Source: Microbacterium sp. LWO13-1.2 (GTDB lineage Bacteria; Actinomycetota; Actinomycetes; Actinomycetales; Microbacteriaceae). From it: a DNA stretch of 64,000 bases. The translations under genes and the position numbers were made by a program. The DNA is taken from positions 3,410,001 to 3,474,000 of the forward strand of contig NZ_CP151634.1 in assembly GCF_038397725.1 (NCBI RefSeq). The letters run 5' to 3'. The notes below the pieces were generated by a model. The model did no database searches and was not told the origin of the DNA. It saw only the letters and a program-made list of their open reading frames with translations. Each line of letters begins with the position of its first letter. Position 1 is the first letter of the stretch. Positions 1 to 64,000 of this stretch are shown one piece after another.

Positions 1-143
1 TTTCCGTTCTTCGTCGGACAGCGATCCGCGGGTGATCGCGGTGATCCGACGCTATTGACCCCGCTCAGCGCCTCGCATCGGGGTTAACCACATGCATCCC
101 TGATCCGCATCGACGGGACGGGACGCGTGCGCGAAACCAGCGC
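1..143. other. Left edge; flank of the LuxR-type gene
   Basis: No complete gene. In plus-strand frame 2 the first 18 codons are open and end in a stop at 56-58, with plausible coding character (ending ...VIAVIRRY), so this may be the tail of a gene entering from the left. That is only a guess from a very short stretch. The remaining bases separate it from the stop of the LuxR-type gene on the other strand. Confidence 0.25.
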
Positions 144-2345
144 TCAGGCGTACTGGTTGGTGCGGTGCGCGAGGACCGTGAGCTCAGCCCGGGTTCGCAC
201 ATCGAACTTGGCGAACAACCGCCCGATGTGCACCTCGACGGTCCGCACGGAGACATGCAGTCGTAGTGCGATCTCTCGATTGCTGTGGCCCTCGGCGACG
301 AGCATCGCGACCTGCAGTTCGCGATCGGTGAGTACCGGTTCCCATGCCGCTCTGCAGGCCGCCAGCGGATCGGCGGCGCACACAGGAATCGGTGCGGTCG
401 GCAGGCTGGAGCTCTCGGCCACCAGCTCTCCCAGGCGCACCAACCGGGCGTCAGCCGCCGACTTCCATGCCTCCGCACCCGCTGTCGCGAAGAGACTCCG
501 CGCTGCCTGCAGATGTCGGACGCCCGCTCCCAGATCGCCACGCGTCACGCAGGTCGTCCCGAGAAGTGCCTCGACCCGTCCGCGCTCGAACGGAGATCTG
601 ATGGTGCGGCTGGCATCGGCGGCCGCCTGATAGTCCTGTCCCCACGCGTTCGCACGCGCTGCACGGATCGCAATGCGGATGCGGCGTGCCGAGGTGATGT
701 CCGGAGGCTCGATGAGTGTCGGAAGCATGACCGGGCCCACCTCCTCCAGACCAGGAAGACCGAGGCATGCGCCGGGAGCGCCGTACTCGGCCCACAGTCG
801 CATCTGCGTGGCTGCCTCATCGAAGCGACCAGCCAGATACGCGGCGATACCGTCTTCGACGAGGTGATCGGTGTGCAGCGAACGAGGCAGAACCACCGTG
901 AGAGCGGCCGACATGGCGCCGCGTCGTCCCGTCGTGGCAAGCTCCACCAGACGCGTCAAGATGACGGCGAGACCGGCGAAAGGGAGCGCGAGCGGCACAG
1001 TCAGGGCTGCGCGCACGAGGACCTCGTGCGCGGCACGCACATCTCCCGACCAGAGTCGGAGCAGCGCCTCGACCGTCGCCCGATATGCGCCCACCACCGG
1101 ACTGCGCTCGAACCCGCGCACGACGGCGTCGGCGGTGTCGATCCGATCGTCGCCTGCGAGGATGCGCAGGCCGCCTTCGGTGTCCCCGGAAACTCCGGCG
1201 CGCAGCGCCAGAAGGATGCTTCGGATGGGCTCTTCCCCGACGATGCCCGCGACGGCCTCGCCGGCGAGAAGGGTCGCCCAGGCGTCCGCCGGCCCGCACA
1301 GTGCGCCACCGGCACGGCATGCGGCATCGGCCTCGCGGGTCAGCTCCGCCCACTTCAGACTCTCCGCGTCGGAGTTCCGCTCTGAGCTCAGCATCGCCAC
1401 GATCGCGGTGAGACGCCCCCAATCGCGCCACGCTTCGGGGCTTCCGCCGGTCGGCCGGAGACGCTCCGTGTTGACGGGGGGCACCTCCCCGAATCGAAGC
1501 GTGTTCGCCACGACCAGCCCTGCTGCCGCCACGCTGTCGGGGCGCTCGCCGTTGCGAGAGTCCTCTTCGACGACGGCGCCGAGCAGGTCGGCTGCATCGT
1601 CCACCCAACCGCCACGGAGGGCGGCAAGCCCGGCAGCGGAACGTGCCGCGACGAGGCCCTCCGGATCGGCGTGCCCTGCGGCTTCCCTCGCGACCGCGAA
1701 CGCGCGCACGGCGTCGCCGCTCGCCGCAGCATGCCGTGACAGCTCCAGGAGCGGCCGCGTCAGGGCGGATTCGCCCTGCATCGTGCTCAGCGAGAGGTGC
1801 CAGAGAGCACGCCGATCATCGCCGAGCTCTTCGTACACGGTGTGCAGCGCTGCATGGATCTCCGTGCGCTCGGACAGGTCTGCGGTCTCATGCACCCAGA
1901 TGCGCAACCGCGGGTCGATGAAGGCGAAATGCCCGGCGACGAGGAGCAATCGTGCGCTGAGCTCGCTGCTGATGATGTCCTCGATGGTGCGCCTGGAGAC
2001 AGCGCGAAGAACGTCGGTGCGGTCGTCGACGCACACGGCGGCGGCGAGCAGGGCCCGTCGTTCCCACGGCGCCAGCAAGACGTCCGCGAACCGTGCGGCG
2101 ACGACCGGCGTCAGCGGAAGCGGGTCAGGCAGCGCGCGCGTTCCCCGTCGCTCTCCCGGGGAGAGCAGACGGGCGACTTCCGCGATCGTCTCGAAGTCGC
2201 CGTCGAGCTCGGCGAAAAGGCGCGCGGCGACGTGCGGGGCGATCAGCAGGCCGCTCTCCTGGAGAGACTCCAGGAGTTCCACGACCGGAGCCGATCGTCG
2301 ACGCGACCGCGTCGCCCCTCCGGTTTCCGGGTATGTCGCAATCAC
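144..2345 (-). CDS. LuxR-family (LAL/MalT-like) transcriptional regulator without a visible P-loop
   Basis: A 733-residue transcription factor. The C-terminal ~63 residues (from about 671) form a LuxR/GerE helix-turn-helix with TDRELQV, EGHSNREIA and SVRTVEVHI, expected to bind DNA. The centre is long, Ala/Leu-rich and helical-repeat-like, as in MalT/LAL regulators. The N-terminus seems to begin in the distal part of a LAL ATPase module: I find no Walker A motif, so it is shorter than usual LAL proteins (about 850-1000 aa). The GTG start at 2345 is supported by GGAGG five bases upstream. It lies 71 bp after rbfA on the same strand. Target genes and ligand cannot be read from the sequence. Confidence 0.85.
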   Translation of the reverse strand: MIATYPETGGATRSRRRSAPVVELLESLQESGLLIAPHVAARLFAELDGDFETIAEVARLLSPGERRGTRALPDPLPLTPVVAARFADVLLAPWERRALLAAAVCVDDRTDVLRAVSRRTIEDIISSELSARLLLVAGHFAFIDPRLRIWVHETADLSERTEIHAALHTVYEELGDDRRALWHLSLSTMQGESALTRPLLELSRHAAASGDAVRAFAVAREAAGHADPEGLVAARSAAGLAALRGGWVDDAADLLGAVVEEDSRNGERPDSVAAAGLVVANTLRFGEVPPVNTERLRPTGGSPEAWRDWGRLTAIVAMLSSERNSDAESLKWAELTREADAACRAGGALCGPADAWATLLAGEAVAGIVGEEPIRSILLALRAGVSGDTEGGLRILAGDDRIDTADAVVRGFERSPVVGAYRATVEALLRLWSGDVRAAHEVLVRAALTVPLALPFAGLAVILTRLVELATTGRRGAMSAALTVVLPRSLHTDHLVEDGIAAYLAGRFDEAATQMRLWAEYGAPGACLGLPGLEEVGPVMLPTLIEPPDITSARRIRIAIRAARANAWGQDYQAAADASRTIRSPFERGRVEALLGTTCVTRGDLGAGVRHLQAARSLFATAGAEAWKSAADARLVRLGELVAESSSLPTAPIPVCAADPLAACRAAWEPVLTDRELQVAMLVAEGHSNREIALRLHVSVRTVEVHIGRLFAKFDVRTRAELTVLAHRTNQYA

Positions 2346-2416
2346 CCTTGCCTCCGCTCACCTCATCGTCGCGTAGGACAAATGTTAGCAGCGCTTACAA
2401 AGGTGCGGTGGTGCGA

Positions 2417-2872
2417 TCAGCCTTCTTCTTCGTCCAGTTCACGCGGCTTGACGTACGGGTCGGCATCTCCGGCATGTACGGCCGAAGCGGCGATTCCGGC
2501 GACGGCCGCGTCGCGCTCGCGCGCTTCACGCAGCAACGCCGCGATGTGGTCGGCGTTCTCCGGAAGTGCGTCCGGGATGAACTCGAGCGTCGGCACCAGG
2601 CGGGTGCTCAACTGCCGCCCGACCTCACTGCGCAGCATCCCCGTCGCTGATGCGAGCGCCGCACCGCTGGCGATGCGCTCCTCCTCGGTGCCGAGCACCG
2701 TGTAGAACACGGAGGCATGCTGCAGATCCCCGCTCACGCGGACGTCCGTGAGAGTGACGAAACCGAGCCGCGGATCCCGCAGTCCCTTCTCCAGCCGCTC
2801 GGCAAGGATCACACGGATGCGATCGGCGAGACGGGCCTGTCGTTCACCAGCCATTGTTCTCTTCCTCTCCAC
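2417..2872 (-). CDS. rbfA: 30S ribosome-binding factor A
   Basis: RbfA, 151 residues, a KH-like 30S maturation factor that helps process the 16S rRNA 5' end and is needed in the cold. The start (AGERQARLADRIRVILAE), the LGFVTLTDVRVSGDL strand and the LEFIPDALPENADHI segment are typical. A C-terminal acidic tail ends in EEEG. GAGAGGAAG lies just before ATG 2872. It is the last gene of the nusA-ylxR-infB-rbfA cluster. The truB and ribF genes that often follow rbfA are not here; a LuxR-type regulator follows instead. Confidence 0.95.
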   Translation of the reverse strand: MERKRTMAGERQARLADRIRVILAERLEKGLRDPRLGFVTLTDVRVSGDLQHASVFYTVLGTEEERIASGAALASATGMLRSEVGRQLSTRLVPTLEFIPDALPENADHIAALLREARERDAAVAGIAASAVHAGDADPYVKPRELDEEEG

Positions 2873-2877
2873 GAAGC

Positions 2878-2914
2878 CTTCGGGCGAGGATGCTCAATGC
2901 ATCCCCGCCCGAAG
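2878..2914 (-). terminator. Long hairpin between infB and rbfA
   Basis: Inverted repeat with 16-nt arms (2878-2893 and 2899-2914), one internal mismatch and a 5-nt loop, placed between the infB stop (2927) and the rbfA ribosome-binding site. No U-tract follows in the direction of transcription. It may be an attenuating or RNA-processing hairpin rather than a full terminator. Confidence 0.55.
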
Positions 2915-2926
2915 CTATCGAACTGA

Positions 2927-5731
2927 TCAGCCGCGAGGCTTCTCGACGAGTTCGATGGTCTCGATCTCGTCGCCGATCTGAATGTCGTTGAACTTGCCGA
3001 GGCCGATACCGGCCTCGTAGTCCGTGCGAACCTCGGTGACGTCATCCTTGAACCGCTTGAGCGACTCGATGGCGAGGCCGTCCGCGAGGACGACACCATC
3101 GCGGATGACGCGGGCCTTGGCGTTTCGCGTGATCGTTCCCGATCGCACGATGACACCGGCGATGTTGCCGAACTTCGAGGAGCGGAACACCTCGCGGATC
3201 TCGGCGACGCCCGACTGGACCTCTTCGTACTCCGGCTTGAGCATTCCCTTGAGGGAGCTCTCGACCTCGTCGATCGCGTTGTAGATCACCGAGTAGAACC
3301 GGATGTCCACGCCTTCGCGAGAGGCGCGCTCGCGCGCCTTCGTGTCGGGGCGGACGTTGAAGCCCACGATGATCGCGTTGTCGATCGTCGCCAGGTTCAC
3401 GTCGGACTCGGTGATCGCACCGACACCGCGGTGGATGATGCGCAGCTGCACCGAGTCATCGACCTCGATCTTGAGGAGCGACTCCTCCAGCGCCTCGACG
3501 GCACCGGACACGTCACCCTTGATGATGAGGTTGAGCGACTCGACCTTGCCCTCTTCGAGTGCACGGGTGAAGTCCTCGAGCGAGATGCGCTTGCGGGCCT
3601 TGGCCAGCTGCGCGTTGCGCTCGACCGCTTCACGCTTCTCAGCGATCTGGCGGGCCAGACGGTCCTCGTCGGTGACGAGGAACACGTCACCGGCGCGGGG
3701 CACGGAGTTCAGACCCTGCACCTGGACCGGACGGGACGGGTAGGCCTCTTCGACCGCATCGCCGTTCTCGTCGAGCATCGCGCGAACGCGGCCGTAAGCC
3801 GTACCGGCGACGATCGAGTCGCCGACACGCAGCGTTCCGGACTGGATGAGCACCGTCGCGATCGAACCGCGGCCCTTGTCGAGCTTCGCCTCGATGGCGA
3901 CGCCTCGTGCGGACTTGTTCGGGTTCGCGGTCAGGTCGAGACCGGCGTCGGCCGCGAGCAGCACGGCGTCCAGGAGTTCCTGGATGCCGGTACCGGCACG
4001 CGCCGAGACGTCGACGAACATGACGTCTCCGCCGTACTCTTCAGCGACCAGACCGTACTCGGTGAGCTGCTGGCGCACCTTGGCCGGGTTGGCGTCGGGC
4101 TTGTCGACCTTGTTCACCGCGACCACGATCGGGACGTTGGCCGCCTGGGCGTGGTTCAGCGCCTCGACCGTCTGCGGCATGATGCCGTCGTCGGCCGCGA
4201 CCACGAGGATCGCGAGGTCGGTGACCTGGGCACCACGTGCACGCATGGCGGTGAACGCCTCGTGACCCGGGGTGTCGATGAAGGTGATGGCCCGCTCGAT
4301 GCCCTCGTGCTCGGTCCAGACCTGGTACGCACCGATGTGCTGGGTGATGCCGCCGGCTTCACCCTCGATGACGTTGGTCTGACGGATCGCGTCGAGCAGT
4401 CGGGTCTTACCGTGGTCGACGTGACCCATGACGGTGACGACCGGCGGACGTATCTCGAGGTCTTCCTCGTTCTCCTCCTCCAGCTCCTGCTCGAGGTTGA
4501 GACCGAAGCCCTCGAGGAGCTCCTTGTCCTCGTCCTCGGGCGAGACCATCTGGATCTTGTAGCCGAGCTCGGCACCGAGCACCTCGAACGTCGCCTCGTC
4601 CAGCGACTCGGTGGCCGTAGCCATCTCGCCGAGGTTGAAGAGGATGGTGACGAGGGTTCCGGGCTGCACCGTGTAACCGGTCAGCGTCTCGATCTTGTCG
4701 GCGAAGTCCGCGATGGAAGCTCCGCGGCGCATGCGAATGATCTCGCCGTTGCCACGGGTGACGTTGACGCCACCGACGACCGGGGCGCTCCGCATCTCGA
4801 ATTCCTGCCGCTTCGCCCGCCGCGACTTGCGCTGCTTGCTCTTGCCGCCGCCCTTGCCGAAGGCACCAGCGGTACCACCGCCGGGACCACGGCCACGGCC
4901 ACCGCCGCCACCGGGACGACCGGCGAAACCGCCGCCGCCACCGGGACGTGCACCGGGGCCGCCTGCGCCACCGGGGCCGCCTGCGCCGCCGGGACGACCG
5001 GGGCCGCCCGGACGCTGCTGGAACGGTGCACCACCGGGACGACCGCCACCCTGTCCGCCGCGCGGAGCGCCGGGACGAGCGGGACCGCCGGGGCGGGGTG
5101 CGCCGGGACGCGGAGCGCCGGGACGCGGGGCCTGCGGGCGCGGGATGTTGCCGGGCGTCGGACTCGGACGCTGGCCCATCCCCTGCGCCGAGGCGAAGGG
5201 GTTGTTGCCGGGACGCGGACCTGCCGGGCGCTGCCCCATCCCCTGCGCAGAGGAGAACGGGTTGTTACCGGGACGCGGGCCGCCGGGCGTCGGAGCTGCG
5301 CCGTCGGACTTCGGCGTCGCAGTGTCTGCCTTCGCTGCCGACGGAGCATCCTGCGCAGCCGGAGCGGCCGGAGCAGGGGTCTCTGCGACCGGAGCGGGCG
5401 CTGCGGGGGCGGGAGCCTCCGGAGCAGGCTTGGGGCCAGGCTTCGGTCCCGGGGTCGGGCCCGTCGGCTTCGCCGCACCGGGCTTTGCTGCACCGGGCTT
5501 GGCCGCGGCAGCCGGCTTGGCCGCGGCGGCCGGCTTGGCCGCTGCAGTCTCCGCAGGCTTGGCAGCACTGTCGGCTTCGATCGCCGCGCGCAGCTTGCGC
5601 GCCACCGGCGGTTCGATGGTTGAAGAAGGGCTCTTGACGAATTCGCCGAGCTCCTTGAGTTTTGCAAGAGCGACCTTGCTGTCGACGCCAAGTTCGGCGG
5701 CGATCTCGTGTACGCGTGGTTTTCCAGCCAC
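2927..5731 (-). CDS. infB: Translation initiation factor IF-2
   Basis: IF-2, 934 residues, the GTPase that places fMet-tRNA on the 30S subunit and promotes 70S joining. Residues ~1-50 are the IF-2 N-terminal domain ([16 protein letters not shown]). Residues ~60-300 are a low-complexity Ala/Pro/Gly/Arg region including two copies of NNPF(S/A)SAQGMGQRP. The G domain begins near 434 with GHVDHGKT, then DTPGHE, NKVDKPD and a G5 SA motif, followed by domains II-IV. It lies 59 bp downstream of ylxR on the same strand. The long disordered N-terminus is usual in actinobacteria. Confidence 0.98.
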
Positions 5732-5790
5732 AATTCTCCTGTCAGGGTCGGTCCACCCAGACAGGGCAGACCACTAGTCGCGGACGGGTC

Positions 5791-6063
5791 TCATTTCGAG
5801 CCGTTCACTTTGTTTCCATAGCCATTCAGCCGTTTCTCGATGGTCTGCGTGTCCAGTGGTGCGGACACACGGAGGGCTCGTGCGAAAGCGCGGCGCCGCA
5901 GGGCGGCATCCATGCATTCCCGCGTCGGATGCAGCCACGCGCCTCTCCCCGGCAGAACCGCACGCTCATCGATGATGAGGATGTTGTTCTGGGAAACCAC
6001 CCTGAGAAGGGCGGAGCGAGAAGCACGGGTGCGACAGCCGACGCACGTTCGTACAGGTTCCAT
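5791..6063 (-). CDS. ylxR: YlxR/RnpM family RNA-binding protein (DUF448)
   Basis: A 90-residue YlxR protein. It has the family signature TCVGCR near the N-terminus, followed by a RSALLRVV strand and the GRGAWLHPT...C segment. YlxR is encoded between nusA and infB in most Gram-positive bacteria. It binds RNA, and in Bacillus it has been linked to RNase P control (renamed RnpM). Gaps to nusA (41 bp) and infB (59 bp) fit one transcript. Confidence 0.93.
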   Translation of the reverse strand: MEPVRTCVGCRTRASRSALLRVVSQNNILIIDERAVLPGRGAWLHPTRECMDAALRRRAFARALRVSAPLDTQTIEKRLNGYGNKVNGSK

Positions 6064-6104
6064 CTTACACCGCGCCGCCGAGGGTCTCCGCGCAGGCCAT
6101 CGAC

Positions 6105-7088
6105 TCAGTCCAGGACGCTGTCCGGCTGGATGTCGATCTTCGCTCCGGTGAGCTTGGCGGCCAGACGCGCGTTCTGGCCTTCCTTGCCGATCGCGAGCGA
6201 CAGCTGGTAGTCGGGCACCAACGCGCGTACCGCCTTGGTTCCGGCATCCAGGATGAACGCGCTGGTGACCTTCGCCGGCGACAGCGCGTTGGCCACGAAG
6301 GCCGCGAGTTCCGGGTTGTAGTCGACGATGTCGATCTTCTCCCCCGCCAGCTCCTCGGTCACTGCGCGCACCCGTCGACCGAGCTCGCCGATGCAGGCGC
6401 CCTTGGCGTTGATGGAGGGGTCATCCGACTTCACCGCGATCTTGGTGCGGTGACCGGCTTCACGGGCGAGTGCAACGATCTCGACGAGGCCGGCCGCGAT
6501 CTCCGGGACCTCCAGCGCGAAAAGCCTGCGGACGAGCCCGGGGTGCGTACGCGAGACCGTGATCTGCGGACCCTTCATCCCCTTGGCGACGCTCGTGACG
6601 TAGACGCGGATGCGAGACCCGTGCGTGTACTCCTCGCCGGGCACCTGCTCCTCGGGCGGGAGGATGGCTTCGACGGATCCGAGGTCGACGTGGATCATCC
6701 GCGGGTTCGGACCCTGCTGGATGACGCCGGCGACGATGTCGCCTTCTTTGTCCTTGAAGTCGCCGAGCACGACGTCGTCGGCGATGTCGCGCAGCCGCTG
6801 GCTGATGACCTGCTTCGCCGCGAACGCCGCGATGCGGCCGAAGTCGTCGGGGGTGGCGTCTTCTTCGCCGATGATCGCGCCCTCTTCGTCCTTGACGACC
6901 TGGAGCACGGCGACGTGGCCGGACTTGCGGTCGAGTTCGACGCGGACGCCCTCCGGAGTGGTCCCGTCGGCGGCGACATGCTTCGAGTACGCAGTCAGGA
7001 CGGCCTGTTCGATGATCGCGACGAGTTCATCGAAAGGAATCGCCTTCTCTTTCTCGATCCCACGCAGCAGACTCAGTTCGATGTCCAT
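6105..7088 (-). CDS. nusA: Transcription termination/antitermination protein NusA
   Basis: NusA, 327 residues, binds RNA polymerase and nascent RNA and modulates pausing, termination and antitermination. The N-terminal domain (MDIELSLLRGIEKEKAIPFDEL) contacts polymerase. An S1 domain follows around 130-200, then two KH domains including SIGKEGQNARLAA near the C-terminus. It is the short actinobacterial form without the C-terminal acidic repeats of E. coli NusA. ATG 7088 is preceded by AGGGAG. It is first in the cluster; rimP, usually upstream, is absent. Confidence 0.97.
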   Translation of the reverse strand: MDIELSLLRGIEKEKAIPFDELVAIIEQAVLTAYSKHVAADGTTPEGVRVELDRKSGHVAVLQVVKDEEGAIIGEEDATPDDFGRIAAFAAKQVISQRLRDIADDVVLGDFKDKEGDIVAGVIQQGPNPRMIHVDLGSVEAILPPEEQVPGEEYTHGSRIRVYVTSVAKGMKGPQITVSRTHPGLVRRLFALEVPEIAAGLVEIVALAREAGHRTKIAVKSDDPSINAKGACIGELGRRVRAVTEELAGEKIDIVDYNPELAAFVANALSPAKVTSAFILDAGTKAVRALVPDYQLSLAIGKEGQNARLAAKLTGAKIDIQPDSVLD

Positions 7089-7110
7089 GACGACTCCCTA
7101 TTCAGCTCTC

Positions 7111-7134
7111 GTCGGCGCTTGTTCACGCGCCGAC
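7111..7134 (-). promoter_or_regulatory. Hairpin in the nusA leader
   Basis: Perfect 8-bp inverted repeat (GTCGGCGC / GCGCCGAC) with an 8-nt loop, 23-46 bp upstream of the nusA ATG and between the divergent nusA and amine oxidase genes. It could form a leader RNA hairpin acting in nusA control, or a dyad operator. Function is inferred from position only. Confidence 0.4.
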
Positions 7135-7217
7135 ATCCGTACAACGATACCCTGTGGCCACGACCCGGCGCGACGGCTGGGGCCGCTGCTCGCGGCGTCG
7201 ACACCCCAGGAGGATCC

Positions 7218-8573
7218 GTGACCACGTTCGACACCATCGTGATCGGCGCCGGTATGTCGGGCACGACCAGCGCACGGATACTGGCGGACGCCGGCCACCG
7301 CGTGCTCGTCCTGGAAGCACGCGACCGGATCGGCGGTCGCATGCAGAGCGACCGCTCGGCGGGCTTTCCGGTCGATCTCGGCGCCTCCTGGATTCACGGG
7401 ATCACCGATTCCCCGCTCTCGGATCTCGTCCAGACGCTCGGGATCCCCACGATCGAGTTCACCGTCGGGAGCTTCCAGGCCGGTGGGCGGCCGATCGAGA
7501 ACTTCGACGGCGAGAGTGCGCCGATGGATGCCGACGCCTCTGCTCGGTGGGTCGCGGATGTCGAAGCGGCCGACCTCGCGCTGGTCGACGAGATCGCACG
7601 GTCCGAGCCCGGCGACACGTATCTCGATGTGACCGAGCGCGTCCTGGACCGTACCGGATGGGCACCGGAACGCATCGACGAGGTGCGCGAGTTCTTCCGG
7701 CATCGGGTCGAGGAGCAGTGCGGGGCGTGGATCGGCGATCTCGATGCGCACGGACTCGATGAAGACGCGATCGACGGTGACGAGGTGATCTTCCCTCGCG
7801 GCTACGATGAGCTGCCGCACCGCATCGCCCAGGGACTCGACATCCGGCTCGGCCACGTCGTCACAGCGGTGAACCGCTCAGCCGACGGGGTGATCGTGTC
7901 GACCGATCAGGGTGAATTCACCGCACACAACGCGATCGTGACCGTTCCGCTCGGTGTTCTCAAGGCGGGCGCGATCGAATTCGCCCCCGCTCTGCCGGAG
8001 GACGTCGCCGGACCCATCGCGCGACTCGGCATGGGTGTCTTCAACAAGATCTTCGTGCAGTTCCCCGAACGGTTCTGGTCCGAGGACAGCTATGTGCTGC
8101 GCGCCCTCGGCGACGCCGGTGAGCACTGGCACTCCTGGTATGACGTCTCGGCGATCAGCGGGCACCCGACGCTGCTCACCTTCGCCGCCGGACCCTTCGG
8201 GCGGCATGTGCAAGGGCTCTCGGACGGTGCGGTGATCAGTGATGTGCTCGCCAGTCTGCGCGCCATGTACGGCGACGCCGTCGGTCAGCCGGTCGCGCAT
8301 CGGATCACGCGCTGGGGCGACGATCCGTTCTCGATCGGCTCCTACTCGTACCTCGCCGTCGGTTCTTCGCACCACGACCACGACGCGCTGGCCGGTCCGG
8401 TCGACGGGGTGCTTCATTTCGCGGGCGAGGCGACCTGGGGCGATGAACCGGCGACGGTGGGCGCTGCACTGTACTCCGGACGCCGCGCGGCGGAGAGGAT
8501 TCTCGGCCGCACGATCGATCTGAACGAATTCGCCGCGCGCATCATCGCACGCGAGCAGTCCGACGCCCGCTGA
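7218..8573 (+). CDS. Flavin-containing monoamine oxidase family protein
   Basis: FAD-dependent amine oxidase, 451 residues. An N-terminal dinucleotide-binding motif (IGAGMSGTTSARIL, then VLEARDRIGGR) and a C-terminal FAD-binding segment (LHFAGEATWGDEPATVGAAL) are characteristic of the MAO/polyamine oxidase family. These enzymes oxidise amines to imines or aldehydes with H2O2 release. The open frame extends well upstream, but GTG 7218 is preceded by AGGAGG at the right distance and begins the Rossmann strand. Divergent from nusA; it converges with the LOG gene with only 3 bp between. The amine substrate cannot be told. Confidence 0.9.
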   Translation: MTTFDTIVIGAGMSGTTSARILADAGHRVLVLEARDRIGGRMQSDRSAGFPVDLGASWIHGITDSPLSDLVQTLGIPTIEFTVGSFQAGGRPIENFDGESAPMDADASARWVADVEAADLALVDEIARSEPGDTYLDVTERVLDRTGWAPERIDEVREFFRHRVEEQCGAWIGDLDAHGLDEDAIDGDEVIFPRGYDELPHRIAQGLDIRLGHVVTAVNRSADGVIVSTDQGEFTAHNAIVTVPLGVLKAGAIEFAPALPEDVAGPIARLGMGVFNKIFVQFPERFWSEDSYVLRALGDAGEHWHSWYDVSAISGHPTLLTFAAGPFGRHVQGLSDGAVISDVLASLRAMYGDAVGQPVAHRITRWGDDPFSIGSYSYLAVGSSHHDHDALAGPVDGVLHFAGEATWGDEPATVGAALYSGRRAAERILGRTIDLNEFAARIIAREQSDAR

Positions 8574-8576
8574 ACT

Positions 8577-9611
8577 TCAGGGGGCGGTAGGCAGGGCGTT
8601 GATCGCGCCGATCAGCCGGTAGAGGGCGCCGACCTCGCGCCGCCGCAGCCGCAGGGCGAGCCGGGGCAGGTCGAGACGGTCATGGTCGAGCACCTCGGCC
8701 TGCACCGGCTCGATGCGCTCGATCGAGCCGTCGAGCAGCAGGTCGCTGAACTCCTCGTTGAGCGCGGCGACGTCGGCATCCGACGGCACTCCCCGCAGTC
8801 GCAGCACCAGCCGATCTCCGACCCAGCGCAGTGAGTCGTAGTTCCTCCAGAACCCGGTGATCTCGGCGGCAGCAGCATCGACCGAATCCGTCACCAGCAC
8901 TCTGTCGAAATCGTTCGGCGAGATGACGCCGGCCGGTACCATCTGCTCTTTGATGAAGCGCTCGAGCCCCTGCCAGAAGTCGCCGCCGGGTTCGTCGAGG
9001 AGCACGATCGGCATCGGTTCGGCCTTGCCGGTCTGCTGCAGGGTGAGCAGCTCGAACATCTCGTCCATCGTTCCGAATCCGCCAGGGAGGCAGATGAAAC
9101 CGAGGGACTCCTTGATCAGCATGAGCTTGCGAGTGAAGAAATACTTCATCTGCACGATGTGCGAGTCATCCGCCATCACGTCCGAGGGCTTCTCCTCGAA
9201 CGGGAGACGGATCGACACTCCGATGGCGCGCTCCGTGCCTGCACCTTCGGCGGCCGCCTGCATGATCCCAGGACCGGCTCCGGTGACCACCATCCACCCC
9301 TGGTCTGCGAGGGCGGAAGCGACACCTCGAGCCTGCTCGTAGAGCGGATCGTCGTGCCGCGTGCGCGCAGAGCCGAACACCGTCACCTTGGGGATCTTCG
9401 AGTACGGCTGGAACAGGCGGAACGCATCGCGCATCTCCGCGAGCGCGGCCGACGCGATCTTCAGGTCGAGGCGCGATGTGCCGTCCTGGCCGAGCAGCAC
9501 TCCGCTGCGCAGAATCCTGGTGATCAGGGACCGGTTGGTGCGGATTCCTGCTTCGTCCAGGACCTTCGCAAGTTCAGCATCCAGGGCATCCGAGGTCAGC
9601 GCGTCGCTCAT
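8577..9611 (-). CDS. LOG family (TIGR00730) Rossmann-fold protein
   Basis: A 344-residue LOG-family protein. Its core carries GAGPGIMQAAAEGA and the family hallmark PGGFGTMDEMFELLTLQQTG, which in characterised members binds the nucleotide and catalyses cytokinin-riboside 5'-monophosphate phosphoribohydrolase. This one is longer than minimal LOG proteins (~190 aa), with ~70 extra N-terminal and ~80 C-terminal residues, as in the larger actinobacterial group. True substrate unknown. CAGGCT, a possible -10, lies 6 nt before ATG 9611. Confidence 0.88.
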   Translation of the reverse strand: MSDALTSDALDAELAKVLDEAGIRTNRSLITRILRSGVLLGQDGTSRLDLKIASAALAEMRDAFRLFQPYSKIPKVTVFGSARTRHDDPLYEQARGVASALADQGWMVVTGAGPGIMQAAAEGAGTERAIGVSIRLPFEEKPSDVMADDSHIVQMKYFFTRKLMLIKESLGFICLPGGFGTMDEMFELLTLQQTGKAEPMPIVLLDEPGGDFWQGLERFIKEQMVPAGVISPNDFDRVLVTDSVDAAAAEITGFWRNYDSLRWVGDRLVLRLRGVPSDADVAALNEEFSDLLLDGSIERIEPVQAEVLDHDRLDLPRLALRLRRREVGALYRLIGAINALPTAP

Positions 9612-9657
9612 GACCCCAGCCTGTCACGTCCTCCGGCGACAGGAGCGAGCGACCCGC

Positions 9658-9684
9658 AGACCCTCGGCGCGATGCCGAGGGTCT
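9658..9684 (-). terminator. Terminator-like hairpin after proS
   Basis: Perfect 11-bp inverted repeat (AGACCCTCGGC / GCCGAGGGTCT) with a 5-nt loop, starting 5 bp after the proS stop. There is no U-tract, as is common for high-GC actinobacterial terminators. Confidence 0.7.
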
Positions 9685-9689
9685 CGCCC

Positions 9690-11447
9690 TCAGCGCGCCG
9701 AGAGCCCGGCGACAGCCTCGGCGACCGACACGGTCTCCCGCTCGCCGGTGCTGCGATCCCACAGCTCGACCTGGCCGTCTGCGGCACCTCGTCCGACGAT
9801 GACGATCTTCGGTACGCCGACGAGCTCCGCATCGCCGAACTTCACGCCGGGCGAGACCTTGGGGCGGTCGTCGTAGAGCACGTCGAGGCCCGCCGACTCG
9901 AGCTGGGCCGCGATGCCCTCCGCGACGTCGAATGCGACCTGATCGCGCCCTGCGGCGACCACGTGCACATCGAACGGGGCGACGGACGCCGGCCAGATGA
10001 GGCCCTTGTCATCGTTGTGCAGCTCGGCGATGATCGCGAGGATGCGGGTGACGCCAATTCCGTACGAACCCATCGTGACGGTGACCAGCTTGCCGTTCTC
10101 GTTCAGGACCTTCAGGCCCAGCGTCTCGGCGAAGAAGCGTCCGAGCTGGAAGACGTGGCCGATCTCCATGCCACGGGCGAGCTCGACCGGACCCGATCCG
10201 TCGGGGGCCGGGTCGCCGGCGCGGACGTTCGCGATCTCGATGATGCCGTCGGCGACGAAATCGCGGCCGGCGATGACCGAGTGCGCGTGCTTCTCGTCCA
10301 TGTTCGCGCCGGTGATCCAGCTCGTCCCCTCGGAGACGCGGGGGTCCACGAGGTAGCGGATTCCGGTGGCGGACTCCTCGCCGAGCACGGCGCCGGTCAG
10401 CGACCACGGACCGATGTAGCCCTTGACCAGGAGCGGGTTGTTCTCGAAATCGTCTTCGTTGGCGGTGGAGACCTCTGCGGGAGCGAAGGCGACCTCGGCT
10501 CGCTTCTCGTCGACCTCTCGGTCGCCGGGGATACCGACGATCACCAGCTCACGCGTGCCGTCGACATGGGTGAGGGCGAGCACGACATTCTTCAGCGTGT
10601 CTGCCGCGGTGTACTCCCCCTCGAGGTTCGCGTTGCAGTGCGCGACCAGGGTGTCGATCGTGGGAGTGTTCGGGGAGTCGAAGATCACCGGCGCGGCATC
10701 CGCGTCGAAGGCGATCGCGTCAGGCACGGCTGTCGTGAAGGCCTCGACGTTGGCGGCGTAGCCGCCGGCAGAACGCACGAAGGTGTCTTCACCGACGGGA
10801 GTCGGGTGCAGGAACTCCTCGCTGCGCGCGCCGCCCATCAGACCGTTGTCGGCCGCGACGATCACGTATTCGAGGCCGAGCCGCTGGAAGATCCGCTCGT
10901 AGGCATCGCGCTGAGACTGGTAGCTGACCTCGAGCCCGGCATCCGATGCATCGAACGAGTAGGCATCCTTCATCGTGAATTCGCGCCCGCGCAGCAGACC
11001 GGCGCGGGGGCGCGCCTCGTCGCGGTACTTGTCCTGGATCTGATAGATCGTCAGCGGCAGATCCTTGTAGGAGGAGTAGAGGTCCTTCACCAGGAGGGTG
11101 AACATCTCCTCGTGGGTCGGCGCGAGCAGGTAGTCGGCGCCCTTGCGGTCCTGCAGACGGAAGATGCCGTCGCCGTAGGACTCCCACCGGCCGGACTGTT
11201 CGTAGGGATCGCGGGGCAGCAGCGCGGGAAAATGCACTTCCTGCGCACCGGCATTCGCCATCTCATCACGGACGATGCTCTCGATCTTCGCCTTGACCTT
11301 CAGCCCCAGCGGAAGCCACGTGAAGACGCCGGGCGCGGCGCGACGGATGTAGCCGGCGCGCACGAGCAGACGGTGGCTGGTGACCTCCGCGTCGGCGGGA
11401 TCTTCGCGGAGCGTACGGAGGAAGAAGTTCGAAAGACGAGTGACCAC
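9690..11447 (-). CDS. proS: Prolyl-tRNA synthetase
   Basis: Class II prolyl-tRNA synthetase, 585 residues, the bacterial type with an editing (INS) domain between motifs 2 and 3. Visible: [25 protein letters not shown] at the N-terminus, motif 2 around [21 protein letters not shown], and a C-terminal anticodon-binding domain ([22 protein letters not shown]). The GTG at 11447 is preferred because TAGACT ends 6 nt before it, giving a leaderless start. No Shine-Dalgarno sequence is visible. Monocistronic by appearance. Confidence 0.97.
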
Positions 11448-11453
11448 GGGCCA

Positions 11454-11459
11454 AGTCTA
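11454..11459 (-). promoter_or_regulatory. -10 element (TAGACT) of proS, leaderless
   Basis: TAGACT followed by exactly 6 nt and the proS GTG, so transcription should start at or next to the start codon. Confidence 0.6.
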
Positions 11460-11504
11460 GTGACCCGTGGCACCCGTCCTCGTTGAGTGCGGAGCAGCCG
11501 TAGC

Positions 11505-12275
11505 TCAGTTGAGCGCGGGGAGCCCTGTGGGCACGACGCCGCCTGCGTACAGGCTCGAGGCCAAGTCCTGAAGAGCGGTCAGGGCGACGCGTTGCGGAAG
11601 CGGACCGAACGAGATCCGCGCCACTCCGAGCGTTTCGTACGCGGATGCAGCGAGAGCGCCGGGGACTCCGATCACGCTGATCTTTCGCTCCCCGATGCCG
11701 TCGACGAGCTGGCGGGTCACGTTCGCGTCGAGCAGACCCGGCACGAAGATGCAGGTCGCACCGGCGTCGAGGTAGGCACGTCCGCGCTGGATCGCGTCGG
11801 CGATGCTCTCCTCGATCGGGCGATGCCCCGCGCGGACGAAGGCGTCGGTGCGGGCGTTGAGCACGAAGGGAACACCCTCGGCCTCTGCTGCCTTGACGAC
11901 CGCTTCGACGTTCGCCACGGATTCGTCCAGCGGCTTGAGGCGATCCTCGATGTTCGCACCGACGACTCCTGCGGCGATCGCCAGGCGTGTGGTCTCCCCC
12001 GCGTCACCGTAGCCGTCGTCGAGGTCGGCCGTCACCGGGAACTCCACGGCCGCAGCGATACGGCCGACCATGTCGAGCATGATGTCGCGCGGAATGCTGC
12101 CGTCGGCGTATCCGAAGGTCGCGGCGATTCCGTGGCCCGCCGTGGCGATCGCCGTGGTCTCGGGAAGGCCGGCGACGGCTCGCGCCGACACGACATCCCA
12201 CACGTTGATGACACGGAGGATCTCTGGTGCCTCATAGAGTCCGACAAGGGCCTGAGCTTTGGATGCTGTGGTCAT
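11505..12275 (-). CDS. Isocitrate lyase/PEP mutase family protein
   Basis: A 256-residue TIM-barrel protein of the PEP mutase/isocitrate lyase superfamily. Metal-site residues appear in TADLDDGYGD, followed by GANIEDR and the FVLNARTDAFV strand. Members include phosphonopyruvate hydrolase, oxaloacetate decarboxylase and 2-methylisocitrate lyase; the catalytic KKCGH loop of true lyases is not seen, so the reaction is uncertain. ATG 12275 is 6 nt after TAGCGT, suggesting a leaderless message. It follows the small membrane protein gene on the same strand. Confidence 0.85.
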   Translation of the reverse strand: MTTASKAQALVGLYEAPEILRVINVWDVVSARAVAGLPETTAIATAGHGIAATFGYADGSIPRDIMLDMVGRIAAAVEFPVTADLDDGYGDAGETTRLAIAAGVVGANIEDRLKPLDESVANVEAVVKAAEAEGVPFVLNARTDAFVRAGHRPIEESIADAIQRGRAYLDAGATCIFVPGLLDANVTRQLVDGIGERKISVIGVPGALAASAYETLGVARISFGPLPQRVALTALQDLASSLYAGGVVPTGLPALN

Positions 12276-12281
12276 GCGTCA

Positions 12282-12287
12282 ACGCTA
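12282..12287 (-). promoter_or_regulatory. -10 element (TAGCGT), leaderless start of the PEP mutase-like gene
   Basis: TAGCGT lies 6 nt before ATG 12275. This shows a separate promoter despite the same-strand gene upstream. Confidence 0.55.
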
Positions 12288-12369
12288 ACGCGGCTCGGCG
12301 GGTTGCGGGGTGGATGACCGGTCTTCGGCCGGCGGCCTCGGTCTGCGGTCGTCGGCCTTCAGCCGGCGG

Positions 12370-12636
12370 TCAGCGGCGTGCCCGGCGGACCAGCGCGCCA
12401 TACGCGCGCATGAGCTGCGGCACGACGAGATAGACGGCCAGCGGAACGACGACGATCGTCAGGACGAACGCGCGGAGCACGGGGTGCCACCCCTCGGCGA
12501 AGGGCGCGATGGCGAAGAAGCCGAGGGTGACGAGCGGGAAGATGGCGAGCCAGGTGATGATCGCCCGTACATGCACGGACGGCGGGCGTGGGGCGTCGAC
12601 CGGGGGCGCGATCTCGGTGGGGGCAGACTGGGACAT
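12370..12636 (-). CDS. Small two-TM protein resembling the ABM-superfamily C-terminal membrane region
   Basis: An 88-residue membrane protein. After a Pro-rich cytoplasmic start there are two hydrophobic segments (TWLAIFPLVTLGFFAIAPF and LRAFVLTIVVVPLAVYLVVP), then a basic tail. The pattern TWLAIFPLVT...LRAxVLTxxxVPLxxYxVxP is the one I recall from the C-terminal membrane part of COG3224 (antibiotic biosynthesis monooxygenase superfamily) proteins, here without the ABM domain. ATG 12636 is chosen because GAAAGG precedes it; a longer frame reaches 12705. The start is 26 bp downstream of the flavoprotein stop, so the two are probably co-transcribed. Function unknown. Confidence 0.7.
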   Translation of the reverse strand: MSQSAPTEIAPPVDAPRPPSVHVRAIITWLAIFPLVTLGFFAIAPFAEGWHPVLRAFVLTIVVVPLAVYLVVPQLMRAYGALVRRARR

Positions 12637-12662
12637 GGGGGCCTTTCGGTGGTTGTCGGAGT

Positions 12663-13592
12663 TCACGCCGCGGCGGCGGCGTCGAGATTCAGTTGCAGAA
12701 GCCATCCGTTGATGGCGATGGCGGCGGCGCTTCCGGCACCCGCTGCGGTGATGACCTGAGCTGTGGGGGTGACGACGTTGCCCGCAGCCCAGATGCCGGG
12801 GACGCTGGTGTGGCCGAAGCCGTCCGTGCGGATGAGTCCACTGGTGTCGTCGACGTCGCAGCCGAGGGTTCGCAGGAGTCCGTCGCGTGGGCGTTGACGC
12901 GGTGCGATGAACACCGCGTCACAGTCGACGACCTCACCATCGGTGAGGGCGATCCCATCCAAGCCCCCATCATCACCCGGCAGATGAGACACGGTTCCGT
13001 CCACCACCTGCACGCCGAACGATGCGAGTCGATGCCGCTCCGTCTCGGAGAGTTCGATTCCGTTCGTGATGAACGAGACGCGGTCGCTGTAACTGCGCAG
13101 CAACGCCGCCTGCTTGATGGACATCTCGCGGATAACCCCGCCGACGACGGCGATATTCCGCCCCAGGACCTCATGGCCGTGGCAGTACGGGCAGTGATGC
13201 ACGAGGGTGCCCCACCGCTCACGCACCCCGGGGAGGTCGGGCAGCTCATCGACGAGACCCGTGGCGATCATGATCGCCCGCGTTTTCTCGCTACGCGTCT
13301 CTGTCGAAACGACGAAGGTCCCGTCGCTTTCACGATCGATCCTCGTCACGTCGGCATGGCGAACGGATGCGCCGTACCGTGCCAGTTCGTCACCGCCCGC
13401 CGCGAGAAACTCGGCGGGCGAGAGGCCGTCGCGAGAGACGAAGCCGTGCATGTGAGGCGCCGGCGCATTCCGCTGTTTCCCGCCGTCGATCAACAGCACA
13501 TCCACCTGCGCTCTGGCGAGCACGAGTCCCGCGCTGAGGCCAGCCGCTCCGCCCCCGATGATGATGACGTCGTGGCGATCGTTTGTGTTCAT
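12663..13592 (-). CDS. Thioredoxin reductase-like NAD(P)/FAD-dependent oxidoreductase with CPYC
   Basis: A 309-residue two-dinucleotide-domain flavoprotein. FAD motif IIGGGAAGLSAGLVLARA lies at the N-terminus and a redox pair CPYC in HHCPYCHGHE near the middle. The CxxCHGxE context is nearer to the dithiol oxidase branch (GliT/HlmI type) than to thioredoxin reductase, which has CATC. The second nucleotide motif (VVGGVIREMS) departs from GGGDSA. Divergent from an XRE-cupin regulator 77 bp away, which is its likely regulator. The thiol substrate is unknown. Confidence 0.85.
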   Translation of the reverse strand: MNTNDRHDVIIIGGGAAGLSAGLVLARAQVDVLLIDGGKQRNAPAPHMHGFVSRDGLSPAEFLAAGGDELARYGASVRHADVTRIDRESDGTFVVSTETRSEKTRAIMIATGLVDELPDLPGVRERWGTLVHHCPYCHGHEVLGRNIAVVGGVIREMSIKQAALLRSYSDRVSFITNGIELSETERHRLASFGVQVVDGTVSHLPGDDGGLDGIALTDGEVVDCDAVFIAPRQRPRDGLLRTLGCDVDDTSGLIRTDGFGHTSVPGIWAAGNVVTPTAQVITAAGAGSAAAIAINGWLLQLNLDAAAAA

Positions 13593-13669
13593 ACGGCCAG
13601 ACTGGCCGCGCTCACCCTGAAGTCGGGAATCCTGTTGCCGAAAGTGGAACGGCGTGCTTTGCTCGACGG

Positions 13670-14260
13670 GTGAGCACGACGCAACGCATCGAGACCGAAC
13701 TCAGCCAAGTCGCTCCGAGGCTTCGCCAGGCGCGCCAGAAGAGAGGCATGACGCTCGAGGAACTGGCGGTGGAGACCGGCATCTCCAAGAGCACACTCTC
13801 CCGTCTCGAATCAGGCCAGCGCCGACCGAGCCTTGAGCTCCTGCTTCCGGTCGTCGCAGCCCTGTCGGTGCCGTTCGACGAGATCGTCCGCTCCCCTCGC
13901 GTCGATGATCCTCGCGTGACGCCGCGAGCGACGCGAGCGGACGGAAGAACTCTCACTCGATTGTCTGCTTCGAAGGGCGAACCGCAGGCGTTCAAGATCA
14001 CCATCCCCGCAACGGACCGGCAACCGGTGCTTCGCACGCACACCGGCTACGAGTGGATCTACGTCTTGGACGGTCGGCTCCGACTCATCCTCGGTGACCA
14101 CGACGTCGTGATGGGCCCCGGTGAAGTCGCGGAGTTCGACACCAAGAACCTGCACTGGTTCGGCTCGACCGGCGCAGGACCCGTCGAGATCCTCAGTTTG
14201 TTCGGCAAGCACGGGGAGCGGATGCACGTACGAGCGCGCACGCGCCCGGCTTCGGCCTGA
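13670..14260 (+). CDS. XRE-family transcriptional regulator with C-terminal cupin domain
   Basis: A 196-residue regulator. Residues ~10-70 are an XRE helix-turn-helix (LRQARQKRGMTLEELAVETGISKSTLSRLE), and residues ~105-190 a cupin ligand-sensing barrel (HTGYEWIYVLDGRLRLILG, GEVAEFDTKNLHWFG). The frame opens at 13583 but GTG 13670 fits the domain start. The -35-like TTGCCG and TTTGCT 6 nt before the GTG suggest a leaderless start. Divergent from the CPYC flavoprotein, which it probably controls together with itself. Confidence 0.87.
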   Translation: MSTTQRIETELSQVAPRLRQARQKRGMTLEELAVETGISKSTLSRLESGQRRPSLELLLPVVAALSVPFDEIVRSPRVDDPRVTPRATRADGRTLTRLSASKGEPQAFKITIPATDRQPVLRTHTGYEWIYVLDGRLRLILGDHDVVMGPGEVAEFDTKNLHWFGSTGAGPVEILSLFGKHGERMHVRARTRPASA

Positions 14261-14374
14261 TCTGGGTACGGCGATCTCAAATGGTCCTCAAACGGACGCG
14301 CCGCGGGGCGTAAGTTGAATCGCCGTTCGGGAACTCACATTCTCTATCTCAGTGAGTGTTTTTCCTGGATGCCG

Positions 14375-14403
14375 TTAACCGCTCGCCCTAGTCAAGTTAG
14401 AGT
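14375..14403 (+). promoter_or_regulatory. Promoter TTAACC-17-TAGAGT, leaderless
   Basis: A -35 TTAACC (14375-14380), a 17-nt spacer and a -10 TAGAGT (14398-14403), with ATG 14410 exactly 6 nt after the -10. It is among the best-formed promoters in the window. Confidence 0.6.
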
Positions 14404-14409
14404 CGCTGC

Positions 14410-14697
14410 ATGCGAGCGCGTCCGACCGACCCAAGGGACCAGACGTCTCAAGTCGACGATCCGAGCTACCGTGTGTATTTCTGGGCTGATGATGCTGGCA
14501 CAAAAGAGGAATGGGAGCTCTCGGAGACCGACATCTCCGAGGTGCTGGACTGGATCTCCACGCGCGCAAATGGTCGCTCTCACAGTCTCTGGGCGGTGAC
14601 GAGATCGGCGGGCCGTGTCTGCTTGATCCGTCTTCGCGGCATCGATCTTGATGCCCGTCGCGACTCCTGGCCGGCCTGGGCTGACGAGGCTCGCTAG
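14410..14697 (+). CDS. Hypothetical protein, 95 aa
   Basis: A small soluble protein with no recognised domain. It is rich in aromatic and acidic residues (YRVYFWADDAGTKEEWEL, DISEVLDWIS, HSLWAVTR, WPAWADE), looks well folded, and has a strong promoter directly before its ATG, so I take it as a real gene. I recall similar short uncharacterised proteins in Microbacteriaceae. No partner gene is evident: it stands alone between the XRE-cupin regulator and the DUF222 gene. Confidence 0.65.
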   Translation: MRARPTDPRDQTSQVDDPSYRVYFWADDAGTKEEWELSETDISEVLDWISTRANGRSHSLWAVTRSAGRVCLIRLRGIDLDARRDSWPAWADEAR

Positions 14698-15075
14698 CCG
14701 TACTATCCGACGGACTCTCCCTGATGCCGTACAGGCACAAGACGAAGGCCGGCGCGAACGGTCCGGTGCGCGCCAAGTCGATCGGTCCCGCGTGAATCCC
14801 AGGCGCTATCGAGCCGCAGCCGTGCCCGTGCCTCTCGATCGCGCCACAGACGATCGTTATGACCAACTCGTGTGGCCGACGCGCAATGCGAGACGGTGAG
14901 ACGGGTGACGGGCGACGGGTGACGGTCTCGCAAGACGGACTGCAGCGCGTCGAAACGCGGTTCCGGAACACTCGTTCTCGTCGAATTCGGGTCGTTATAC
15001 AGCCGTGGTCTAATGAGCTATTTCCTGGCGCTGATCTGGGGTTGGAATGTCGGTGGCCCCTGGTGTACTGGGGTT
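14698..15075. other. Gene-poor stretch before the DUF222 gene
   Basis: No convincing coding sequence on either strand. It contains a short repetitive run of ACGGGTGACGGG-type sequence near 14898-14923 and a possible -10 (TTATAC, 14995-15000) for the next gene. An in-frame ATG at 15013 could lengthen that gene by 21 codons. Otherwise nothing recognisable. Confidence 0.4.
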
Positions 15076-16356
15076 ATGACGGCGTTGATGGATGCGACAG
15101 TGGAGCAGGTGGCGACGCTGGGCGCGCTCACTGATTCTGTCGTCGAGATCGAGCGCACGATCAGCAGCCTGCAGGCGGCGCGGGATGGTCTTCTCGCTCT
15201 CGGGTCGCGGTTCGCGCTCGACGTCGCCCAGCAGGGCGGGCATGAGGATTTCGGGGACATGGCGTTGCGGACGGTCGCGGCGGAGATGGGTGCGGCGTTG
15301 CGGGTCAGCGACCGGACGGTGCAACGGCGGATGGCGGAAGCCTCGTTTCTGGTGGAGCAGTTCCCGTCGGTGTGGCAGGCGCAGGGTGCGGGGCGGATCA
15401 GTGCCTCACACGCCCGAGTGATCATCGACGCCGGCGCACACCTGGACGATGCTGCGGATCGGGATGCGTATGCGGAGCAGATGTTCGGGTTCGCGGAGAC
15501 GGAGTCCCCGAACCGGGTGGCCCGGATGGCCCGCCGGGTCGCCGAACGCTTCCAACCGCGGTCGATCGATGAGCGCCACCAGGATGCCCGCGACCGGCGC
15601 GGCGCGTGGATGAAAGACCGGGCGGATGGGCAGGCGGAGTTCGGGCTGGTTGGCCCGGCCGCGCTCGTGCACGGCGCGTTCGACCGGATCACCGGCATGG
15701 CGAAAGGCGTGCAGGGTGCTCCCGGCGGCGACAACGAGGATGCCGCCGATCCACGCACGATCGATCAACTCCGCAGCGACCTCGCCCTCGACCTCCTCCT
15801 CACCGGGGCACCCGCCGGTCACGACACCCCCGACGGGCTCCTCGCCACCATCACCGCCCACGTATCCGTGACCGTCCCCGTCACGACACTGATCGGCACC
15901 GGGACCACCCCGGCGGAGTTGGACGGGCGGGTCCCGATCGACACCGCCACCGCGAAAGAACTTGCCGGGGCGGCATCCGGGTGGGATCGCATCCTCACCC
16001 ACCCGATCACCGGGAACCTCCTCGCCGTGGACCGCTACCGGCCCAGTGCGCACCTGACGCGGCACCTGAAAGCACGCGATCAACGCTGCCGATTCCCGAC
16101 CTGCGGACTCCCCGCCCGAGACTGCGACATCGACCATCATCAAGACGCCGCCCTCGGCGGCGCGACCACCTTAGAGAATCTCGGCGACCTCTGCCGCCGA
16201 CACCACGTCCTCAAACACCACACCCCGTGGCACGTCGAACAACTCGACACCGGGGTCTACGCCTGGACCAGCCCTACCGGCAAGGTCTACCTCGACCGAC
16301 CCCCACCCCAGAACACCGTCACCTTCACCGAAGACGACACCCCACCACCCTTCTGA
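15076..16356 (+). CDS. DUF222 / HNH endonuclease domain protein
   Basis: About 426 residues. The first ~300 are the DUF222 helical domain (RTISSLQAARDGLLAL, SHARVIIDAGAHL, TIDQLRSDLALDLLL) and the last ~80 an HNH nuclease fold with RCRFPTCGLPARDCDIDHH, LGGATTLENLGDLCRRHH and HH. These proteins occur in many copies in actinobacteria and include the mycobacterial 13E12 repeat family; their role is unproven. The start is ambiguous: 15076 (MTALMDATVE) matches the usual length, 15013 is also open. Nothing in the flanks shows mobility. Confidence 0.85.
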   Translation: MTALMDATVEQVATLGALTDSVVEIERTISSLQAARDGLLALGSRFALDVAQQGGHEDFGDMALRTVAAEMGAALRVSDRTVQRRMAEASFLVEQFPSVWQAQGAGRISASHARVIIDAGAHLDDAADRDAYAEQMFGFAETESPNRVARMARRVAERFQPRSIDERHQDARDRRGAWMKDRADGQAEFGLVGPAALVHGAFDRITGMAKGVQGAPGGDNEDAADPRTIDQLRSDLALDLLLTGAPAGHDTPDGLLATITAHVSVTVPVTTLIGTGTTPAELDGRVPIDTATAKELAGAASGWDRILTHPITGNLLAVDRYRPSAHLTRHLKARDQRCRFPTCGLPARDCDIDHHQDAALGGATTLENLGDLCRRHHVLKHHTPWHVEQLDTGVYAWTSPTGKVYLDRPPPQNTVTFTEDDTPPPF

Positions 16357-16419
16357 CGCCGAGTCGCGCATTCGCGCGCTTCGCCAGGGCATATCGTCGG
16401 GGCACATAGTGTGGGTTTC

Positions 16420-17865
16420 ATGCCTCAACGCCGATCACATGTCGCTCCCTCCGCCGCACAGACCGAGCTGGCGGCGGCGCTCGCGACGCTGCGCGAGTCG
16501 CTGGATGCGCCTGTGGAGTTCCCGGCATCCGTTCTCGCTGAGGCCGAAGCCGCGACGGCACCGATACCGGAACTCGACTTGCGCGACATCCCCTTCGCAA
16601 CCCTCGATCCCCTGGGCGCGCGCGATCTGGATCAGGCGTTTCACCTCGAGCGCCACGGCTCCGGCTACACCGTGATGTACGCGATCGCAGACGTGCCCGG
16701 CTTCATCACGCCGGGCGGAGGGGTGGATACCGAAGCACGCCGGCGCGGCCAGACGCTGTACGCCGCGGACGGCAGGATCCCCCTGCATCCGCCCGTCCTC
16801 AGCGAGGACCGGATCTCCCTGCTGCCCGAAGCCGACCGACCCGCGCTGGTATGGACGTTCGAGCTCGACAGTGCCGGCGTCGTCACCGATTTCCGGCTCG
16901 AGCGCGCACTCATCCGCTCACGCGTGCAGCTGGACTACGTCTCCACCCAGCAATCGCTGGACCGCGGCGAAGAGGGGCCGGCCTCGCTCCTCCCGGAAAT
17001 CGGTGCGCTGCGCCTGGAGCAGGAACGTCTGCGCGGTGGCGCGAGCCTGAATCTTCCGGACGACGAGGTCGTTCGGGACCCTGCCGGCCGATACGCCATC
17101 GAACGGCGCCGCCCGCTGCCGGTCGAGGAGTGGAACGCCCAGCTCTCGCTGATGACCGGGATGGCCGCAGCCTCTCTGATGCTGGAAGCCGGCGTCGGAA
17201 TCCTGCGCACGATGCCAGAACCCGATGAGAAATCGTTCGAATCCTTCCGCCGACAGACCGAGGCGCTCGGTCGCCCATGGACCACGGGCACCTACGGCGA
17301 GTACCTCCGCGCACTGGACCGGAACGATCCGATGACCCTGTCGGTGCTCGAAGCGGCCGCCATGCTGTTCCGCGGTGCCGGATATCTGCCGTTCGACGGC
17401 ACATCGCCGACGGATGCCGAGCAAGCCGCGATCGCCGCCCCCTATGCGCACGCCACGGCACCGCTGCGGCGTCTCGTCGACCGCTGGGTACTGACGATCT
17501 GCCTCGCCGTCTCGAACGGGAAAGATGTCCCCGACTGGGCACGGGAGTCGCTCGACGAGCTGCCCGCCCTGATGCAGGCATCCGGGCAGCGCGTGTCGCA
17601 GCTGAACAACGCGACGATCAACTGCGTCGAAGCCGCGCTGCTGACGCCCTTGGTCGGGTCCGTGATCCAAGCGACGGTGATCGAGCTGCGGGAGGATCGA
17701 GCGACGATCCAGATCGCGGACCCTGTGGTGACGGCATCCGCTCCGGTCCCCGCAGGCGCAGCGCCCGGCGATGCGATCTCACTGCGACTGGTGCGCGCCG
17801 ACATCGCGCGCGGAGAAGTGGAGTTCGCCCTCCCGAAAGATGGTCCTGGTGACCTGCCTCGTTGA
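16420..17865 (+). CDS. RNB-domain ribonuclease (RNase II family)
   Basis: A 481-residue 3'-5' exoribonuclease-like protein. The catalytic RNB domain is clear: FATLDPLGARDLDQAFHLE holds the conserved Asp cluster, then YAIADVPGFI, LPEADRPALVWTFELD and YAHATAPLRRLVDRW. The cold-shock domains and C-terminal S1 domain of RNase II/R are missing or very reduced, as in the short actinobacterial RNB proteins. ATG 16420 is preferred over GTG 16411 because TAGTGT (16407-16412) lies 7 nt upstream, giving a leaderless start. Confidence 0.9.
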   Translation: MPQRRSHVAPSAAQTELAAALATLRESLDAPVEFPASVLAEAEAATAPIPELDLRDIPFATLDPLGARDLDQAFHLERHGSGYTVMYAIADVPGFITPGGGVDTEARRRGQTLYAADGRIPLHPPVLSEDRISLLPEADRPALVWTFELDSAGVVTDFRLERALIRSRVQLDYVSTQQSLDRGEEGPASLLPEIGALRLEQERLRGGASLNLPDDEVVRDPAGRYAIERRRPLPVEEWNAQLSLMTGMAAASLMLEAGVGILRTMPEPDEKSFESFRRQTEALGRPWTTGTYGEYLRALDRNDPMTLSVLEAAAMLFRGAGYLPFDGTSPTDAEQAAIAAPYAHATAPLRRLVDRWVLTICLAVSNGKDVPDWARESLDELPALMQASGQRVSQLNNATINCVEAALLTPLVGSVIQATVIELREDRATIQIADPVVTASAPVPAGAAPGDAISLRLVRADIARGEVEFALPKDGPGDLPR

Positions 17866-17894
17866 CTGGCGGGTGACTGGCGGGTGACTGGCGG
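17864..17894. repeat. Three tandem 11-bp repeats upstream of an HTH gene
   Basis: GACTGGCGGGT occurs twice perfectly (17864-17874, 17875-17885) and a third time truncated (17886-17894). The array begins at the RNB gene stop and ends 60 bp before the start of the HTH regulator. Either a chance minisatellite or an iterated binding site. Confidence 0.6.
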
Positions 17895-17954
17895 CAAAGT
17901 GACGGCACAGTGGCGGGTCGATGACGTGGCCATGGCGGCAGGAGCTGAACGAGC

Positions 17955-18443
17955 ATGATTTCCATGAACACGACACGAATCATCGAACTCCGCCAGACGC
18001 AGGGCTGGACGCAGGAACGGCTCGCGAACGAGAGCGGCGTCGGCCTCCGCACCGTTCAGCGGCTGGAAGCAGGACAAGACGCGAGCCTGGAAACGCTGTC
18101 CCTTGTCGCCGAAGCGCTGCACGTCTCAGTGCGAGAGCTGTTCACCGTGATCGACGACGCTGATCTGAGCAACCGCGTCGATTCATTGGAGGACCGCACA
18201 GTCGAACAGCAGGCGGCACGAGACCGGATCAGCAGCGCGTGGCGATGGCTGTACATCGGGATCGGCGTCGTCCTCACCTTCGTGAGCTTCACCTTCTCGT
18301 ACGGACTGGTGCTGTTCCTCTCCTACTGGATCGGGGGCTACATCATCCTGGTCGCGATCCGCCGGATCTATCTCGAGCCGCACCTCGACATGAGGTTCCC
18401 CCTGTCCCGCGGGAAATCGAAGACGAAGGCCGCCGTCCGCTGA
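17955..18443 (+). CDS. Membrane-associated XRE-type HTH regulator with 2TM domain
   Basis: A 162-residue protein. Residues ~5-62 form an XRE HTH (IIELRQTQGWTQERLANESGVGLRTVQRLE), then a short coiled linker, then two transmembrane segments (about 95-115 and 119-140; WLYIGIGVVLTFVSF, FLSYWIGGYIILV) and a basic tail. The layout matches HTH proteins with a C-terminal 2TM domain, so the DNA-binding part would be tethered to the membrane. AGGAG precedes ATG 17955. Three direct repeats lie just upstream and could be an autoregulatory site. Confidence 0.82.
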   Translation: MISMNTTRIIELRQTQGWTQERLANESGVGLRTVQRLEAGQDASLETLSLVAEALHVSVRELFTVIDDADLSNRVDSLEDRTVEQQAARDRISSAWRWLYIGIGVVLTFVSFTFSYGLVLFLSYWIGGYIILVAIRRIYLEPHLDMRFPLSRGKSKTKAAVR

Positions 18444-18461
18444 GCACTGAGGCGGGCGACG

Positions 18462-18467
18462 TAGGCT
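18462..18467 (+). promoter_or_regulatory. -10 element (TAGGCT), leaderless start of the tandem Nudix gene
   Basis: TAGGCT is 7 nt before ATG 18475. No Shine-Dalgarno sequence is present. Confidence 0.55.
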
Positions 18468-18474
18468 CGCATTC

Positions 18475-19440
18475 ATGCCGAAGTCTCCATACGTCGACAA
18501 GCTCCGCGCGCACATCGGCCATGATCTGCTGCTTCTCCCCGCTGTCACCGCCGTCATCCGTGACGGCGACCGGTTCCTGCTGGCACGGTCGCACGGGTCG
18601 AAGCTCTGGGGCCCGATCGGCGGTGGCATCGAGCCTGGGGAGAACCCGGAGGATGCCGTCGCTCGCGAGGTCCTCGAAGAACTCGGCGTCGAGCCGGTTG
18701 TCGGCGACCTCGTCGGCGCGTTCGGCGGGGCCGACCTGATCATCGACTATCCCAACGGCGACCGCGTCGGATACACCACGATCGCATTCGAGTGCGAACT
18801 CCCTGCTCGTGCTGAGCTGATCCTCGAGGAAGACGAACTCGTCGAAGTCGGCTGGTTCGAGCGATCCGCACTGGCAGATCTTCCCTTGCAGCCCGGCGTC
18901 ATACGGATACTGGGTAACGCGACCCGGGGTCGTTCGACTCCGGGCAGAGCGATCATCGAGAAGGCGGTCTGCTACGTCGTGGCCGACGACCACCTCCTGG
19001 TGTTCACCCACGACGACCTACCGCTCACCGTGACCGGCGTGCAGGTTCCTGCTGGCACGGTCCGAGTCGGAGAGTCAGCGGGCGATGCGGCCGTGCGAGA
19101 GCTCTTCGAGGAGACCGGACTGCGAGGGAGCGTCGTTCGTCCACTCGGGTCAGCGGACTACGACCTCGCCCCGACACGGTCTGAGATCGCCCGGAGACAC
19201 TTCTTCCTGATGCGCGTCGATGAGGCAGACGTTCGCGCTTCATGGGTTGCCGGAGAGACCGATCCGGAGGGCGGAGGTCCGGCTCAGACGTGGACCTGCC
19301 GCTGGATCCCGCTCGCGCAGGCACACGTCCTCGCCGCCGGCCTCGGGGCGAAGCTCGGTGAAATCATGACCCTGTCGAAGGACGAGCTCACGCCGCAGGC
19401 ACAGCTGTCGTCGTCATCACCAGCATCTGCGGATCGCTGA
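18475..19440 (+). CDS. Tandem Nudix hydrolase (two intact Nudix boxes)
   Basis: A 321-residue protein with two Nudix domains. Both boxes match Gx5Ex7REUxEExGU completely: residues 50-72 (G50, E56, R64-E65, E68-E69, G71) and 194-216 (G194, E200, R208-E209, E212-E213, G215). Such enzymes cleave nucleoside diphosphate-linked substrates and use Mg2+ or Mn2+. Two apparently active domains in one chain are unusual. Substrate unknown. The 3' end overlaps the convergent AlaX gene by 53 bp. Confidence 0.9.
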   Translation: MPKSPYVDKLRAHIGHDLLLLPAVTAVIRDGDRFLLARSHGSKLWGPIGGGIEPGENPEDAVAREVLEELGVEPVVGDLVGAFGGADLIIDYPNGDRVGYTTIAFECELPARAELILEEDELVEVGWFERSALADLPLQPGVIRILGNATRGRSTPGRAIIEKAVCYVVADDHLLVFTHDDLPLTVTGVQVPAGTVRVGESAGDAAVRELFEETGLRGSVVRPLGSADYDLAPTRSEIARRHFFLMRVDEADVRASWVAGETDPEGGGPAQTWTCRWIPLAQAHVLAAGLGAKLGEIMTLSKDELTPQAQLSSSSPASADR

Positions 19441-20272
19441 GATCCAGCGACACCGAGATGGCCGAGAACTCCGCGAGCGAGGCTACGTGCGTTCCGCCGC
19501 ACAGAATCACAGCCTCACCCTCGGGAAGATCGCAATGCCACCGGCGACGATCCACGATGGTCGGGCCATCGACCTCGATCCGGCTGCGGGCCGCGGATGC
19601 CACCCACACGGCGAGCTGTGCGTTGATGCGCTCCTCGCGCTCGACCAGTGTCGCCGCGAACGTCTCCGTATCGAATCCGGCCCTGCGCAGGCTCTTGCCG
19701 AGCCGATACTCGTCGACGCTGCCATCATCGCCAATGCGGCTGGACTGATTCGCTCGACCCTCGAAATCGGGAGAGCCCAGCGCGTCGACGCCCGGGTCCT
19801 TCCGCCACAGATCAGCGACGGCCAGATCCAAGGCGAGCGACGCCAGATGGCAGGCCGTGTGTCCGCGACTGAGCGCAGCGCGACGCGCAGCATCCACTTC
19901 CGCAACGACCGTCGATCCCACGGCGAGCCATGCCGGAGCATCCGTCGGCTCGATACGATGCGCGACGAACCAGCTCCATCCCTCGCTCCCCCGTTTGATC
20001 GGGATCTCCGCACCGACGGCGAACTCGCCTTCATCGCTGCGCGCGGCCATCTCCGTCTCGGTGACGGACACTCGACCCGCGTCGCCGACCAGCGCACCCG
20101 TATCCCCCGGCTGATCGGGCCAGGTGTGATCGACGGGGTGGAAAGGCGTCGCATCCACGATGATCACCGCGCCATCCGGACGACTTTCGGTGAGGACGAC
20201 CTGCGCCTCGCCTCGCAGCTCTCCCGCGGCGAAGGTCACGATCGTATCGGGCACGGCACTGCTCTGCGTCAT
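19388..20272 (-). CDS. AlaX-like alanyl-tRNA editing protein
   Basis: A 294-residue stand-alone editing protein related to the AlaRS editing and C-Ala regions, expected to hydrolyse mischarged Ser- or Gly-tRNA(Ala). The four zinc ligands are present: H138 and H142 in RGHTACHLA, C258 and H262 in CGGTHV. The N-terminal barrel keeps DATPFHP and QPGDTG, but the usual GGGQ link between them is replaced by VDHTWPDQ. ATG 20272 is chosen because AAGGA precedes it; a longer frame to 20338 would overlap ccdA. Third gene of a Trx lipoprotein-CcdA-AlaX operon (22-bp gap). Confidence 0.85.
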   Translation of the reverse strand: MTQSSAVPDTIVTFAAGELRGEAQVVLTESRPDGAVIIVDATPFHPVDHTWPDQPGDTGALVGDAGRVSVTETEMAARSDEGEFAVGAEIPIKRGSEGWSWFVAHRIEPTDAPAWLAVGSTVVAEVDAARRAALSRGHTACHLASLALDLAVADLWRKDPGVDALGSPDFEGRANQSSRIGDDGSVDEYRLGKSLRRAGFDTETFAATLVEREERINAQLAVWVASAARSRIEVDGPTIVDRRRWHCDLPEGEAVILCGGTHVASLAEFSAISVSLDLSDPQMLVMTTTAVPAA

Positions 20273-20294
20273 CGGATCCTTGCTCCACTCGTGG

Positions 20295-21029
20295 TCAACC
20301 GCCGCCGATCCAGTGCTCGAGCTGTTCGATCGGGGCATACCAGCCCAGATCCAGGATCAGTGTCTGCAGAGCCTTGTCGAGCCCCGCGATCACGGCGATT
20401 CCCACGATAACGAACAACACGCCGATCACCCGACGGAACCATCCGCGGGGATCGGCCAGCCAACCGAGCCGACGCACCATGCGCCGGCCCAGCAGGCCCA
20501 CCAGAAGCAGGGTGCCGGCCAGCCCCACCGCGTAGGCGACCACGTAGACCAAGCCCTCGGCGAACGAAACCGGCAGCACCGCGGCGACGATGAGCGCGTA
20601 CGTGGGGCTGCAACTCGAGAAGACGGGACCGAGTGCTGCTCCGGTGAGCACGTCGCCCGCGATCCCCCGCCGTGATTGCGAGCTCTCGAGCATTTCGCCG
20701 CTGCGCTGCTGGAGGCGCAATCGCGCGGAGAGCCGGTCCCAAAGCACCGGAAAGAGTAGATCCACGCCGAGCAGGATGATGATCGTTCCCGAGATGATCT
20801 GCCAGACGGACGGCGGGATGCCGAGCAGCGCGGTCGTCGCCTTCAACGCGAGGGTGAACACGATGACACTCACGGCCAGGGAGGCGGCGATCGTGTACGG
20901 ACGCAGCCTGCTGCGCTTCTCGTCTCCGACGGCCGCTCCGCCGATGATGATCGGCAGCAGAGGCAGCACACATGGTGCGGCGGCCGTCAGCACTCCGGCG
21001 GCCAGGCTCAGCAACAGGGACGCGGTCAT
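20295..21029 (-). CDS. ccdA: CcdA-family cytochrome c biogenesis/thiol-disulfide membrane protein
   Basis: A 244-residue polytopic protein with about six membrane segments. The two functional Cys of the CcdA/DsbD-beta family are visible in APCVLPLLP (N-terminus) and GPVFSSCSPTY (middle). CcdA carries electrons from cytoplasmic thioredoxin to extracytoplasmic thiol proteins. It starts 6 bp after the Trx-like lipoprotein stop, which is its evident partner. The family assignment is firm; whether it serves cytochrome c or general thiol repair is unclear. Confidence 0.9.
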   Translation of the reverse strand: MTASLLLSLAAGVLTAAAPCVLPLLPIIIGGAAVGDEKRSRLRPYTIAASLAVSVIVFTLALKATTALLGIPPSVWQIISGTIIILLGVDLLFPVLWDRLSARLRLQQRSGEMLESSQSRRGIAGDVLTGAALGPVFSSCSPTYALIVAAVLPVSFAEGLVYVVAYAVGLAGTLLLVGLLGRRMVRRLGWLADPRGWFRRVIGVLFVIVGIAVIAGLDKALQTLILDLGWYAPIEQLEHWIGGG

Positions 21030-21035
21030 CGAACG

Positions 21036-21527
21036 TCAGGGCGCCGCAGCAAGCAGTGATTCGATGGATGGCTCGTCATACAACACGGCGCTGGACAGCT
21101 TCTCCCCATCGTCTCCGACGTACACGACCGTCGTCTGCAGCGTGACGCCGTACTGTTGACGCAGATCCACCCGATCGTCGTAGTCGACCTTGAACACGGT
21201 CACACCGTCGGGTGAGCCCTCGTTCCTGAGCTGCTCATCGAGCGCACGGCACTGCGGGCACCACGTCGCATGGAAGAAGAGCACTTTGGTGCCGGGGGTC
21301 GCTTCGATCACCCCGTCTCGGTAGTCCATGTAGACACCCGTGATCGGCGCGTCGTCATCCGCAGACGGCTCGACGGCCGGGGCTACGGGCTCAGAAGGAG
21401 CAGGATCGCTCGCCTCCACCGATGCGGGTGACGACGGCTCATCAGACGGCATCGGCGCGCAGCCCGCGAGCAAGAACGCGGTGATGGCGCCGGTCACGAT
21501 GGCGATACGAGTCGCTGCACCGCGCAT
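21036..21527 (-). CDS. Thioredoxin-like lipoprotein
   Basis: A 163-residue exported thiol-disulfide protein. The N-terminal signal ends in a lipobox LLAGC, followed by ~40 Pro/Ser/Glu-rich linker residues and a thioredoxin fold with active site ATWCPQC, then VFKVDYDD and a near-cis-Pro QTTVVYV segment. The membrane-anchored CPQC site would receive electrons from CcdA encoded 6 bp downstream. GGGAGG precedes ATG 21527. First gene of the operon. Confidence 0.9.
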   Translation of the reverse strand: MRGAATRIAIVTGAITAFLLAGCAPMPSDEPSSPASVEASDPAPSEPVAPAVEPSADDDAPITGVYMDYRDGVIEATPGTKVLFFHATWCPQCRALDEQLRNEGSPDGVTVFKVDYDDRVDLRQQYGVTLQTTVVYVGDDGEKLSSAVLYDEPSIESLLAAAP

Positions 21528-21611
21528 TGCACCTCCCGGAAAGATTCCGCTAACCGGTACGCTACTCCGCTCAGTGGTTCGGCGGGATGGTGAAACTGGC
21601 GAGCGTGAAGG

Positions 21612-22763
21612 TCAGACTGTGATGACCTGAGCGGAGCCGAGCGGAGAACCAGGCCCCATCTCGGCTGCGATGCGATTCGCCTCTTCGATGAGCGTCGCGA
21701 CGATCTCCGCTTCCGGCACGGTCTTGATGACCTCGCCCTTCACGAAGATCTGTCCCTTGCCGTTGCCGGATGCGACGCCGAGGTCGGCTTCGCGCGCCTC
21801 ACCCGGACCGTTCACGACGCAACCCATCACGGCGACGCGGAGCGGCACGGTCATGTCCTTGAGGCCCTCGGTGACATCTTCCGCGAGTGTGTAGACATCG
21901 ACCTGTGCGCGACCGCATGACGGGCACGAAACGATCTCGAGCTTGCGCTCGCGCAGGTTCAGGGACTGCAGGATCTGATGACCGACCTTGACCTCTTCGA
22001 CCGGCGGCGCCGACAGCGAGACGCGGATCGTGTCCCCGATCCCCTCGGAGAGCAGGATGCCGAACGCAGTGGCGCTCTTGATGGTGCCCTGGAAAGCGGG
22101 GCCCGCCTCGGTGACACCGAGGTGCAGGGGCCAGTCGCCGCGCTCGGAGAGCAGGCGGTAGGCCTTGACCATCACGATCGGATCGTTGTGCTTGACCGAG
22201 ATCTTGAAATCGTGGAAGTCGTGCTCTTCGAAGAGCGACGCCTCCCAGACGGCACTCTCGACGAGAGCCTCTGCCGTCGCCTTGCCGTGCTTCTGCAGGA
22301 TTCGCCTGTCGAGGGAACCGGCGTTGACGCCGATGCGCAGAGAGACACCGGCAGCCTTCGCGGCCTCGGCGATCTTGCCCACGTTGCCGTCGAACTCGCG
22401 GATGTTTCCGGGGTTCACGCGCACCGCGCCGCAGCCGGCGTCGATCGCCGTGTAGATGTAGCGAGGCTGGAAGTGGATGTCGGCGATCACCGGGATCTGG
22501 CTCTTCATCGCGATGATCTTCAGAGCATCCGCGTCATCCTGGTGCGGCACGGCGACGCGCACGATCTCGCATCCGGATGCCGTGAGCTCGGCGATCTGCT
22601 GCAGAGTGCCGTTGATGTCGGTGGTCTTCGTCGTCGTCATCGACTGCACGCTGACCGGGGCATTGCCCCCGACGAGCACCTTGCCGACCTTGATCTGACG
22701 GGTCTTGCGGCGAGGGGCGAGGACTTCGGGGATCTTCGGCATCCCAAGGTTCACTGCTGGCAC
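21612..22763 (-). CDS. ispG: 4-hydroxy-3-methylbut-2-enyl diphosphate synthase (IspG/GcpE)
   Basis: IspG, 383 residues, the [4Fe-4S] enzyme that converts MEcPP to HMBPP in the MEP isoprenoid pathway. [31 protein letters not shown] and GAVRVNPGN mark the barrel; the cluster Cys are in [11 protein letters not shown] and [12 protein letters not shown] 22763 follows TAGGCT by 6 nt, giving a leaderless start. It lies near rseP and dxr, but trpEG sits between. Confidence 0.97.
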
Positions 22764-22769
22764 ACCCCA

Positions 22770-22775
22770 AGCCTA
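22770..22775 (-). promoter_or_regulatory. -10 element (TAGGCT), leaderless start of ispG
   Basis: TAGGCT, 6 nt, then the ispG GTG. Confidence 0.6.
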
Positions 22776-22853
22776 CGCCGCCCGCATGCGCGCGGGCTGG
22801 AAGCCGCCCATGTGACCTGACCCGTCATTCGGCCGAGCCGGGTACCGCTCGTG

Positions 22854-22862
22854 TGGTAGTTT
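22854..22862 (+). promoter_or_regulatory. Extended -10 promoter of the trp leader
   Basis: TGG-TAGTTT forms an extended -10 (TGnTAnnnT). The -10 ends 6 nt before the leader peptide ATG at 22869, so the transcript should begin at that ATG. No good -35 is seen. Confidence 0.55.
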
Positions 22863-22868
22863 CGGCCC

Positions 22869-22904
22869 ATGCTCGCGAACGTCACCTGGTGGCCCGCCTC
22901 CTAG
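22869..22904 (+). CDS. trpL: trp operon leader peptide
   Basis: An 11-codon ORF, MLANVTWWPAS, with two consecutive Trp codons (22887-22892), placed 88 bp before trpEG and overlapping the first arm of an attenuator. Low charged tRNA-Trp would stall the ribosome on the Trp pair and release region 2 of the leader RNA. No ribosome-binding site precedes it; it appears to be translated leaderless from the transcript 5' end. Confidence 0.88.
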   Translation: MLANVTWWPAS

Positions 22905-22955
22905 GCGGTGTGTTCGCGTTCCCACGAATCCAGACCGCCTCCGGGGCGGTCTTTT
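22894..22955 (+). promoter_or_regulatory. trp attenuator (regions 1-4)
   Basis: Four pairing segments are visible. Region 1 (22894-22899, CCGCCT) pairs with region 2 (22903-22908, AGGCGG). Region 2 (22903-22909, AGGCGGT) can instead pair with region 3 (22934-22940, ACCGCCT) as antiterminator. Region 3 also pairs with region 4 (22945-22952) as terminator. Region 1 starts directly after the tandem Trp codons, so a stalled ribosome would mask it. This is the classical class-I attenuation arrangement. Confidence 0.88.
22932..22955 (+). terminator. Intrinsic terminator of the trp attenuator
   Basis: Perfect 8-bp stem AGACCGCC/GGCGGTCT (22932-22939 and 22945-22952), a 5-nt loop, and a T-run at 22952-22955. 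It ends 37 bp before the trpEG ATG. Confidence 0.88.
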
Positions 22956-22992
22956 CGTTGGGCCGAGCCGGAGCACCGCACAGGAGACATCG

Positions 22993-24876
22993 ATGACCCT
23001 CTCACGCCTCGCCGAGCTCACCGCAGATCCGGCGGCATCCTTCGTGCTCATCGCGCGCGACGGCGCCGACACCGTCGAGCTGCTCACCGGTGAAGTCTTG
23101 GACGTCGACCTCCTCGCCGACATCCCGCTCACCATCGACGGCACTCCCCGCGAGATCTTCGCCATGGTCCCGTACCGGCAGGTGCGCGAGCGTGGTTTCG
23201 TCGCGCAGGATGACGCAGCACCCCTGCGGTGCCTGATCGTCGACGAGCACCTGGCCCTGCCGACCGCCGATCTCCTCGGCGAACTCCCGGAAGCGCCGAT
23301 CCCGCTGCAGGACGCCGGCTTCGACATCAGCGATGACGACTACGCCACGATCGTCGAACGCGTCATCGCCGACGAGATCGGCCGGGGCGAAGGCGCGAAC
23401 TTCGTGATCCGCCGAGACTTCACCGCGCGGATCGATGCCGACGACCGCACCGCCGCCCTCACCTGGTTCCGAGCGCTCCTCGCGCACGAGCGCGGCGCGT
23501 ACTGGACGTTCCTCGTCGTCACACCGGGCCACATCGCCGTCGGCGCCAGCCCGGAAGCGCACGTCGTCGCTCGCGAAGGCATCGTCACCATGAACCCGAT
23601 CTCCGGAACCTTCCGCCACCCGGCGGGCGGCGCCACCAAAGAGACGCTCATCGATTTCCTCTCTTCGACGAAGGAGACAGAGGAGCTCTTCATGGTCGTC
23701 GACGAGGAACTGAAGATGATGAGCGCCGTCTGCTCGGATGGCGGCCGCATCACGGGGCCGCACCTGAAGGAGATGTCGCGACTCACGCACACCGAGTACA
23801 TGCTCCGCGGACGCAGCCGCCTCGATCCGCGCGACATCCTCCGCGAGACGATGTTCGCCCCGACTGTGACCGGGTCGCCCATGCAGAACGCGTGCGCGGT
23901 GATCCGCCGCCACGAGCGCGCGCCCCGCGGCTACTATTCCGGGGTCGCTGCGCTGTTCACGCCGAATGCGGATGGCGGGCACGACCTCGACGCGCCGATC
24001 CTGATCCGCACCGTCTATCTGCAGAACGGCACCCTGCGCGTTCCGGTCGGCGCGACGCTGGTGCGCCACTCCGACCCCCACGGTGAGGTCAGCGAGACTC
24101 ACGGCAAGGCCGCCGGCGTCCTGGGCGCCATCGGAGCGATCGACCGTGATCGCGTGGCCGAGGCGCGCAGTGATGCGGATGCTCCGGCCGAAGAACACGC
24201 GCTCGCGGACGACCCGGCGATCGCCGAGCTGCTCGCCTCGCGCAACAGCCGGCTCGCGGAATTCTGGCTGAACCCGCAGGACGACGGAGCACCCGGCCCC
24301 TTCACGGGCCGCACGGCGCTCGTGGTCGATGCCGAGGACAGGTTCACGACGATGCTCGCGCATCAGCTTCGTCACCTCGGTCTGGACGTCACGATCGCCG
24401 CCTGGAGCGAGGTCCGCGATCAGGATCTGGATGCCGCTGACCTCGTCGTCGCCGGCCCAGGGCCCGGCGACCCCCGCGACGACGCCAATCCCCGGATCGC
24501 GCGGATGCGGGAGGTGGTCGCCAGACGCCTCGATCGCGACGCACCGCTGCTGGCCGTGTGCCTGAGCCACCAGATCCTCGCTGATCGGCTCGGTATCGCG
24601 CTCACCCCGCTGGACGCGCCGCACCAGGGCCTGCAGAAGTCCGTCCCGGTCTTCGGCGAGGACGCGTCGATCGGCTTCTACAACACCTTCACCGCCAGGG
24701 CGACGCCGGGAACGACGTCGATCAACGGAGCGGATGTCTCAGCCGATCCAGCGTCCGGAGACGTGTACGCGCTCCGAGGAGAGGGCTTCGCCTCCGTGCA
24801 GGGACACCTCGAGTCGATCCTGTCGCGCGACGGCATCCGCACCCTGGGGCGTCTGGTGTCGCACGCCCTGACCTGA
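22993..24876 (+). CDS. trpEG: Anthranilate synthase, fused TrpE-TrpG
   Basis: A 627-residue fusion of a chorismate-utilising TrpE domain (about 1-430; NPISGTFRHP, FMVVDEELKMMS, ITGPHLKEM, GSPMQNACAVI) and a class-I glutamine amidotransferase domain (about 435-627). The amidotransferase triad is Cys523 (LAVCLSHQ), His605 and Glu607 (VQGHLES). It makes anthranilate from chorismate and glutamine. The fusion resembles PhzE, so an ADIC-type activity is the main alternative, but the Trp attenuator upstream points to tryptophan synthesis. AGGAGA precedes the ATG. No other trp gene is in the window. Confidence 0.9.
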   Translation: MTLSRLAELTADPAASFVLIARDGADTVELLTGEVLDVDLLADIPLTIDGTPREIFAMVPYRQVRERGFVAQDDAAPLRCLIVDEHLALPTADLLGELPEAPIPLQDAGFDISDDDYATIVERVIADEIGRGEGANFVIRRDFTARIDADDRTAALTWFRALLAHERGAYWTFLVVTPGHIAVGASPEAHVVAREGIVTMNPISGTFRHPAGGATKETLIDFLSSTKETEELFMVVDEELKMMSAVCSDGGRITGPHLKEMSRLTHTEYMLRGRSRLDPRDILRETMFAPTVTGSPMQNACAVIRRHERAPRGYYSGVAALFTPNADGGHDLDAPILIRTVYLQNGTLRVPVGATLVRHSDPHGEVSETHGKAAGVLGAIGAIDRDRVAEARSDADAPAEEHALADDPAIAELLASRNSRLAEFWLNPQDDGAPGPFTGRTALVVDAEDRFTTMLAHQLRHLGLDVTIAAWSEVRDQDLDAADLVVAGPGPGDPRDDANPRIARMREVVARRLDRDAPLLAVCLSHQILADRLGIALTPLDAPHQGLQKSVPVFGEDASIGFYNTFTARATPGTTSINGADVSADPASGDVYALRGEGFASVQGHLESILSRDGIRTLGRLVSHALT

Positions 24877-24883
24877 ACCTTTT

Positions 24884-24922
24884 CGGTCGTTGAGCGAGGA
24901 GCGCAGCGACGACACGAGACGC
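24884..24922. repeat. REP-like intergenic element
   Basis: GGTCGTTGAGCGAGGAGCGC-type sequence continuing to CACGAGACG, between the convergent trpEG and rseP genes. From memory, variants of GTCGTTGAGCGAGC...GAGACGAAAC are widespread intergenic repeats in Microbacterium genomes. Only one copy is seen here, so the assignment rests on that recollection. Confidence 0.45.
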
Positions 24923-24927
24923 TCCCG

Positions 24928-26241
24928 CTACTGCAGGATGCTGATGGGCTTGAACACGTCGGCGACCAGCAGCAGCGCGCCCATGCCGATCAGCAGGGTC
25001 GCGACCACCACGGTCAACGGGACGAGTCTGGTCGCATCCACCGGAGCGGGAGGCGGACGACGGAACAGCTTCGCCCACACTCGGCGCACGCCCTCCCACA
25101 GCGCCACCACGACGTGTCCGCCGTCCAGTGGCAGCAGCGGGATGAGGTTGAACACGAACAGCGCGATGTTGAGCGAGCCGAGCAGGCTCAGGAGCGTGGC
25201 GAAGCGGTTGAGAACGGGCGCCTCAGTGGCGGCCACTTCCCCGGCGAGACGTCCGACGCCGACCACGCTGAGAGGGCCGTTCGGGTCGCGCTCGCTCCCG
25301 GTGATGAGCGACGCTCCGACGTCCCAGAGACGCACCGGCAACGTCGCCACCAGAGTGGCGACGCGGGCGACATTGTCCATGGTGAGCTGCGGCCCCACCA
25401 GCAACGGCTGCGGAATCAGCCCCATCTGCGAGCCCATGCCCACGTAGCCGACCTCGCGGACGACCTCTTCACCGTTCTCGTCGAGAACGGGCTGGCCGCT
25501 GGCGTCGGTGATCTTCCGCTCGGCCGCGATCGGGGTGATCGTCAGCTTCTCTTCGGCGCCGTCACGTCGAACGATGACGGTCAGTGGCTCCCCCGGCGCT
25601 GCCTGCACGATGGCGGTCGCCTCGGCGAAGGTGGAAACCGGCTTCCCGTCGATCGAGACCAGAACGTCGCCGGGAAGGATCCCGCCGTCGGCGGCCGGCG
25701 ATGCCGGGTCATCCGCCCGGCATTCCTCCTGTGTCGACCCCGCCGGCAGTACGCATTCGGTGACCGAGGCGATCGTGGTCGTCCCCTGCTGCAGGCCGAT
25801 ACCCGAAGCGAGCACCGTGAAGATGAGCACCGCCAGGATCAGGTTCATCAGCGGGCCGCCGAGCATGACGATGACGCGCTTCCATACCGGAAGCCGGTAG
25901 AACACCCGATCTTCGGCGCCCTCCGCGATCGTCTCGTCGTTGGCCGAGCGGGCGTCCTGGACGAGCGTCCGGAACAATCCGCGCGCAGGACCGGCATCCT
26001 TCGACGCCGGATACATCCCCGACATCGAGATGAAACCACCCAGCGGCAGGAGCTTGAAGCCGTACTCGGTCTCGCCGAATCGCTTCGACCAGATGCGCGG
26101 CCCGAATCCGATCATGTACTGCCCGACGCGCACGCCGAACAGCTTGGCCGGGACGAGATGGCCGACCTCGTGCAGACCGATCGACAGACCGAGCCCGAGC
26201 AGCATGAACAGGATGCCGCCCACATACAGCAGGATTTCCAC
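24928..26241 (-). CDS. rseP: M50 site-2 protease (RseP family)
   Basis: A 437-residue intramembrane zinc protease. H24-E25-xx-H28 in GLHEVGHLVPAKLF is the catalytic metal motif in the first membrane segment; a PDZ domain follows around 180-260 (GGILPGDVLVSIDGKPV), and LLPLDGGHVV near the C-terminus supplies the third zinc ligand. Such proteases cleave membrane anti-sigma factors and other signalling proteins. GTG 26241 follows TAGCGT by 6 nt (leaderless). The usual neighbours dxr and ispG are nearby but not adjacent. Confidence 0.95.
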   Translation of the reverse strand: MEILLYVGGILFMLLGLGLSIGLHEVGHLVPAKLFGVRVGQYMIGFGPRIWSKRFGETEYGFKLLPLGGFISMSGMYPASKDAGPARGLFRTLVQDARSANDETIAEGAEDRVFYRLPVWKRVIVMLGGPLMNLILAVLIFTVLASGIGLQQGTTTIASVTECVLPAGSTQEECRADDPASPAADGGILPGDVLVSIDGKPVSTFAEATAIVQAAPGEPLTVIVRRDGAEEKLTITPIAAERKITDASGQPVLDENGEEVVREVGYVGMGSQMGLIPQPLLVGPQLTMDNVARVATLVATLPVRLWDVGASLITGSERDPNGPLSVVGVGRLAGEVAATEAPVLNRFATLLSLLGSLNIALFVFNLIPLLPLDGGHVVVALWEGVRRVWAKLFRRPPPAPVDATRLVPLTVVVATLLIGMGALLLVADVFKPISILQ

Positions 26242-26247
26242 GTGCCC

Positions 26248-26253
26248 ACGCTA
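26248..26253 (-). promoter_or_regulatory. -10 element (TAGCGT), leaderless start of rseP
   Basis: TAGCGT, 6 nt, then the rseP GTG. Confidence 0.55.
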
Positions 26254-26310
26254 CTGCCCGATCCCTAGGAATCCGCCCGGCACCGTGCCGAGACGCGCAT
26301 CCGATCCCCG

Positions 26311-26316
26311 TAGGCT
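26311..26316 (+). promoter_or_regulatory. -10 element (TAGGCT), leaderless start of the membrane protein gene
   Basis: TAGGCT, 6 nt, then GTG 26323. Confidence 0.55.
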
Positions 26317-26322
26317 GGTGAG

Positions 26323-26907
26323 GTGACTCCCCGCCAGCTGCGACTCCTGCGCGCAGCCTCGGCATCCACCGTCGCCACGCTCCTCGCTGCGGTGTCGCAC
26401 ACCCTCGGCGGCGGCGTGGCCCCGCATCCGCTTCTGGTGATCGCGCTCTCCGCGTTTCTCACCCCGCTCGCCGCCGCCCTGATCGGACCGACACAGCGGC
26501 GAATCCGCGTGGCGACGACCGTCCTGGTCGCGCAGGCGGTGTTCCACCTCGTCTTCCTGCTCCTCGGCACCCCGAGCGACACCGACGTCGGTGTCGGCGG
26601 CGGCCACAGCCATCACCTGGACCTGTCGGCCCTGGGACCGATCGCGCCGTCCGTGGCACCCGATGCGGCGATGCTCGCGGCGCACATCGTCGCCGCAGCC
26701 CTCACGACCCTCCTCGTCTGGCACGGCGAACGGATGCTTCGCGGCGTCGCCCGATGGGTGCACGCCGCGCTGCGTCGCGCGCTCCCCGTCGCGCCCTCCG
26801 AGCACAAGAGACCTCTCGCGCTGCGCTCCACGCTGCGCCGGATCTCCGACACCGGCATCTCGGTCGTCGTGCTCCGACGCGGCCCTCCTGTGCTCTCCCG
26901 CGGCTGA
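26323..26907 (+). CDS. Hypothetical membrane protein with His-rich loop, paired with YcnI
   Basis: A 194-residue protein with four to five hydrophobic segments (LLAAVSHTLGGGVAP, LLVIALSAFLTPLAAALI, VLVAQAVFHLVFLLL, MLAAHIVAAALTTLLVW). A loop contains GGGHSHHLDL, a plausible metal-binding cluster, and a basic C-terminal tail follows. It lies 78 bp upstream of the copper protein YcnI on the same strand, which suggests a role in copper handling. GTG 26323 is set by a -10 6 nt upstream. No family name is claimed. Confidence 0.75.
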   Translation: MTPRQLRLLRAASASTVATLLAAVSHTLGGGVAPHPLLVIALSAFLTPLAAALIGPTQRRIRVATTVLVAQAVFHLVFLLLGTPSDTDVGVGGGHSHHLDLSALGPIAPSVAPDAAMLAAHIVAAALTTLLVWHGERMLRGVARWVHAALRRALPVAPSEHKRPLALRSTLRRISDTGISVVVLRRGPPVLSRG

Positions 26908-26985
26908 CCGCCGCACGAGCATCACCTCATTCCGCTGTTCGCGTGCCTTCGGCGCGCCCGCAATCGAGCACTCAGGAGAACACAC

Positions 26986-27651
26986 ATGTCCCGCACCATC
27001 CGCCGCGGCACCATCGCCACCGCAACCGCCGCCCTCACCGCCGGCCTCATCCTCGCGGCGCCCATCGCCGCGAGCGCCCACGTCGGGGTCAGTCCCGATG
27101 AACTCGTCGCCGGTGACCACGGCGTCCTCACCTTCTCGTTCTCTCACGGCTGCGAGAACTCGCCGACGACTGCTCTGCGCATCACGATGCCGGAGGGCCT
27201 GGCATCCGTCGCACCCACCATGGACGGCGATTGGAGCATCGACGTCGAACGCGGCGACGATGGCCTGGTCAGTGCCGTCACCTACACGGCGATCACGCCG
27301 GTGCCGCACGACCTGCGCGGCGCGGTCAGCATGTCTGTCGGTCTCGAAGAGGACGGCCCGGAATCGCTGGCGTTCCCGGTCGTGCAGCAGTGCGTCGAAG
27401 GCAGCACCGAATGGACCCAACTCGCCGAGGACGGCGAGGATCCGCACAGCCTCGACGCCCCGGCACCGGTCGTCACCGTCGCCGCAGCGACCGCGGATCA
27501 CTCCACGCACGACGCCGGCACGGCAGAAGATGCCTCGCAGACGCCTGCTCCCGAGCAGAGCGCCTGGGGCACGATCCTCGGTGCCGGCGGACTCGTGGCC
27601 GGCATCGCCGCGCTGGTCGTCGCCACGCTCGCGTTCCGTCGTCGAGTCTGA
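26986..27651 (+). CDS. YcnI family copper-binding protein (DUF1775)
   Basis: A 221-residue exported protein: signal peptide, mature N-terminus at HVGVSPDEL after ASA, a DUF1775/YcnI beta domain (TFSFSHGCENSPTTALRITMPEG, PHDLRGAVSMSVG), a Thr/Ala/His-containing linker (TADHSTHDAG), then a C-terminal membrane anchor and RRRV tail. In Bacillus YcnI the mature N-terminal His binds Cu(II), and this protein keeps that His. AGGAGA precedes the ATG. Confidence 0.9.
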   Translation: MSRTIRRGTIATATAALTAGLILAAPIAASAHVGVSPDELVAGDHGVLTFSFSHGCENSPTTALRITMPEGLASVAPTMDGDWSIDVERGDDGLVSAVTYTAITPVPHDLRGAVSMSVGLEEDGPESLAFPVVQQCVEGSTEWTQLAEDGEDPHSLDAPAPVVTVAAATADHSTHDAGTAEDASQTPAPEQSAWGTILGAGGLVAGIAALVVATLAFRRRV

Positions 27652-27661
27652 CCGGAACGGA

Positions 27662-27696
27662 CCCGTGAACCCGGTGCGACGTGCCGGGTTCACGGG
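27662..27696 (+). terminator. Terminator-like inverted repeat after the YcnI gene
   Basis: Perfect 13-bp arms (CCCGTGAACCCGG / CCGGGTTCACGGG) around a 9-nt loop, beginning 10 bp after the YcnI stop and 25 bp before the Mur ligase ATG. No U-tract. Confidence 0.75.
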
Positions 27697-27721
27697 CTCG
27701 CCGTGAGATCATGGATGCGCC

Positions 27722-29347
27722 ATGTCGATTGAACAACAACCGAGCCTGCCCCCTGTGCTCCGCCCCGCGAACCCGCCGCGGCGTGAGCTCACCGAACTCG
27801 CCTCCCGATTCGCCCGCGATGTGCGCGGCGACGCGAGCGGAGTCACCGTGACCGGCATCACCCTTGCCACGGCCGATCTCCGTCCCGGCGAGGCATTCGT
27901 CGCGATCCGAGGCGTGAACCGCCACGGCGCGGAGTTCGCCGCCACCGCTGCGGAGAAGGGCGCGGTCGCGGTCATCACCGATGAGGCGGGTGCCGCCATC
28001 GCCGCGCCGTCCGGTCGTCCGGTGCTCGTCGTCGACGATCCCCGCGGAATCCTCGGGGCTCTGAGCGCCTGGGTGTACGGCACTGGCGCCGACGATCCGC
28101 TTCCGCTGCTGTTCGCGACGACCGGAACGAATGGCAAGACCAGCGTCTCGCACCTGCTCGAAGGCATTCTCGATCAACTCGGCGTGGTCACCGGCCTCTC
28201 CTCGACGGCCGAGCGGCATATCGCCGGCGAGGTCATCGTGTCGCGTCTCACCACGCCAGAGGCATCCGAGATGCACGCGCTGCTCGCCCTGATGCGTGAG
28301 CGCGAGGTCGAGGCGGTCGCCGTCGAGGTCAGCGCCCAGGCGCTGTCACGCCATCGCGTCGACGGCATCCTGTTCGATGTCGCCGGCTTCACCAACCTCA
28401 GCCACGATCACCTCGACGACTACGCCGACATGGAGGAGTACTTCGAGGCGAAGCTGCCGCTGTTCCTGCCGGATCGCGCCCGCCGCGCCGTCATCTGCCT
28501 GGACTCCTCCTCCGGCGCGATCGTCGTCGAGCGCGCAGAGATCCCGGCGGTCACCGTCGGCACGCCGTCGATCGCCGCCGATGCCGAGGCAGCGGCTCGC
28601 GCCGACTGGGTGGTCGTCATCGACGAGGAACGCGCCACCGGCACGACATTCACGATGTCCGGCCCCGACGCCCGCACGCTCACCACCACGGTGCCCGTCA
28701 TCGGCCCGCACATGGCCGCGAACGCGGCACTCGCGATCGTGATGCTGTTGGAGGGCGGCTACGCCTGGGAACGGATCACCGCGGCGCTGGAGCGCGACGG
28801 CGGCATCCGCGCCTACCTTCCCGGCCGCACCCAACTCGTCTCCGGCGACCGTGGACCGGCCGTGTTCGTCGATTTCGGCCATTCTCCCGACGCCTTCGAG
28901 AAGACCCTCGCGGCCGTGCGCCGGGTGACGCCCGGACGCGTGCTGATGCTCTTCGGCGCTGATGGCGACCGTGACGCCAGCAAACGGTTCGACATGGCAC
29001 GCACGGCCGTCGAAGGCAGCGACATCCTCGTCGTCACCGACCACCATCCCCGATTCGAGAACCCGGAATCGATCAGGGCCACCCTGATCGAGGGAGCCCG
29101 TATCGCTCGACCGGATGCCGAGATCCACGAGTACTCGCCGCCGGAGCGCGCGATCGTCGCTGCCGTCGGACTCGTCGGTGAAGGCGATGCGATCCTCTGG
29201 GCGGGCCCTGGGCACCAGGACTACCGCGACATCCGCGGAATGCGCACCCCGTACTCGGCGCGTGAGCTCGCCCGCCGGGCCCTGAGGGCGGCAGGCTGGC
29301 CGGCGCCCGCCTCGCGCTGGCCGGTACCGTACTCCGACGAGGACTAG
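27722..29347 (+). CDS. MurE-like Mur ligase, paralogue outside the dcw cluster
   Basis: A 541-residue Mur ligase. An N-terminal UDP-MurNAc-binding-like domain (RPGEAFVAIRG) is followed by the ATP-binding P-loop at about 134-141 (TGTNGKTS), the NLSHDHLDDYADMEEYFEAK segment containing the carbamylated Lys, and a C-terminal ligase domain. The site that reads DNPR in meso-Dap-adding MurE is D440-H-H-P-R444. MurE adds the third amino acid of the peptidoglycan stem. A true murE is expected in the dcw cluster elsewhere, so this is probably a paralogue of changed specificity. It is followed convergently by dxr. Confidence 0.88.
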   Translation: MSIEQQPSLPPVLRPANPPRRELTELASRFARDVRGDASGVTVTGITLATADLRPGEAFVAIRGVNRHGAEFAATAAEKGAVAVITDEAGAAIAAPSGRPVLVVDDPRGILGALSAWVYGTGADDPLPLLFATTGTNGKTSVSHLLEGILDQLGVVTGLSSTAERHIAGEVIVSRLTTPEASEMHALLALMREREVEAVAVEVSAQALSRHRVDGILFDVAGFTNLSHDHLDDYADMEEYFEAKLPLFLPDRARRAVICLDSSSGAIVVERAEIPAVTVGTPSIAADAEAAARADWVVVIDEERATGTTFTMSGPDARTLTTTVPVIGPHMAANAALAIVMLLEGGYAWERITAALERDGGIRAYLPGRTQLVSGDRGPAVFVDFGHSPDAFEKTLAAVRRVTPGRVLMLFGADGDRDASKRFDMARTAVEGSDILVVTDHHPRFENPESIRATLIEGARIARPDAEIHEYSPPERAIVAAVGLVGEGDAILWAGPGHQDYRDIRGMRTPYSARELARRALRAAGWPAPASRWPVPYSDED

Positions 29348-29359
29348 AGCCGGCTCAGG

Positions 29360-30442
29360 TCAGGCCGCGGCGATCAGCCGATCGGCCTTCTGCCGCGCCC
29401 AGACTTCGGCGTCCGCAAGCGATTCCACGGTGAGCTTCTCCGGCGGCTCGTGCGCATCGACGACCCTCGCGATCGTGTCGACGATTCCGAGGAACGGCAG
29501 ACGCCCCTCATGGAATGCATCGACCGCCTGCTCGTTGGCCGCGTTGTAGACGGCCGGGAACGTCGCTCCTGCTCGGCCGACCGCCTTCGCCAAAGCCACG
29601 GCAGGGAATGCATCGTCGTCCAGCGGCTCGAACGTCCAGGACGTCGCCTGAGTCCAATCCAGCGGGCGGCCCACTCCCCCGACGCGATCCGGCCAGTCCA
29701 GTCCGAGTGAGATCGGGAGGCGCATGTCGGGAGGCGACGCCTGGGCGATGGTCGAACCGTCGATGAACTCGACCATCGAGTGCACGATCGACTGCGGATG
29801 CACCACCACGGCGATGTCGTCGTACGCGATGTCGAACAGCAGATGCGCCTCGATGACCTCGAGTCCCTTGTTGACCAGCGTTGCCGAGTTGGTCGTCACC
29901 ATGCGGCCCATGTCCCACGTCGGATGCGCGAGGGCTTCCCCCGGCGTGACCTCGGCCATCTGCGTGCGACTGCGGCCACGGAACGGGCCCCCGGATGCCG
30001 TGACGACGAGGCGTCGCACCTCGTCATGGCGGCCGCTGCGCAGCGCCTGCGCGAGGGCAGAATGCTCGGAGTCGACCGGCACGATCTGTCCTGGCGCGGC
30101 AGCGGCGAGCACGAGCTCTCCGCCGACGATCAGCGATTCCTTGTTGGCGAGTGCGAGCGTGCGCCCGGCTTTCAACGCGGCGAGCGTGGAACCGAGGCCG
30201 ATCGAGCCCGTGATGGCGTTGAGGACGACATCCGCCTCGACGTCGCGGACCAGTTGCTCTGCCTCCACCGCTCCGAGTGCGGTGTCCTCCACGCGGAACT
30301 GCGCCGCCTGCTCGCCGAGCATCTCGGCGTTGCTGCCGGCCGCGAGGCCGACGAGCTCGAACCGGCGCGGATTGGCGCGGATGACCTCCAGCGCCTGGGT
30401 GCCGATGGAACCTGTGGACCCGAGGACGATGACGCGACGCAT
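29360..30442 (-). CDS. dxr: 1-deoxy-D-xylulose-5-phosphate reductoisomerase
   Basis: Dxr, 360 residues, the NADPH-dependent second enzyme of the MEP pathway. [15 protein letters not shown] binds [25 protein letters not shown] and [10 protein letters not shown] form the substrate and metal site; GHPTWDMG-like [10 protein letters not shown] is present. ATG 30442 is 6 nt after TAGGCT (leaderless). It is convergent with the Mur ligase and downstream of the FKBP gene. Confidence 0.97.
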
Positions 30443-30448
30443 GTCGCC

Positions 30449-30454
30449 AGCCTA
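30449..30454 (-). promoter_or_regulatory. -10 element (TAGGCT), leaderless start of dxr
   Basis: TAGGCT, 6 nt, then the dxr ATG. It overlaps the end of the upstream FKBP gene region. Confidence 0.55.
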
Positions 30455-30458
30455 TTGG

Positions 30459-31409
30459 CTACTGCGGAGCCGCGGTGGTGGCGAGGATGTCGACGACGAA
30501 GACGAGGCTCTCCTTCTCGAGCTCGTGACCCGCGCTCGCGCCGTAGCCGTCCTTCGGGGGCATCACGACAACCACCTGCGAGCCGACCTTCTGACCTTCG
30601 AGCGCCATCCGGAAGCCGGGCACCACACCCGACGTCTGGAACTGGGTGGGCGTCGCGTCGCGACCCCAACTGGAGTCGAACTCCTCGCCATTCGACCACT
30701 TCACGCCGCGGTACTGCACCACAACGAGATCGCCGGCGCCGACGACCGGGCCGTCGCCTTCCTTGAGCAGCGCGACCTCGGTCTCGGCCGGCGCATCGCC
30801 GTCGGGAATCGTGATGGTGGGGGCACCGTCGTCGTCCAGCTTCACGGTCGGCATGCCCGCAGTGGGCTCCACCGGCTTGCCGGTCGCGACGGTCGGAAGC
30901 TCTTCGATGGCCTCTGCAGAGACGACGATGTTGGGCGAGCCCTCGCCGAGTGCACTGCTGGGCACAGCGAGAGCAATTTGGGAGCCCAGGGGGTTGCACT
31001 CCAGAGCCGCGATGAACAGCGAGGACTGGCTGGGATCCAACAGGATCGGCAGGAGTCCGTCTTCGCCGCGAGCGGAGGAATCGAGGACGTTACCCGTCGA
31101 CGCGTCGACGATCTGGTAGCGCACCGACACGAGGTCTCCGGCGGTGACGTCGTCACCGTCGCCCTTTGTGACCACCGTCCGCTCGACGCCGGCGAACGGC
31201 GCGTCTGCGGGGACCGTGACCTTGAGGTCGGCTCCCTCACCGTCGAAGACGACGGCATCCGAGGTGGCTCCGGACTTGACGTCCACCGAGCACGCACTCT
31301 CCGGCTCCGGCGTTTTCGTGCTCTCCGGGGCGGCGCCACCGGCGCAGCCGGCCAGCAAGAGGGTCGCTGCGGCGACGGTGGACAGGACGATGAGCGGACG
31401 CTTGCGCAC
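30459..31409 (-). CDS. FKBP-type peptidyl-prolyl isomerase lipoprotein, tandem domains
   Basis: A 316-residue lipoprotein. The signal ends in LLLAGC. The C-terminal ~110 residues are a canonical FKBP domain (GDLVVVQYRG, FDSSWGRD, VVPGFRMALEGQKVGSQVVVVMPP, YG). Residues ~75-175 look like a second, degenerate FKBP fold (GDLVSVRYQIVDASTGNVLDSS, CNPLGSQIALAVPSSALG) lacking the central GWE/GL segment. It would assist folding outside the membrane. The frame is open far upstream; GTG 31409 with GAGG before it starts the signal peptide. Confidence 0.88.
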   Translation of the reverse strand: MRKRPLIVLSTVAAATLLLAGCAGGAAPESTKTPEPESACSVDVKSGATSDAVVFDGEGADLKVTVPADAPFAGVERTVVTKGDGDDVTAGDLVSVRYQIVDASTGNVLDSSARGEDGLLPILLDPSQSSLFIAALECNPLGSQIALAVPSSALGEGSPNIVVSAEAIEELPTVATGKPVEPTAGMPTVKLDDDGAPTITIPDGDAPAETEVALLKEGDGPVVGAGDLVVVQYRGVKWSNGEEFDSSWGRDATPTQFQTSGVVPGFRMALEGQKVGSQVVVVMPPKDGYGASAGHELEKESLVFVVDILATTAAPQ

Positions 31410-31520
31410 AGTGAGACCTCGGGATCGCGGGCGGGAGACACCATCTTCTCGCATCCCCCTTTGCCCCCGCTGGGAGGCGCGGCGCGTTTCTTCATTCCCA
31501 CGCAGGCATGGATGCGGGGG

Positions 31521-31526
31521 TAATCT
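31521..31526 (+). promoter_or_regulatory. -10 element (TAATCT), leaderless start of the acyltransferase
   Basis: TAATCT, 6 nt, then ATG 31533. Confidence 0.6.
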
Positions 31527-31532
31527 GCTCTG

Positions 31533-32312
31533 ATGACCTCTGAGCAGTCCGTGGAGCCCGAGAAGTCGCCCGAAGAGACGACGAAACCGCGACACGCAGG
31601 GTTCACCTACGCACTCGGACGCAGCCTGATCAGCCCGCTGGCCCGCCTCATCTACCGGCCTCGGGTCGAGGGCAAGGATAACGTCCCGCTGACGGGACCG
31701 GTCATCTTCGCGAGCAACCACCTCTCGTTCATTGACTCCATCGCCATTCCGGTCGCCGCTCCCCGGCCCGTGCACTTCCTGGCCAAGTCGAGCTACTTCG
31801 AGGGCACCGGCTTCAAGGGCGCCCTGAGCAAGACGTTCTTCGAATCCATCGGCGCGATCCCCGTGCGCCGGGGTGCGGGGCAAGCGGCCTTGGATGCGCT
31901 CGATCTGCAGCGCCAGCTGCTCGAGGACGGTCTTGCCGTCGCACTGTATCCCGAGGGAACCCGATCCACGGACGGGCGTCTGTACAAGGGCCGCACCGGC
32001 GTCGCATTCCTCGCCCTCCAGACCGGCGCTCCGGTGGTGCCGGTCGGACTCATCGGCACCGACAAGGTGATGCCCGTCGGAGCGAAGATGCCCTCGATGT
32101 CCGAGCGGATCACCGTTCGTTTCGGTCAGCCGCTGGATCTGTCACCGCATGGCCCCGCGACGAGCGGCAAGGCGCGACGCCTCGCCACCGACCAGATCAT
32201 GGCCGCGATTCACGGGCTGTCCGGTCAGGAGCTCGCCGGAGCGTACAACGAGGCACCGGCCCAGGGCGCGATCGAGAAGATCAAACAGGCCCTGCCGCAC
32301 GAGCGCCGCTGA
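31533..32312 (+). CDS. 1-acyl-sn-glycerol-3-phosphate acyltransferase (PlsC family)
   Basis: A 259-residue acyltransferase of phospholipid synthesis. Motif I NHLSFID (HX4D) and motif III PEGTRSTDGRLYKGRTG, plus GAIPVRRG and APVVPVGLIGTD, identify the PlsC/LPLAT family. It transfers a second acyl chain to lysophosphatidate or a related acceptor at the membrane surface. Leaderless start; convergent with the OsmC gene, 4 bp apart. Confidence 0.92.
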   Translation: MTSEQSVEPEKSPEETTKPRHAGFTYALGRSLISPLARLIYRPRVEGKDNVPLTGPVIFASNHLSFIDSIAIPVAAPRPVHFLAKSSYFEGTGFKGALSKTFFESIGAIPVRRGAGQAALDALDLQRQLLEDGLAVALYPEGTRSTDGRLYKGRTGVAFLALQTGAPVVPVGLIGTDKVMPVGAKMPSMSERITVRFGQPLDLSPHGPATSGKARRLATDQIMAAIHGLSGQELAGAYNEAPAQGAIEKIKQALPHERR

Positions 32313-32316
32313 CCTT

Positions 32317-32814
32317 TCAGCTCGGCGCCGTCACGGTCGCCTGGTGGCGGACCGGGAAGTTGACGGAGTTCGCGATGAAGCACCACTCGTTCGCCTGTGC
32401 ATGCGCACGTTCCGCCGCCTCGATCATGGATACCTCGGCGACGACGACTTCGGGATGCAGCATCACCTCGACGAAGGCTCCCCCGCCCGCCCCGTTCTCG
32501 CGCATCACGCCCGTCGCCCTGTCGGTGTAGGACAGCACGACGACCCCCGCCGTGACGCAGGCGTGCAGATACGACAACAGGTGGCACTCCGAGAGCGAGG
32601 CCAGCAGCAGATCCTCCGGATTCCAGCGCGCGGTGTCGCCCCGGAACGGCTTGTCGGAGGAGGCGAGGATGCCGGGCTTACCTGCGACGTCGAGGGTCAC
32701 GTCACGCCGATAGTCCCGATAGCCGGAGGTGCCGCTGCCGAGGTTGCCGGTCCAGGTGGCGGTGAGTTCGTAGTGGTGCTCTCCGAGGGGGCGGGGGGAA
32801 GTCTGCTCAGCCAT
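32317..32814 (-). CDS. OsmC family peroxiredoxin-like protein
   Basis: A 165-residue OsmC/Ohr-superfamily protein. The two redox Cys are in SECHLLSYLHAC and NEWCFIANSVNFPV; NPEDLLLASLSECH is characteristic. These enzymes reduce organic hydroperoxides. ATG 32814 is chosen: only 30 bp separate it from the divergent asparaginase start, and CAGACT lies 6 nt upstream, so both genes seem to start at or near the mRNA 5' end from overlapping promoters. Confidence 0.9.
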   Translation of the reverse strand: MAEQTSPRPLGEHHYELTATWTGNLGSGTSGYRDYRRDVTLDVAGKPGILASSDKPFRGDTARWNPEDLLLASLSECHLLSYLHACVTAGVVVLSYTDRATGVMRENGAGGGAFVEVMLHPEVVVAEVSMIEAAERAHAQANEWCFIANSVNFPVRHQATVTAPS

Positions 32815-32844
32815 GGAAACAGTCTGCCAGCTAGGCTTGGAGCC

Positions 32845-33840
32845 GTGATGGAGACTCTGACCGTTCAGGATGCCGTGGAACTCGCCGTCGTCGAACGGAG
32901 CGGGTTCATCGAGTCCCGTCATGTCGGCGCCGCTGTCGTGCTCTCGGCGGACGGAGAGGTCGTCGCGCGCTACGGCAACACCGAAGCCCTGGTGCTCCCC
33001 CGTTCGAGCCTGAAGCCTCTGCAGGCCGTCGCCTGCGTCACCGCCGGCGCGGTGCTCGAAGGCGAGCAGCTCGCCATCTCCACCGCGAGCCACACCGGCA
33101 CGAACCGCCACGCCGCCGTCGTGCGCGACATCCTCACCGCAGGTGGCCTCACCGAGGACGACCTCGGCTGCCCTCTGGCGTGGCCCAGCGACACCGCCAC
33201 CCGCGACGAGATGGTTCGCGAGCACGGCGCGCCCTCTCGCATCCGGATGAACTGTTCCGGCAAGCACGCGTCGATGCTGCGCGCCTGTGTCGCAACCGGC
33301 TGGCCGACCGAAGGCTACCTCGACCCCGCGCACCCGCTGCAGGCCCACATCCGCGAGGTCATCGAACGTCTGGCGGGCGAGAAGGTCGCGCACACGGCGA
33401 TCGACGGATGCGGCGCCCCGGTGTACGCGCTCACGTTGACCGGTGTCGCACGCGCGATCCACCGCATCGGCAGCGCATCGGACCGCTCTCCGTTCGCCCT
33501 GCACCGTGTGGCCGGCTCTCTGGTGCGCGCCGTCCGCGAGCATCCCTGGACGATCGAGGGTCCGGAGCGCCCGGACACGATCGCGATCGAGACCCTCGGT
33601 GTCTTCGCCAAGGGTGGCGCAGAGGGCTTCATGGTGATGGTCGCTCCCAACGGGACCACAGTCGCCCTCAAGATGCTCGACGGCGCCGCTCGCGCGTCGA
33701 CGGTGGTCGCGGCCACGCTGCTCGCCCGTGCCGGTGCGCTCAGCGATGCCGACGTCTCGAAGCTGTCCGCGTCTTTGTCGCTCGACGTGCTCGGCGGTGG
33801 CCGCCCGGTGGGTGTCATTCGCCCCGGCGCCGGGATCTGA
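32845..33840 (+). CDS. L-asparaginase II family protein
   Basis: About 331 residues of the COG4448 asparaginase family, unrelated to E. coli AnsA/AnsB. Signatures: RSSLKPLQAVACVTAGA, TASHTGTNRHAAVV, NCSGKHASMLRAC, DGCGAPVYALTLTG. Members hydrolyse L-asparagine to aspartate and ammonia. TAGGCT (32832-32837) ends 7 nt before GTG 32845, which favours that start; ATG 32848 is the alternative. Convergent with the EccC-like gene. Confidence 0.9.
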   Translation: MMETLTVQDAVELAVVERSGFIESRHVGAAVVLSADGEVVARYGNTEALVLPRSSLKPLQAVACVTAGAVLEGEQLAISTASHTGTNRHAAVVRDILTAGGLTEDDLGCPLAWPSDTATRDEMVREHGAPSRIRMNCSGKHASMLRACVATGWPTEGYLDPAHPLQAHIREVIERLAGEKVAHTAIDGCGAPVYALTLTGVARAIHRIGSASDRSPFALHRVAGSLVRAVREHPWTIEGPERPDTIAIETLGVFAKGGAEGFMVMVAPNGTTVALKMLDGAARASTVVAATLLARAGALSDADVSKLSASLSLDVLGGGRPVGVIRPGAGI

Positions 33841-33855
33841 TCCCACCGTTCCGCC

Positions 33856-36627
33856 TCATCTCGGCGCGATCGACGGCGCGAACGCCGGCACGATCACACG
33901 CCGCGGGGCCTGCGCGTTTCTGAGCGACCACGCTCGCCCTGCGTGCGTGCGAGCGTACGGAGGCAGTTCTCGCACGCCGGCGAGCTGCCGCAACTCGACA
34001 GGGCACTCCGCGCGCACGAGCACCTCTCCCTCGATCCGGACTCGCTGCCAGACCGCCCAGCAGCGCTGCCAGGTATCGGCATCGCCCACGACGATCAACG
34101 GTTTCGACGCCCGCTGGACGTCGCTCGTCGCGAAGATCACGTCACACCAGGGATACGCATTCTGCAGCGCCGTGATCACGGCATCGGCGCCGGGACTGAC
34201 GATCCCGGTGATCACCGCCTCTGGTACCCAGTGGTCACCCGCCTGTGCCGGGGAATCAACGTGCACGACCGTCGGGCCCGTCTGATCGTCGACCCAGGCG
34301 AATTGCACCTCCCGATCCCCGATGCGTGCACGCCCCGGGGCCCTGTCCCGTTCGTACCCCAGGGCCTCGCCACCTGCCGCCAGGTGCTCCACTCTGCTGG
34401 ACATCCGCAACAGCGCCCTCGACGGGAGGGCTTCGACCAGTCGAGCCACCGCCCCCGCCGAGCGCGCAGCAGTGAGCACCACCGTGGCGCCCGAACCGGT
34501 GCGAAGAATCTGCTCCCAACGCTGCGCCATCACGTGCGCATGATCCAGCGGCAGGCCGGCGAGCTGTCGGTCGATGTCGTCGCAGAGCACCAGGGACCCG
34601 GCCCTCGGTGCACGCTCGGCCAGTTCGGCAACGAGATCCCACGCCTGCTCCGGGTCTGCGGACACCAGCAGCGCATCCGGATGCTGGGCCGCGAGTGCGC
34701 GTATCGCGGCGGACTTCCCCGCGCCCGGGCCACCGAGGATCGCGACACCGCGATCGATGCCGAGCCGCAGCAGCTCCAGCGGCTGTGCCTGTCGATTCGG
34801 CTCGTCGGCGCGACCGAGGATCAGCACGTCCCCGACGGGCGGCGCATCGGACGTGAGCTCAGCGAGCGGCAGCAGGCGCGGCAGTGGCGGCAGCCACGGG
34901 CTTCGCGGTGCTCCCGTGCCGGACCAGCGCATTCCGACGGCGCGCAGGTCGGCCGCTCCGGTGAGCGCCACGCGCAGCGCCACCGGATCCATATCCTGCG
35001 GACGGCGGGCGAACGCGAGGCCCCTGGACGCCGGTCCGCCCGGCAGTTCGGCCGCGGCATCCGTCCCGAGAACGAGCCTGCTGTCGGCGGCGTCACCGAC
35101 CCGCAGGCTCAGCCGCAGCGGGCAGTTCGCCGCAAGCGCCTCTCTGATCACACCCGCCGCACGCTGGGTGCCGAGGATCAAGTGCATGCCGAGAGCTCGT
35201 CCGCGCGCCGCGACATCGGTGAACACTGCTCCCAGGTCTGGATGCTCCTGCAGGAGAGCCGCGAACTCGTCGACGACGATCACCAGCCGCGGCATCTCCA
35301 CTTCGCGGATGTCGCGGGCGCCCGCGGCGGCCAGGACGGCTTCGCGGCGGCGCAACTCCGCGGTGAGGCTGGACACGCCCCTTCGCGCACCCGACTCATC
35401 CAGATCCGTGATCACCGCCGCGACCTGCGGGAGTTCACGCAGCGGCTCGAACGCCGTGCCGCCTTTGAAGTCGGCGAGGACGAAAGTCACCTCATCTGGT
35501 CCATGACTCGCCGCGATCGCCGTCACCCAGGTGACCAGCAATTCGCTCTTTCCGGTGCCGGTCGTTCCGGTCACGATCGCATGCGGACCGTCTTCGACGA
35601 TGTCCAGCAGGATCTCTCTTCGCTCTCCCTTCCCGATGACAGCGGGGAGGCCGACCGTGAAGTGCGGCTGGTCGAGGTCTCGCAGCGACACGGCATCCGG
35701 CACTACGTCGACGTCCTCGACTCGTGCGGAGCACTCCCCTGCGATGATCTCCACCTGCGCGAACGAGAGGCATTCGATCGCAAGGTCCTGCACCCCCTGC
35801 GTGGTCCGCAGCAATGCGCGCTGCGGCTCGACACAGTCGATCACCGTCGTCACGCCCTCGGGAACTTCAGCATCGGGCGCGAGAAGCCAGAACACCGCAT
35901 CCGCGTCGAGCCTCGGTGCGCCTGGACTCGCGACACCGGCCCGCAATGCACCCCGGCGCGCGCCGCGCACGTGGGGGAAACCGCCGAGACCCCGTCGATC
36001 GAGATCGCCGACGAGCGTGAGCTGCGCCGGGCTGAAGCGCAGACACAGTTGTGTCACCAATGCACGGGCCGCTGCCGCGACGACCGGTTCGGTGCCGCGC
36101 AACGCCACGCCTCCGCCGAGCGGCACCGTGATCGGTGCATCGCTCAATGCGCCGCTGCGCGCCTGGAATTCGCGCACCCGGTCCCCGTCTCCCCCGGCGG
36201 TGCGAACGCCGCTCGAGATGACGCCCTGACCGACGACGAGCTCGGTGCCCGCATCCGGTGCCTGTGCGCCCCGCAGCGGCGGATGGACGAGACAGGTTGC
36301 CGCATCCGGATGCCGGTGCCGGAGCCGTTCCCGCTCCTCGAGCTGCCGCTCCTCGAGCTCCGCCTCCGCGCGGTTCCACGCCCGCGCCGCCTCGTCTTCG
36401 GCACGGCGACGATCACGTCGTCGGCTGCGCGCGCCGTCGAGCAGGGATGCCGCGAGCATCAGGGGGCCGAGTGCCGCGAAGCAGAGCGCGAACAACGACC
36501 CGGTGATCAGCCAGAGCGCGACGCCACCGGCGATGGGCACCACGGCAGCGAGGATCGGCACCGGCGGGCGCCTGGCCGGAACCGGCGGGGACGGAAGTGC
36601 GATGGGCAGCGAATCCATGCCCACCAT
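33856..36627 (-). CDS. FtsK/SpoIIIE-domain ATPase, EccC/EssC-like
   Basis: A 923-residue membrane ATPase. Two hydrophobic segments (about 23-62) are followed by a basic coiled stretch. A first FtsK/SpoIIIE domain has Walker A TGTTGTGKSELL (~353-364), FVLADFKGG and Walker B RLVIVVDEFAA (~447-457). A second has P-loop GGPGAGKSAAI (~632-642) and LVLCDDID (~679-686). This resembles the type VII secretion motor EccC/EssC, but it has one domain fewer and no WXG100, EccB/D/E or mycosin gene lies nearby. It is 49 bp after the PP2C gene on the same strand. ATG 36618 is an alternative start. Confidence 0.85.
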   Translation of the reverse strand: MVGMDSLPIALPSPPVPARRPPVPILAAVVPIAGGVALWLITGSLFALCFAALGPLMLAASLLDGARSRRRDRRRAEDEAARAWNRAEAELEERQLEERERLRHRHPDAATCLVHPPLRGAQAPDAGTELVVGQGVISSGVRTAGGDGDRVREFQARSGALSDAPITVPLGGGVALRGTEPVVAAAARALVTQLCLRFSPAQLTLVGDLDRRGLGGFPHVRGARRGALRAGVASPGAPRLDADAVFWLLAPDAEVPEGVTTVIDCVEPQRALLRTTQGVQDLAIECLSFAQVEIIAGECSARVEDVDVVPDAVSLRDLDQPHFTVGLPAVIGKGERREILLDIVEDGPHAIVTGTTGTGKSELLVTWVTAIAASHGPDEVTFVLADFKGGTAFEPLRELPQVAAVITDLDESGARRGVSSLTAELRRREAVLAAAGARDIREVEMPRLVIVVDEFAALLQEHPDLGAVFTDVAARGRALGMHLILGTQRAAGVIREALAANCPLRLSLRVGDAADSRLVLGTDAAAELPGGPASRGLAFARRPQDMDPVALRVALTGAADLRAVGMRWSGTGAPRSPWLPPLPRLLPLAELTSDAPPVGDVLILGRADEPNRQAQPLELLRLGIDRGVAILGGPGAGKSAAIRALAAQHPDALLVSADPEQAWDLVAELAERAPRAGSLVLCDDIDRQLAGLPLDHAHVMAQRWEQILRTGSGATVVLTAARSAGAVARLVEALPSRALLRMSSRVEHLAAGGEALGYERDRAPGRARIGDREVQFAWVDDQTGPTVVHVDSPAQAGDHWVPEAVITGIVSPGADAVITALQNAYPWCDVIFATSDVQRASKPLIVVGDADTWQRCWAVWQRVRIEGEVLVRAECPVELRQLAGVRELPPYARTHAGRAWSLRNAQAPRRVIVPAFAPSIAPR

Positions 36628-36676
36628 TGGACATCAGCGGAGAAGCAGTATCCGCCCTGTCCACAGGGCCCGGCCG

Positions 36677-37483
36677 CTATTCGACGGTTTCTGCGTCTGT
36701 GGAGGAGGAGTCAGCGGTTTCTTCGGTCGTCTGCACGATGATGAGCGTCACGTTGTCCCGACCACCGTTCTCGAGAGCCGCGACCAGCATCGCATCGACG
36801 GCATCGGCGGGATCGGCGTTCTCCCGCAGGAAGTGCTGGATGCCGTAGTCCGTGAGCTCCTTGGTGAGACCGTCCGAGCAGATCACGAAGCGATCGCCGG
36901 CGCGCACATCGAGGGTGATGTAGTCGGGGGCCGTCAGTTCGCTCGCCCCGACGGCACGCGTGATGACGTTGCTGTACGGGTGCCCCTCGGCTTCTTCCGG
37001 GCTGATCTTGCCCGCGGCGATGAGTTCCTGCACCACGGAATGATCCGTGGTGACCTGAAGCAGGCGGTCGTCGCGAAGGAGGTAGACGCGGGAGTCCCCG
37101 ATGTTCAACGACACCCAGTGCGGCAGGTCGGCATCGAGATCGAGGAACACCCCGGTCAACGTCGTTCCCGTACCCTCGTCGGTCGTCTCCGGGTGGTCGG
37201 CGATGTCGCCGACTGCGAGTTCCAGGGCACGCTCGATCGCGGCGCGACTGACGAGACCATCGGAGACCACCGTCTGCAGACGACCGATCGCGCTTCGGCT
37301 GGCGATCTCGCCGCCGGCGTGACCGCCCATGCCGTCAGCGACGATGAAGAGCGGGAACTCGGCGAGGTAGGCATCCTGGTTCGAGTCCCGACGACGACCC
37401 TGATCGGTGACGCCTGCCCAGGAGAGCCGCATCTCATGGTCCGCGACCATGAGATTGCGCGTCTGGGTTGTCGTCTCAGCCAC
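36677..37483 (-). CDS. PP2C-family serine/threonine phosphatase
   Basis: A 268-residue soluble PP2C phosphatase. All metal-site motifs are present: RRRDSNQDAY, FIVADGMGGHAGGE, NIGDSRVYLLRDDRLLQVTTDHS, FVICSDGLTKEL and GGRDNVTLI. It would dephosphorylate proteins modified by PknB-type kinases. GTG 37483 is preferred over ATG 37489: GGAGG abuts the ATG directly but sits 6 nt before the GTG. It lies upstream of the EccC-like gene and may be co-transcribed with it; no kinase or FHA gene is in the window. Confidence 0.92.
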   Translation of the reverse strand: MAETTTQTRNLMVADHEMRLSWAGVTDQGRRRDSNQDAYLAEFPLFIVADGMGGHAGGEIASRSAIGRLQTVVSDGLVSRAAIERALELAVGDIADHPETTDEGTGTTLTGVFLDLDADLPHWVSLNIGDSRVYLLRDDRLLQVTTDHSVVQELIAAGKISPEEAEGHPYSNVITRAVGASELTAPDYITLDVRAGDRFVICSDGLTKELTDYGIQHFLRENADPADAVDAMLVAALENGGRDNVTLIIVQTTEETADSSSTDAETVE

Positions 37484-37562
37484 GTGCATCCTCCGAAATC
37501 CCTGCGGTCATTCGGGAGAGCGCAGGATACTCACACATCGTAGTAGAACTCCGCATCCGCCC

Positions 37563-38546
37563 TCATACCCGGGCTCCCGGATCTTCAGGAAGCGGGAAGA
37601 GTCCGTCGATGACCGCGAGGTCCGTCTCATCCGGTTGCCAGGCCGTGCCCGCTGCCGCATTCGCCTCCACCTGGGCGGCCGAGGTCGCCCCTGCGATCAC
37701 GCTGGACACCGCAGGTTGCGCCAGCAGCCAGCCGAACGCCGCCTGCAGCATGGTGATGTCGCGGTCAGCGCAGAACCCGCGGAATTCTTCGAGCGCATCC
37801 CACGGAGCGTTCTCCCAGACGTGCCGACGCGTGGACATGATCCGACTCGATGCCGGTCCCCCGTCGCGTGTGAACTTGCCCGTGAGCAGCCCGTTGTGCA
37901 GCGGGAAGTAGGGAAAGAAACCGAGCCCGTACCGCGCGGCGGCGGGGAGCACGTCGCGTTCTGCGGCGCGGGCGAGCAGCGAGTAGTGGTTCTGTGCCGA
38001 GATGAAACGTCCGGTGGAGCGCTCTCTGGCCGTGAAATCCGCCTCGGCTATCTGCCATCCGGTGAAGTTCGAGTGCCCGTAATAGCGGATCTTCCCCTCT
38101 TTCACCAGCTCATCGAGGGCATCGATCGTCTCGGCGATCGGCGTCTCGAGATCGGGCAGATGCAGCTGGTAGAGGTCGATCCAATCGGTCCGCAGGCGAC
38201 GCAGCGACTCCTCCACCGCGCGGCGGACGTAGCGGCGGGAGCCTCGTCCCGCCGGGAAGTCATAGCCCATGTCGCGCTCGTGCCCGAACTTCGTGGCCAG
38301 CACGAAGCGATCGCGACGTCCCTCCAGGGCCTGTCCCATCAGCGTTTCGCTGGTTCCGGCGATCGCGCCGTACATATCGGCGGTGTCGAGGAAGGTGATC
38401 CCGTTCGCGATCGCGGCATCGATGACCTCGCGAGTGCCGTCAAGGGTCTCGGTCGCGGTACCCGCACGTCCGAAGTTGTTGCAGCCGAGGCCCGTGGGCG
38501 AGACGAGAAGACCGGATGCGCCTACGCGGCGCTGCGACATCACCAT
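37563..38546 (-). CDS. Aldo/keto reductase
   Basis: A 327-residue AKR of the Tas/YghZ/potassium-channel beta-like group. GLGCNNFGR, TFLDTADMYG (catalytic Asp and Tyr), ATKFG (Lys), DLYQLHLPD (His) and a C-terminal NADPH site (VIAGATSAAQVEANAAA) are seen. It reduces aldehydes or ketones with NADPH; substrate unknown. The frame is open upstream, but TAACGT 7 nt before ATG 38546 fixes a leaderless start. Confidence 0.92.
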   Translation of the reverse strand: MVMSQRRVGASGLLVSPTGLGCNNFGRAGTATETLDGTREVIDAAIANGITFLDTADMYGAIAGTSETLMGQALEGRRDRFVLATKFGHERDMGYDFPAGRGSRRYVRRAVEESLRRLRTDWIDLYQLHLPDLETPIAETIDALDELVKEGKIRYYGHSNFTGWQIAEADFTARERSTGRFISAQNHYSLLARAAERDVLPAAARYGLGFFPYFPLHNGLLTGKFTRDGGPASSRIMSTRRHVWENAPWDALEEFRGFCADRDITMLQAAFGWLLAQPAVSSVIAGATSAAQVEANAAAGTAWQPDETDLAVIDGLFPLPEDPGARV

Positions 38547-38553
38547 GCCGTCC

Positions 38554-38559
38554 ACGTTA
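38554..38559 (-). promoter_or_regulatory. -10 element (TAACGT), leaderless start of the aldo/keto reductase
   Basis: TAACGT, 7 nt, then ATG 38546. Confidence 0.5.
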
Positions 38560-38604
38560 TCCCAGCGATCCACTCCGTCGGCGCGACAGGCTCTGCACAG
38601 AAAG

Positions 38605-38634
38605 AAGAGAGCCCCCGACCGAAGTCGAGGGCTC
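38605..38634 (-). terminator. Intrinsic terminator after the DUF5684 gene
   Basis: Arms GAGAGCCC-CCGAC and GTCG-AGGGCTCTC pair with one mismatch around a 4-nt loop, 13 bp after the gene stop. On the minus strand it is followed by a T-rich TTCTTTCT. Confidence 0.85.
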
Positions 38635-38647
38635 TCTGCACAGATTG

Positions 38648-39370
38648 TCAGGCCGGGGGCGGCGTGGGGTTCACCGGCGGTGCGGCGGGAGGTGCCGGCG
38701 GTGCAGCCGGTGGAGCCGGCGGCGTGGTCGGCGGAACCGGCGGGACGCTCGGAGCCGACGTCGCCGGAGCGGACGGTGCGACGGGCGGTGCGTAGCCAGG
38801 CTGAGCCGGAGGTGCGTAGCCCTGAGGAGCCGGCGGTGCGTAGCCCTGAGGCGCTGCACCGTAGCCCTGAGGAGCGGCCGCAGCAGACGACTGCACCGGA
38901 ATGCCCTGCCACACGGTCGAGTCGGCCATGAAGCTGTTGCCGGCCCACGGCGCGGGTGCGATGTTCGAGTTCCAACGCGACTTGTCGAACGCATTGATGC
39001 CGAGCCAGACGATGCTAAGGAGCACGTACAGCACCACCCAGACGGCGTCCTTCTGCAGCTTCAGGCCGACGCGCCAGGCCGCGAGGGCCATCACGATCGC
39101 GAGACCGATGCCGGTCAGGAAGTTCAGGAACGGGATGAACGAGACACCGAACAGGATCAGGACGACCCAGGGCGAGATGTCGCCGAGCTTCGCGAAGATC
39201 AAGGTGTTGTACACGGGCACCCAGGCGCGCCACTTGCCCTGAACACCTGCTTTCTCGAAGATCTTCATCATGAAGATGGACGCGATGACGTAGAACACGA
39301 TCGCGAAGAGGAAGAGTACGAAATATACGCCGGCAAGCGCCGCGTAGACTGACGCGTCGTCTTGGTACAT
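38648..39370 (-). CDS. DUF5684-type membrane protein with Pro/Ala-rich tail
   Basis: A 240-residue protein. Four hydrophobic segments occupy residues ~8-120 (VYFVLFLFAIVFYVIASIF, WVVLILFGVSFIPFLNF, IGLAIVMALAAW, AVWVVLYVLLSIVWLG), with KAGVQGKWRAWVPVYN in the first loop, typical of DUF5684. Residues ~160-240 are a low-complexity tail of repeated APQGYAPP and then APPAAPP units. Function unknown. ATG 39370 is taken because a longer frame adds only a basic extension. It has its own terminator. Confidence 0.8.
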   Translation of the reverse strand: MYQDDASVYAALAGVYFVLFLFAIVFYVIASIFMMKIFEKAGVQGKWRAWVPVYNTLIFAKLGDISPWVVLILFGVSFIPFLNFLTGIGLAIVMALAAWRVGLKLQKDAVWVVLYVLLSIVWLGINAFDKSRWNSNIAPAPWAGNSFMADSTVWQGIPVQSSAAAAPQGYGAAPQGYAPPAPQGYAPPAQPGYAPPVAPSAPATSAPSVPPVPPTTPPAPPAAPPAPPAAPPVNPTPPPA

Positions 39371-39508
39371 GAGTCTCACATTCCTTGGTCTGAGGAACGC
39401 AGTGCGCGTTCTTCCGCGAAACAACGGGGCTTCGCGTCACCACACTAGCGGGGTCGCTGTGACCGGGCAATCACACACGCGGAGAGAAATCCCCATCTGT
39501 TTTGCCGG

Positions 39509-40264
39509 TCAGTCGGCGACGACGAGCTCGAGCACTCCGCGATCGTCGGTCGGGCGCAGCATGATCCCCTGTTCTGCCGTCCACGTGCGCAGGGCGCGGA
39601 GCGATCGCAATCGAGGACGGGCTTCGGCCAGAGCGCGCACGAGTTGTCCCTTGGCCTTCTTGTTGAAGTGGTTGAGCGCACGCGCGGTGCCCCCGTCATC
39701 GGTGACGACGCGCACATAGGCAGCGGGGACGGATGCCGGGATCGGACCGAGCGCGACGTAGGCCTCACTGCGCAGATCCAGCACGAAGGCGGGCTGTTCG
39801 CGCGCGATGGCTGCGGTCGTCGCATCGGCCCAATGCCGGCGCAACGCCGCGACTCCCGGCAGCGAGGTCCCTGCGGCGAGCCGATACGACGGAATCGCAT
39901 CGAGCGCGCCCACCGGCCCGAACGGAGCGGAGTGGATCCACACATGGGCGCCGAGCCAGCGTCGCGATGCAGCGGAGAGAGTCGCGGCATCCAGCGCGTC
40001 GAAGAGGACGCCCGTGTACCGGTCGGCGGCCGGCATCGTCGCCGATGATCGCAGCATCCGATTGTGGGTGATGTCACCGAGTTGACGCTCGCTCAGTTTG
40101 AGCACGCGACGCGCCGCGACTTCGTCTGCCGCGAGATCGACGAGGGCATCGGCGACTGCTCTGCGCTTGTCGAGGAGATCGGGCAAAGGCAGAGAGTCCA
40201 GCTCGATGGCCGCGCCGGCTCCCCCGGCCCGCTTGGTCTCCGACGGCGGCAGCAGGATCTTCAT
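39509..40264 (-). CDS. yaaA: YaaA family peroxide stress protein
   Basis: A 251-residue DUF328/YaaA protein. MKILLPPSETKRAGG at the start, RYTGVLFDALDAATL, HVWIHSAPFGPVGALDAIPSYRL and NHFNKKAKGQLVR are diagnostic. YaaA in E. coli limits iron-driven damage during peroxide stress and binds DNA. TGAGGA precedes ATG 40264. It lies just downstream of the ATP synthase operon but is separated from it by a strong hairpin. Confidence 0.93.
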   Translation of the reverse strand: MKILLPPSETKRAGGAGAAIELDSLPLPDLLDKRRAVADALVDLAADEVAARRVLKLSERQLGDITHNRMLRSSATMPAADRYTGVLFDALDAATLSAASRRWLGAHVWIHSAPFGPVGALDAIPSYRLAAGTSLPGVAALRRHWADATTAAIAREQPAFVLDLRSEAYVALGPIPASVPAAYVRVVTDDGGTARALNHFNKKAKGQLVRALAEARPRLRSLRALRTWTAEQGIMLRPTDDRGVLELVVAD

Positions 40265-40284
40265 GCGTTTTCCTCACGGGGACG

Positions 40285-40321
40285 CCGAAGCGCAAGGACC
40301 CTTCGGATCCTTGCGCTTCGG
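40285..40321 (-). terminator. Terminator-like hairpin closing the ATP synthase operon
   Basis: Perfect 14-bp arms (CCGAAGCGCAAGGA / TCCTTGCGCTTCGG) around a 9-nt loop, 13 bp after the atpC stop. It lacks a U-tract and ends 20 bp before the yaaA ATG. Confidence 0.8.
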
Positions 40322-40334
40322 AATCGATTCGTTG

Positions 40335-40595
40335 CTAGGCGATGAGAGCCGCGTTGCCGGCGACGATCGTCAGGTTGCTGCCCTCCATGGAGAGGAATCC
40401 GTCCTGCGCGTTCGCGAGCACCTTGGTGCCGTCGGCCTGCGTGATCCGGACCTGTCCCTCGGCGAGGATGGCCAGCACCGGCTCGTGACCGGTCATGAAG
40501 CCGATTTCGCCCTCGACGGTCTTCGCGACCACGAGGGTCGCTTCTCCCGTCCAGACCTCCGCGTCTGCGGAGACGAGGCTGACATGCAGTGCCAT
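40335..40595 (-). CDS. atpC: ATP synthase F1 epsilon subunit, short form
   Basis: An 86-residue epsilon subunit consisting of the N-terminal beta-sandwich only (LHVSLVSADAEVW, GEIGFMTGHEPVLAIL, FLSMEGSNLTIVAG). It stops where the C-terminal helical hairpin would begin; E. coli epsilon has 138 residues. That hairpin inhibits ATP hydrolysis in other species, so this enzyme lacks that control. ATG 40595 follows GGAGAAC and starts 2 bp after the atpD stop. The stop is clean, with a hairpin following, so this is not a frameshift artefact. Confidence 0.95.
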   Translation of the reverse strand: MALHVSLVSADAEVWTGEATLVVAKTVEGEIGFMTGHEPVLAILAEGQVRITQADGTKVLANAQDGFLSMEGSNLTIVAGNAALIA

Positions 40596-40597
40596 GA

Positions 40598-42974
<2,377 letters not shown>

Positions 42975-42994
42975 GTTTTCAGTACCTCACGCGA

Positions 42995-44629
42995 TTACGC
43001 GCGACGACCCTTGACGATCTTCTCCTGGTTGACGTCCTCCGCAGCCGCATACTCCTCGTGACCCGGGGCGCCGATGGCGTGTCCCTTGCCACCCTGGAAC
43101 TCCAGGATGAAGGCATCCGTCTGCTTCGTGAGCTCCGCGACCGTGTCGTCGTCCAGGACGTTGGTCTCACGCAGCGTCTCGAGCACCTTGCTGTTGCGAC
43201 GCAGGTGGTCGAGCAGCTCGCGCTCGAAGCGCAGAACGTCTTCGACCTCGATCGTGTCGAGCTTGCCGTTGGTTCCGGCCCAGATCGAGACGACCTGCTC
43301 CTCGACCGGGTACGGCGAGTACTGCGGCTGCTTGAGAAGCTCGGTCAGACGTGCACCGCGCGACAGCTGACGACGCGAAGCCGCATCGAGGTCGGAGGCG
43401 AACATCGCGAAGGCCTCGAGCGAGCGGTACTGCGCGAGCTCCAGCTTCAACGTTCCGGAGACCTTCTTGATCGACTTGACCTGAGCGTCACCACCGACGC
43501 GCGAGACCGAGATACCCACGTCGACCGCGGGACGCTGGTTGGCGTTGAAGAGGTCGGACTGCAGGAAGATCTGGCCGTCGGTGATCGAGATCACGTTGGT
43601 CGGGATGTATGCCGAGACGTCGTTCGCCTTGGTCTCGATGATCGGGAGACCCGTCATCGAGCCCGCACCGAGCTCGTCGGACAGCTTCGCGCAACGCTCC
43701 AGCAGACGGGAGTGCAGGTAGAACACGTCACCCGGGTAAGCCTCGCGGCCCGGCGGACGACGCAGGAGCAGCGAAACGGCGCGGTAGGCCTCTGCCTGCT
43801 TCGACAGGTCGTCGAAGATGATGAGGACGTGCTTGCCGCCGTACATCCAGTGCTGACCGATCGCCGAACCCGTGTAGGGGGCGAGGTACTTGAAGCCGGC
43901 GGGGTCTGATGCGGGAGCAGCCACGATCGTGGTGTACTCCAGGGCGCCGGCCTCTTCGAGCGCACCCTTCACCGAAGCGATGGTGGAGCCCTTCTGACCG
44001 ATCGCGACGTAGATGCAGCGGACCTGCTTGTTGACGTCGCCCGACTCCCAGTTGTCCTTCTGGTTGATGATCGTGTCGATCGCGATGGCCGTCTTGCCGG
44101 TCTGGCGGTCGCCGATGATCAGCTGACGCTGACCGCGGCCGACGGGGATCATGGCGTCGATGGCCTTGATGCCGGTCTGCATCGGCTCGTGCACGGACTT
44201 GCGCTGCATCACACCGGGCGCCTGGAGCTCGAGCGCACGAATGCCCTCGGTCTCGATGGAGCCGAGGCCGTCGATCGGGTTGCCGAGCGGGTCGACAACG
44301 CGGCCGAGGTAGCCGTCACCGACCGGCACGGAGAGGACCTCACCGGTGCGGGTGACCTTCTGGCCGGCCTCGACGCCCTTGAAGTCGCCGAGGACGACGA
44401 CGCCGATCTGGTGCTCGTCAAGGCTCAGCGCGAGACCCTTGGTGCCGTCGCCGAAGGTGACGAGCTCGTTCGCCATCACACCGGGCAGTCCTTCGACGTG
44501 CGCGATGCCGTCTGCCGCGTCGATGACGGTGCCGACCTCGGTCGCCGCGGCCCCGGAGGGCACGTACGCAGCGGCGAAGTCCTTCAGCGCGTCACGGATG
44601 ACGTCGGGGCTGATCGATAGTTCTGCCAT
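42995..44629 (-). CDS. atpA: ATP synthase F1 alpha subunit
   Basis: The non-catalytic F1 subunit, 544 residues. P-loop [21 protein letters not shown] segment ([13 protein letters not shown]), and [16 protein letters not shown] with the arginine finger near the C-terminal third are present. It carries the usual actinobacterial C-terminal extension, ending in EKIVKGRRA. It lies 52 bp after atpH. Confidence 0.99.
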
Positions 44630-44681
44630 TGTCTTCCCTTTGTATTAGAGAGTCTGCGCGGTTCCCCGCGCGAAAATCGTG

Positions 44682-45470
44682 TTAGCCCGCGAGCTTCTGG
44701 CGAAGATCGGCGAGACGTGCGGCGATGCTGCCGTCGATGACGTCATCGGCGATCTGCACACGCAGGCCTCCGACGACGGTCGGGTCGATGACGACGTTGA
44801 GCGACACCCGGCCGTCGTAGCGACGCGAGAGAGCGTCACTCAGACGGGTCTGCTGGGCTGCGGTGAGCGCTTTCGCACTGTGCACCGTGGCCACAACGCG
44901 GCCGCGCTGGCTGGAGACGATGTTCATCGCCCGGCTCAGCAGCTGGCGCACGCGGCGTCCACGGGGCTGGCGGACCAGCGAGGCGACGATCAGTGCCGCG
45001 GGGGCGCTGGCGCCGTTCGCGAGCAGTCGATCGACGAGAGCGCCCTTGGCGTCCTCTCCCCCGAGCCGTCCGCCGAGCGCGAGCTCGAGCTCGGCGTTCG
45101 CCGCGATCACACGGGTGAAGGCGAACAGGTCGCCCTCGATGTCCGCGTTCGCGTCGGCGATCGCCGCTGCCCGGATTGCGAGCTCCTCGATGCCGTCGAT
45201 GAGCTGGTCGGCGTTCGACCAGCGCTCAGCAACGGCGACCTTGAGGACGTCCCTCGTGTTCGCCGAGTACCCGCCGAACACCGCTGCGACGACGTTCTGT
45301 CGCGCCGCGACCGGAGCCGCGGGGTCGGCGAGCGCGCCGCTCAGGTGGGACGACTCGCCCACGGCACGTGCGGCGGCGAAGAGCTCCCGCGCGGTGTCGA
45401 GCGTGACGCCGGACGCTGCGGCAAGCGCCTGAGTGGATGCCGCGAGTGCCTGAGTGGTCGCGCTGCCCAT
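44682..45470 (-). CDS. atpH: ATP synthase F1 delta subunit
   Basis: A 262-residue delta subunit of the peripheral stalk. The C-terminal ~110 residues carry the typical ...VVATVHSAKALTAAQQTRLSDAL and VIDPTVVGGLRVQIADDVIDGSI segments. It is longer than E. coli delta (177) but is a separate gene, unlike the fused b-delta of mycobacteria. Its start overlaps the atpF stop by one base, implying coupled translation. Confidence 0.97.
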   Translation of the reverse strand: MGSATTQALAASTQALAAASGVTLDTARELFAAARAVGESSHLSGALADPAAPVAARQNVVAAVFGGYSANTRDVLKVAVAERWSNADQLIDGIEELAIRAAAIADANADIEGDLFAFTRVIAANAELELALGGRLGGEDAKGALVDRLLANGASAPAALIVASLVRQPRGRRVRQLLSRAMNIVSSQRGRVVATVHSAKALTAAQQTRLSDALSRRYDGRVSLNVVIDPTVVGGLRVQIADDVIDGSIAARLADLRQKLAG

Positions 45471-46021
45471 TACTGAGCCGCCTTCTCGGATGCTTCGAGG
45501 TCGGCGAGGAAGCGGTCGACGACGGCCGTTGCACGTGCGTCGTCGGAGAGGGTCTCTCCGACCACGCCACCGGCGAGGTCGATCGCGAGCGTACCCACCT
45601 CGGAGCGGAGCGAGACGAGAGCGGCCTGGCGCTCTGCCTCGATCTGCGTGTGTGCGGTCGCGGTGATGCGAGCGGCTTCGCTCGACGCCGCATCCTTCGC
45701 CTCGGTGACGATCTTCTTGCCGTCCTCACGGGCGGCTTCGCGGATCTCACCGGCCTCGGTGCGCGCCTCAGCAAGCTGACGCGTGTACTCCTCGAGTGCC
45801 GCCTCCGCCTGCTTCTGCGCCTCGTCGGCCTTGGCGATGTTGCCCTCGATAGCGGCGGACCGCGCGTCGAGCAGCGCGTACATCTTGGGCAGTGCGACCT
45901 TCCACACCACGCCCAGGATGATGACGAAGCAGACGCCCGACCAGATGATGTCGTACCACTCGGGAATTAGCGGGTTGTGAGCCGCCTCTTCCGCTGCGGA
46001 TGTGACAAGAGCGTTCAGCAT
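45470..46021 (-). CDS. atpF: ATP synthase Fo b subunit
   Basis: A 183-residue peripheral stalk subunit. One N-terminal membrane helix (IIWSGVCFVIILGVVWKVALP) is followed by a long charged coiled coil (LDARSAAIEGNIAKADEAQKQ...). A second b-type gene is not present. The 3' end overlaps atpH by one base. Confidence 0.98.
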   Translation of the reverse strand: MLNALVTSAAEEAAHNPLIPEWYDIIWSGVCFVIILGVVWKVALPKMYALLDARSAAIEGNIAKADEAQKQAEAALEEYTRQLAEARTEAGEIREAAREDGKKIVTEAKDAASSEAARITATAHTQIEAERQAALVSLRSEVGTLAIDLAGGVVGETLSDDARATAVVDRFLADLEASEKAAQ

Positions 46022-46046
46022 CCTGTCTCCTTGTCGAGTTCGGCGG

Positions 46047-47169
<1,123 letters not shown>

Positions 47170-47262
47170 AACCGGGGCGACGATGGTCGGTGTGCTTCAC
47201 AGCGCAAGCGCTCGCGGACGAGCGGCGGGCACGTGTCAACACTATCAGAATCTGAGGGTGAC

Positions 47263-47769
47263 CTAAGACGCGGCGCCGCCGTCGGAGGGCCACTCCGGGG
47301 CGCCGGGTGCACGGTCCTCTGGGACCTCCGTCGGCAGCGACGCGTCGCTCACGATGGGCAGACGCATCCTCATCAGCACGATCGCGTCGATCACGAGCGA
47401 CATCAGGACGCCGGCGACGATCGAGAGCAGGAAGACCGTCGGATGGATCCACGGCTGCCCGCTCACCAACACCATGATCAGGAAGAAGACGCCGAGCTTG
47501 AGCAGCCATCCGCCGAGCACGATCGCGAAGAAGAGCTGCACGTAGATCGGGTCTCCGTACCAGCGGTTGGCCACCAGGATGCTGATCGCCGTGATCGCGA
47601 GGAACAACGCTGCGAGGACGACGCCGAGCAGGCCGCTCACGAGGCCCTCGCCCTGCGCGAAGACGAAACCGAGTGCGCCGGCGATGACGGCGAGCACCGC
47701 CGTCGCGACACCCGACCAGATCAGGGTGCGGCGCAGGATCGGCGTGCTGGACACGGGGGTCGGGCTCAT
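47263..47769 (-). CDS. atpI: AtpI-like ATP synthase-associated membrane protein
   Basis: A 168-residue protein with four membrane segments (LIWSGVATAVLAVIAGALGF, GLVSGLLGVVLAALFLAITAISIL, LFFAIVLGGWLLKLGVFFLIMVLV, TVFLLSIVAGVLMSLVIDAIVLM) and an acidic tail. Its position directly before atpB matches atpI, thought to help c-ring assembly or Mg2+ uptake. Sequence similarity to classical AtpI is weak, so the name rests mainly on position. Its start overlaps the wecA stop by one base. Confidence 0.8.
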   Translation of the reverse strand: MSPTPVSSTPILRRTLIWSGVATAVLAVIAGALGFVFAQGEGLVSGLLGVVLAALFLAITAISILVANRWYGDPIYVQLFFAIVLGGWLLKLGVFFLIMVLVSGQPWIHPTVFLLSIVAGVLMSLVIDAIVLMRMRLPIVSDASLPTEVPEDRAPGAPEWPSDGGAAS

Positions 47770-48938
47770 CAGGACTCCAGGGGTGACGGGTCGGGCTCGG
47801 CGGATGCGGTTGGCATCGCGCGGCGTGAGGGGATCAGGGTGATCACGAGGCAGGCACCGATGCCCACGACGCCGAAGGCGACACCGGGCAGATACTGCCC
47901 TGGCCAGTCCTCACGCGCGCCGACGTACATCAGCAGCACCGCCAGTGAGATCACCGCCGCCCACGCGTAGAAGATGAGCACGGCGTCGCGATCGCGATGC
48001 CCCAGATCGAGCATCCGGTGATGCAGGTGCTTGCGATCGGGAGAGAACGGGGACCTTCCGGCGCTCATCCTGCGGAGCACCGCGAGCCCGAAGTCGAGCA
48101 GCGGAAGCAGGACGACGAGCACCGGCAGCAGAATCGGAATGAACGCGCCGAGCAGCTGCGAACGCCCCAGCTGCTCCGGGTCGAGGGCAGAGGGATCCAA
48201 CTGGCCGGTGAGCGCGATGGCGGACGTCGCCATCAGCAGACCCAGCACCAGCGCGCCGGAGTCGCCCATGAAGAGCTTGGCCGGGCTCCAGTTGAACGGC
48301 AGGAACCCGAGGCAGGCACCGATCAGGACAGCAGCGAGGAAGGATGCCAGGTTGAAGTAACTGGAGGCTCCGGTGTCTCTGGTGAGGATGTAGGAGTAGG
48401 CGAAGAACACGCCGTTCGAAATCAGGCAGACTCCGGCGACGAGGCCGTCGAGACCGTCGATGAAGTTCACCGCATTCATCACGATGACGATGGCGAACAT
48501 CGTCATCGTGATGCTGAACCAGCTGGAGAAGACGATGATGTCGCCGAACGGCAACGAGAGGATCTGCAGTCCACCGCCGACGGTGATGACGCCGGCCGCG
48601 AGGAACTGCGCGCCCAGCTTGATCATCCAGTCCAGATCCCAGAGATCGTCGATCACGCCGATCACAGCGATCAGCAGGGAGGCGCCGAGGATCGCCCACA
48701 TGGTCTGCGGGCGGACCCACATGGTGTCGAAGAACGGATTCGCCGCGGAGAATCCGATCGCCGCGGCGATGCCGAGGAAGATCGCGACACCGCCGAGTCG
48801 GGGTGTCGGCGTGGTGTGCACGTCACGCTCTCGGATCCCGGGGTACAGCTTGAAGCGCAGGCTCAGCCGCCAGACCGCCCAGGTCAGCGCGAATGTGATC
48901 GCTGCGGTCAGAATGATCGTGAAGAGGTACTGCTTCAC
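47769..48938 (-). CDS. MraY/WecA-family undecaprenyl-phosphate sugar-1-phosphate transferase
   Basis: A 389-residue polytopic glycosyltransferase with about eleven membrane segments. Motifs: DDLWDLDW (Mg-binding Asp pair), NAVNFIDGLDGLVAGV, FMGDSGALVLG and HLHHRMLDLGH. It transfers a HexNAc-1-P from UDP to undecaprenyl phosphate, the first step of wall teichoic acid, arabinogalactan-like or other wall glycan synthesis. Its location between tsaC and atpI is usual for actinobacteria. The first 4 bases overlap tsaC. Confidence 0.93.
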   Translation of the reverse strand: MKQYLFTIILTAAITFALTWAVWRLSLRFKLYPGIRERDVHTTPTPRLGGVAIFLGIAAAIGFSAANPFFDTMWVRPQTMWAILGASLLIAVIGVIDDLWDLDWMIKLGAQFLAAGVITVGGGLQILSLPFGDIIVFSSWFSITMTMFAIVIVMNAVNFIDGLDGLVAGVCLISNGVFFAYSYILTRDTGASSYFNLASFLAAVLIGACLGFLPFNWSPAKLFMGDSGALVLGLLMATSAIALTGQLDPSALDPEQLGRSQLLGAFIPILLPVLVVLLPLLDFGLAVLRRMSAGRSPFSPDRKHLHHRMLDLGHRDRDAVLIFYAWAAVISLAVLLMYVGAREDWPGQYLPGVAFGVVGIGACLVITLIPSRRAMPTASAEPDPSPLES

Positions 48939-49633
48939 GAATCCTCGTCCGAGGATGCGATCGGCTCCAGCAGGTCGCCGAGCACCTCGCTCAGCTGATC
49001 GCGGGTGACCACGCCGTCGCGGAGGATCCGCACCTGGCCCGTCTCGTCATCCGCGCCGCGTCGCACGAGGGAGGTCGCATCGACGATGGTCGAAGCGATG
49101 CCGTTCTTGCTCAGGCCGTCGGCGAGGTACACGGCGACGCTGTCGCCCAGCATCCGCTCGGCGTCGTACGCCGAGATCGCTGCGTCCTTGCCGGTGAGGT
49201 TCGCGCTGGAGACAGCCATCGGGCCGGTCTCGGCGAGCAGCTCCAAGGCGACGCGCCCCTCTGGCATGCGCACGGCGACCGTGCCCAGCGTCTCACCGAG
49301 GTCCCAGACCAGCGAAGGCTGCGCGGGCAGCACGATCGTCAGGCCTCCGGGCCAGAACGCATCGACCAGCTTCTGGACCGCCTCAGGGACTTCTTCGACC
49401 AGGGCGTTCAGCGTCTCCTTCGTGCCGATCAGCACCGGTGGCGGCGCATCACGGCCGCGACCCTTCGCGTCGAGCAGCCGTTGCACGGCCGCCGGGGAGA
49501 ACGCGTCAGCGGCCACGCCGTAGACGGTGTCGGTGGGCATCACGATGAGTTCGCCGCGACCGATCGCCTGGCGCGCATGGCGCATGCCGGTGAGCAGTTG
49601 CGCCGCGTCGGTGCAGTCGAAGATGGAAGACAT
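48935..49633 (-). CDS. tsaC: L-threonylcarbamoyladenylate synthase (TsaC/Sua5 family)
   Basis: A 232-residue YrdC-domain enzyme that makes threonylcarbamoyl-AMP from Thr, bicarbonate and ATP for t6A37 of tRNAs. MPTDTVYGVAADAF, KGRGRDAPPPVLIG, WPGGLTIVLP and SSANLTGKDA are the family motifs. The Sua5 C-terminal domain is mostly absent. TAGAAT lies 9 nt before ATG 49633, so the leader is at most a few bases. The stop overlaps the wecA start. Confidence 0.94.
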   Translation of the reverse strand: MSSIFDCTDAAQLLTGMRHARQAIGRGELIVMPTDTVYGVAADAFSPAAVQRLLDAKGRGRDAPPPVLIGTKETLNALVEEVPEAVQKLVDAFWPGGLTIVLPAQPSLVWDLGETLGTVAVRMPEGRVALELLAETGPMAVSSANLTGKDAAISAYDAERMLGDSVAVYLADGLSKNGIASTIVDATSLVRRGADDETGQVRILRDGVVTRDQLSEVLGDLLEPIASSDEDS

Positions 49634-49681
49634 GACCACTCGATTCTAGTTGGGAGTTCCTGGATGAGTAGGCGCCGGGAC

Positions 49682-50542
49682 TCAGGCCCGCAGGGCGGTC
49701 GTCGCACGGTCGCGCTGTGTGAGGTCGCGATGCGTCGCTGCGGCGCGCCACCCGTCGGTGGTGAGGATGTCTCGGATGGCCTCGCCCTGCAGCTCGCCGT
49801 GCTCGATCACGAGGAGCCCGCCGGGCATGAGGAGCTGCCGGGCGCGGATGCTGAGCACTCGGACGATGTCCAGCCCGTCCGCCCCGCCGTACAGGGCCAG
49901 AGCGGGATCGAACAGACGGACTTCGGGATCGCGCGGCACGGCGGCATCCGGAACATACGGAGGGTTCGAGATCACGACCACCGCCGTTCCCTCGAGCTCT
50001 GTGAACGCATCTGCGAGGTCCGCGTGCACCAGCGTCAGATTGGCGATTCCCGCGGTGTTGCGCTGGGCCCAGGCGTGAGCGTCTGCGGAGATCTCGGCGG
50101 CGAAGATCCTGGCGTGCGGCACCTCGGTGGCCATCGCCAGCGCGATCGCCCCGCTGCCGGTGCCGAGATCGATGCCGATAGGTTCCGGATCCGCGGCGTT
50201 CAACAGCGCGTCGATGGCGTACTGGACGACGATCTCGGTCTCGGGCCGCGGCACGAACACTCCCGGCCCGACGGCGAGTTCCAGATGACGGAACGGCGCC
50301 GTCCCGGTGAGATGCTGCAGCGGCTCGCGCCGTGCGCGCCGGGACACGAGGTCATCGAGCGCCGCCGCGGCCTCCTCGCTCACCCCGTCGCCGCGGATGA
50401 TCGCCGCCTGCACTTCACCCCGGCGCAGCTGGAGGACGTGCGCGGCCAGCAGTTCCGTGTCGATCAGAGGATCCGGAACGCCCGCGTCGGCGAGGCGCTG
50501 CGCGGCGGCTCGCACGAGCGCAGCGAGAGAGGATTCGGGCAT
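49682..50542 (-). CDS. prmC: Release factor N5-glutamine methyltransferase
   Basis: PrmC, 286 residues, methylates the Gln of the GGQ motif in RF1 and RF2. An N-terminal helical domain is followed by a SAM-binding methyltransferase fold: GTAPFRHLELAVGPGVFVPRPETE, IDLGTGSGAIALAMA and the catalytic NPPYVP. ATG 50542 is preceded at 7 nt by TACGCT (leaderless). Its substrate RF1 is encoded 2 kb away rather than adjacent. Confidence 0.95.
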   Translation of the reverse strand: MPESSLAALVRAAAQRLADAGVPDPLIDTELLAAHVLQLRRGEVQAAIIRGDGVSEEAAAALDDLVSRRARREPLQHLTGTAPFRHLELAVGPGVFVPRPETEIVVQYAIDALLNAADPEPIGIDLGTGSGAIALAMATEVPHARIFAAEISADAHAWAQRNTAGIANLTLVHADLADAFTELEGTAVVVISNPPYVPDAAVPRDPEVRLFDPALALYGGADGLDIVRVLSIRARQLLMPGGLLVIEHGELQGEAIRDILTTDGWRAAATHRDLTQRDRATTALRA

Positions 50543-50549
50543 GGGTTCC

Positions 50550-50555
50550 AGCGTA
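50550..50555 (-). promoter_or_regulatory. -10 element (TACGCT), leaderless start of prmC
   Basis: TACGCT, 7 nt, then ATG 50542. It may drive the whole prmC-tsaC-wecA-atp transcript. Confidence 0.5.
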
Positions 50556-50641
50556 GAGCGCAATTCGCCGTCACATTGGCCGTCGGACAAGGGCGCTCAC
50601 CTAGGCTGGTGCCGCAGAGTCCCGTCTAGGAAAGGCCCTTC

Positions 50642-51580
50642 ATGCCCGGCATCCACGCAGACATCACCACCGCGTTCGGAAACACTCCCCTGGTCCGTCT
50701 GAATCGGGTCACCGAGGGCCTGGGTGCGACGGTGCTCGCGAAACTCGAGTTCTTCAACCCGGGTTCCAGCGTCAAGGACCGTCTCGGCATCGCGATCATC
50801 AACGCGGCTGAAGAGGCAGGCACGCTCGCGCCCGGCGGGACGATCATCGAAGCCACCAGCGGCAACACCGGCATCGCGCTCTCGCTCGTCGGCGCAGCGC
50901 GCGGCTACACGGTGATCCTCACGATGCCCTCGTCGATGTCGAAGGAGCGCCGTGTGCTGCTCAAGGCGTTCGGCGCGCAGCTCGTCCTCACCGACCCGAC
51001 GCTCGGAATGAAGGGCGCCATCGCCGAGGCCGAGCGCATCGCCGCCGAGACCCCTGGCGCGATCCTCGCCCGTCAGTTCGAGAATCAGGCCAACGCTGAG
51101 ATCCACCGTCGCACCACAGCTGAGGAGATCTGGCGCGACACCGACGGCGACGTCGACATCTTCGTGGCCGGAATCGGCACCGGCGGGACCATCACCGGCG
51201 TCGGCCAGGTGCTCAAGCAGCGCAACCCCGACCTCAAGGTGATCGCCGTCGAGCCCACCGCGTCGCCGCTGCTCTCGCAGGGCACGCCCGGCCCTGCCAA
51301 GATCCAGGGCATCGGCCCGAACTTCGTTCCCCCGATCCTCGACACGACCGTGTACGACGAAGTGGTCACCGTCGAGTTCGAGGACGCGATCTCGACCGCT
51401 CGTGCCCTCGCGGCGAAGGAAGGCCTGCTGGTCGGCATCTCCAGCGGTGCGGCCGCATGGGCCGCACTCGCCGTCGCCGCACGCCCGGAGAACGCCGGAA
51501 AGAAGATCGTCGTGATCATCCCCGACACGGGCGAGCGCTACCTGTCGACCGCGCTGTTCGAGGACATCCGCGAGGACTGA
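50642..51580 (+). CDS. cysK: Cysteine synthase A (O-acetylserine sulfhydrylase)
   Basis: A 312-residue PLP enzyme making cysteine from O-acetylserine and sulfide. The PLP Lys is in [10 protein letters not shown], the substrate loop TSGNTGIAL, the phosphate site [11 protein letters not shown] -10-like TAGGCT (50602-50607) and AGGAAAGG before the ATG show a normal leadered start. Its stop overlaps the cysE start (TGATG). Confidence 0.97.
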
Positions 51581-52155
51581 TGAGCGCCATCTCGCGAATG
51601 CGCGAGGATCTCGCAGCGGCCAAGCGAGATCCCGCTGCTCGCTCGAGCCTGGAGATCGCTCTGCTCTATCCCGGGCTCCACGCGACCTGGGCGTACCGTG
51701 CCTGGCACTGGCTCTGGACGCACCGGGCGCGCTTCGTCGCCCGACTGGGGTCCCAGGCCACCCGCTGGCTGACCGGCATCGAGATCCACCCCGGCGCGCA
51801 GATCGGTCGGCGGTTCTTCATCGATCACGGCATGGGCGTGGTGATCGGAGAGACGGCCGAGATCGGCGATGACGTGATGCTGTATCACGGGGTCACCCTC
51901 GGCGGTCGCACCCGAGACTCCGGCAAACGGCACCCGACGCTCGGTGACGGCGTGGCCGTCGGCGCCGGCGCGAAGATCCTCGGCCCCATCACGATCGGCG
52001 CCGGCTCCGTCGTCGGCGCGAACGCCGTCGTGACGAAGGATGCACCGGCGGACAGCATCCTGGTCGGTGTGCCGGCCAAGCCGCGCCAGCGAGTCGTCGG
52101 CGAGGACACCCGAGCTGTGCTCACCGCCCCCGATTTCTCGGACTACTCGATCTGA
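51580..52155 (+). CDS. cysE: Serine O-acetyltransferase
   Basis: A 191-residue short CysE/EpsC-type enzyme that acetylates serine with acetyl-CoA, feeding CysK. The C-terminal left-handed beta helix has hexapeptide repeats and the catalytic [23 protein letters not shown] and VTLGG. The N-terminal helical domain is reduced compared with E. coli CysE. The one-base overlap with cysK indicates translational coupling. Confidence 0.95.
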
Positions 52156-52161
52156 GAGCGC

Positions 52162-52563
52162 TCAGCGCGAGCGTGTGCCGCGGGCTTCCTTCTTGAGGAA
52201 GATCATCGGCAGCAGAATCGTGCCGAGAGCGGTGACCAGCCAGACGATCACGGACCCCAGGATCCAGCCCGAGACATCGACGATCCGCAGGCCCCCGATC
52301 GGCAGCAGCACGACGACGACCAGGGCGATCAGCGTCGAGAAGATGCCGATCCCGCCGAGCAGCACCGGAGCGAAGCGGTCGGCCAGCTTGCTGATCAGCG
52401 GGCCCAGAATGGTCTGCAGGATCGCGAAGATCACGATGCAGATGACGAAACCCCACCATTTCGACCAGTCGATCTGGAAGCCCTCGAGCGCGAGGTCGGC
52501 GACGATGAGGCCGAGGCCGGCCGACACGAGATAGATGAGCGTGCGGAACAGGTGCGTGATCAC
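52162..52563 (-). CDS. Phage holin family (superfamily IV) membrane protein
   Basis: A 133-residue protein with four membrane segments (FRTLIYLVSAGLGLIVADLAL, WWGFVICIVIFAILQTILG, VLLGGIGIFSTLIALVVVVLLP, ILGSVIVWLVTALGTILLPMIF). It matches the mycobacterial 4-TMS holin-like/DUF family common on actinobacterial chromosomes; no phage genes are near, so lysis is unlikely. GTG 52563 is 6 nt after TAGGCT (leaderless). Convergent with cysE. Confidence 0.8.
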   Translation of the reverse strand: MITHLFRTLIYLVSAGLGLIVADLALEGFQIDWSKWWGFVICIVIFAILQTILGPLISKLADRFAPVLLGGIGIFSTLIALVVVVLLPIGGLRIVDVSGWILGSVIVWLVTALGTILLPMIFLKKEARGTRSR

Positions 52564-52569
52564 GCGGCG

Positions 52570-52575
52570 AGCCTA
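52570..52575 (-). promoter_or_regulatory. -10 element (TAGGCT), leaderless start of the holin-like gene
   Basis: TAGGCT, 6 nt, then GTG 52563. Confidence 0.55.
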
Positions 52576-52618
52576 GCGCTCCGCATGCGAACCTCGCAGA
52601 AGGACGCGCGGTCCGGCG

Positions 52619-53692
52619 TCAGGAGCCGACGGCGGCGAGGCGAGCCTCTTCGTCGGCCTGGATCGCGCTCTCGATGATCGGCTCCAGTGCACCGTCCATC
52701 ACCTGGTCGAGGTTGTAGGCCTTGAATCCGGTGCGGTGATCGGCGATGCGGTTCTCCGGGAAGTTGTACGTCCGGATGCGCTCGGAGCGGTCCATCGTGC
52801 GGATCTGCGACTTGCGCGCGTCGGATGCCACTGCATCCAGCTCCTCCTGCTGCCGAGCCAGCAAGCGGGCGCGCAGTACGCGCATGCCGGCCTCTCGGTT
52901 CTGCAGCTGCGACTTCTCGTTCTGCATCGATACGACGATGCCGGTCGGTAGGTGCGTGATGCGCACCGCCGAGTCCGTGGTGTTCACGGACTGGCCGCCC
53001 GGTCCGGAGGAGCGGAACACGTCGATCTTGAGATCGTTCTGGTTGATCTCGATCTCGTCGGGCTCGTCGACCTCGGGGAAGACCAGCACTCCGGTGGTCG
53101 AGGTGTGGATGCGTCCCTGCGACTCGGTGGCGGGCACCCGCTGCACACGGTGCACGCCGCCCTCGTACTTGAGGTGCGCCCAGACCCCCTGCGCCGGATC
53201 GGTCGATGATCCCTTGATCGCGATCTGGACGTCCTTGTAGCCGCCGAGGTCGGATTCGTTCCGCTCGAGCAGCTCGGTCTTCCAGCCCTTGGATGCCGCG
53301 TACTGGATGTACATCCGGAGCAGATCGGCGGCGAACAGTGCCGATTCGGCGCCGCCCTCCCCCGCCTTGATCTCCATGATCACGTCGCGCGCGTCATCAG
53401 GGTCGCGCGGGATGAGCAGTCGCCGCAGCCGCTCGTGCGCGGCCTGGAGACCCGCCTCGAGAGACGGCACCTCCTCGGCGAACGCCTCGTCTTCCTTGGC
53501 GAACTCGCGCGCAGCATCCAGATCATCCGTCGCCGCCACCCACGCGTCGTAGGCCGCGACGATCCGGCTCAGCTCCGCGTAGCGGCGGTTGACCCGCTTG
53601 GCTCGCGCAGCGTCGGCGTGCACCGCCGGGTCGGAGAGCTCCTCCTGGACCCGGCGATGCTCGTCGATGAGAGTCTGGACGGACTCGAACAC
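52619..53692 (-). CDS. prfA: Peptide chain release factor 1
   Basis: RF1, 357 residues, terminates translation at UAA and UAG. The catalytic GGQ is in [18 protein letters not shown], and the tripeptide anticodon region (PxT) follows the expected RF1 layout in domain 2. GTG 53692 begins 6 bp after the rho stop, so rho and prfA are co-transcribed. Confidence 0.97.
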
Positions 53693-53698
53693 GTCAGC

Positions 53699-55597
53699 TC
53701 AGCGGATGTTGTTGTCGTGGCTGTGACCACCGGCGGTCGGAGCCGGCATCGACTTCTGCATCTGGATGAGGAACTCGACGTTCGAGTGCGTCTCCTTCAG
53801 CTTGCCGAGCACGACCTCGAGGGCCTGCTGCTGGTCGAGGCCCGCAAGGGCACGACGCAGCTTCCACGTGATCTTGACCTCGTCGACCGAGAGCAGCATC
53901 TCCTCGCGGCGGGTGCTCGACGCGTTGACGTCGACAGCCGGGAAGATCCGCTTGTCAGCGAGCGAGCGCGAGAGGCGCAGTTCGCTGTTGCCTGTGCCCT
54001 TGAACTCCTCGAAGATGACCTCGTCCATCTTGGACCCGGTCTCGACGAGCGCGGTGGCGATGATCGTGAGCGATCCGCCGTTCTCGATGTTGCGTGCGGC
54101 ACCGAAGAAGCGCTTCGGCGGGTACAGAGCGGACGCATCGACACCGCCGGTGAGCACCCGGCCGGAGGCGGGAGCTGCGAGGTTGTACGCACGGCCCAGA
54201 CGCGTGATCGAGTCGAGCAGCACGACGACGTCGCGACCCAGCTCGACGAGGCGCTTGGCGCGCTCGATGGCGAGCTCGGCGACCGTGGTGTGGTCCTCGG
54301 CGGGGCGGTCGAAGGTCGAGGCGATGACCTCGCCCTTCACCGAACGCTCCATGTCGGTGACCTCTTCGGGGCGCTCGTCGACGAGCACGACCATGAGGTG
54401 GACCTCGGGGTTGTTCTGCGCGATCGCGTTGGCGATCTGCTGCAGGACGATCGTCTTGCCTGCCTTCGGCGGCGCCACGATGAGACCGCGCTGCCCCTTG
54501 CCGATCGGGGCGACGAGGTCGATGATGCGCTGGGTGAGCTTCTCGGGCGCCGTCTCCAGGCGCAGACGCTCCTGCGGGTACAGCGGGGTGAGCTTGCCGA
54601 ACTCGACGCGGGTCGCGGCGTCGTCGACGGACAGACCGTTGATGGAGTCGACCTTCACCAGGGCGTTGTACTTCTGGCGACCCGGCTGCTCGCCCTCGCG
54701 GGGCTGCTTGATGGAGCCGACGATCGCGTCGCCCTTGCGCAGGTTGTACTTCTTCACCTGTCCGAGGGAGACGTAGACGTCACTGGGGCCGGCGAGGTAG
54801 CCGGTGGTGCGGACGAATGCGTAGTTGTCGAGCACGTCGAGGATGCCGGCGATCGGGATGAGGACGTCGTCCTCGCCGATCTCCGTGTCGAACTCGTCGG
54901 TGGGCTCGCCGCCGCGGCGCTTGTTGCGCTGGCGGTTGCGGCTGTTCGCGGACTGCTCGGTCTCGGCGGGAGCGGGCTGCTGCTGCTGCTCCTGCGGGGT
55001 ACCGTTCTGACCACGTCCGCGGTTGCGGCTGCGGTTGCGGCCACGGCCACGGCCGTTCTGCTCGTCGCCGCCATCGGCGTTCTCGGATGAGCCGTCGCCG
55101 TTCGCCGGCGCGGTCTCCGCCGGAGCGGATGCAGGCTGCTCTGCGGCCGGAGCCTCGGCAGGAGCCTCCTGCGCCGGCTTCGCGGTGCGGCGTCCGCGAC
55201 CGGTGGTCTTCGGGGCGGCATCGGCGGCCGGCTTCGCGGCCGGCTCAGCGGGAGCCTCTGCCGGCGCGGCAGGTGCCTCGACCGCAGCGGCCGGAGCATC
55301 CGTCGCCTCGGCATCCGCCTTCTTGGCGCGGCTGCGACGCGGCGCCTTCGCCTTGGGTGCGGCTTCTGCCGTCTCGGCTGGAGCGGCAGGAGCCTGCTCG
55401 GGTGCCGGCGCGTCTGCGGGTGCAGCGGCTGCTGCTGCCGCCTTCTCGGCCTTCGCCGCCGCAGTGGCGGTCGATGCGCGGCGCGGTGCGCGCTTGCGAG
55501 CCGGTGCGGCCGAAGCCGCGTCAGTGCTCACGGCTGCTGCCGGAGCTTCGGCGGCCGAAGTCGCCTGGTCGTTCTGGGTACCGGAGAAGTTCTCCAC
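53699..55597 (-). CDS. rho: Transcription termination factor Rho
   Basis: Rho, 632 residues, the hexameric RNA helicase of factor-dependent termination. Residues ~1-240 are a disordered Ala/Pro/Glu then Arg/Asn-rich insertion typical of actinobacteria. The RNA-binding cold-shock fold follows (VLDNYAFVRTTGYL), then the ATPase core with Walker A PPKAGKT, VVLVDERPEEVTDM and the Q/R loops (VDASALYPPKRFFGAARN). GTG 55597 is preferred because GGGAG sits 6-7 nt upstream; ATG 55618 is also open. Confidence 0.97.
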   Translation of the reverse strand: MENFSGTQNDQATSAAEAPAAAVSTDAASAAPARKRAPRRASTATAAAKAEKAAAAAAAPADAPAPEQAPAAPAETAEAAPKAKAPRRSRAKKADAEATDAPAAAVEAPAAPAEAPAEPAAKPAADAAPKTTGRGRRTAKPAQEAPAEAPAAEQPASAPAETAPANGDGSSENADGGDEQNGRGRGRNRSRNRGRGQNGTPQEQQQQPAPAETEQSANSRNRQRNKRRGGEPTDEFDTEIGEDDVLIPIAGILDVLDNYAFVRTTGYLAGPSDVYVSLGQVKKYNLRKGDAIVGSIKQPREGEQPGRQKYNALVKVDSINGLSVDDAATRVEFGKLTPLYPQERLRLETAPEKLTQRIIDLVAPIGKGQRGLIVAPPKAGKTIVLQQIANAIAQNNPEVHLMVVLVDERPEEVTDMERSVKGEVIASTFDRPAEDHTTVAELAIERAKRLVELGRDVVVLLDSITRLGRAYNLAAPASGRVLTGGVDASALYPPKRFFGAARNIENGGSLTIIATALVETGSKMDEVIFEEFKGTGNSELRLSRSLADKRIFPAVDVNASSTRREEMLLSVDEVKITWKLRRALAGLDQQQALEVVLGKLKETHSNVEFLIQMQKSMPAPTAGGHSHDNNIR

Positions 55598-55758
55598 GAG
55601 TACTCCCTCATATGTCATGGGAAATGAGCGTTGTACGCACACAACGGGTGCTGCGCGCGATCGCACGGGCAGACGCTCAGCGTCCGCCAGCCGTGGCCAT
55701 GAGGCCTTTGGGTTCACGTGCGGGTCATGCAGATTGCATTGGGGCCAGATTCACGTAG

Positions 55759-56694
55759 TTACGTGGAGCCCTCCGCTCGAATCCCCACTGTACCACCACG
55801 CACGTCGACCGCGAGCAGGAGGGCCTCCCACGGGGTGTCTGTGACGGAACCCGCGAGCTCGACGGCATCCTGTCGGCTGCCTGAGCCGTCTGCGAGGACG
55901 AGCACGCTCGGCCCCGCGCCGGAGACCACTGCCGCGAAGCCCGCACGTCGCAGCGCCTGCACGAGTCGCTGCGTCTCGGGCATCGCTTCGGCACGGTAGT
56001 CCTGATGCAGGCGGTCCGCCGTCGCATCGAACAGGAGCTCAGGGCTCTGCGTGAGCGCGGCGATCAGCAGCGCGGAGCGCGAGACGTTGAAGACGGCGTC
56101 TTCTCGGGACACCTGCGGCGGCTGCAGCGACCGGGCGAGCGACGTCGACATCGTGTACGCGGGCACGAGCACGAGCGGCGAGACACCGCGATGCACGAGC
56201 AGCTTCTTGTGCTGGGCGCCGCGCTCACCCATCCACGCGATCGTGAGACCGCCGAACAGCGCCGGCGCGACGTTGTCCGGATGGCCCTCCATCTCGGTGG
56301 CCAGACGCAGCAGATCATCATCGCTGATCTCGACGTCGCCGGCGAGCAGTCCCTTCGCCGCGAGCACACCTGCGGCCACGGCCGCGCCGGACGAGCCGAG
56401 GCCGCGACCGTGCGGGACCCCGTTCTCCGCGACGATGCGCAGACCCGGCATCGGACGCTCCACGTCGGCGTAGACGTGGGCGACGGTGCGGACGATGAGG
56501 TTGGAATCGTCGCGAGAGATCTCGTCGGCGCCGGAACCGGACACCTCGATCTCGAGCGCGCCGGCGGGCAGCGCCGTCACGAGGAGCGAGTCGTAGACGC
56601 TGAGCGCCAGGCCCAGCGTGTCGAAGCCCGGTCCGAGGTTCGCGCTCGTCGCCGGGACCCGCACCTCGACGGTGCGTCCCGCTGCCACGGTCAC
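55759..56694 (-). CDS. thrB: Homoserine kinase
   Basis: A 311-residue GHMP kinase that phosphorylates homoserine for threonine synthesis. VPATSANLGPGFDTLGLAL near the start and the ATP-binding PHGRGLGSSGAAVAAG are clear. The GTG start overlaps the hom stop by 4 bp. In many actinobacteria thrC lies between hom and thrB; here it is absent. Confidence 0.96.
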   Translation of the reverse strand: MTVAAGRTVEVRVPATSANLGPGFDTLGLALSVYDSLLVTALPAGALEIEVSGSGADEISRDDSNLIVRTVAHVYADVERPMPGLRIVAENGVPHGRGLGSSGAAVAAGVLAAKGLLAGDVEISDDDLLRLATEMEGHPDNVAPALFGGLTIAWMGERGAQHKKLLVHRGVSPLVLVPAYTMSTSLARSLQPPQVSREDAVFNVSRSALLIAALTQSPELLFDATADRLHQDYRAEAMPETQRLVQALRRAGFAAVVSGAGPSVLVLADGSGSRQDAVELAGSVTDTPWEALLLAVDVRGGTVGIRAEGST

Positions 56695-57995
56695 TCGCCT
56701 TCCACGCGCAGGACGGAGACCACGCGCTCGACGACGGAGCTCTCGGAGAGAGCCGTGACGGTGTCGCTGAGAGCCTGGTCGGTCGCGCGGTGCGTGCCGA
56801 TGGTGAGACGCGCGGTCGGCTCGTCCTCACCCTCCACGGTCTGCACGACGGTGGCGACGGAGACGCCGCCGTCGCTGAGGATGCCGGCGACGGTGGCGAG
56901 CACGCCGGGCGCATCGGCCACTTCGAGCGTGATCTGGTAACGAGTGGTGACGTGCCCGATCGGCACGATCGGGAGGTTGGCCCTGGTGGACTCCCCGACG
57001 CCGACTCCGCCGGCGATGTGGCGGCGTGCCGCGGAGACGACGTCGCCCAGCACCGCGGATGCGGTCTGCACGCCACCGGCGCCGGCGCCGTAGAACATCA
57101 AGGAGCCCGCGGCCTCGGCCTCGACGAAGACGGCGTTGTTCGCGCCGTGCACGGAAGCGAGCGGATGCGACCGCGGAACAAGCGCGGGATAGACGCGCAC
57201 CGAGATCGACTCGGCACCCTCGGACTCCAGCCGCTCGCAGACGGCGAGGAGCTTGATGACGAATCCGGCGGCACGCGCCTCTTCGATCATCGAGGCGGAG
57301 ATCGAGGAGATGCCCTCCCGATGCACGGCATCCAGGGGAACGGCGGTGTGGAAGGCGAGGCTCGCGAGGATCGCCGCCTTCTGCGCGGCATCGTAGCCTT
57401 CGACGTCGGCTGTGGGATCGGCCTCGGCGTAGCCCAGCCGCTGAGCGTCGGCGAGCACGTCGGCGAAGTCGGCCCCCTCGGTCTCCATCCGGTCGAGGAT
57501 GTAGTTGGTGGTGCCGTTCACGATGCCCATGATCCGTACGACGCGATCACCGGCGAGCGAGTCGCGCAGCGGTCGGATGATCGGGATCGCTCCCGCAGCG
57601 GCGGCCTCGTAGTACACCGAGGCGCCGACGCGGTCGGCTGCTTCGAAGAGCTCTGGTCCATGTGTGGCGAGCAGCGCTTTGTTCGCCGTCACCACATCGG
57701 CGCCGGAACCGATCGCCTGCAGGATGTTCGTGCGCGCCGGCTCGATGCCGCCGATCAACTCGATGACGATGTCGGCGCTGAGGATGAGCGACTCCGCGTC
57801 GGTGGTGAACAGCTCCTGCGGCAGGTCCACCTCACGAGGGGCATCCGGGTTGCGCACGGCGATACCGGCCAGTTCCAGGAAGGCTCCGGCGCGGTCGGCG
57901 AGCTCGTCGCCGTGTCGCAGCAGCAGGGCCGCGACCTGGGAGCCCACGGCACCGGCGCCCAGCAGCGCCACCCGAAGTCGTCGGTACTCAGTCAT
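56691..57995 (-). CDS. hom: Homoserine dehydrogenase
   Basis: A 434-residue enzyme reducing aspartate semialdehyde to homoserine. NAD(P) site LLGAGAVGSQVAALL, VTANKALLATHG, and the catalytic region YEAAAAGAIPIIRPLRDSL and GIVNGTTNYIL. A C-terminal ACT domain (YQITLEVADAPGVLATVAGILSDGGVS) implies feedback by threonine. Overlaps lysA and thrB by 4 bp each, so the three are translated in sequence. Confidence 0.97.
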   Translation of the reverse strand: MTEYRRLRVALLGAGAVGSQVAALLLRHGDELADRAGAFLELAGIAVRNPDAPREVDLPQELFTTDAESLILSADIVIELIGGIEPARTNILQAIGSGADVVTANKALLATHGPELFEAADRVGASVYYEAAAAGAIPIIRPLRDSLAGDRVVRIMGIVNGTTNYILDRMETEGADFADVLADAQRLGYAEADPTADVEGYDAAQKAAILASLAFHTAVPLDAVHREGISSISASMIEEARAAGFVIKLLAVCERLESEGAESISVRVYPALVPRSHPLASVHGANNAVFVEAEAAGSLMFYGAGAGGVQTASAVLGDVVSAARRHIAGGVGVGESTRANLPIVPIGHVTTRYQITLEVADAPGVLATVAGILSDGGVSVATVVQTVEGEDEPTARLTIGTHRATDQALSDTVTALSESSVVERVVSVLRVEGE

Positions 57996-59410
57996 TGTGC
58001 TCCTTCGGAGATTTCTTCTGCATGAACGCCCGCGTCTCGTGCCAGGAGATCGTCGATGCTCTCGCCTCGGACGATCACGGTGGCCTTCCCGCCGCGTACG
58101 GCGATCACGGGCGGACGTGGAACGTGGTTGTAGTTGCTCGCCAACGACGCGCAGTACGCGCCGGTCGCCGGGACCGCGAGCAGGTCGCCGGGTGTGACGT
58201 CTCCCGGAAGGTACTCGTGGTCGACGACGATGTCACCCGATTCGCAGTGCTTGCCGACGACGCGGGTGAGCAACGCTTCGCCGACGCCCGCGCGCGATGC
58301 CAGGCGCGCCGAGTACTGCGCACCGTAGAGGGCCGGCCGTGCGTTATCGCTCATGCCGCCGTCGACGCTCACGTACAGCCGGGCGGCGCCCGACTCGACA
58401 GTGACGTCCTTCGTCGTTCCGACCTCGTAGAGGGTGACCCCTGCCGTGCCGACGATCGCGCGTCCTGGTTCGAAGGCCAGAGCGGGCACGGGGATGCCGC
58501 GAGCGGCGCACCCTTCGGCAACGGCAGCGACGATGCCCGCTGCGAGTTCCGCGATCGGCGTCGGGTCGTCGACCCGCGTGTAGGCGATGCCGAAGCCGCC
58601 ACCGAGGTTCAGCTGCGGAACCGGGCCGGCGGCGAGGAGCGCGGCATGGAGTTCGAGCACGCGGGAGGCGGACTCGCGGAACCCGGCCACTCCGAAGATC
58701 TGCGATCCGATGTGGCAGTGCAGTCCGACGAACTCCAGGCCGGAGATCTCACGGATGCGGGCGACGGCCTTCTCGGCATCAGGCAGCGGGAAGCCGAACT
58801 TCTGATCCTCGTGCGCGGTCGCGAGGAAATCATGGGTCTCGGCATGCACACCGCTGATCACGCGGACCATGACGCGCTGGACGCGGTCGGTACGCGCGGT
58901 GATGGCTGCGAGGCGCTCGATCTCGATGGCGCTGTCGACGATGATCGTGCCGACGCCGACCTCGACCGCGCGTTCGAGCTCGGAGACGGACTTGTTGTTG
59001 CCGTGGAAGCCGATGGATGACGGAGTCACCCCTGCGGCGAGCGCGACCTCGAGTTCGCCACGAGTGCAGACGTCGACCGACAGCCCCTCTTCGACGACCC
59101 ACCGGGCCACCGCGGTGCACAGGAACGCCTTACCCGCGTAGTACACCCGCACTGTCGTGTCGTGCTCCGCTGCAGCCGCATCGAAAGCCGCGCGCAGCGC
59201 ACGGGCTCGCAGGCGTACCTCGTCTTCGTCGAGGACGAGCAGCGGCGTGCCGTACTTCTGAGTGAGGGTGGTGGAGCGAATGCCGGAGAGGATCAGCGTC
59301 CCGTCGGCGTCGCGGGCTGCGGATACCGGCCAAACGCCCTCTGCGAGGTCGTTCGCGTCGTCGGGCACGACGAGCCAGTCCGGCGCGAGCGGGTTGGCAG
59401 GGGAAAGCAC
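57992..59410 (-). CDS. lysA: Diaminopimelate decarboxylase
   Basis: A 472-residue fold-III PLP enzyme making lysine from meso-diaminopimelate. PLP Lys is in VYYAGKAFLC, a HCHIGSQ segment, GGGFGIAY, and the C-terminal GKHCESGDIV and GAYCASLASNYNH. GTG 59410 is the start; no strong ribosome-binding site is seen. Order lysA-hom-thrB downstream of the argS region is typical of actinobacteria. Confidence 0.97.
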   Translation of the reverse strand: MLSPANPLAPDWLVVPDDANDLAEGVWPVSAARDADGTLILSGIRSTTLTQKYGTPLLVLDEDEVRLRARALRAAFDAAAAEHDTTVRVYYAGKAFLCTAVARWVVEEGLSVDVCTRGELEVALAAGVTPSSIGFHGNNKSVSELERAVEVGVGTIIVDSAIEIERLAAITARTDRVQRVMVRVISGVHAETHDFLATAHEDQKFGFPLPDAEKAVARIREISGLEFVGLHCHIGSQIFGVAGFRESASRVLELHAALLAAGPVPQLNLGGGFGIAYTRVDDPTPIAELAAGIVAAVAEGCAARGIPVPALAFEPGRAIVGTAGVTLYEVGTTKDVTVESGAARLYVSVDGGMSDNARPALYGAQYSARLASRAGVGEALLTRVVGKHCESGDIVVDHEYLPGDVTPGDLLAVPATGAYCASLASNYNHVPRPPVIAVRGGKATVIVRGESIDDLLARDAGVHAEEISEGAQ

Positions 59411-59563
59411 AGAGCACCAATCGTCGGACGGAGCGCGTCACGGGATCGCGCACTTCGAGGTTGCCCCCGATTCTATGGCACCGGCAGAAGCGCTTCCCTC
59501 ACGGTGACGCCTCGCGTCAAGCCCCCTGCGACAGCCGCTCCGCGACTCCTAGGCTGAGCGGTG

Positions 59564-60646
59564 ATGAACACCGAATCGCGCGCTCCGTCATCCTCGTCGC
59601 CCGGACTCATTCCGCGGACGACCGCCGCCGTCGTCCGCTGGGCGCTCGCACGCAAGCCGGTGCGGGCGGTGCTCCTCTACATCGAGCGGCACGGACCGAT
59701 GCTCGCAGACAGCATCACGTACCGCACGCTGTTCAGTGTCTTCGCCGCGGTGCTGCTCGGCTTCTCGATCGCGTCGCTCTGGCTCTCGGGAAACGAAGTC
59801 GCGTGGAACGCGATCGTGAACGCCGTGAGCTCGGCCGTTCCCGGGCTGTTCGGCGAGGACGGGGTCATCGATCCGGAGGAGCTCCGTCGGGCGCCGCTCG
59901 GATTCTCGTTGACGGGAATCGTCTCCCTGATCGCATTGGTCGGTGCTGCTCTCGGCGCGATCGGCTCGCTCAGGACGGGGATCAGGGCGCTCGCCGACAC
60001 GCTCGATGACGATGTGCTCTGGATCTGGGTGATCCTTCGCAACATCACGCTCGCTCTCGGCATCGCCGCATCCTTCGTGGCAGCTGCCTTCCTGACATTC
60101 TCCGGCCGCCTCGCTGTCGACTGGGTCACTGGAGTACTCGGAGTCCCCGCGGACTCCGACCTTGCCGGGTGGGGCGTCAGGGCGGTGTCGATGCTGGTGG
60201 TCTTCCTGCTCGACGTCGCCATGATCGCCGGTGTCTTCCTGGTGCTGTCCGGGGTTCGCCCCTCAGCACGCGCCCTCTGGCCCGGCGCTCTGCTGGGTGG
60301 GGCCGGAATGCTCGTGCTCCAGGAGCTTTCCGGCCTCTTCGTCCGTGGCGCATCAGCCAACCCGCTTCTGGCGTCGTTCGCGTCGCTGCTCGCACTGCTG
60401 ATCTGGTTCAACCTCACCGCACAGGTGACGCTATTGTCCTGCGCGTACATCATCACCGGCGTCGAGGAGGAGCGCGACCGCGTTCATGAACGCTTCGGTG
60501 CGCAGACGTTCGCGCAGCGCGGGGTGCAGCGGGCCGAGCGCGCTGTCGGATTGGCCACAGCGACGTTGCGCGCGGCGCAGAAGGCCGAACGCGCCGAACG
60601 CGCAGGCATGCACGTCGAAACCGGCTCCGATGGAGAACGTCCGTGA
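59564..60646 (+). CDS. YihY/BrkB family inner membrane protein
   Basis: A 360-residue protein with about six membrane segments. SITYRTLFSVFAAVLLGFSIA at the N-terminus and the C-terminal FASLLALLIWFNLTAQVTLLSCAYI segment are diagnostic of the YihY/BrkB family, followed by a charged tail. These were once called RNase BN in error; true function is unclear. TAGGCT (59550-59555) lies 8 nt before ATG 59564 and 5 nt before an in-frame GTG at 59561, so the mRNA is essentially leaderless. Divergent from lysA. Confidence 0.88.
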   Translation: MNTESRAPSSSSPGLIPRTTAAVVRWALARKPVRAVLLYIERHGPMLADSITYRTLFSVFAAVLLGFSIASLWLSGNEVAWNAIVNAVSSAVPGLFGEDGVIDPEELRRAPLGFSLTGIVSLIALVGAALGAIGSLRTGIRALADTLDDDVLWIWVILRNITLALGIAASFVAAAFLTFSGRLAVDWVTGVLGVPADSDLAGWGVRAVSMLVVFLLDVAMIAGVFLVLSGVRPSARALWPGALLGGAGMLVLQELSGLFVRGASANPLLASFASLLALLIWFNLTAQVTLLSCAYIITGVEEERDRVHERFGAQTFAQRGVQRAERAVGLATATLRAAQKAERAERAGMHVETGSDGERP

Positions 60647-60661
60647 CGCAGGCGCGTCACG
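60642..60661. terminator. Bidirectional hairpin between convergent genes
   Basis: Perfect 8-bp arms CGTGACGC/GCGTCACG with a 4-nt loop that include the stop codons of the YihY and PHP genes. It probably terminates both. Confidence 0.6.
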
Positions 60662-62408
60662 CCACGTCGACGAAGATCGGGTTGGCGTAGAACCACGTGT
60701 CCTTCCACGGGTCGGCGTCGCTGTCGCCGTGGACGATGGGTCCGGTGGGATCGACGGCGGCGCCGTGGTATCCGGCCCCGTTGCGGTTGCCGTCGCTTCC
60801 GCGGAACCGGACGTAGAACGGCCGATCGACCCGCTCGAAGACGTGCGTCAGGGTGAACGTGCCGCGGGTGCCCGTCGTGTCGAACTGCCGTACGACGCGC
60901 GTCTCGGGGGCGCGAACCGTGTCGGCGTCCGAGACTGCGCCCATGACCGGACCGGCGATGAGGTCGACGTGAGCGAGCTCGGGGAGGATCCCCGCCGCAT
61001 TCACGTAGTCGGTCGTCGTCACGGTGATCGTCACCACCACATCCTGCCCGCGTCGCGCAGCGAGTCGCCCGCCGAGAGTGACGCCGCGACCCGCCGCGTT
61101 GCCCCAGCCGCCGCCTGCTCCGTTGCCGCGGCCCGCACCCTTGCCTGGCATGTCGGCGCGGGCTCGCACGTCCAATCCGCCCAGCAGATGACCGTGGTCG
61201 ACCCACATGCGCCCGCGGCGCATCGCCTCGAGCACGCCCGCGTATGTGCGCGTCGCGACGCCGGTGTGAAGGCGCGAGAACTGTCCTGGCCAGAAGTCGC
61301 TTCCGCCTTGGGGAGCGCCGGTGTCCACCGGGTCGGGGCGCTTGCCGAGAACGGCCCATCGGTCGAACTCGCTCGGCAGACTCGCGTAGGGCTCGCCCGC
61401 CGGGTAGTCGCCGGTCACCCATGTGTCCTTCACGGTGAGGTGGTTGTCGGAGTTCGATGTGATCCAGTAGGGCTTGCCTTCAGCCAACAATGCGTCCCAA
61501 AGGCCTCCGACCGTGGCAGTCGCCCAGTCGAATCCGCCGTACGGGCGGTAGGCGTCGGCAGGGTACCCTGGCCAGCTGTCGGGGCGCGGGGAGTTGACGT
61601 ACTCGCCGCGCTGATCGCCAGGACCGGAATACTGGCCGACGGCCGAGCCCTGCGCGCCCGGGGCTCCCTCCATGCCGATCATGATGTCTGGGTCGGCATC
61701 GCGCCAGACTCGCAACTCGTGCGGAGAGTCGATGCCGAGCCGCATCGGGTGATTGGCGAGCACCACCGCGTCGTCGATGACTCCGGCGCGCTTCTGCGCT
61801 CCGAGCCACGCGATCGCCTCGGCAGCCCGGCGCTCGAACTCGGCCGCCTGCGCCTCCCCCACTGGCTTGTCCCAGCCGTTGAGCTTGCCGTCCCATGCCA
61901 GCTCGAATGCCCGCAGTACTCGGGCGTCCGCGGCTCCGGGGGCGACGAGCACCGTGGCGTGCTCGGCCGCCGGGATGTACCACTCCAGCCCCTGGAAGAT
62001 GAGCATGCCGCGCCCGTCACGCTCCAGCTGAAGCTGCTCGCGCGCTGCGGGAAGGCCGCGTTCAGCGTGGGCGAAGTTGCTGTGCTCGGTGAACGCGAGC
62101 CAATCGACGCCGTAGCGCTGCGCGGCGTCGAGCTGCTGGGTGACCCGGTACTTCGCGTCGTGGCTGAACTGCGTGTGCACGTGGTGGTCACCCACCAACC
62201 AGGCGAGCTGCGGATCGCCGACAGGCGGCCGCATGGCGACGCTGGCCGCTGCCGACGAGGTGCCCGTCGCACCGACAACAGCCGACAGCGCACCGGCGGC
62301 CAGCGCGATGCCGGCGGTCCGGAGCATGTCGCGACGCGAGAATCCGAGCCGATGCAGTTCGGCGTCCGCGTCGATCGGGAGGGCGCCGTGAGGGTCGTGA
62401 TCGCACAT
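60657..62408 (-). CDS. Tat-exported PHP-domain metal-dependent phosphoesterase
   Basis: A 583-residue exported protein. A twin-arginine signal (SRRDMLRTAG plus an Ala-rich core) occupies ~22-55. A PHP domain follows with LVGDHHVHTQFSHDA, DWLAFTEHSNFAH, GLEWYIP, ANHPMRLG and SDNHLT, giving the His/Asp metal ligands. Around residue 425-450 lies a Gly/Asn-rich low-complexity stretch, then a C-terminal beta-sandwich region ending in YANPIFVDVA. Likely hydrolyses a phosphoester outside the cell; substrate unknown. AAGGAA precedes ATG 62408. Confidence 0.85.
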   Translation of the reverse strand: MCDHDPHGALPIDADAELHRLGFSRRDMLRTAGIALAAGALSAVVGATGTSSAAASVAMRPPVGDPQLAWLVGDHHVHTQFSHDAKYRVTQQLDAAQRYGVDWLAFTEHSNFAHAERGLPAAREQLQLERDGRGMLIFQGLEWYIPAAEHATVLVAPGAADARVLRAFELAWDGKLNGWDKPVGEAQAAEFERRAAEAIAWLGAQKRAGVIDDAVVLANHPMRLGIDSPHELRVWRDADPDIMIGMEGAPGAQGSAVGQYSGPGDQRGEYVNSPRPDSWPGYPADAYRPYGGFDWATATVGGLWDALLAEGKPYWITSNSDNHLTVKDTWVTGDYPAGEPYASLPSEFDRWAVLGKRPDPVDTGAPQGGSDFWPGQFSRLHTGVATRTYAGVLEAMRRGRMWVDHGHLLGGLDVRARADMPGKGAGRGNGAGGGWGNAAGRGVTLGGRLAARRGQDVVVTITVTTTDYVNAAGILPELAHVDLIAGPVMGAVSDADTVRAPETRVVRQFDTTGTRGTFTLTHVFERVDRPFYVRFRGSDGNRNGAGYHGAAVDPTGPIVHGDSDADPWKDTWFYANPIFVDVA

Positions 62409-62521
62409 GGGGGTATTCCTTCAGAGTGTGGGGACGCTCCGGAGGTTAATAACCGCAGATGGACAGCATGGAAACATCGGATGTCCTTCGGACAACCGCG
62501 GTGCCCGAAGGTGTGTCCTGC

Positions 62522-63355
62522 CTAGGGGCAGACGCCCGGATCCAGAAGCGCCGGATCGGTCGAGATCGCGCCGTTCACATCGACGTCGATCACGGCCTCG
62601 GTCCCCTCGATCTTCAGTCCTGCAAGGGTGAGGCCCGCCGGCAGCTGATCGGCGATGCACAGCTGTTGAGTCTGGGTGAACGGAGCGGCGAGCGAACCGA
62701 AACGATCGTTCAGCTGCTGCGCATCGAGGACCACCCCACCCAGCGTCGCCGACACCGGGGTCATCGTCACATCGCCGTCCTTCGCGCCAGGAGTGAGGGT
62801 CAGAGACACGTCGATGCTCGTGCCGAAAAGACTGATCGAACCCGAGGCGATCGCATTCGGGGCTTCGAGTGCCAGCGACTCGATCGGCAGTTCGGAGCGC
62901 GCCAGGAGCGTCGTGAGCTCGGCCTGATCGATGCGCACGGTACCGTTCGCCGACGCGAGGTCGCCACCGCGCAGCGGGATGCCGGTGGCGGTGACGTCCG
63001 CCGCACCGGTGATGCCCTCCAGCGTCACGCGATCGCTCGAGAGGTGGAGCTCGTCGAGACGCCCAGCGATGAGCTGAGGCAGCAGGATGCCGCCCGCCTC
63101 GACGTCCAACTGCTGATCGGCCGGCAGGTCCAGCTGCTCGATCACCATGCCGCGGACGATGCCGGGAAGCACGCTGCGCGCGATGAACTCGGCGGCCACG
63201 ACGAGCAGCGCCAGCAGCACGGCGAGGACGAGGAGCACCCACGGCCAACGACGGCGCTTCGCCGGCACCGCCGCATCCACCTTCCCAGGGATCACCAGCG
63301 TCGGATGCTCCACTGCCGAGTCCGGGTAGGGAAGAGTGTGATTGTCATCGCTCAT
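62522..63355 (-). CDS. DUF2993 (LmeA-like) membrane-anchored protein
   Basis: A 277-residue protein with a short cytoplasmic N-terminus, one membrane anchor (WPWVLLVLAVLLALLVVAAEFIA, about 38-60) and an extracytoplasmic DUF2993 domain (EQLDLPADQQLDVEAGG, LDELHLSSDRVTLEGITGAADVTATG). LmeA, the mycobacterial member, affects lipomannan elongation and binds lipid. GGAGGATG precedes ATG 63355, fixing the start well inside a longer frame. It lies 28 bp after argS on the same strand. Confidence 0.85.
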   Translation of the reverse strand: MSDDNHTLPYPDSAVEHPTLVIPGKVDAAVPAKRRRWPWVLLVLAVLLALLVVAAEFIARSVLPGIVRGMVIEQLDLPADQQLDVEAGGILLPQLIAGRLDELHLSSDRVTLEGITGAADVTATGIPLRGGDLASANGTVRIDQAELTTLLARSELPIESLALEAPNAIASGSISLFGTSIDVSLTLTPGAKDGDVTMTPVSATLGGVVLDAQQLNDRFGSLAAPFTQTQQLCIADQLPAGLTLAGLKIEGTEAVIDVDVNGAISTDPALLDPGVCP

Positions 63356-63383
63356 GCTGACATCCTCCCCCACCGACGACCGA

Positions 63384-64000
63384 CTACATGCGCTCCGGAG
63401 CCGAGACGCCGAGCAGGTCGAGTCCGTTGCGGAGCACCTGACCTGCGGCGTCGTTGAGCCAGAGCCTCGTGCGGTGCACGTTCTCGATCGGGTCATCGCC
63501 CTGCGGAATGACCCGGCAATTGTCGTACCAGCGGTGATAGAGCCCCGCGAGCTCCTCGAGGTAGCGGGCGACACGGTGCGGCTCGCGCACCTCGGCGGAG
63601 AACGCGACGATACGGGGGAACTCCTGGAGCGCGCCGAGGAGCGCGCTCTCGGTCTCGTGAGTGAGCAACTCGGGGACGAACTCGGAGCGGTCGACGCCTG
63701 AATCGGCCGCGTTGCGGGCGACGTTGTGGGTGCGGGCGTGCGCGTACTGCACGTAGAACACCGGGTTGTCGTTGGTGCGCTTCTGCAGCAGCTCGGGGTC
63801 GAGGGCGAGCGGCGAATCGGCAGGGGAACGCTCCAGCGAGTAGCGCAGGGCGTCCGTGCCCAGCCACTCACGCAGATCGTCCATCTCGATGATGTTGCCC
63901 GCACGCTTGCTGAGGCGCGCGCCGCCGACAGACACCAGCTGCCCGATGAGCACCTCGACGTCCTTGTCCGGATCGTCGCCGGCAGCGCCGGCGAGCGCCT
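63384..64000 (-). CDS. argS: Arginyl-tRNA synthetase, C-terminal part (cut by window edge)
   Basis: The 3' ~205 codons of argS; the gene continues past 64000. The class-Ia signature ARLSKRAGN (KMSKS equivalent) is followed by [21 protein letters not shown] and the anticodon-binding DALR domain ([39 protein letters not shown] at the C-terminus). Position before lysA-hom-thrB matches other actinobacteria, with three extra genes in between. Confidence 0.95.

Follow-up and report, generated by a model that had tools for sequence, protein, structure and literature searches.

Attenuators of trp genes have been described in several actinobacteria. A trp attenuator is known from Streptomyces venezuelae (Lin et al. 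1998, as cited in PMC1262725), and Seliverstov et al. 2005 described attenuators of trp genes in Corynebacterium and Streptomyces (PMC1262725). In Streptomyces lividans, the leader peptide trpL1 (MFAHSTRNWWWTAHPAAH) in front of trpE is described as 'transcribed leaderless' on the basis of RNA-seq and has hairpins and a U-rich stretch downstream of it; the same account gives leaderless leader peptides for leuA, leuS, ilvB, metN, thrS and trpS (PMC8079986). The ilvB leader peptide of C. diphtheriae is reported to be leaderless, whereas no start was found for the trp leader of this organism. In C. glutamicum the ilvBNC attenuator has a leaderless leader as well, and its first hairpin was proposed to block leaderless initiation, leaving the terminator free (PMC11857589). 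Mycobacterial polycysteine ORFs (Canestrari et al. 2020, as reviewed in PMC9031893) are leaderless short ORFs which sense an amino acid through the speed of ribosome elongation.

The window analysed here, a stretch of 64,000 nucleotides from Microbacterium sp. LWO13-1.2, contains a complete trp leader between ispG (minus strand, start at 22763) and a fused trpEG gene (22993-24876, plus strand), in front of which the sequence-only reading had placed it. The genome is a single contig of 4.0 Mb, and its nearest named relatives are Microbacterium species. We consider it highly probable that this leader is a ribosome-mediated transcription attenuator which senses charged tRNA-Trp, controls the fused trpEG and has a leaderless leader peptide. 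It shares with the trpL1-trpE locus of S. lividans a leader with tandem Trp codons, a Rho-independent terminator and a monocistronic anthranilate synthase gene downstream, and both leaders are leaderless, by RNA-seq there and by prediction here (PMC8079986). They differ in that trpL1 has 18 codons with three Trp, whereas the leader in the window has 11 codons with two Trp and a stop that overlaps region 2 (PMC8079986). The attenuators of Seliverstov et al. 2005 have in common with it the double or triple UGG, the GC-rich terminator, the poly-U and a triple of complementary motifs in antiterminator and terminator; the words 'leaderless' and 'promoter' do not occur in the main text of that paper, and the attenuator alignment given there begins with the Trp codons and so does not cover an outer 1:2 stem (PMC1262725). 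As for the ilvBNC attenuator, the proposed block of initiation by a hairpin is similar to the block by an outer stem that we propose below. Unlike the leader studied here it senses branched-chain amino acids, and the likeness is one of description (PMC11857589). The polycysteine ORFs are described as regulating translation of downstream genes, whereas the element in the window has an intrinsic terminator (PMC9031893).

The sequence-only reading had put forward the leaderless leader as the unusual part. This was overrated: according to published accounts, the trpE leader of S. lividans and several other actinobacterial attenuators are already leaderless by 5'-end RNA-seq, and the leader in the window is therefore not new in kind. 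Less familiar is an outer stem, in which the first leader codons pair with bases that follow region 2. A search of the open-licence literature found no paper on a trp attenuator or leader peptide in Microbacterium, and none on SCO2117.

The anatomy could be read directly; all leader features lie on the plus strand. The extended -10 TGGTAGTTT (22854-22862) ends 6 nt before the leader ATG at 22869, as had been claimed. No -35 was recognisable by eye, in that nothing resembling TTGAC was seen 16-18 nt upstream of the -10. A promoter scan returned no sites, but it demands four of six consensus bases and TAGTTT has three, so the scan is no test of this promoter. The leader ORF (MLANVTWWPAS*, 22869-22904), recognised from the sequence and from relatives, has the 11 codons and the tandem Trp codons (22887-22892) ascribed to it before, a stop TAG at 22902-22904 and a predicted transcription start at the A of its ATG. 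The outer 1:2 stem, placed by folds, swap test and pair counts, consists of CGCGAAC in codons 2-4 (22874-22880) and GTTCGCG (22912-22918). The inner 1:2 stem, placed in the same three ways, has as its 5' arm CCGCCT (22894-22899) in the codons after Trp-Trp. Region 2, AGGCGGT (22903-22909), can pair through its first six bases with this arm as a protector or through all seven with ACCGCCT (22934-22940) as an antiterminator, so that the 1:2 stem and the 7-bp 2:3 helix of the sequence-only reading both stood. A terminator search, which found one terminator against a mean of 0.2 in shuffles, gave region 3 as the 5' arm AGACCGCCT (22932-22940) and region 4 as the 3' arm GGGCGGTCT (22944-22952), a helix that recurs in relatives. 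The hairpin AGACCGCCT-CCG-GGGCGGTCT spans 22932-22952 with nine pairs including one G-T and is followed by TTT, or by TTTT when the outermost A-T pair stays open. Terminator and T-run had thus been seen correctly; the length of 8 bp given for the helix becomes nine pairs when both the outermost A-T and the inner T-G count as paired.

In the window the leader stop overlaps the antiterminator region 2 (TAG-GCGGT, 22902-22909), and since TAG shares two bases with the start of region 2, a terminating ribosome would sit on it. In relatives, the codons after Trp-Trp alternate between CCCGCCTCC and CTCACCGCA types while pairing with region 2 is kept, and the end of the peptide therefore looks shaped by RNA pairing.

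Folding was in line with an attenuator: the 1:2, 2:3 and 3:4 pairings were mutually exclusive and three alternative folds were found. The ribosome-free leader RNA folded into the outer stem, the inner stem within it and the terminator (−47.8 kcal/mol). Stalled nascent RNA up to 22943 formed the 7-bp antiterminator, in which 22934-22940 of region 3 pairs with region 2, with a TTCG/CGAA extension (−17.7 kcal/mol), and the terminator formed again once a ribosome was placed at the stop codon. When the stall mask was applied to full-length RNA, the terminator was still favoured thermodynamically. Since it wins on the finished RNA even then, antitermination must be kinetic.

From the -10 spacing we infer that RNA polymerase would begin transcription with the first base of the leader ATG; a ribosome would load straight onto the 5'-terminal AUG. 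Stalling and regulation are likewise predictions from sequence. With scarce Trp-tRNA, the tandem Trp codons would stall the ribosome, whose leading edge would reach only to about 22899-22902 and stop just short of region 2, and region 2 would pair with region 3 before region 4 exists, so that transcription goes on. With ample Trp-tRNA, the ribosome would arrive at the stop and cover region 2, which would lead to the 3:4 terminator. If no ribosome had loaded, the two-part 1:2 structure would hold region 2 and the terminator would form again. It is plausible that leaderless loading alters the synchrony of transcription and translation.

Conservation was assessed in 80 relatives, two of which (L040 and L043) were dropped for too little sequence before the gene. 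A short leader ORF with Trp-Trp was present in 77 of the 78 with upstream sequence. The exception (L080, 1201-2060, a Streptomyces) is a trpEG/phzE relative without leader, up to which an apparent other cluster gene runs; it looks like a phenazine-type copy belonging to secondary metabolism. With this locus dropped and the window included, 78 leaders were counted. Folding gave a ribosome-free terminator of at least 5 bp in 70/78, an antiterminator of at least 5 bp in stalled nascent RNA in 72/78 and, for a ribosome placed at the stop, a terminator in 71/78. These counts are lowered by seven Microbacterium loci (L029, L031, L037, L038, L039, L041 and L046) in which the hairpin finder mis-set the terminator. 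A GACCGCC...GGCGGTC hairpin is present by eye in all seven. The ribosome-free terminator was also absent from the fold counts in L083, and no T-tailed hairpin was seen in L071, L081 and L083. Counted from the first Trp codon of the last pair, the stop lay 5 codons away in 70/78 leaders, and regions 2, 3 and 4 were kept across the relatives while leader codons changed.

Pairs were counted in 30 of 64 sequences treated as Microbacteriaceae: near-duplicate removal left 39, and nine with longer or odd terminators (L022, L025, L029, L031, L034, L037, L038, L041 and L046) were left out. In these 30 chosen sequences 95.8% of cells in the terminator helix were paired, a figure favoured by leaving out the nine, and changes on both sides occurred at 2/9 pairs. 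The outer stem was 73-83% paired with both-sided changes at 4/7 pairs, the inner 1:2 stem 85% paired without a double change, and the 2:3 helix, nearly invariant, 89.1% paired without any pair changed on both sides. The whole structure was 86.7% paired, against 36.3%-56.4% when slid by 1-3 columns. It exceeded shuffles in percentage paired, in cells changed on both sides and in covariation score (0/500 shuffles reached each), and did not do so in pairs changed on both sides (146/500) or in further pair types (70/500). In an RNAalifold consensus of the 30 sequences the terminator appeared, along with a hairpin of 4 bp across the Trp codons, and nothing else; we attribute the missing outer stem to its shifts of register. 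In a swap test on 68 non-redundant leaders, the inner 1:2 stem lay above all permutations (16.71 versus a maximum of 16.22), and in 21 divergent leaders it did not (16.28 versus a maximum of 16.50). For the 2:3 helix the own and permuted scores were 15.62 and 15.55, and 14.54 and 14.82 in the divergent set; the motif being nearly invariant, this test is uninformative and speaks of covariation neither way. Taken together, the anatomy, the three alternative folds and the conservation support a ribosome-mediated trp attenuator.

For the outer stem, which pairs the first leader codons with sequence after region 2, arms from one species paired better in the swap test than arms from different species. 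Own arms had a mean stem score of 16.14 versus 13.59 for swapped ones in the 68 non-redundant leaders (sd 0.33, maximum 14.79, 5000 permutations), and 15.82 versus 13.08 in the 21 divergent ones (sd 0.64, maximum 15.28). The arms differ by locus, being TTCACGAA/TTCGTGAA in L047, TACGCGA/TCGCGTA in L066 and TGCGAAC/GTTCGCA in L015. Minimum-energy folds contained at least 4 pairs of the stem in 75/78 leaders; when 5' ends were swapped the fraction was 0.81, and when the codons were put in shuffled order it was 0.68. The divergent set gave 19/21, compared with 0.71 and 0.74. Own folds were more stable than the swapped mean in 55/78 leaders and than the codon-shuffled mean in 67/78. As the stem is frequent in swapped and shuffled folds too, GC-richness by itself accounts for much of this pairing and leaves a moderate excess. 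In the class-wide set described below, the outer stem was supported in families f1, f24 and f30, and by energy it was weak in f22, weak to neutral in f23 and unsupported to opposed in f38. Support is good in Microbacteriaceae and weak in the Streptomyces-like family.

If formed in the cell, the outer stem would sequester codons 2-5 of the leaderless message, and its pairing with the first codons could close the 5'-terminal start site. A tentative and, in our estimate, rather doubtful extension is that the stem acts as a start-site gate particular to leaderless attenuators. It would pair codons 2-5 once RNA beyond region 2 emerges and exclude further 70S ribosomes, giving one short loading window per transcript. 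Transcripts missing this window would then terminate at any Trp level. Such a gate would take the place of the pause-and-release coupling at the E. coli trp leader, and it would represent an old actinobacterial way of keeping transcription and translation in synchrony without a 5' UTR.

For the comparative test of LEADERLESSNESS, the nearest in-frame ATG (else GTG) was picked blind to the promoter. TANNNT ended exactly 6 nt upstream of this start in 38/78 leaders and 7 nt upstream in 34/78, that is in 72/78 with the window included; the fuller TG-N-TANNNT had either distance in 57/78. In the remaining six (L037, L071, L074, L075, L079 and L081) a second in-frame start lay 6 or 7 nt from TANNNT, so that among the relatives alone the spacing occurred in 77, 71 of them at the nearest start and 6 at the second. 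Gaps of 0-5 or 8-11 nt were not seen, each larger gap up to 44 nt held 0-2 cases, and the background rate of TANNNT upstream was 19 in 20,651 positions. A Shine-Dalgarno core (GGAG, GAGG or AGGA at −20 to −4 of the nearest start) was present in none of the 78 leaders. The conserved spacing and the lack of such a core in the 78 leaders support the leaderless leader peptide of the sequence-only reading, and the case for reading the window's own leader as leaderless, although made on sequence, is strong. The predicted arrangement is widely shared among the relatives.

A second set, meant to avoid the bias towards closest relatives, consisted of 246 genomes sampled evenly across the class, the window's own included. 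A trpEG-like gene was found in 90 of them, again with the window's own. Outside this genome there were 99 matching places, of which 97 were read upstream; those left unread were G137, where the match begins at residue 211, and G135:C22, which holds the 3' half of a gene; the two trpEG pieces in G135 were taken to be parts of a single gene divided between two contigs. Within 500 nt, a Trp-Trp leader with a -10 at 6-8 nt was present in 65 of the 97 upstream regions and absent from 32, counts that are not independent events given the relatedness of the genomes. No Trp-Trp leader lacking such a -10 was found within 500 nt in the 97 regions. L170 has a Trp-Trp ORF without it farther up: the ORF starts 552 nt away from where the stretch read ends, which puts it slightly more than 500 nt ahead of the match. 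Among 1940 dinucleotide shuffles of the 97 regions, 21 had a Trp-Trp ORF and none a Trp-Trp ORF with the -10. The searches asked for Trp-Trp ORFs, which in part explains why all leaders found have Trp-Trp. Upstream of trpEG in L185 stands a single-Trp ORF, MLARGSSWRAACPAAPLMRA, whose -10 is at 6 nt; it may be a leader in which one Trp codon was lost.

Six families had leaders: 8/8 loci in f1, 18/19 in f24, 2/2 in f38, 10/12 in f22, 22/30 in f23 and 5/19 in f30, compared with 0/6 in f21 and 0/1 in f4. The spacing between -10 and start was kept in all six while the leader peptide, the flanks and the start codon changed. The 14 trpEG-like loci of f30 without a Trp-Trp leader were L152, L158, L162, L163, L165 and L167-L175. 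Leaders of the type MFAHSTQNWWWTAHPAAH, one residue off S. lividans trpL1, precede the trpEG homologues L134, L149, L151 and L153. Eight genomes carried two or three trpEG-like genes (G036, G082, G104, G133, G134, G144, G205 and G232, with loci L117, L119, L121, L122, L129, L130, L132, L135, L138, L140, L147, L148, L154, L176, L186, L188 and L189), and in each of them the leader stood before exactly one copy. This fits one attenuated copy that presumably serves the Trp pathway, with the further copies presumably serving other functions.

The same observations bear on other explanations. Transcription might start upstream of 22854 and the leader be translated from a conventional 5' UTR with a weak or absent Shine-Dalgarno sequence. 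No -35 is visible at the predicted promoter, and two of 50 class-wide leaders checked (L137 and L166) have an SD-like core upstream, which would suit this explanation. It has to account, however, for the 0/78 SD cores and for TANNNT at 6/7 nt in 72/78 leaders and, through a second in-frame start, in the other six; moreover, a near-identical leader type before S. lividans trpE is described as leaderless by 5'-end sequencing. We therefore hold it to be improbable. A hairpin giving constant read-through, that is fixed-level control by a terminator with the Trp-Trp ORF being incidental or an aid to reinitiation, appears more improbable still. It may draw on S. coelicolor ilvB, whose regulation was unaffected by mutation of candidate regulatory codons (cited in PMC1262725), but would leave unexplained why the Trp-Trp ORF persists in 77/78 relatives while other codons change, compared with 21/1940 in shuffles, and why the stop codon overlaps region 2 in the window and keeps a fixed distance from the Trp pair in 70/78 leaders.

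Another Trp-sensing device of T-box or TRAP type, as controls trp genes in Firmicutes, is the least probable of all and was rejected. Between 22000 and 24000 an Rfam scan gave Trp_leader as the sole match at E≤1, and what is conserved is a Trp-Trp ORF together with attenuator hairpins. This match (RF00513, 22881-22959, model positions 1-100) had 29.9 bits and an E-value of 0.0015 and did not reach the gathering score of 41. In a whole-genome search for Trp_leader at E≤1 it stood alone among the 150 of 296 candidates scored, and none of 15 sources (the window and the loci of 14 relatives) reached the gathering score. At gathering, RF00513 thus misses the leader type of the window and these 14 loci, and a family model could be built.

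Control of trpEG by the attenuator described here is supported by the gene content of the genome. The fused gene encodes 627 aa, has a Shine-Dalgarno AGGAG at 22982-22986 read directly from the sequence, was the only fused anthranilate-synthase-like gene found and is the best candidate for the only anthranilate synthase of the genome. Both trpD and trpB were detected. A second trpE was considered and rejected: in the searches run, the other matches to the trpE model are best read as an aminodeoxychorismate synthase (PabB), at 321 bits slightly below its cut-off of 328.4, and an isochorismate synthase above its cut-off, and a separate amidotransferase, above the subfamily cut-off, is of the trpG/pabA kind. 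With trpD and trpB present and the other chorismate-enzyme matches so assigned, trpEG is a sensible target. The TrpEG protein (22993-24876) itself passed no NCBIfam cut-off among 25 families listed of 42 matched, and among solved structures the closest relative is 3r74, which bears the name of component I of anthranilate/para-aminobenzoate synthases and which we take to be the phenazine enzyme PhzE. Automatic annotation may thus misname what is apparently the sole anthranilate synthase candidate.

All in all, leaderless initiation at trp attenuators is not one strain's curiosity, since every Trp-Trp leader within 500 nt upstream in the genomes sampled has the leaderless -10 spacing. The trp leader loci offer a natural system for studying how transcription and translation are coordinated without a 5' UTR or a Shine-Dalgarno sequence, and they would also be suited to asking whether a stem at the 5' end sets a single loading window per transcript.
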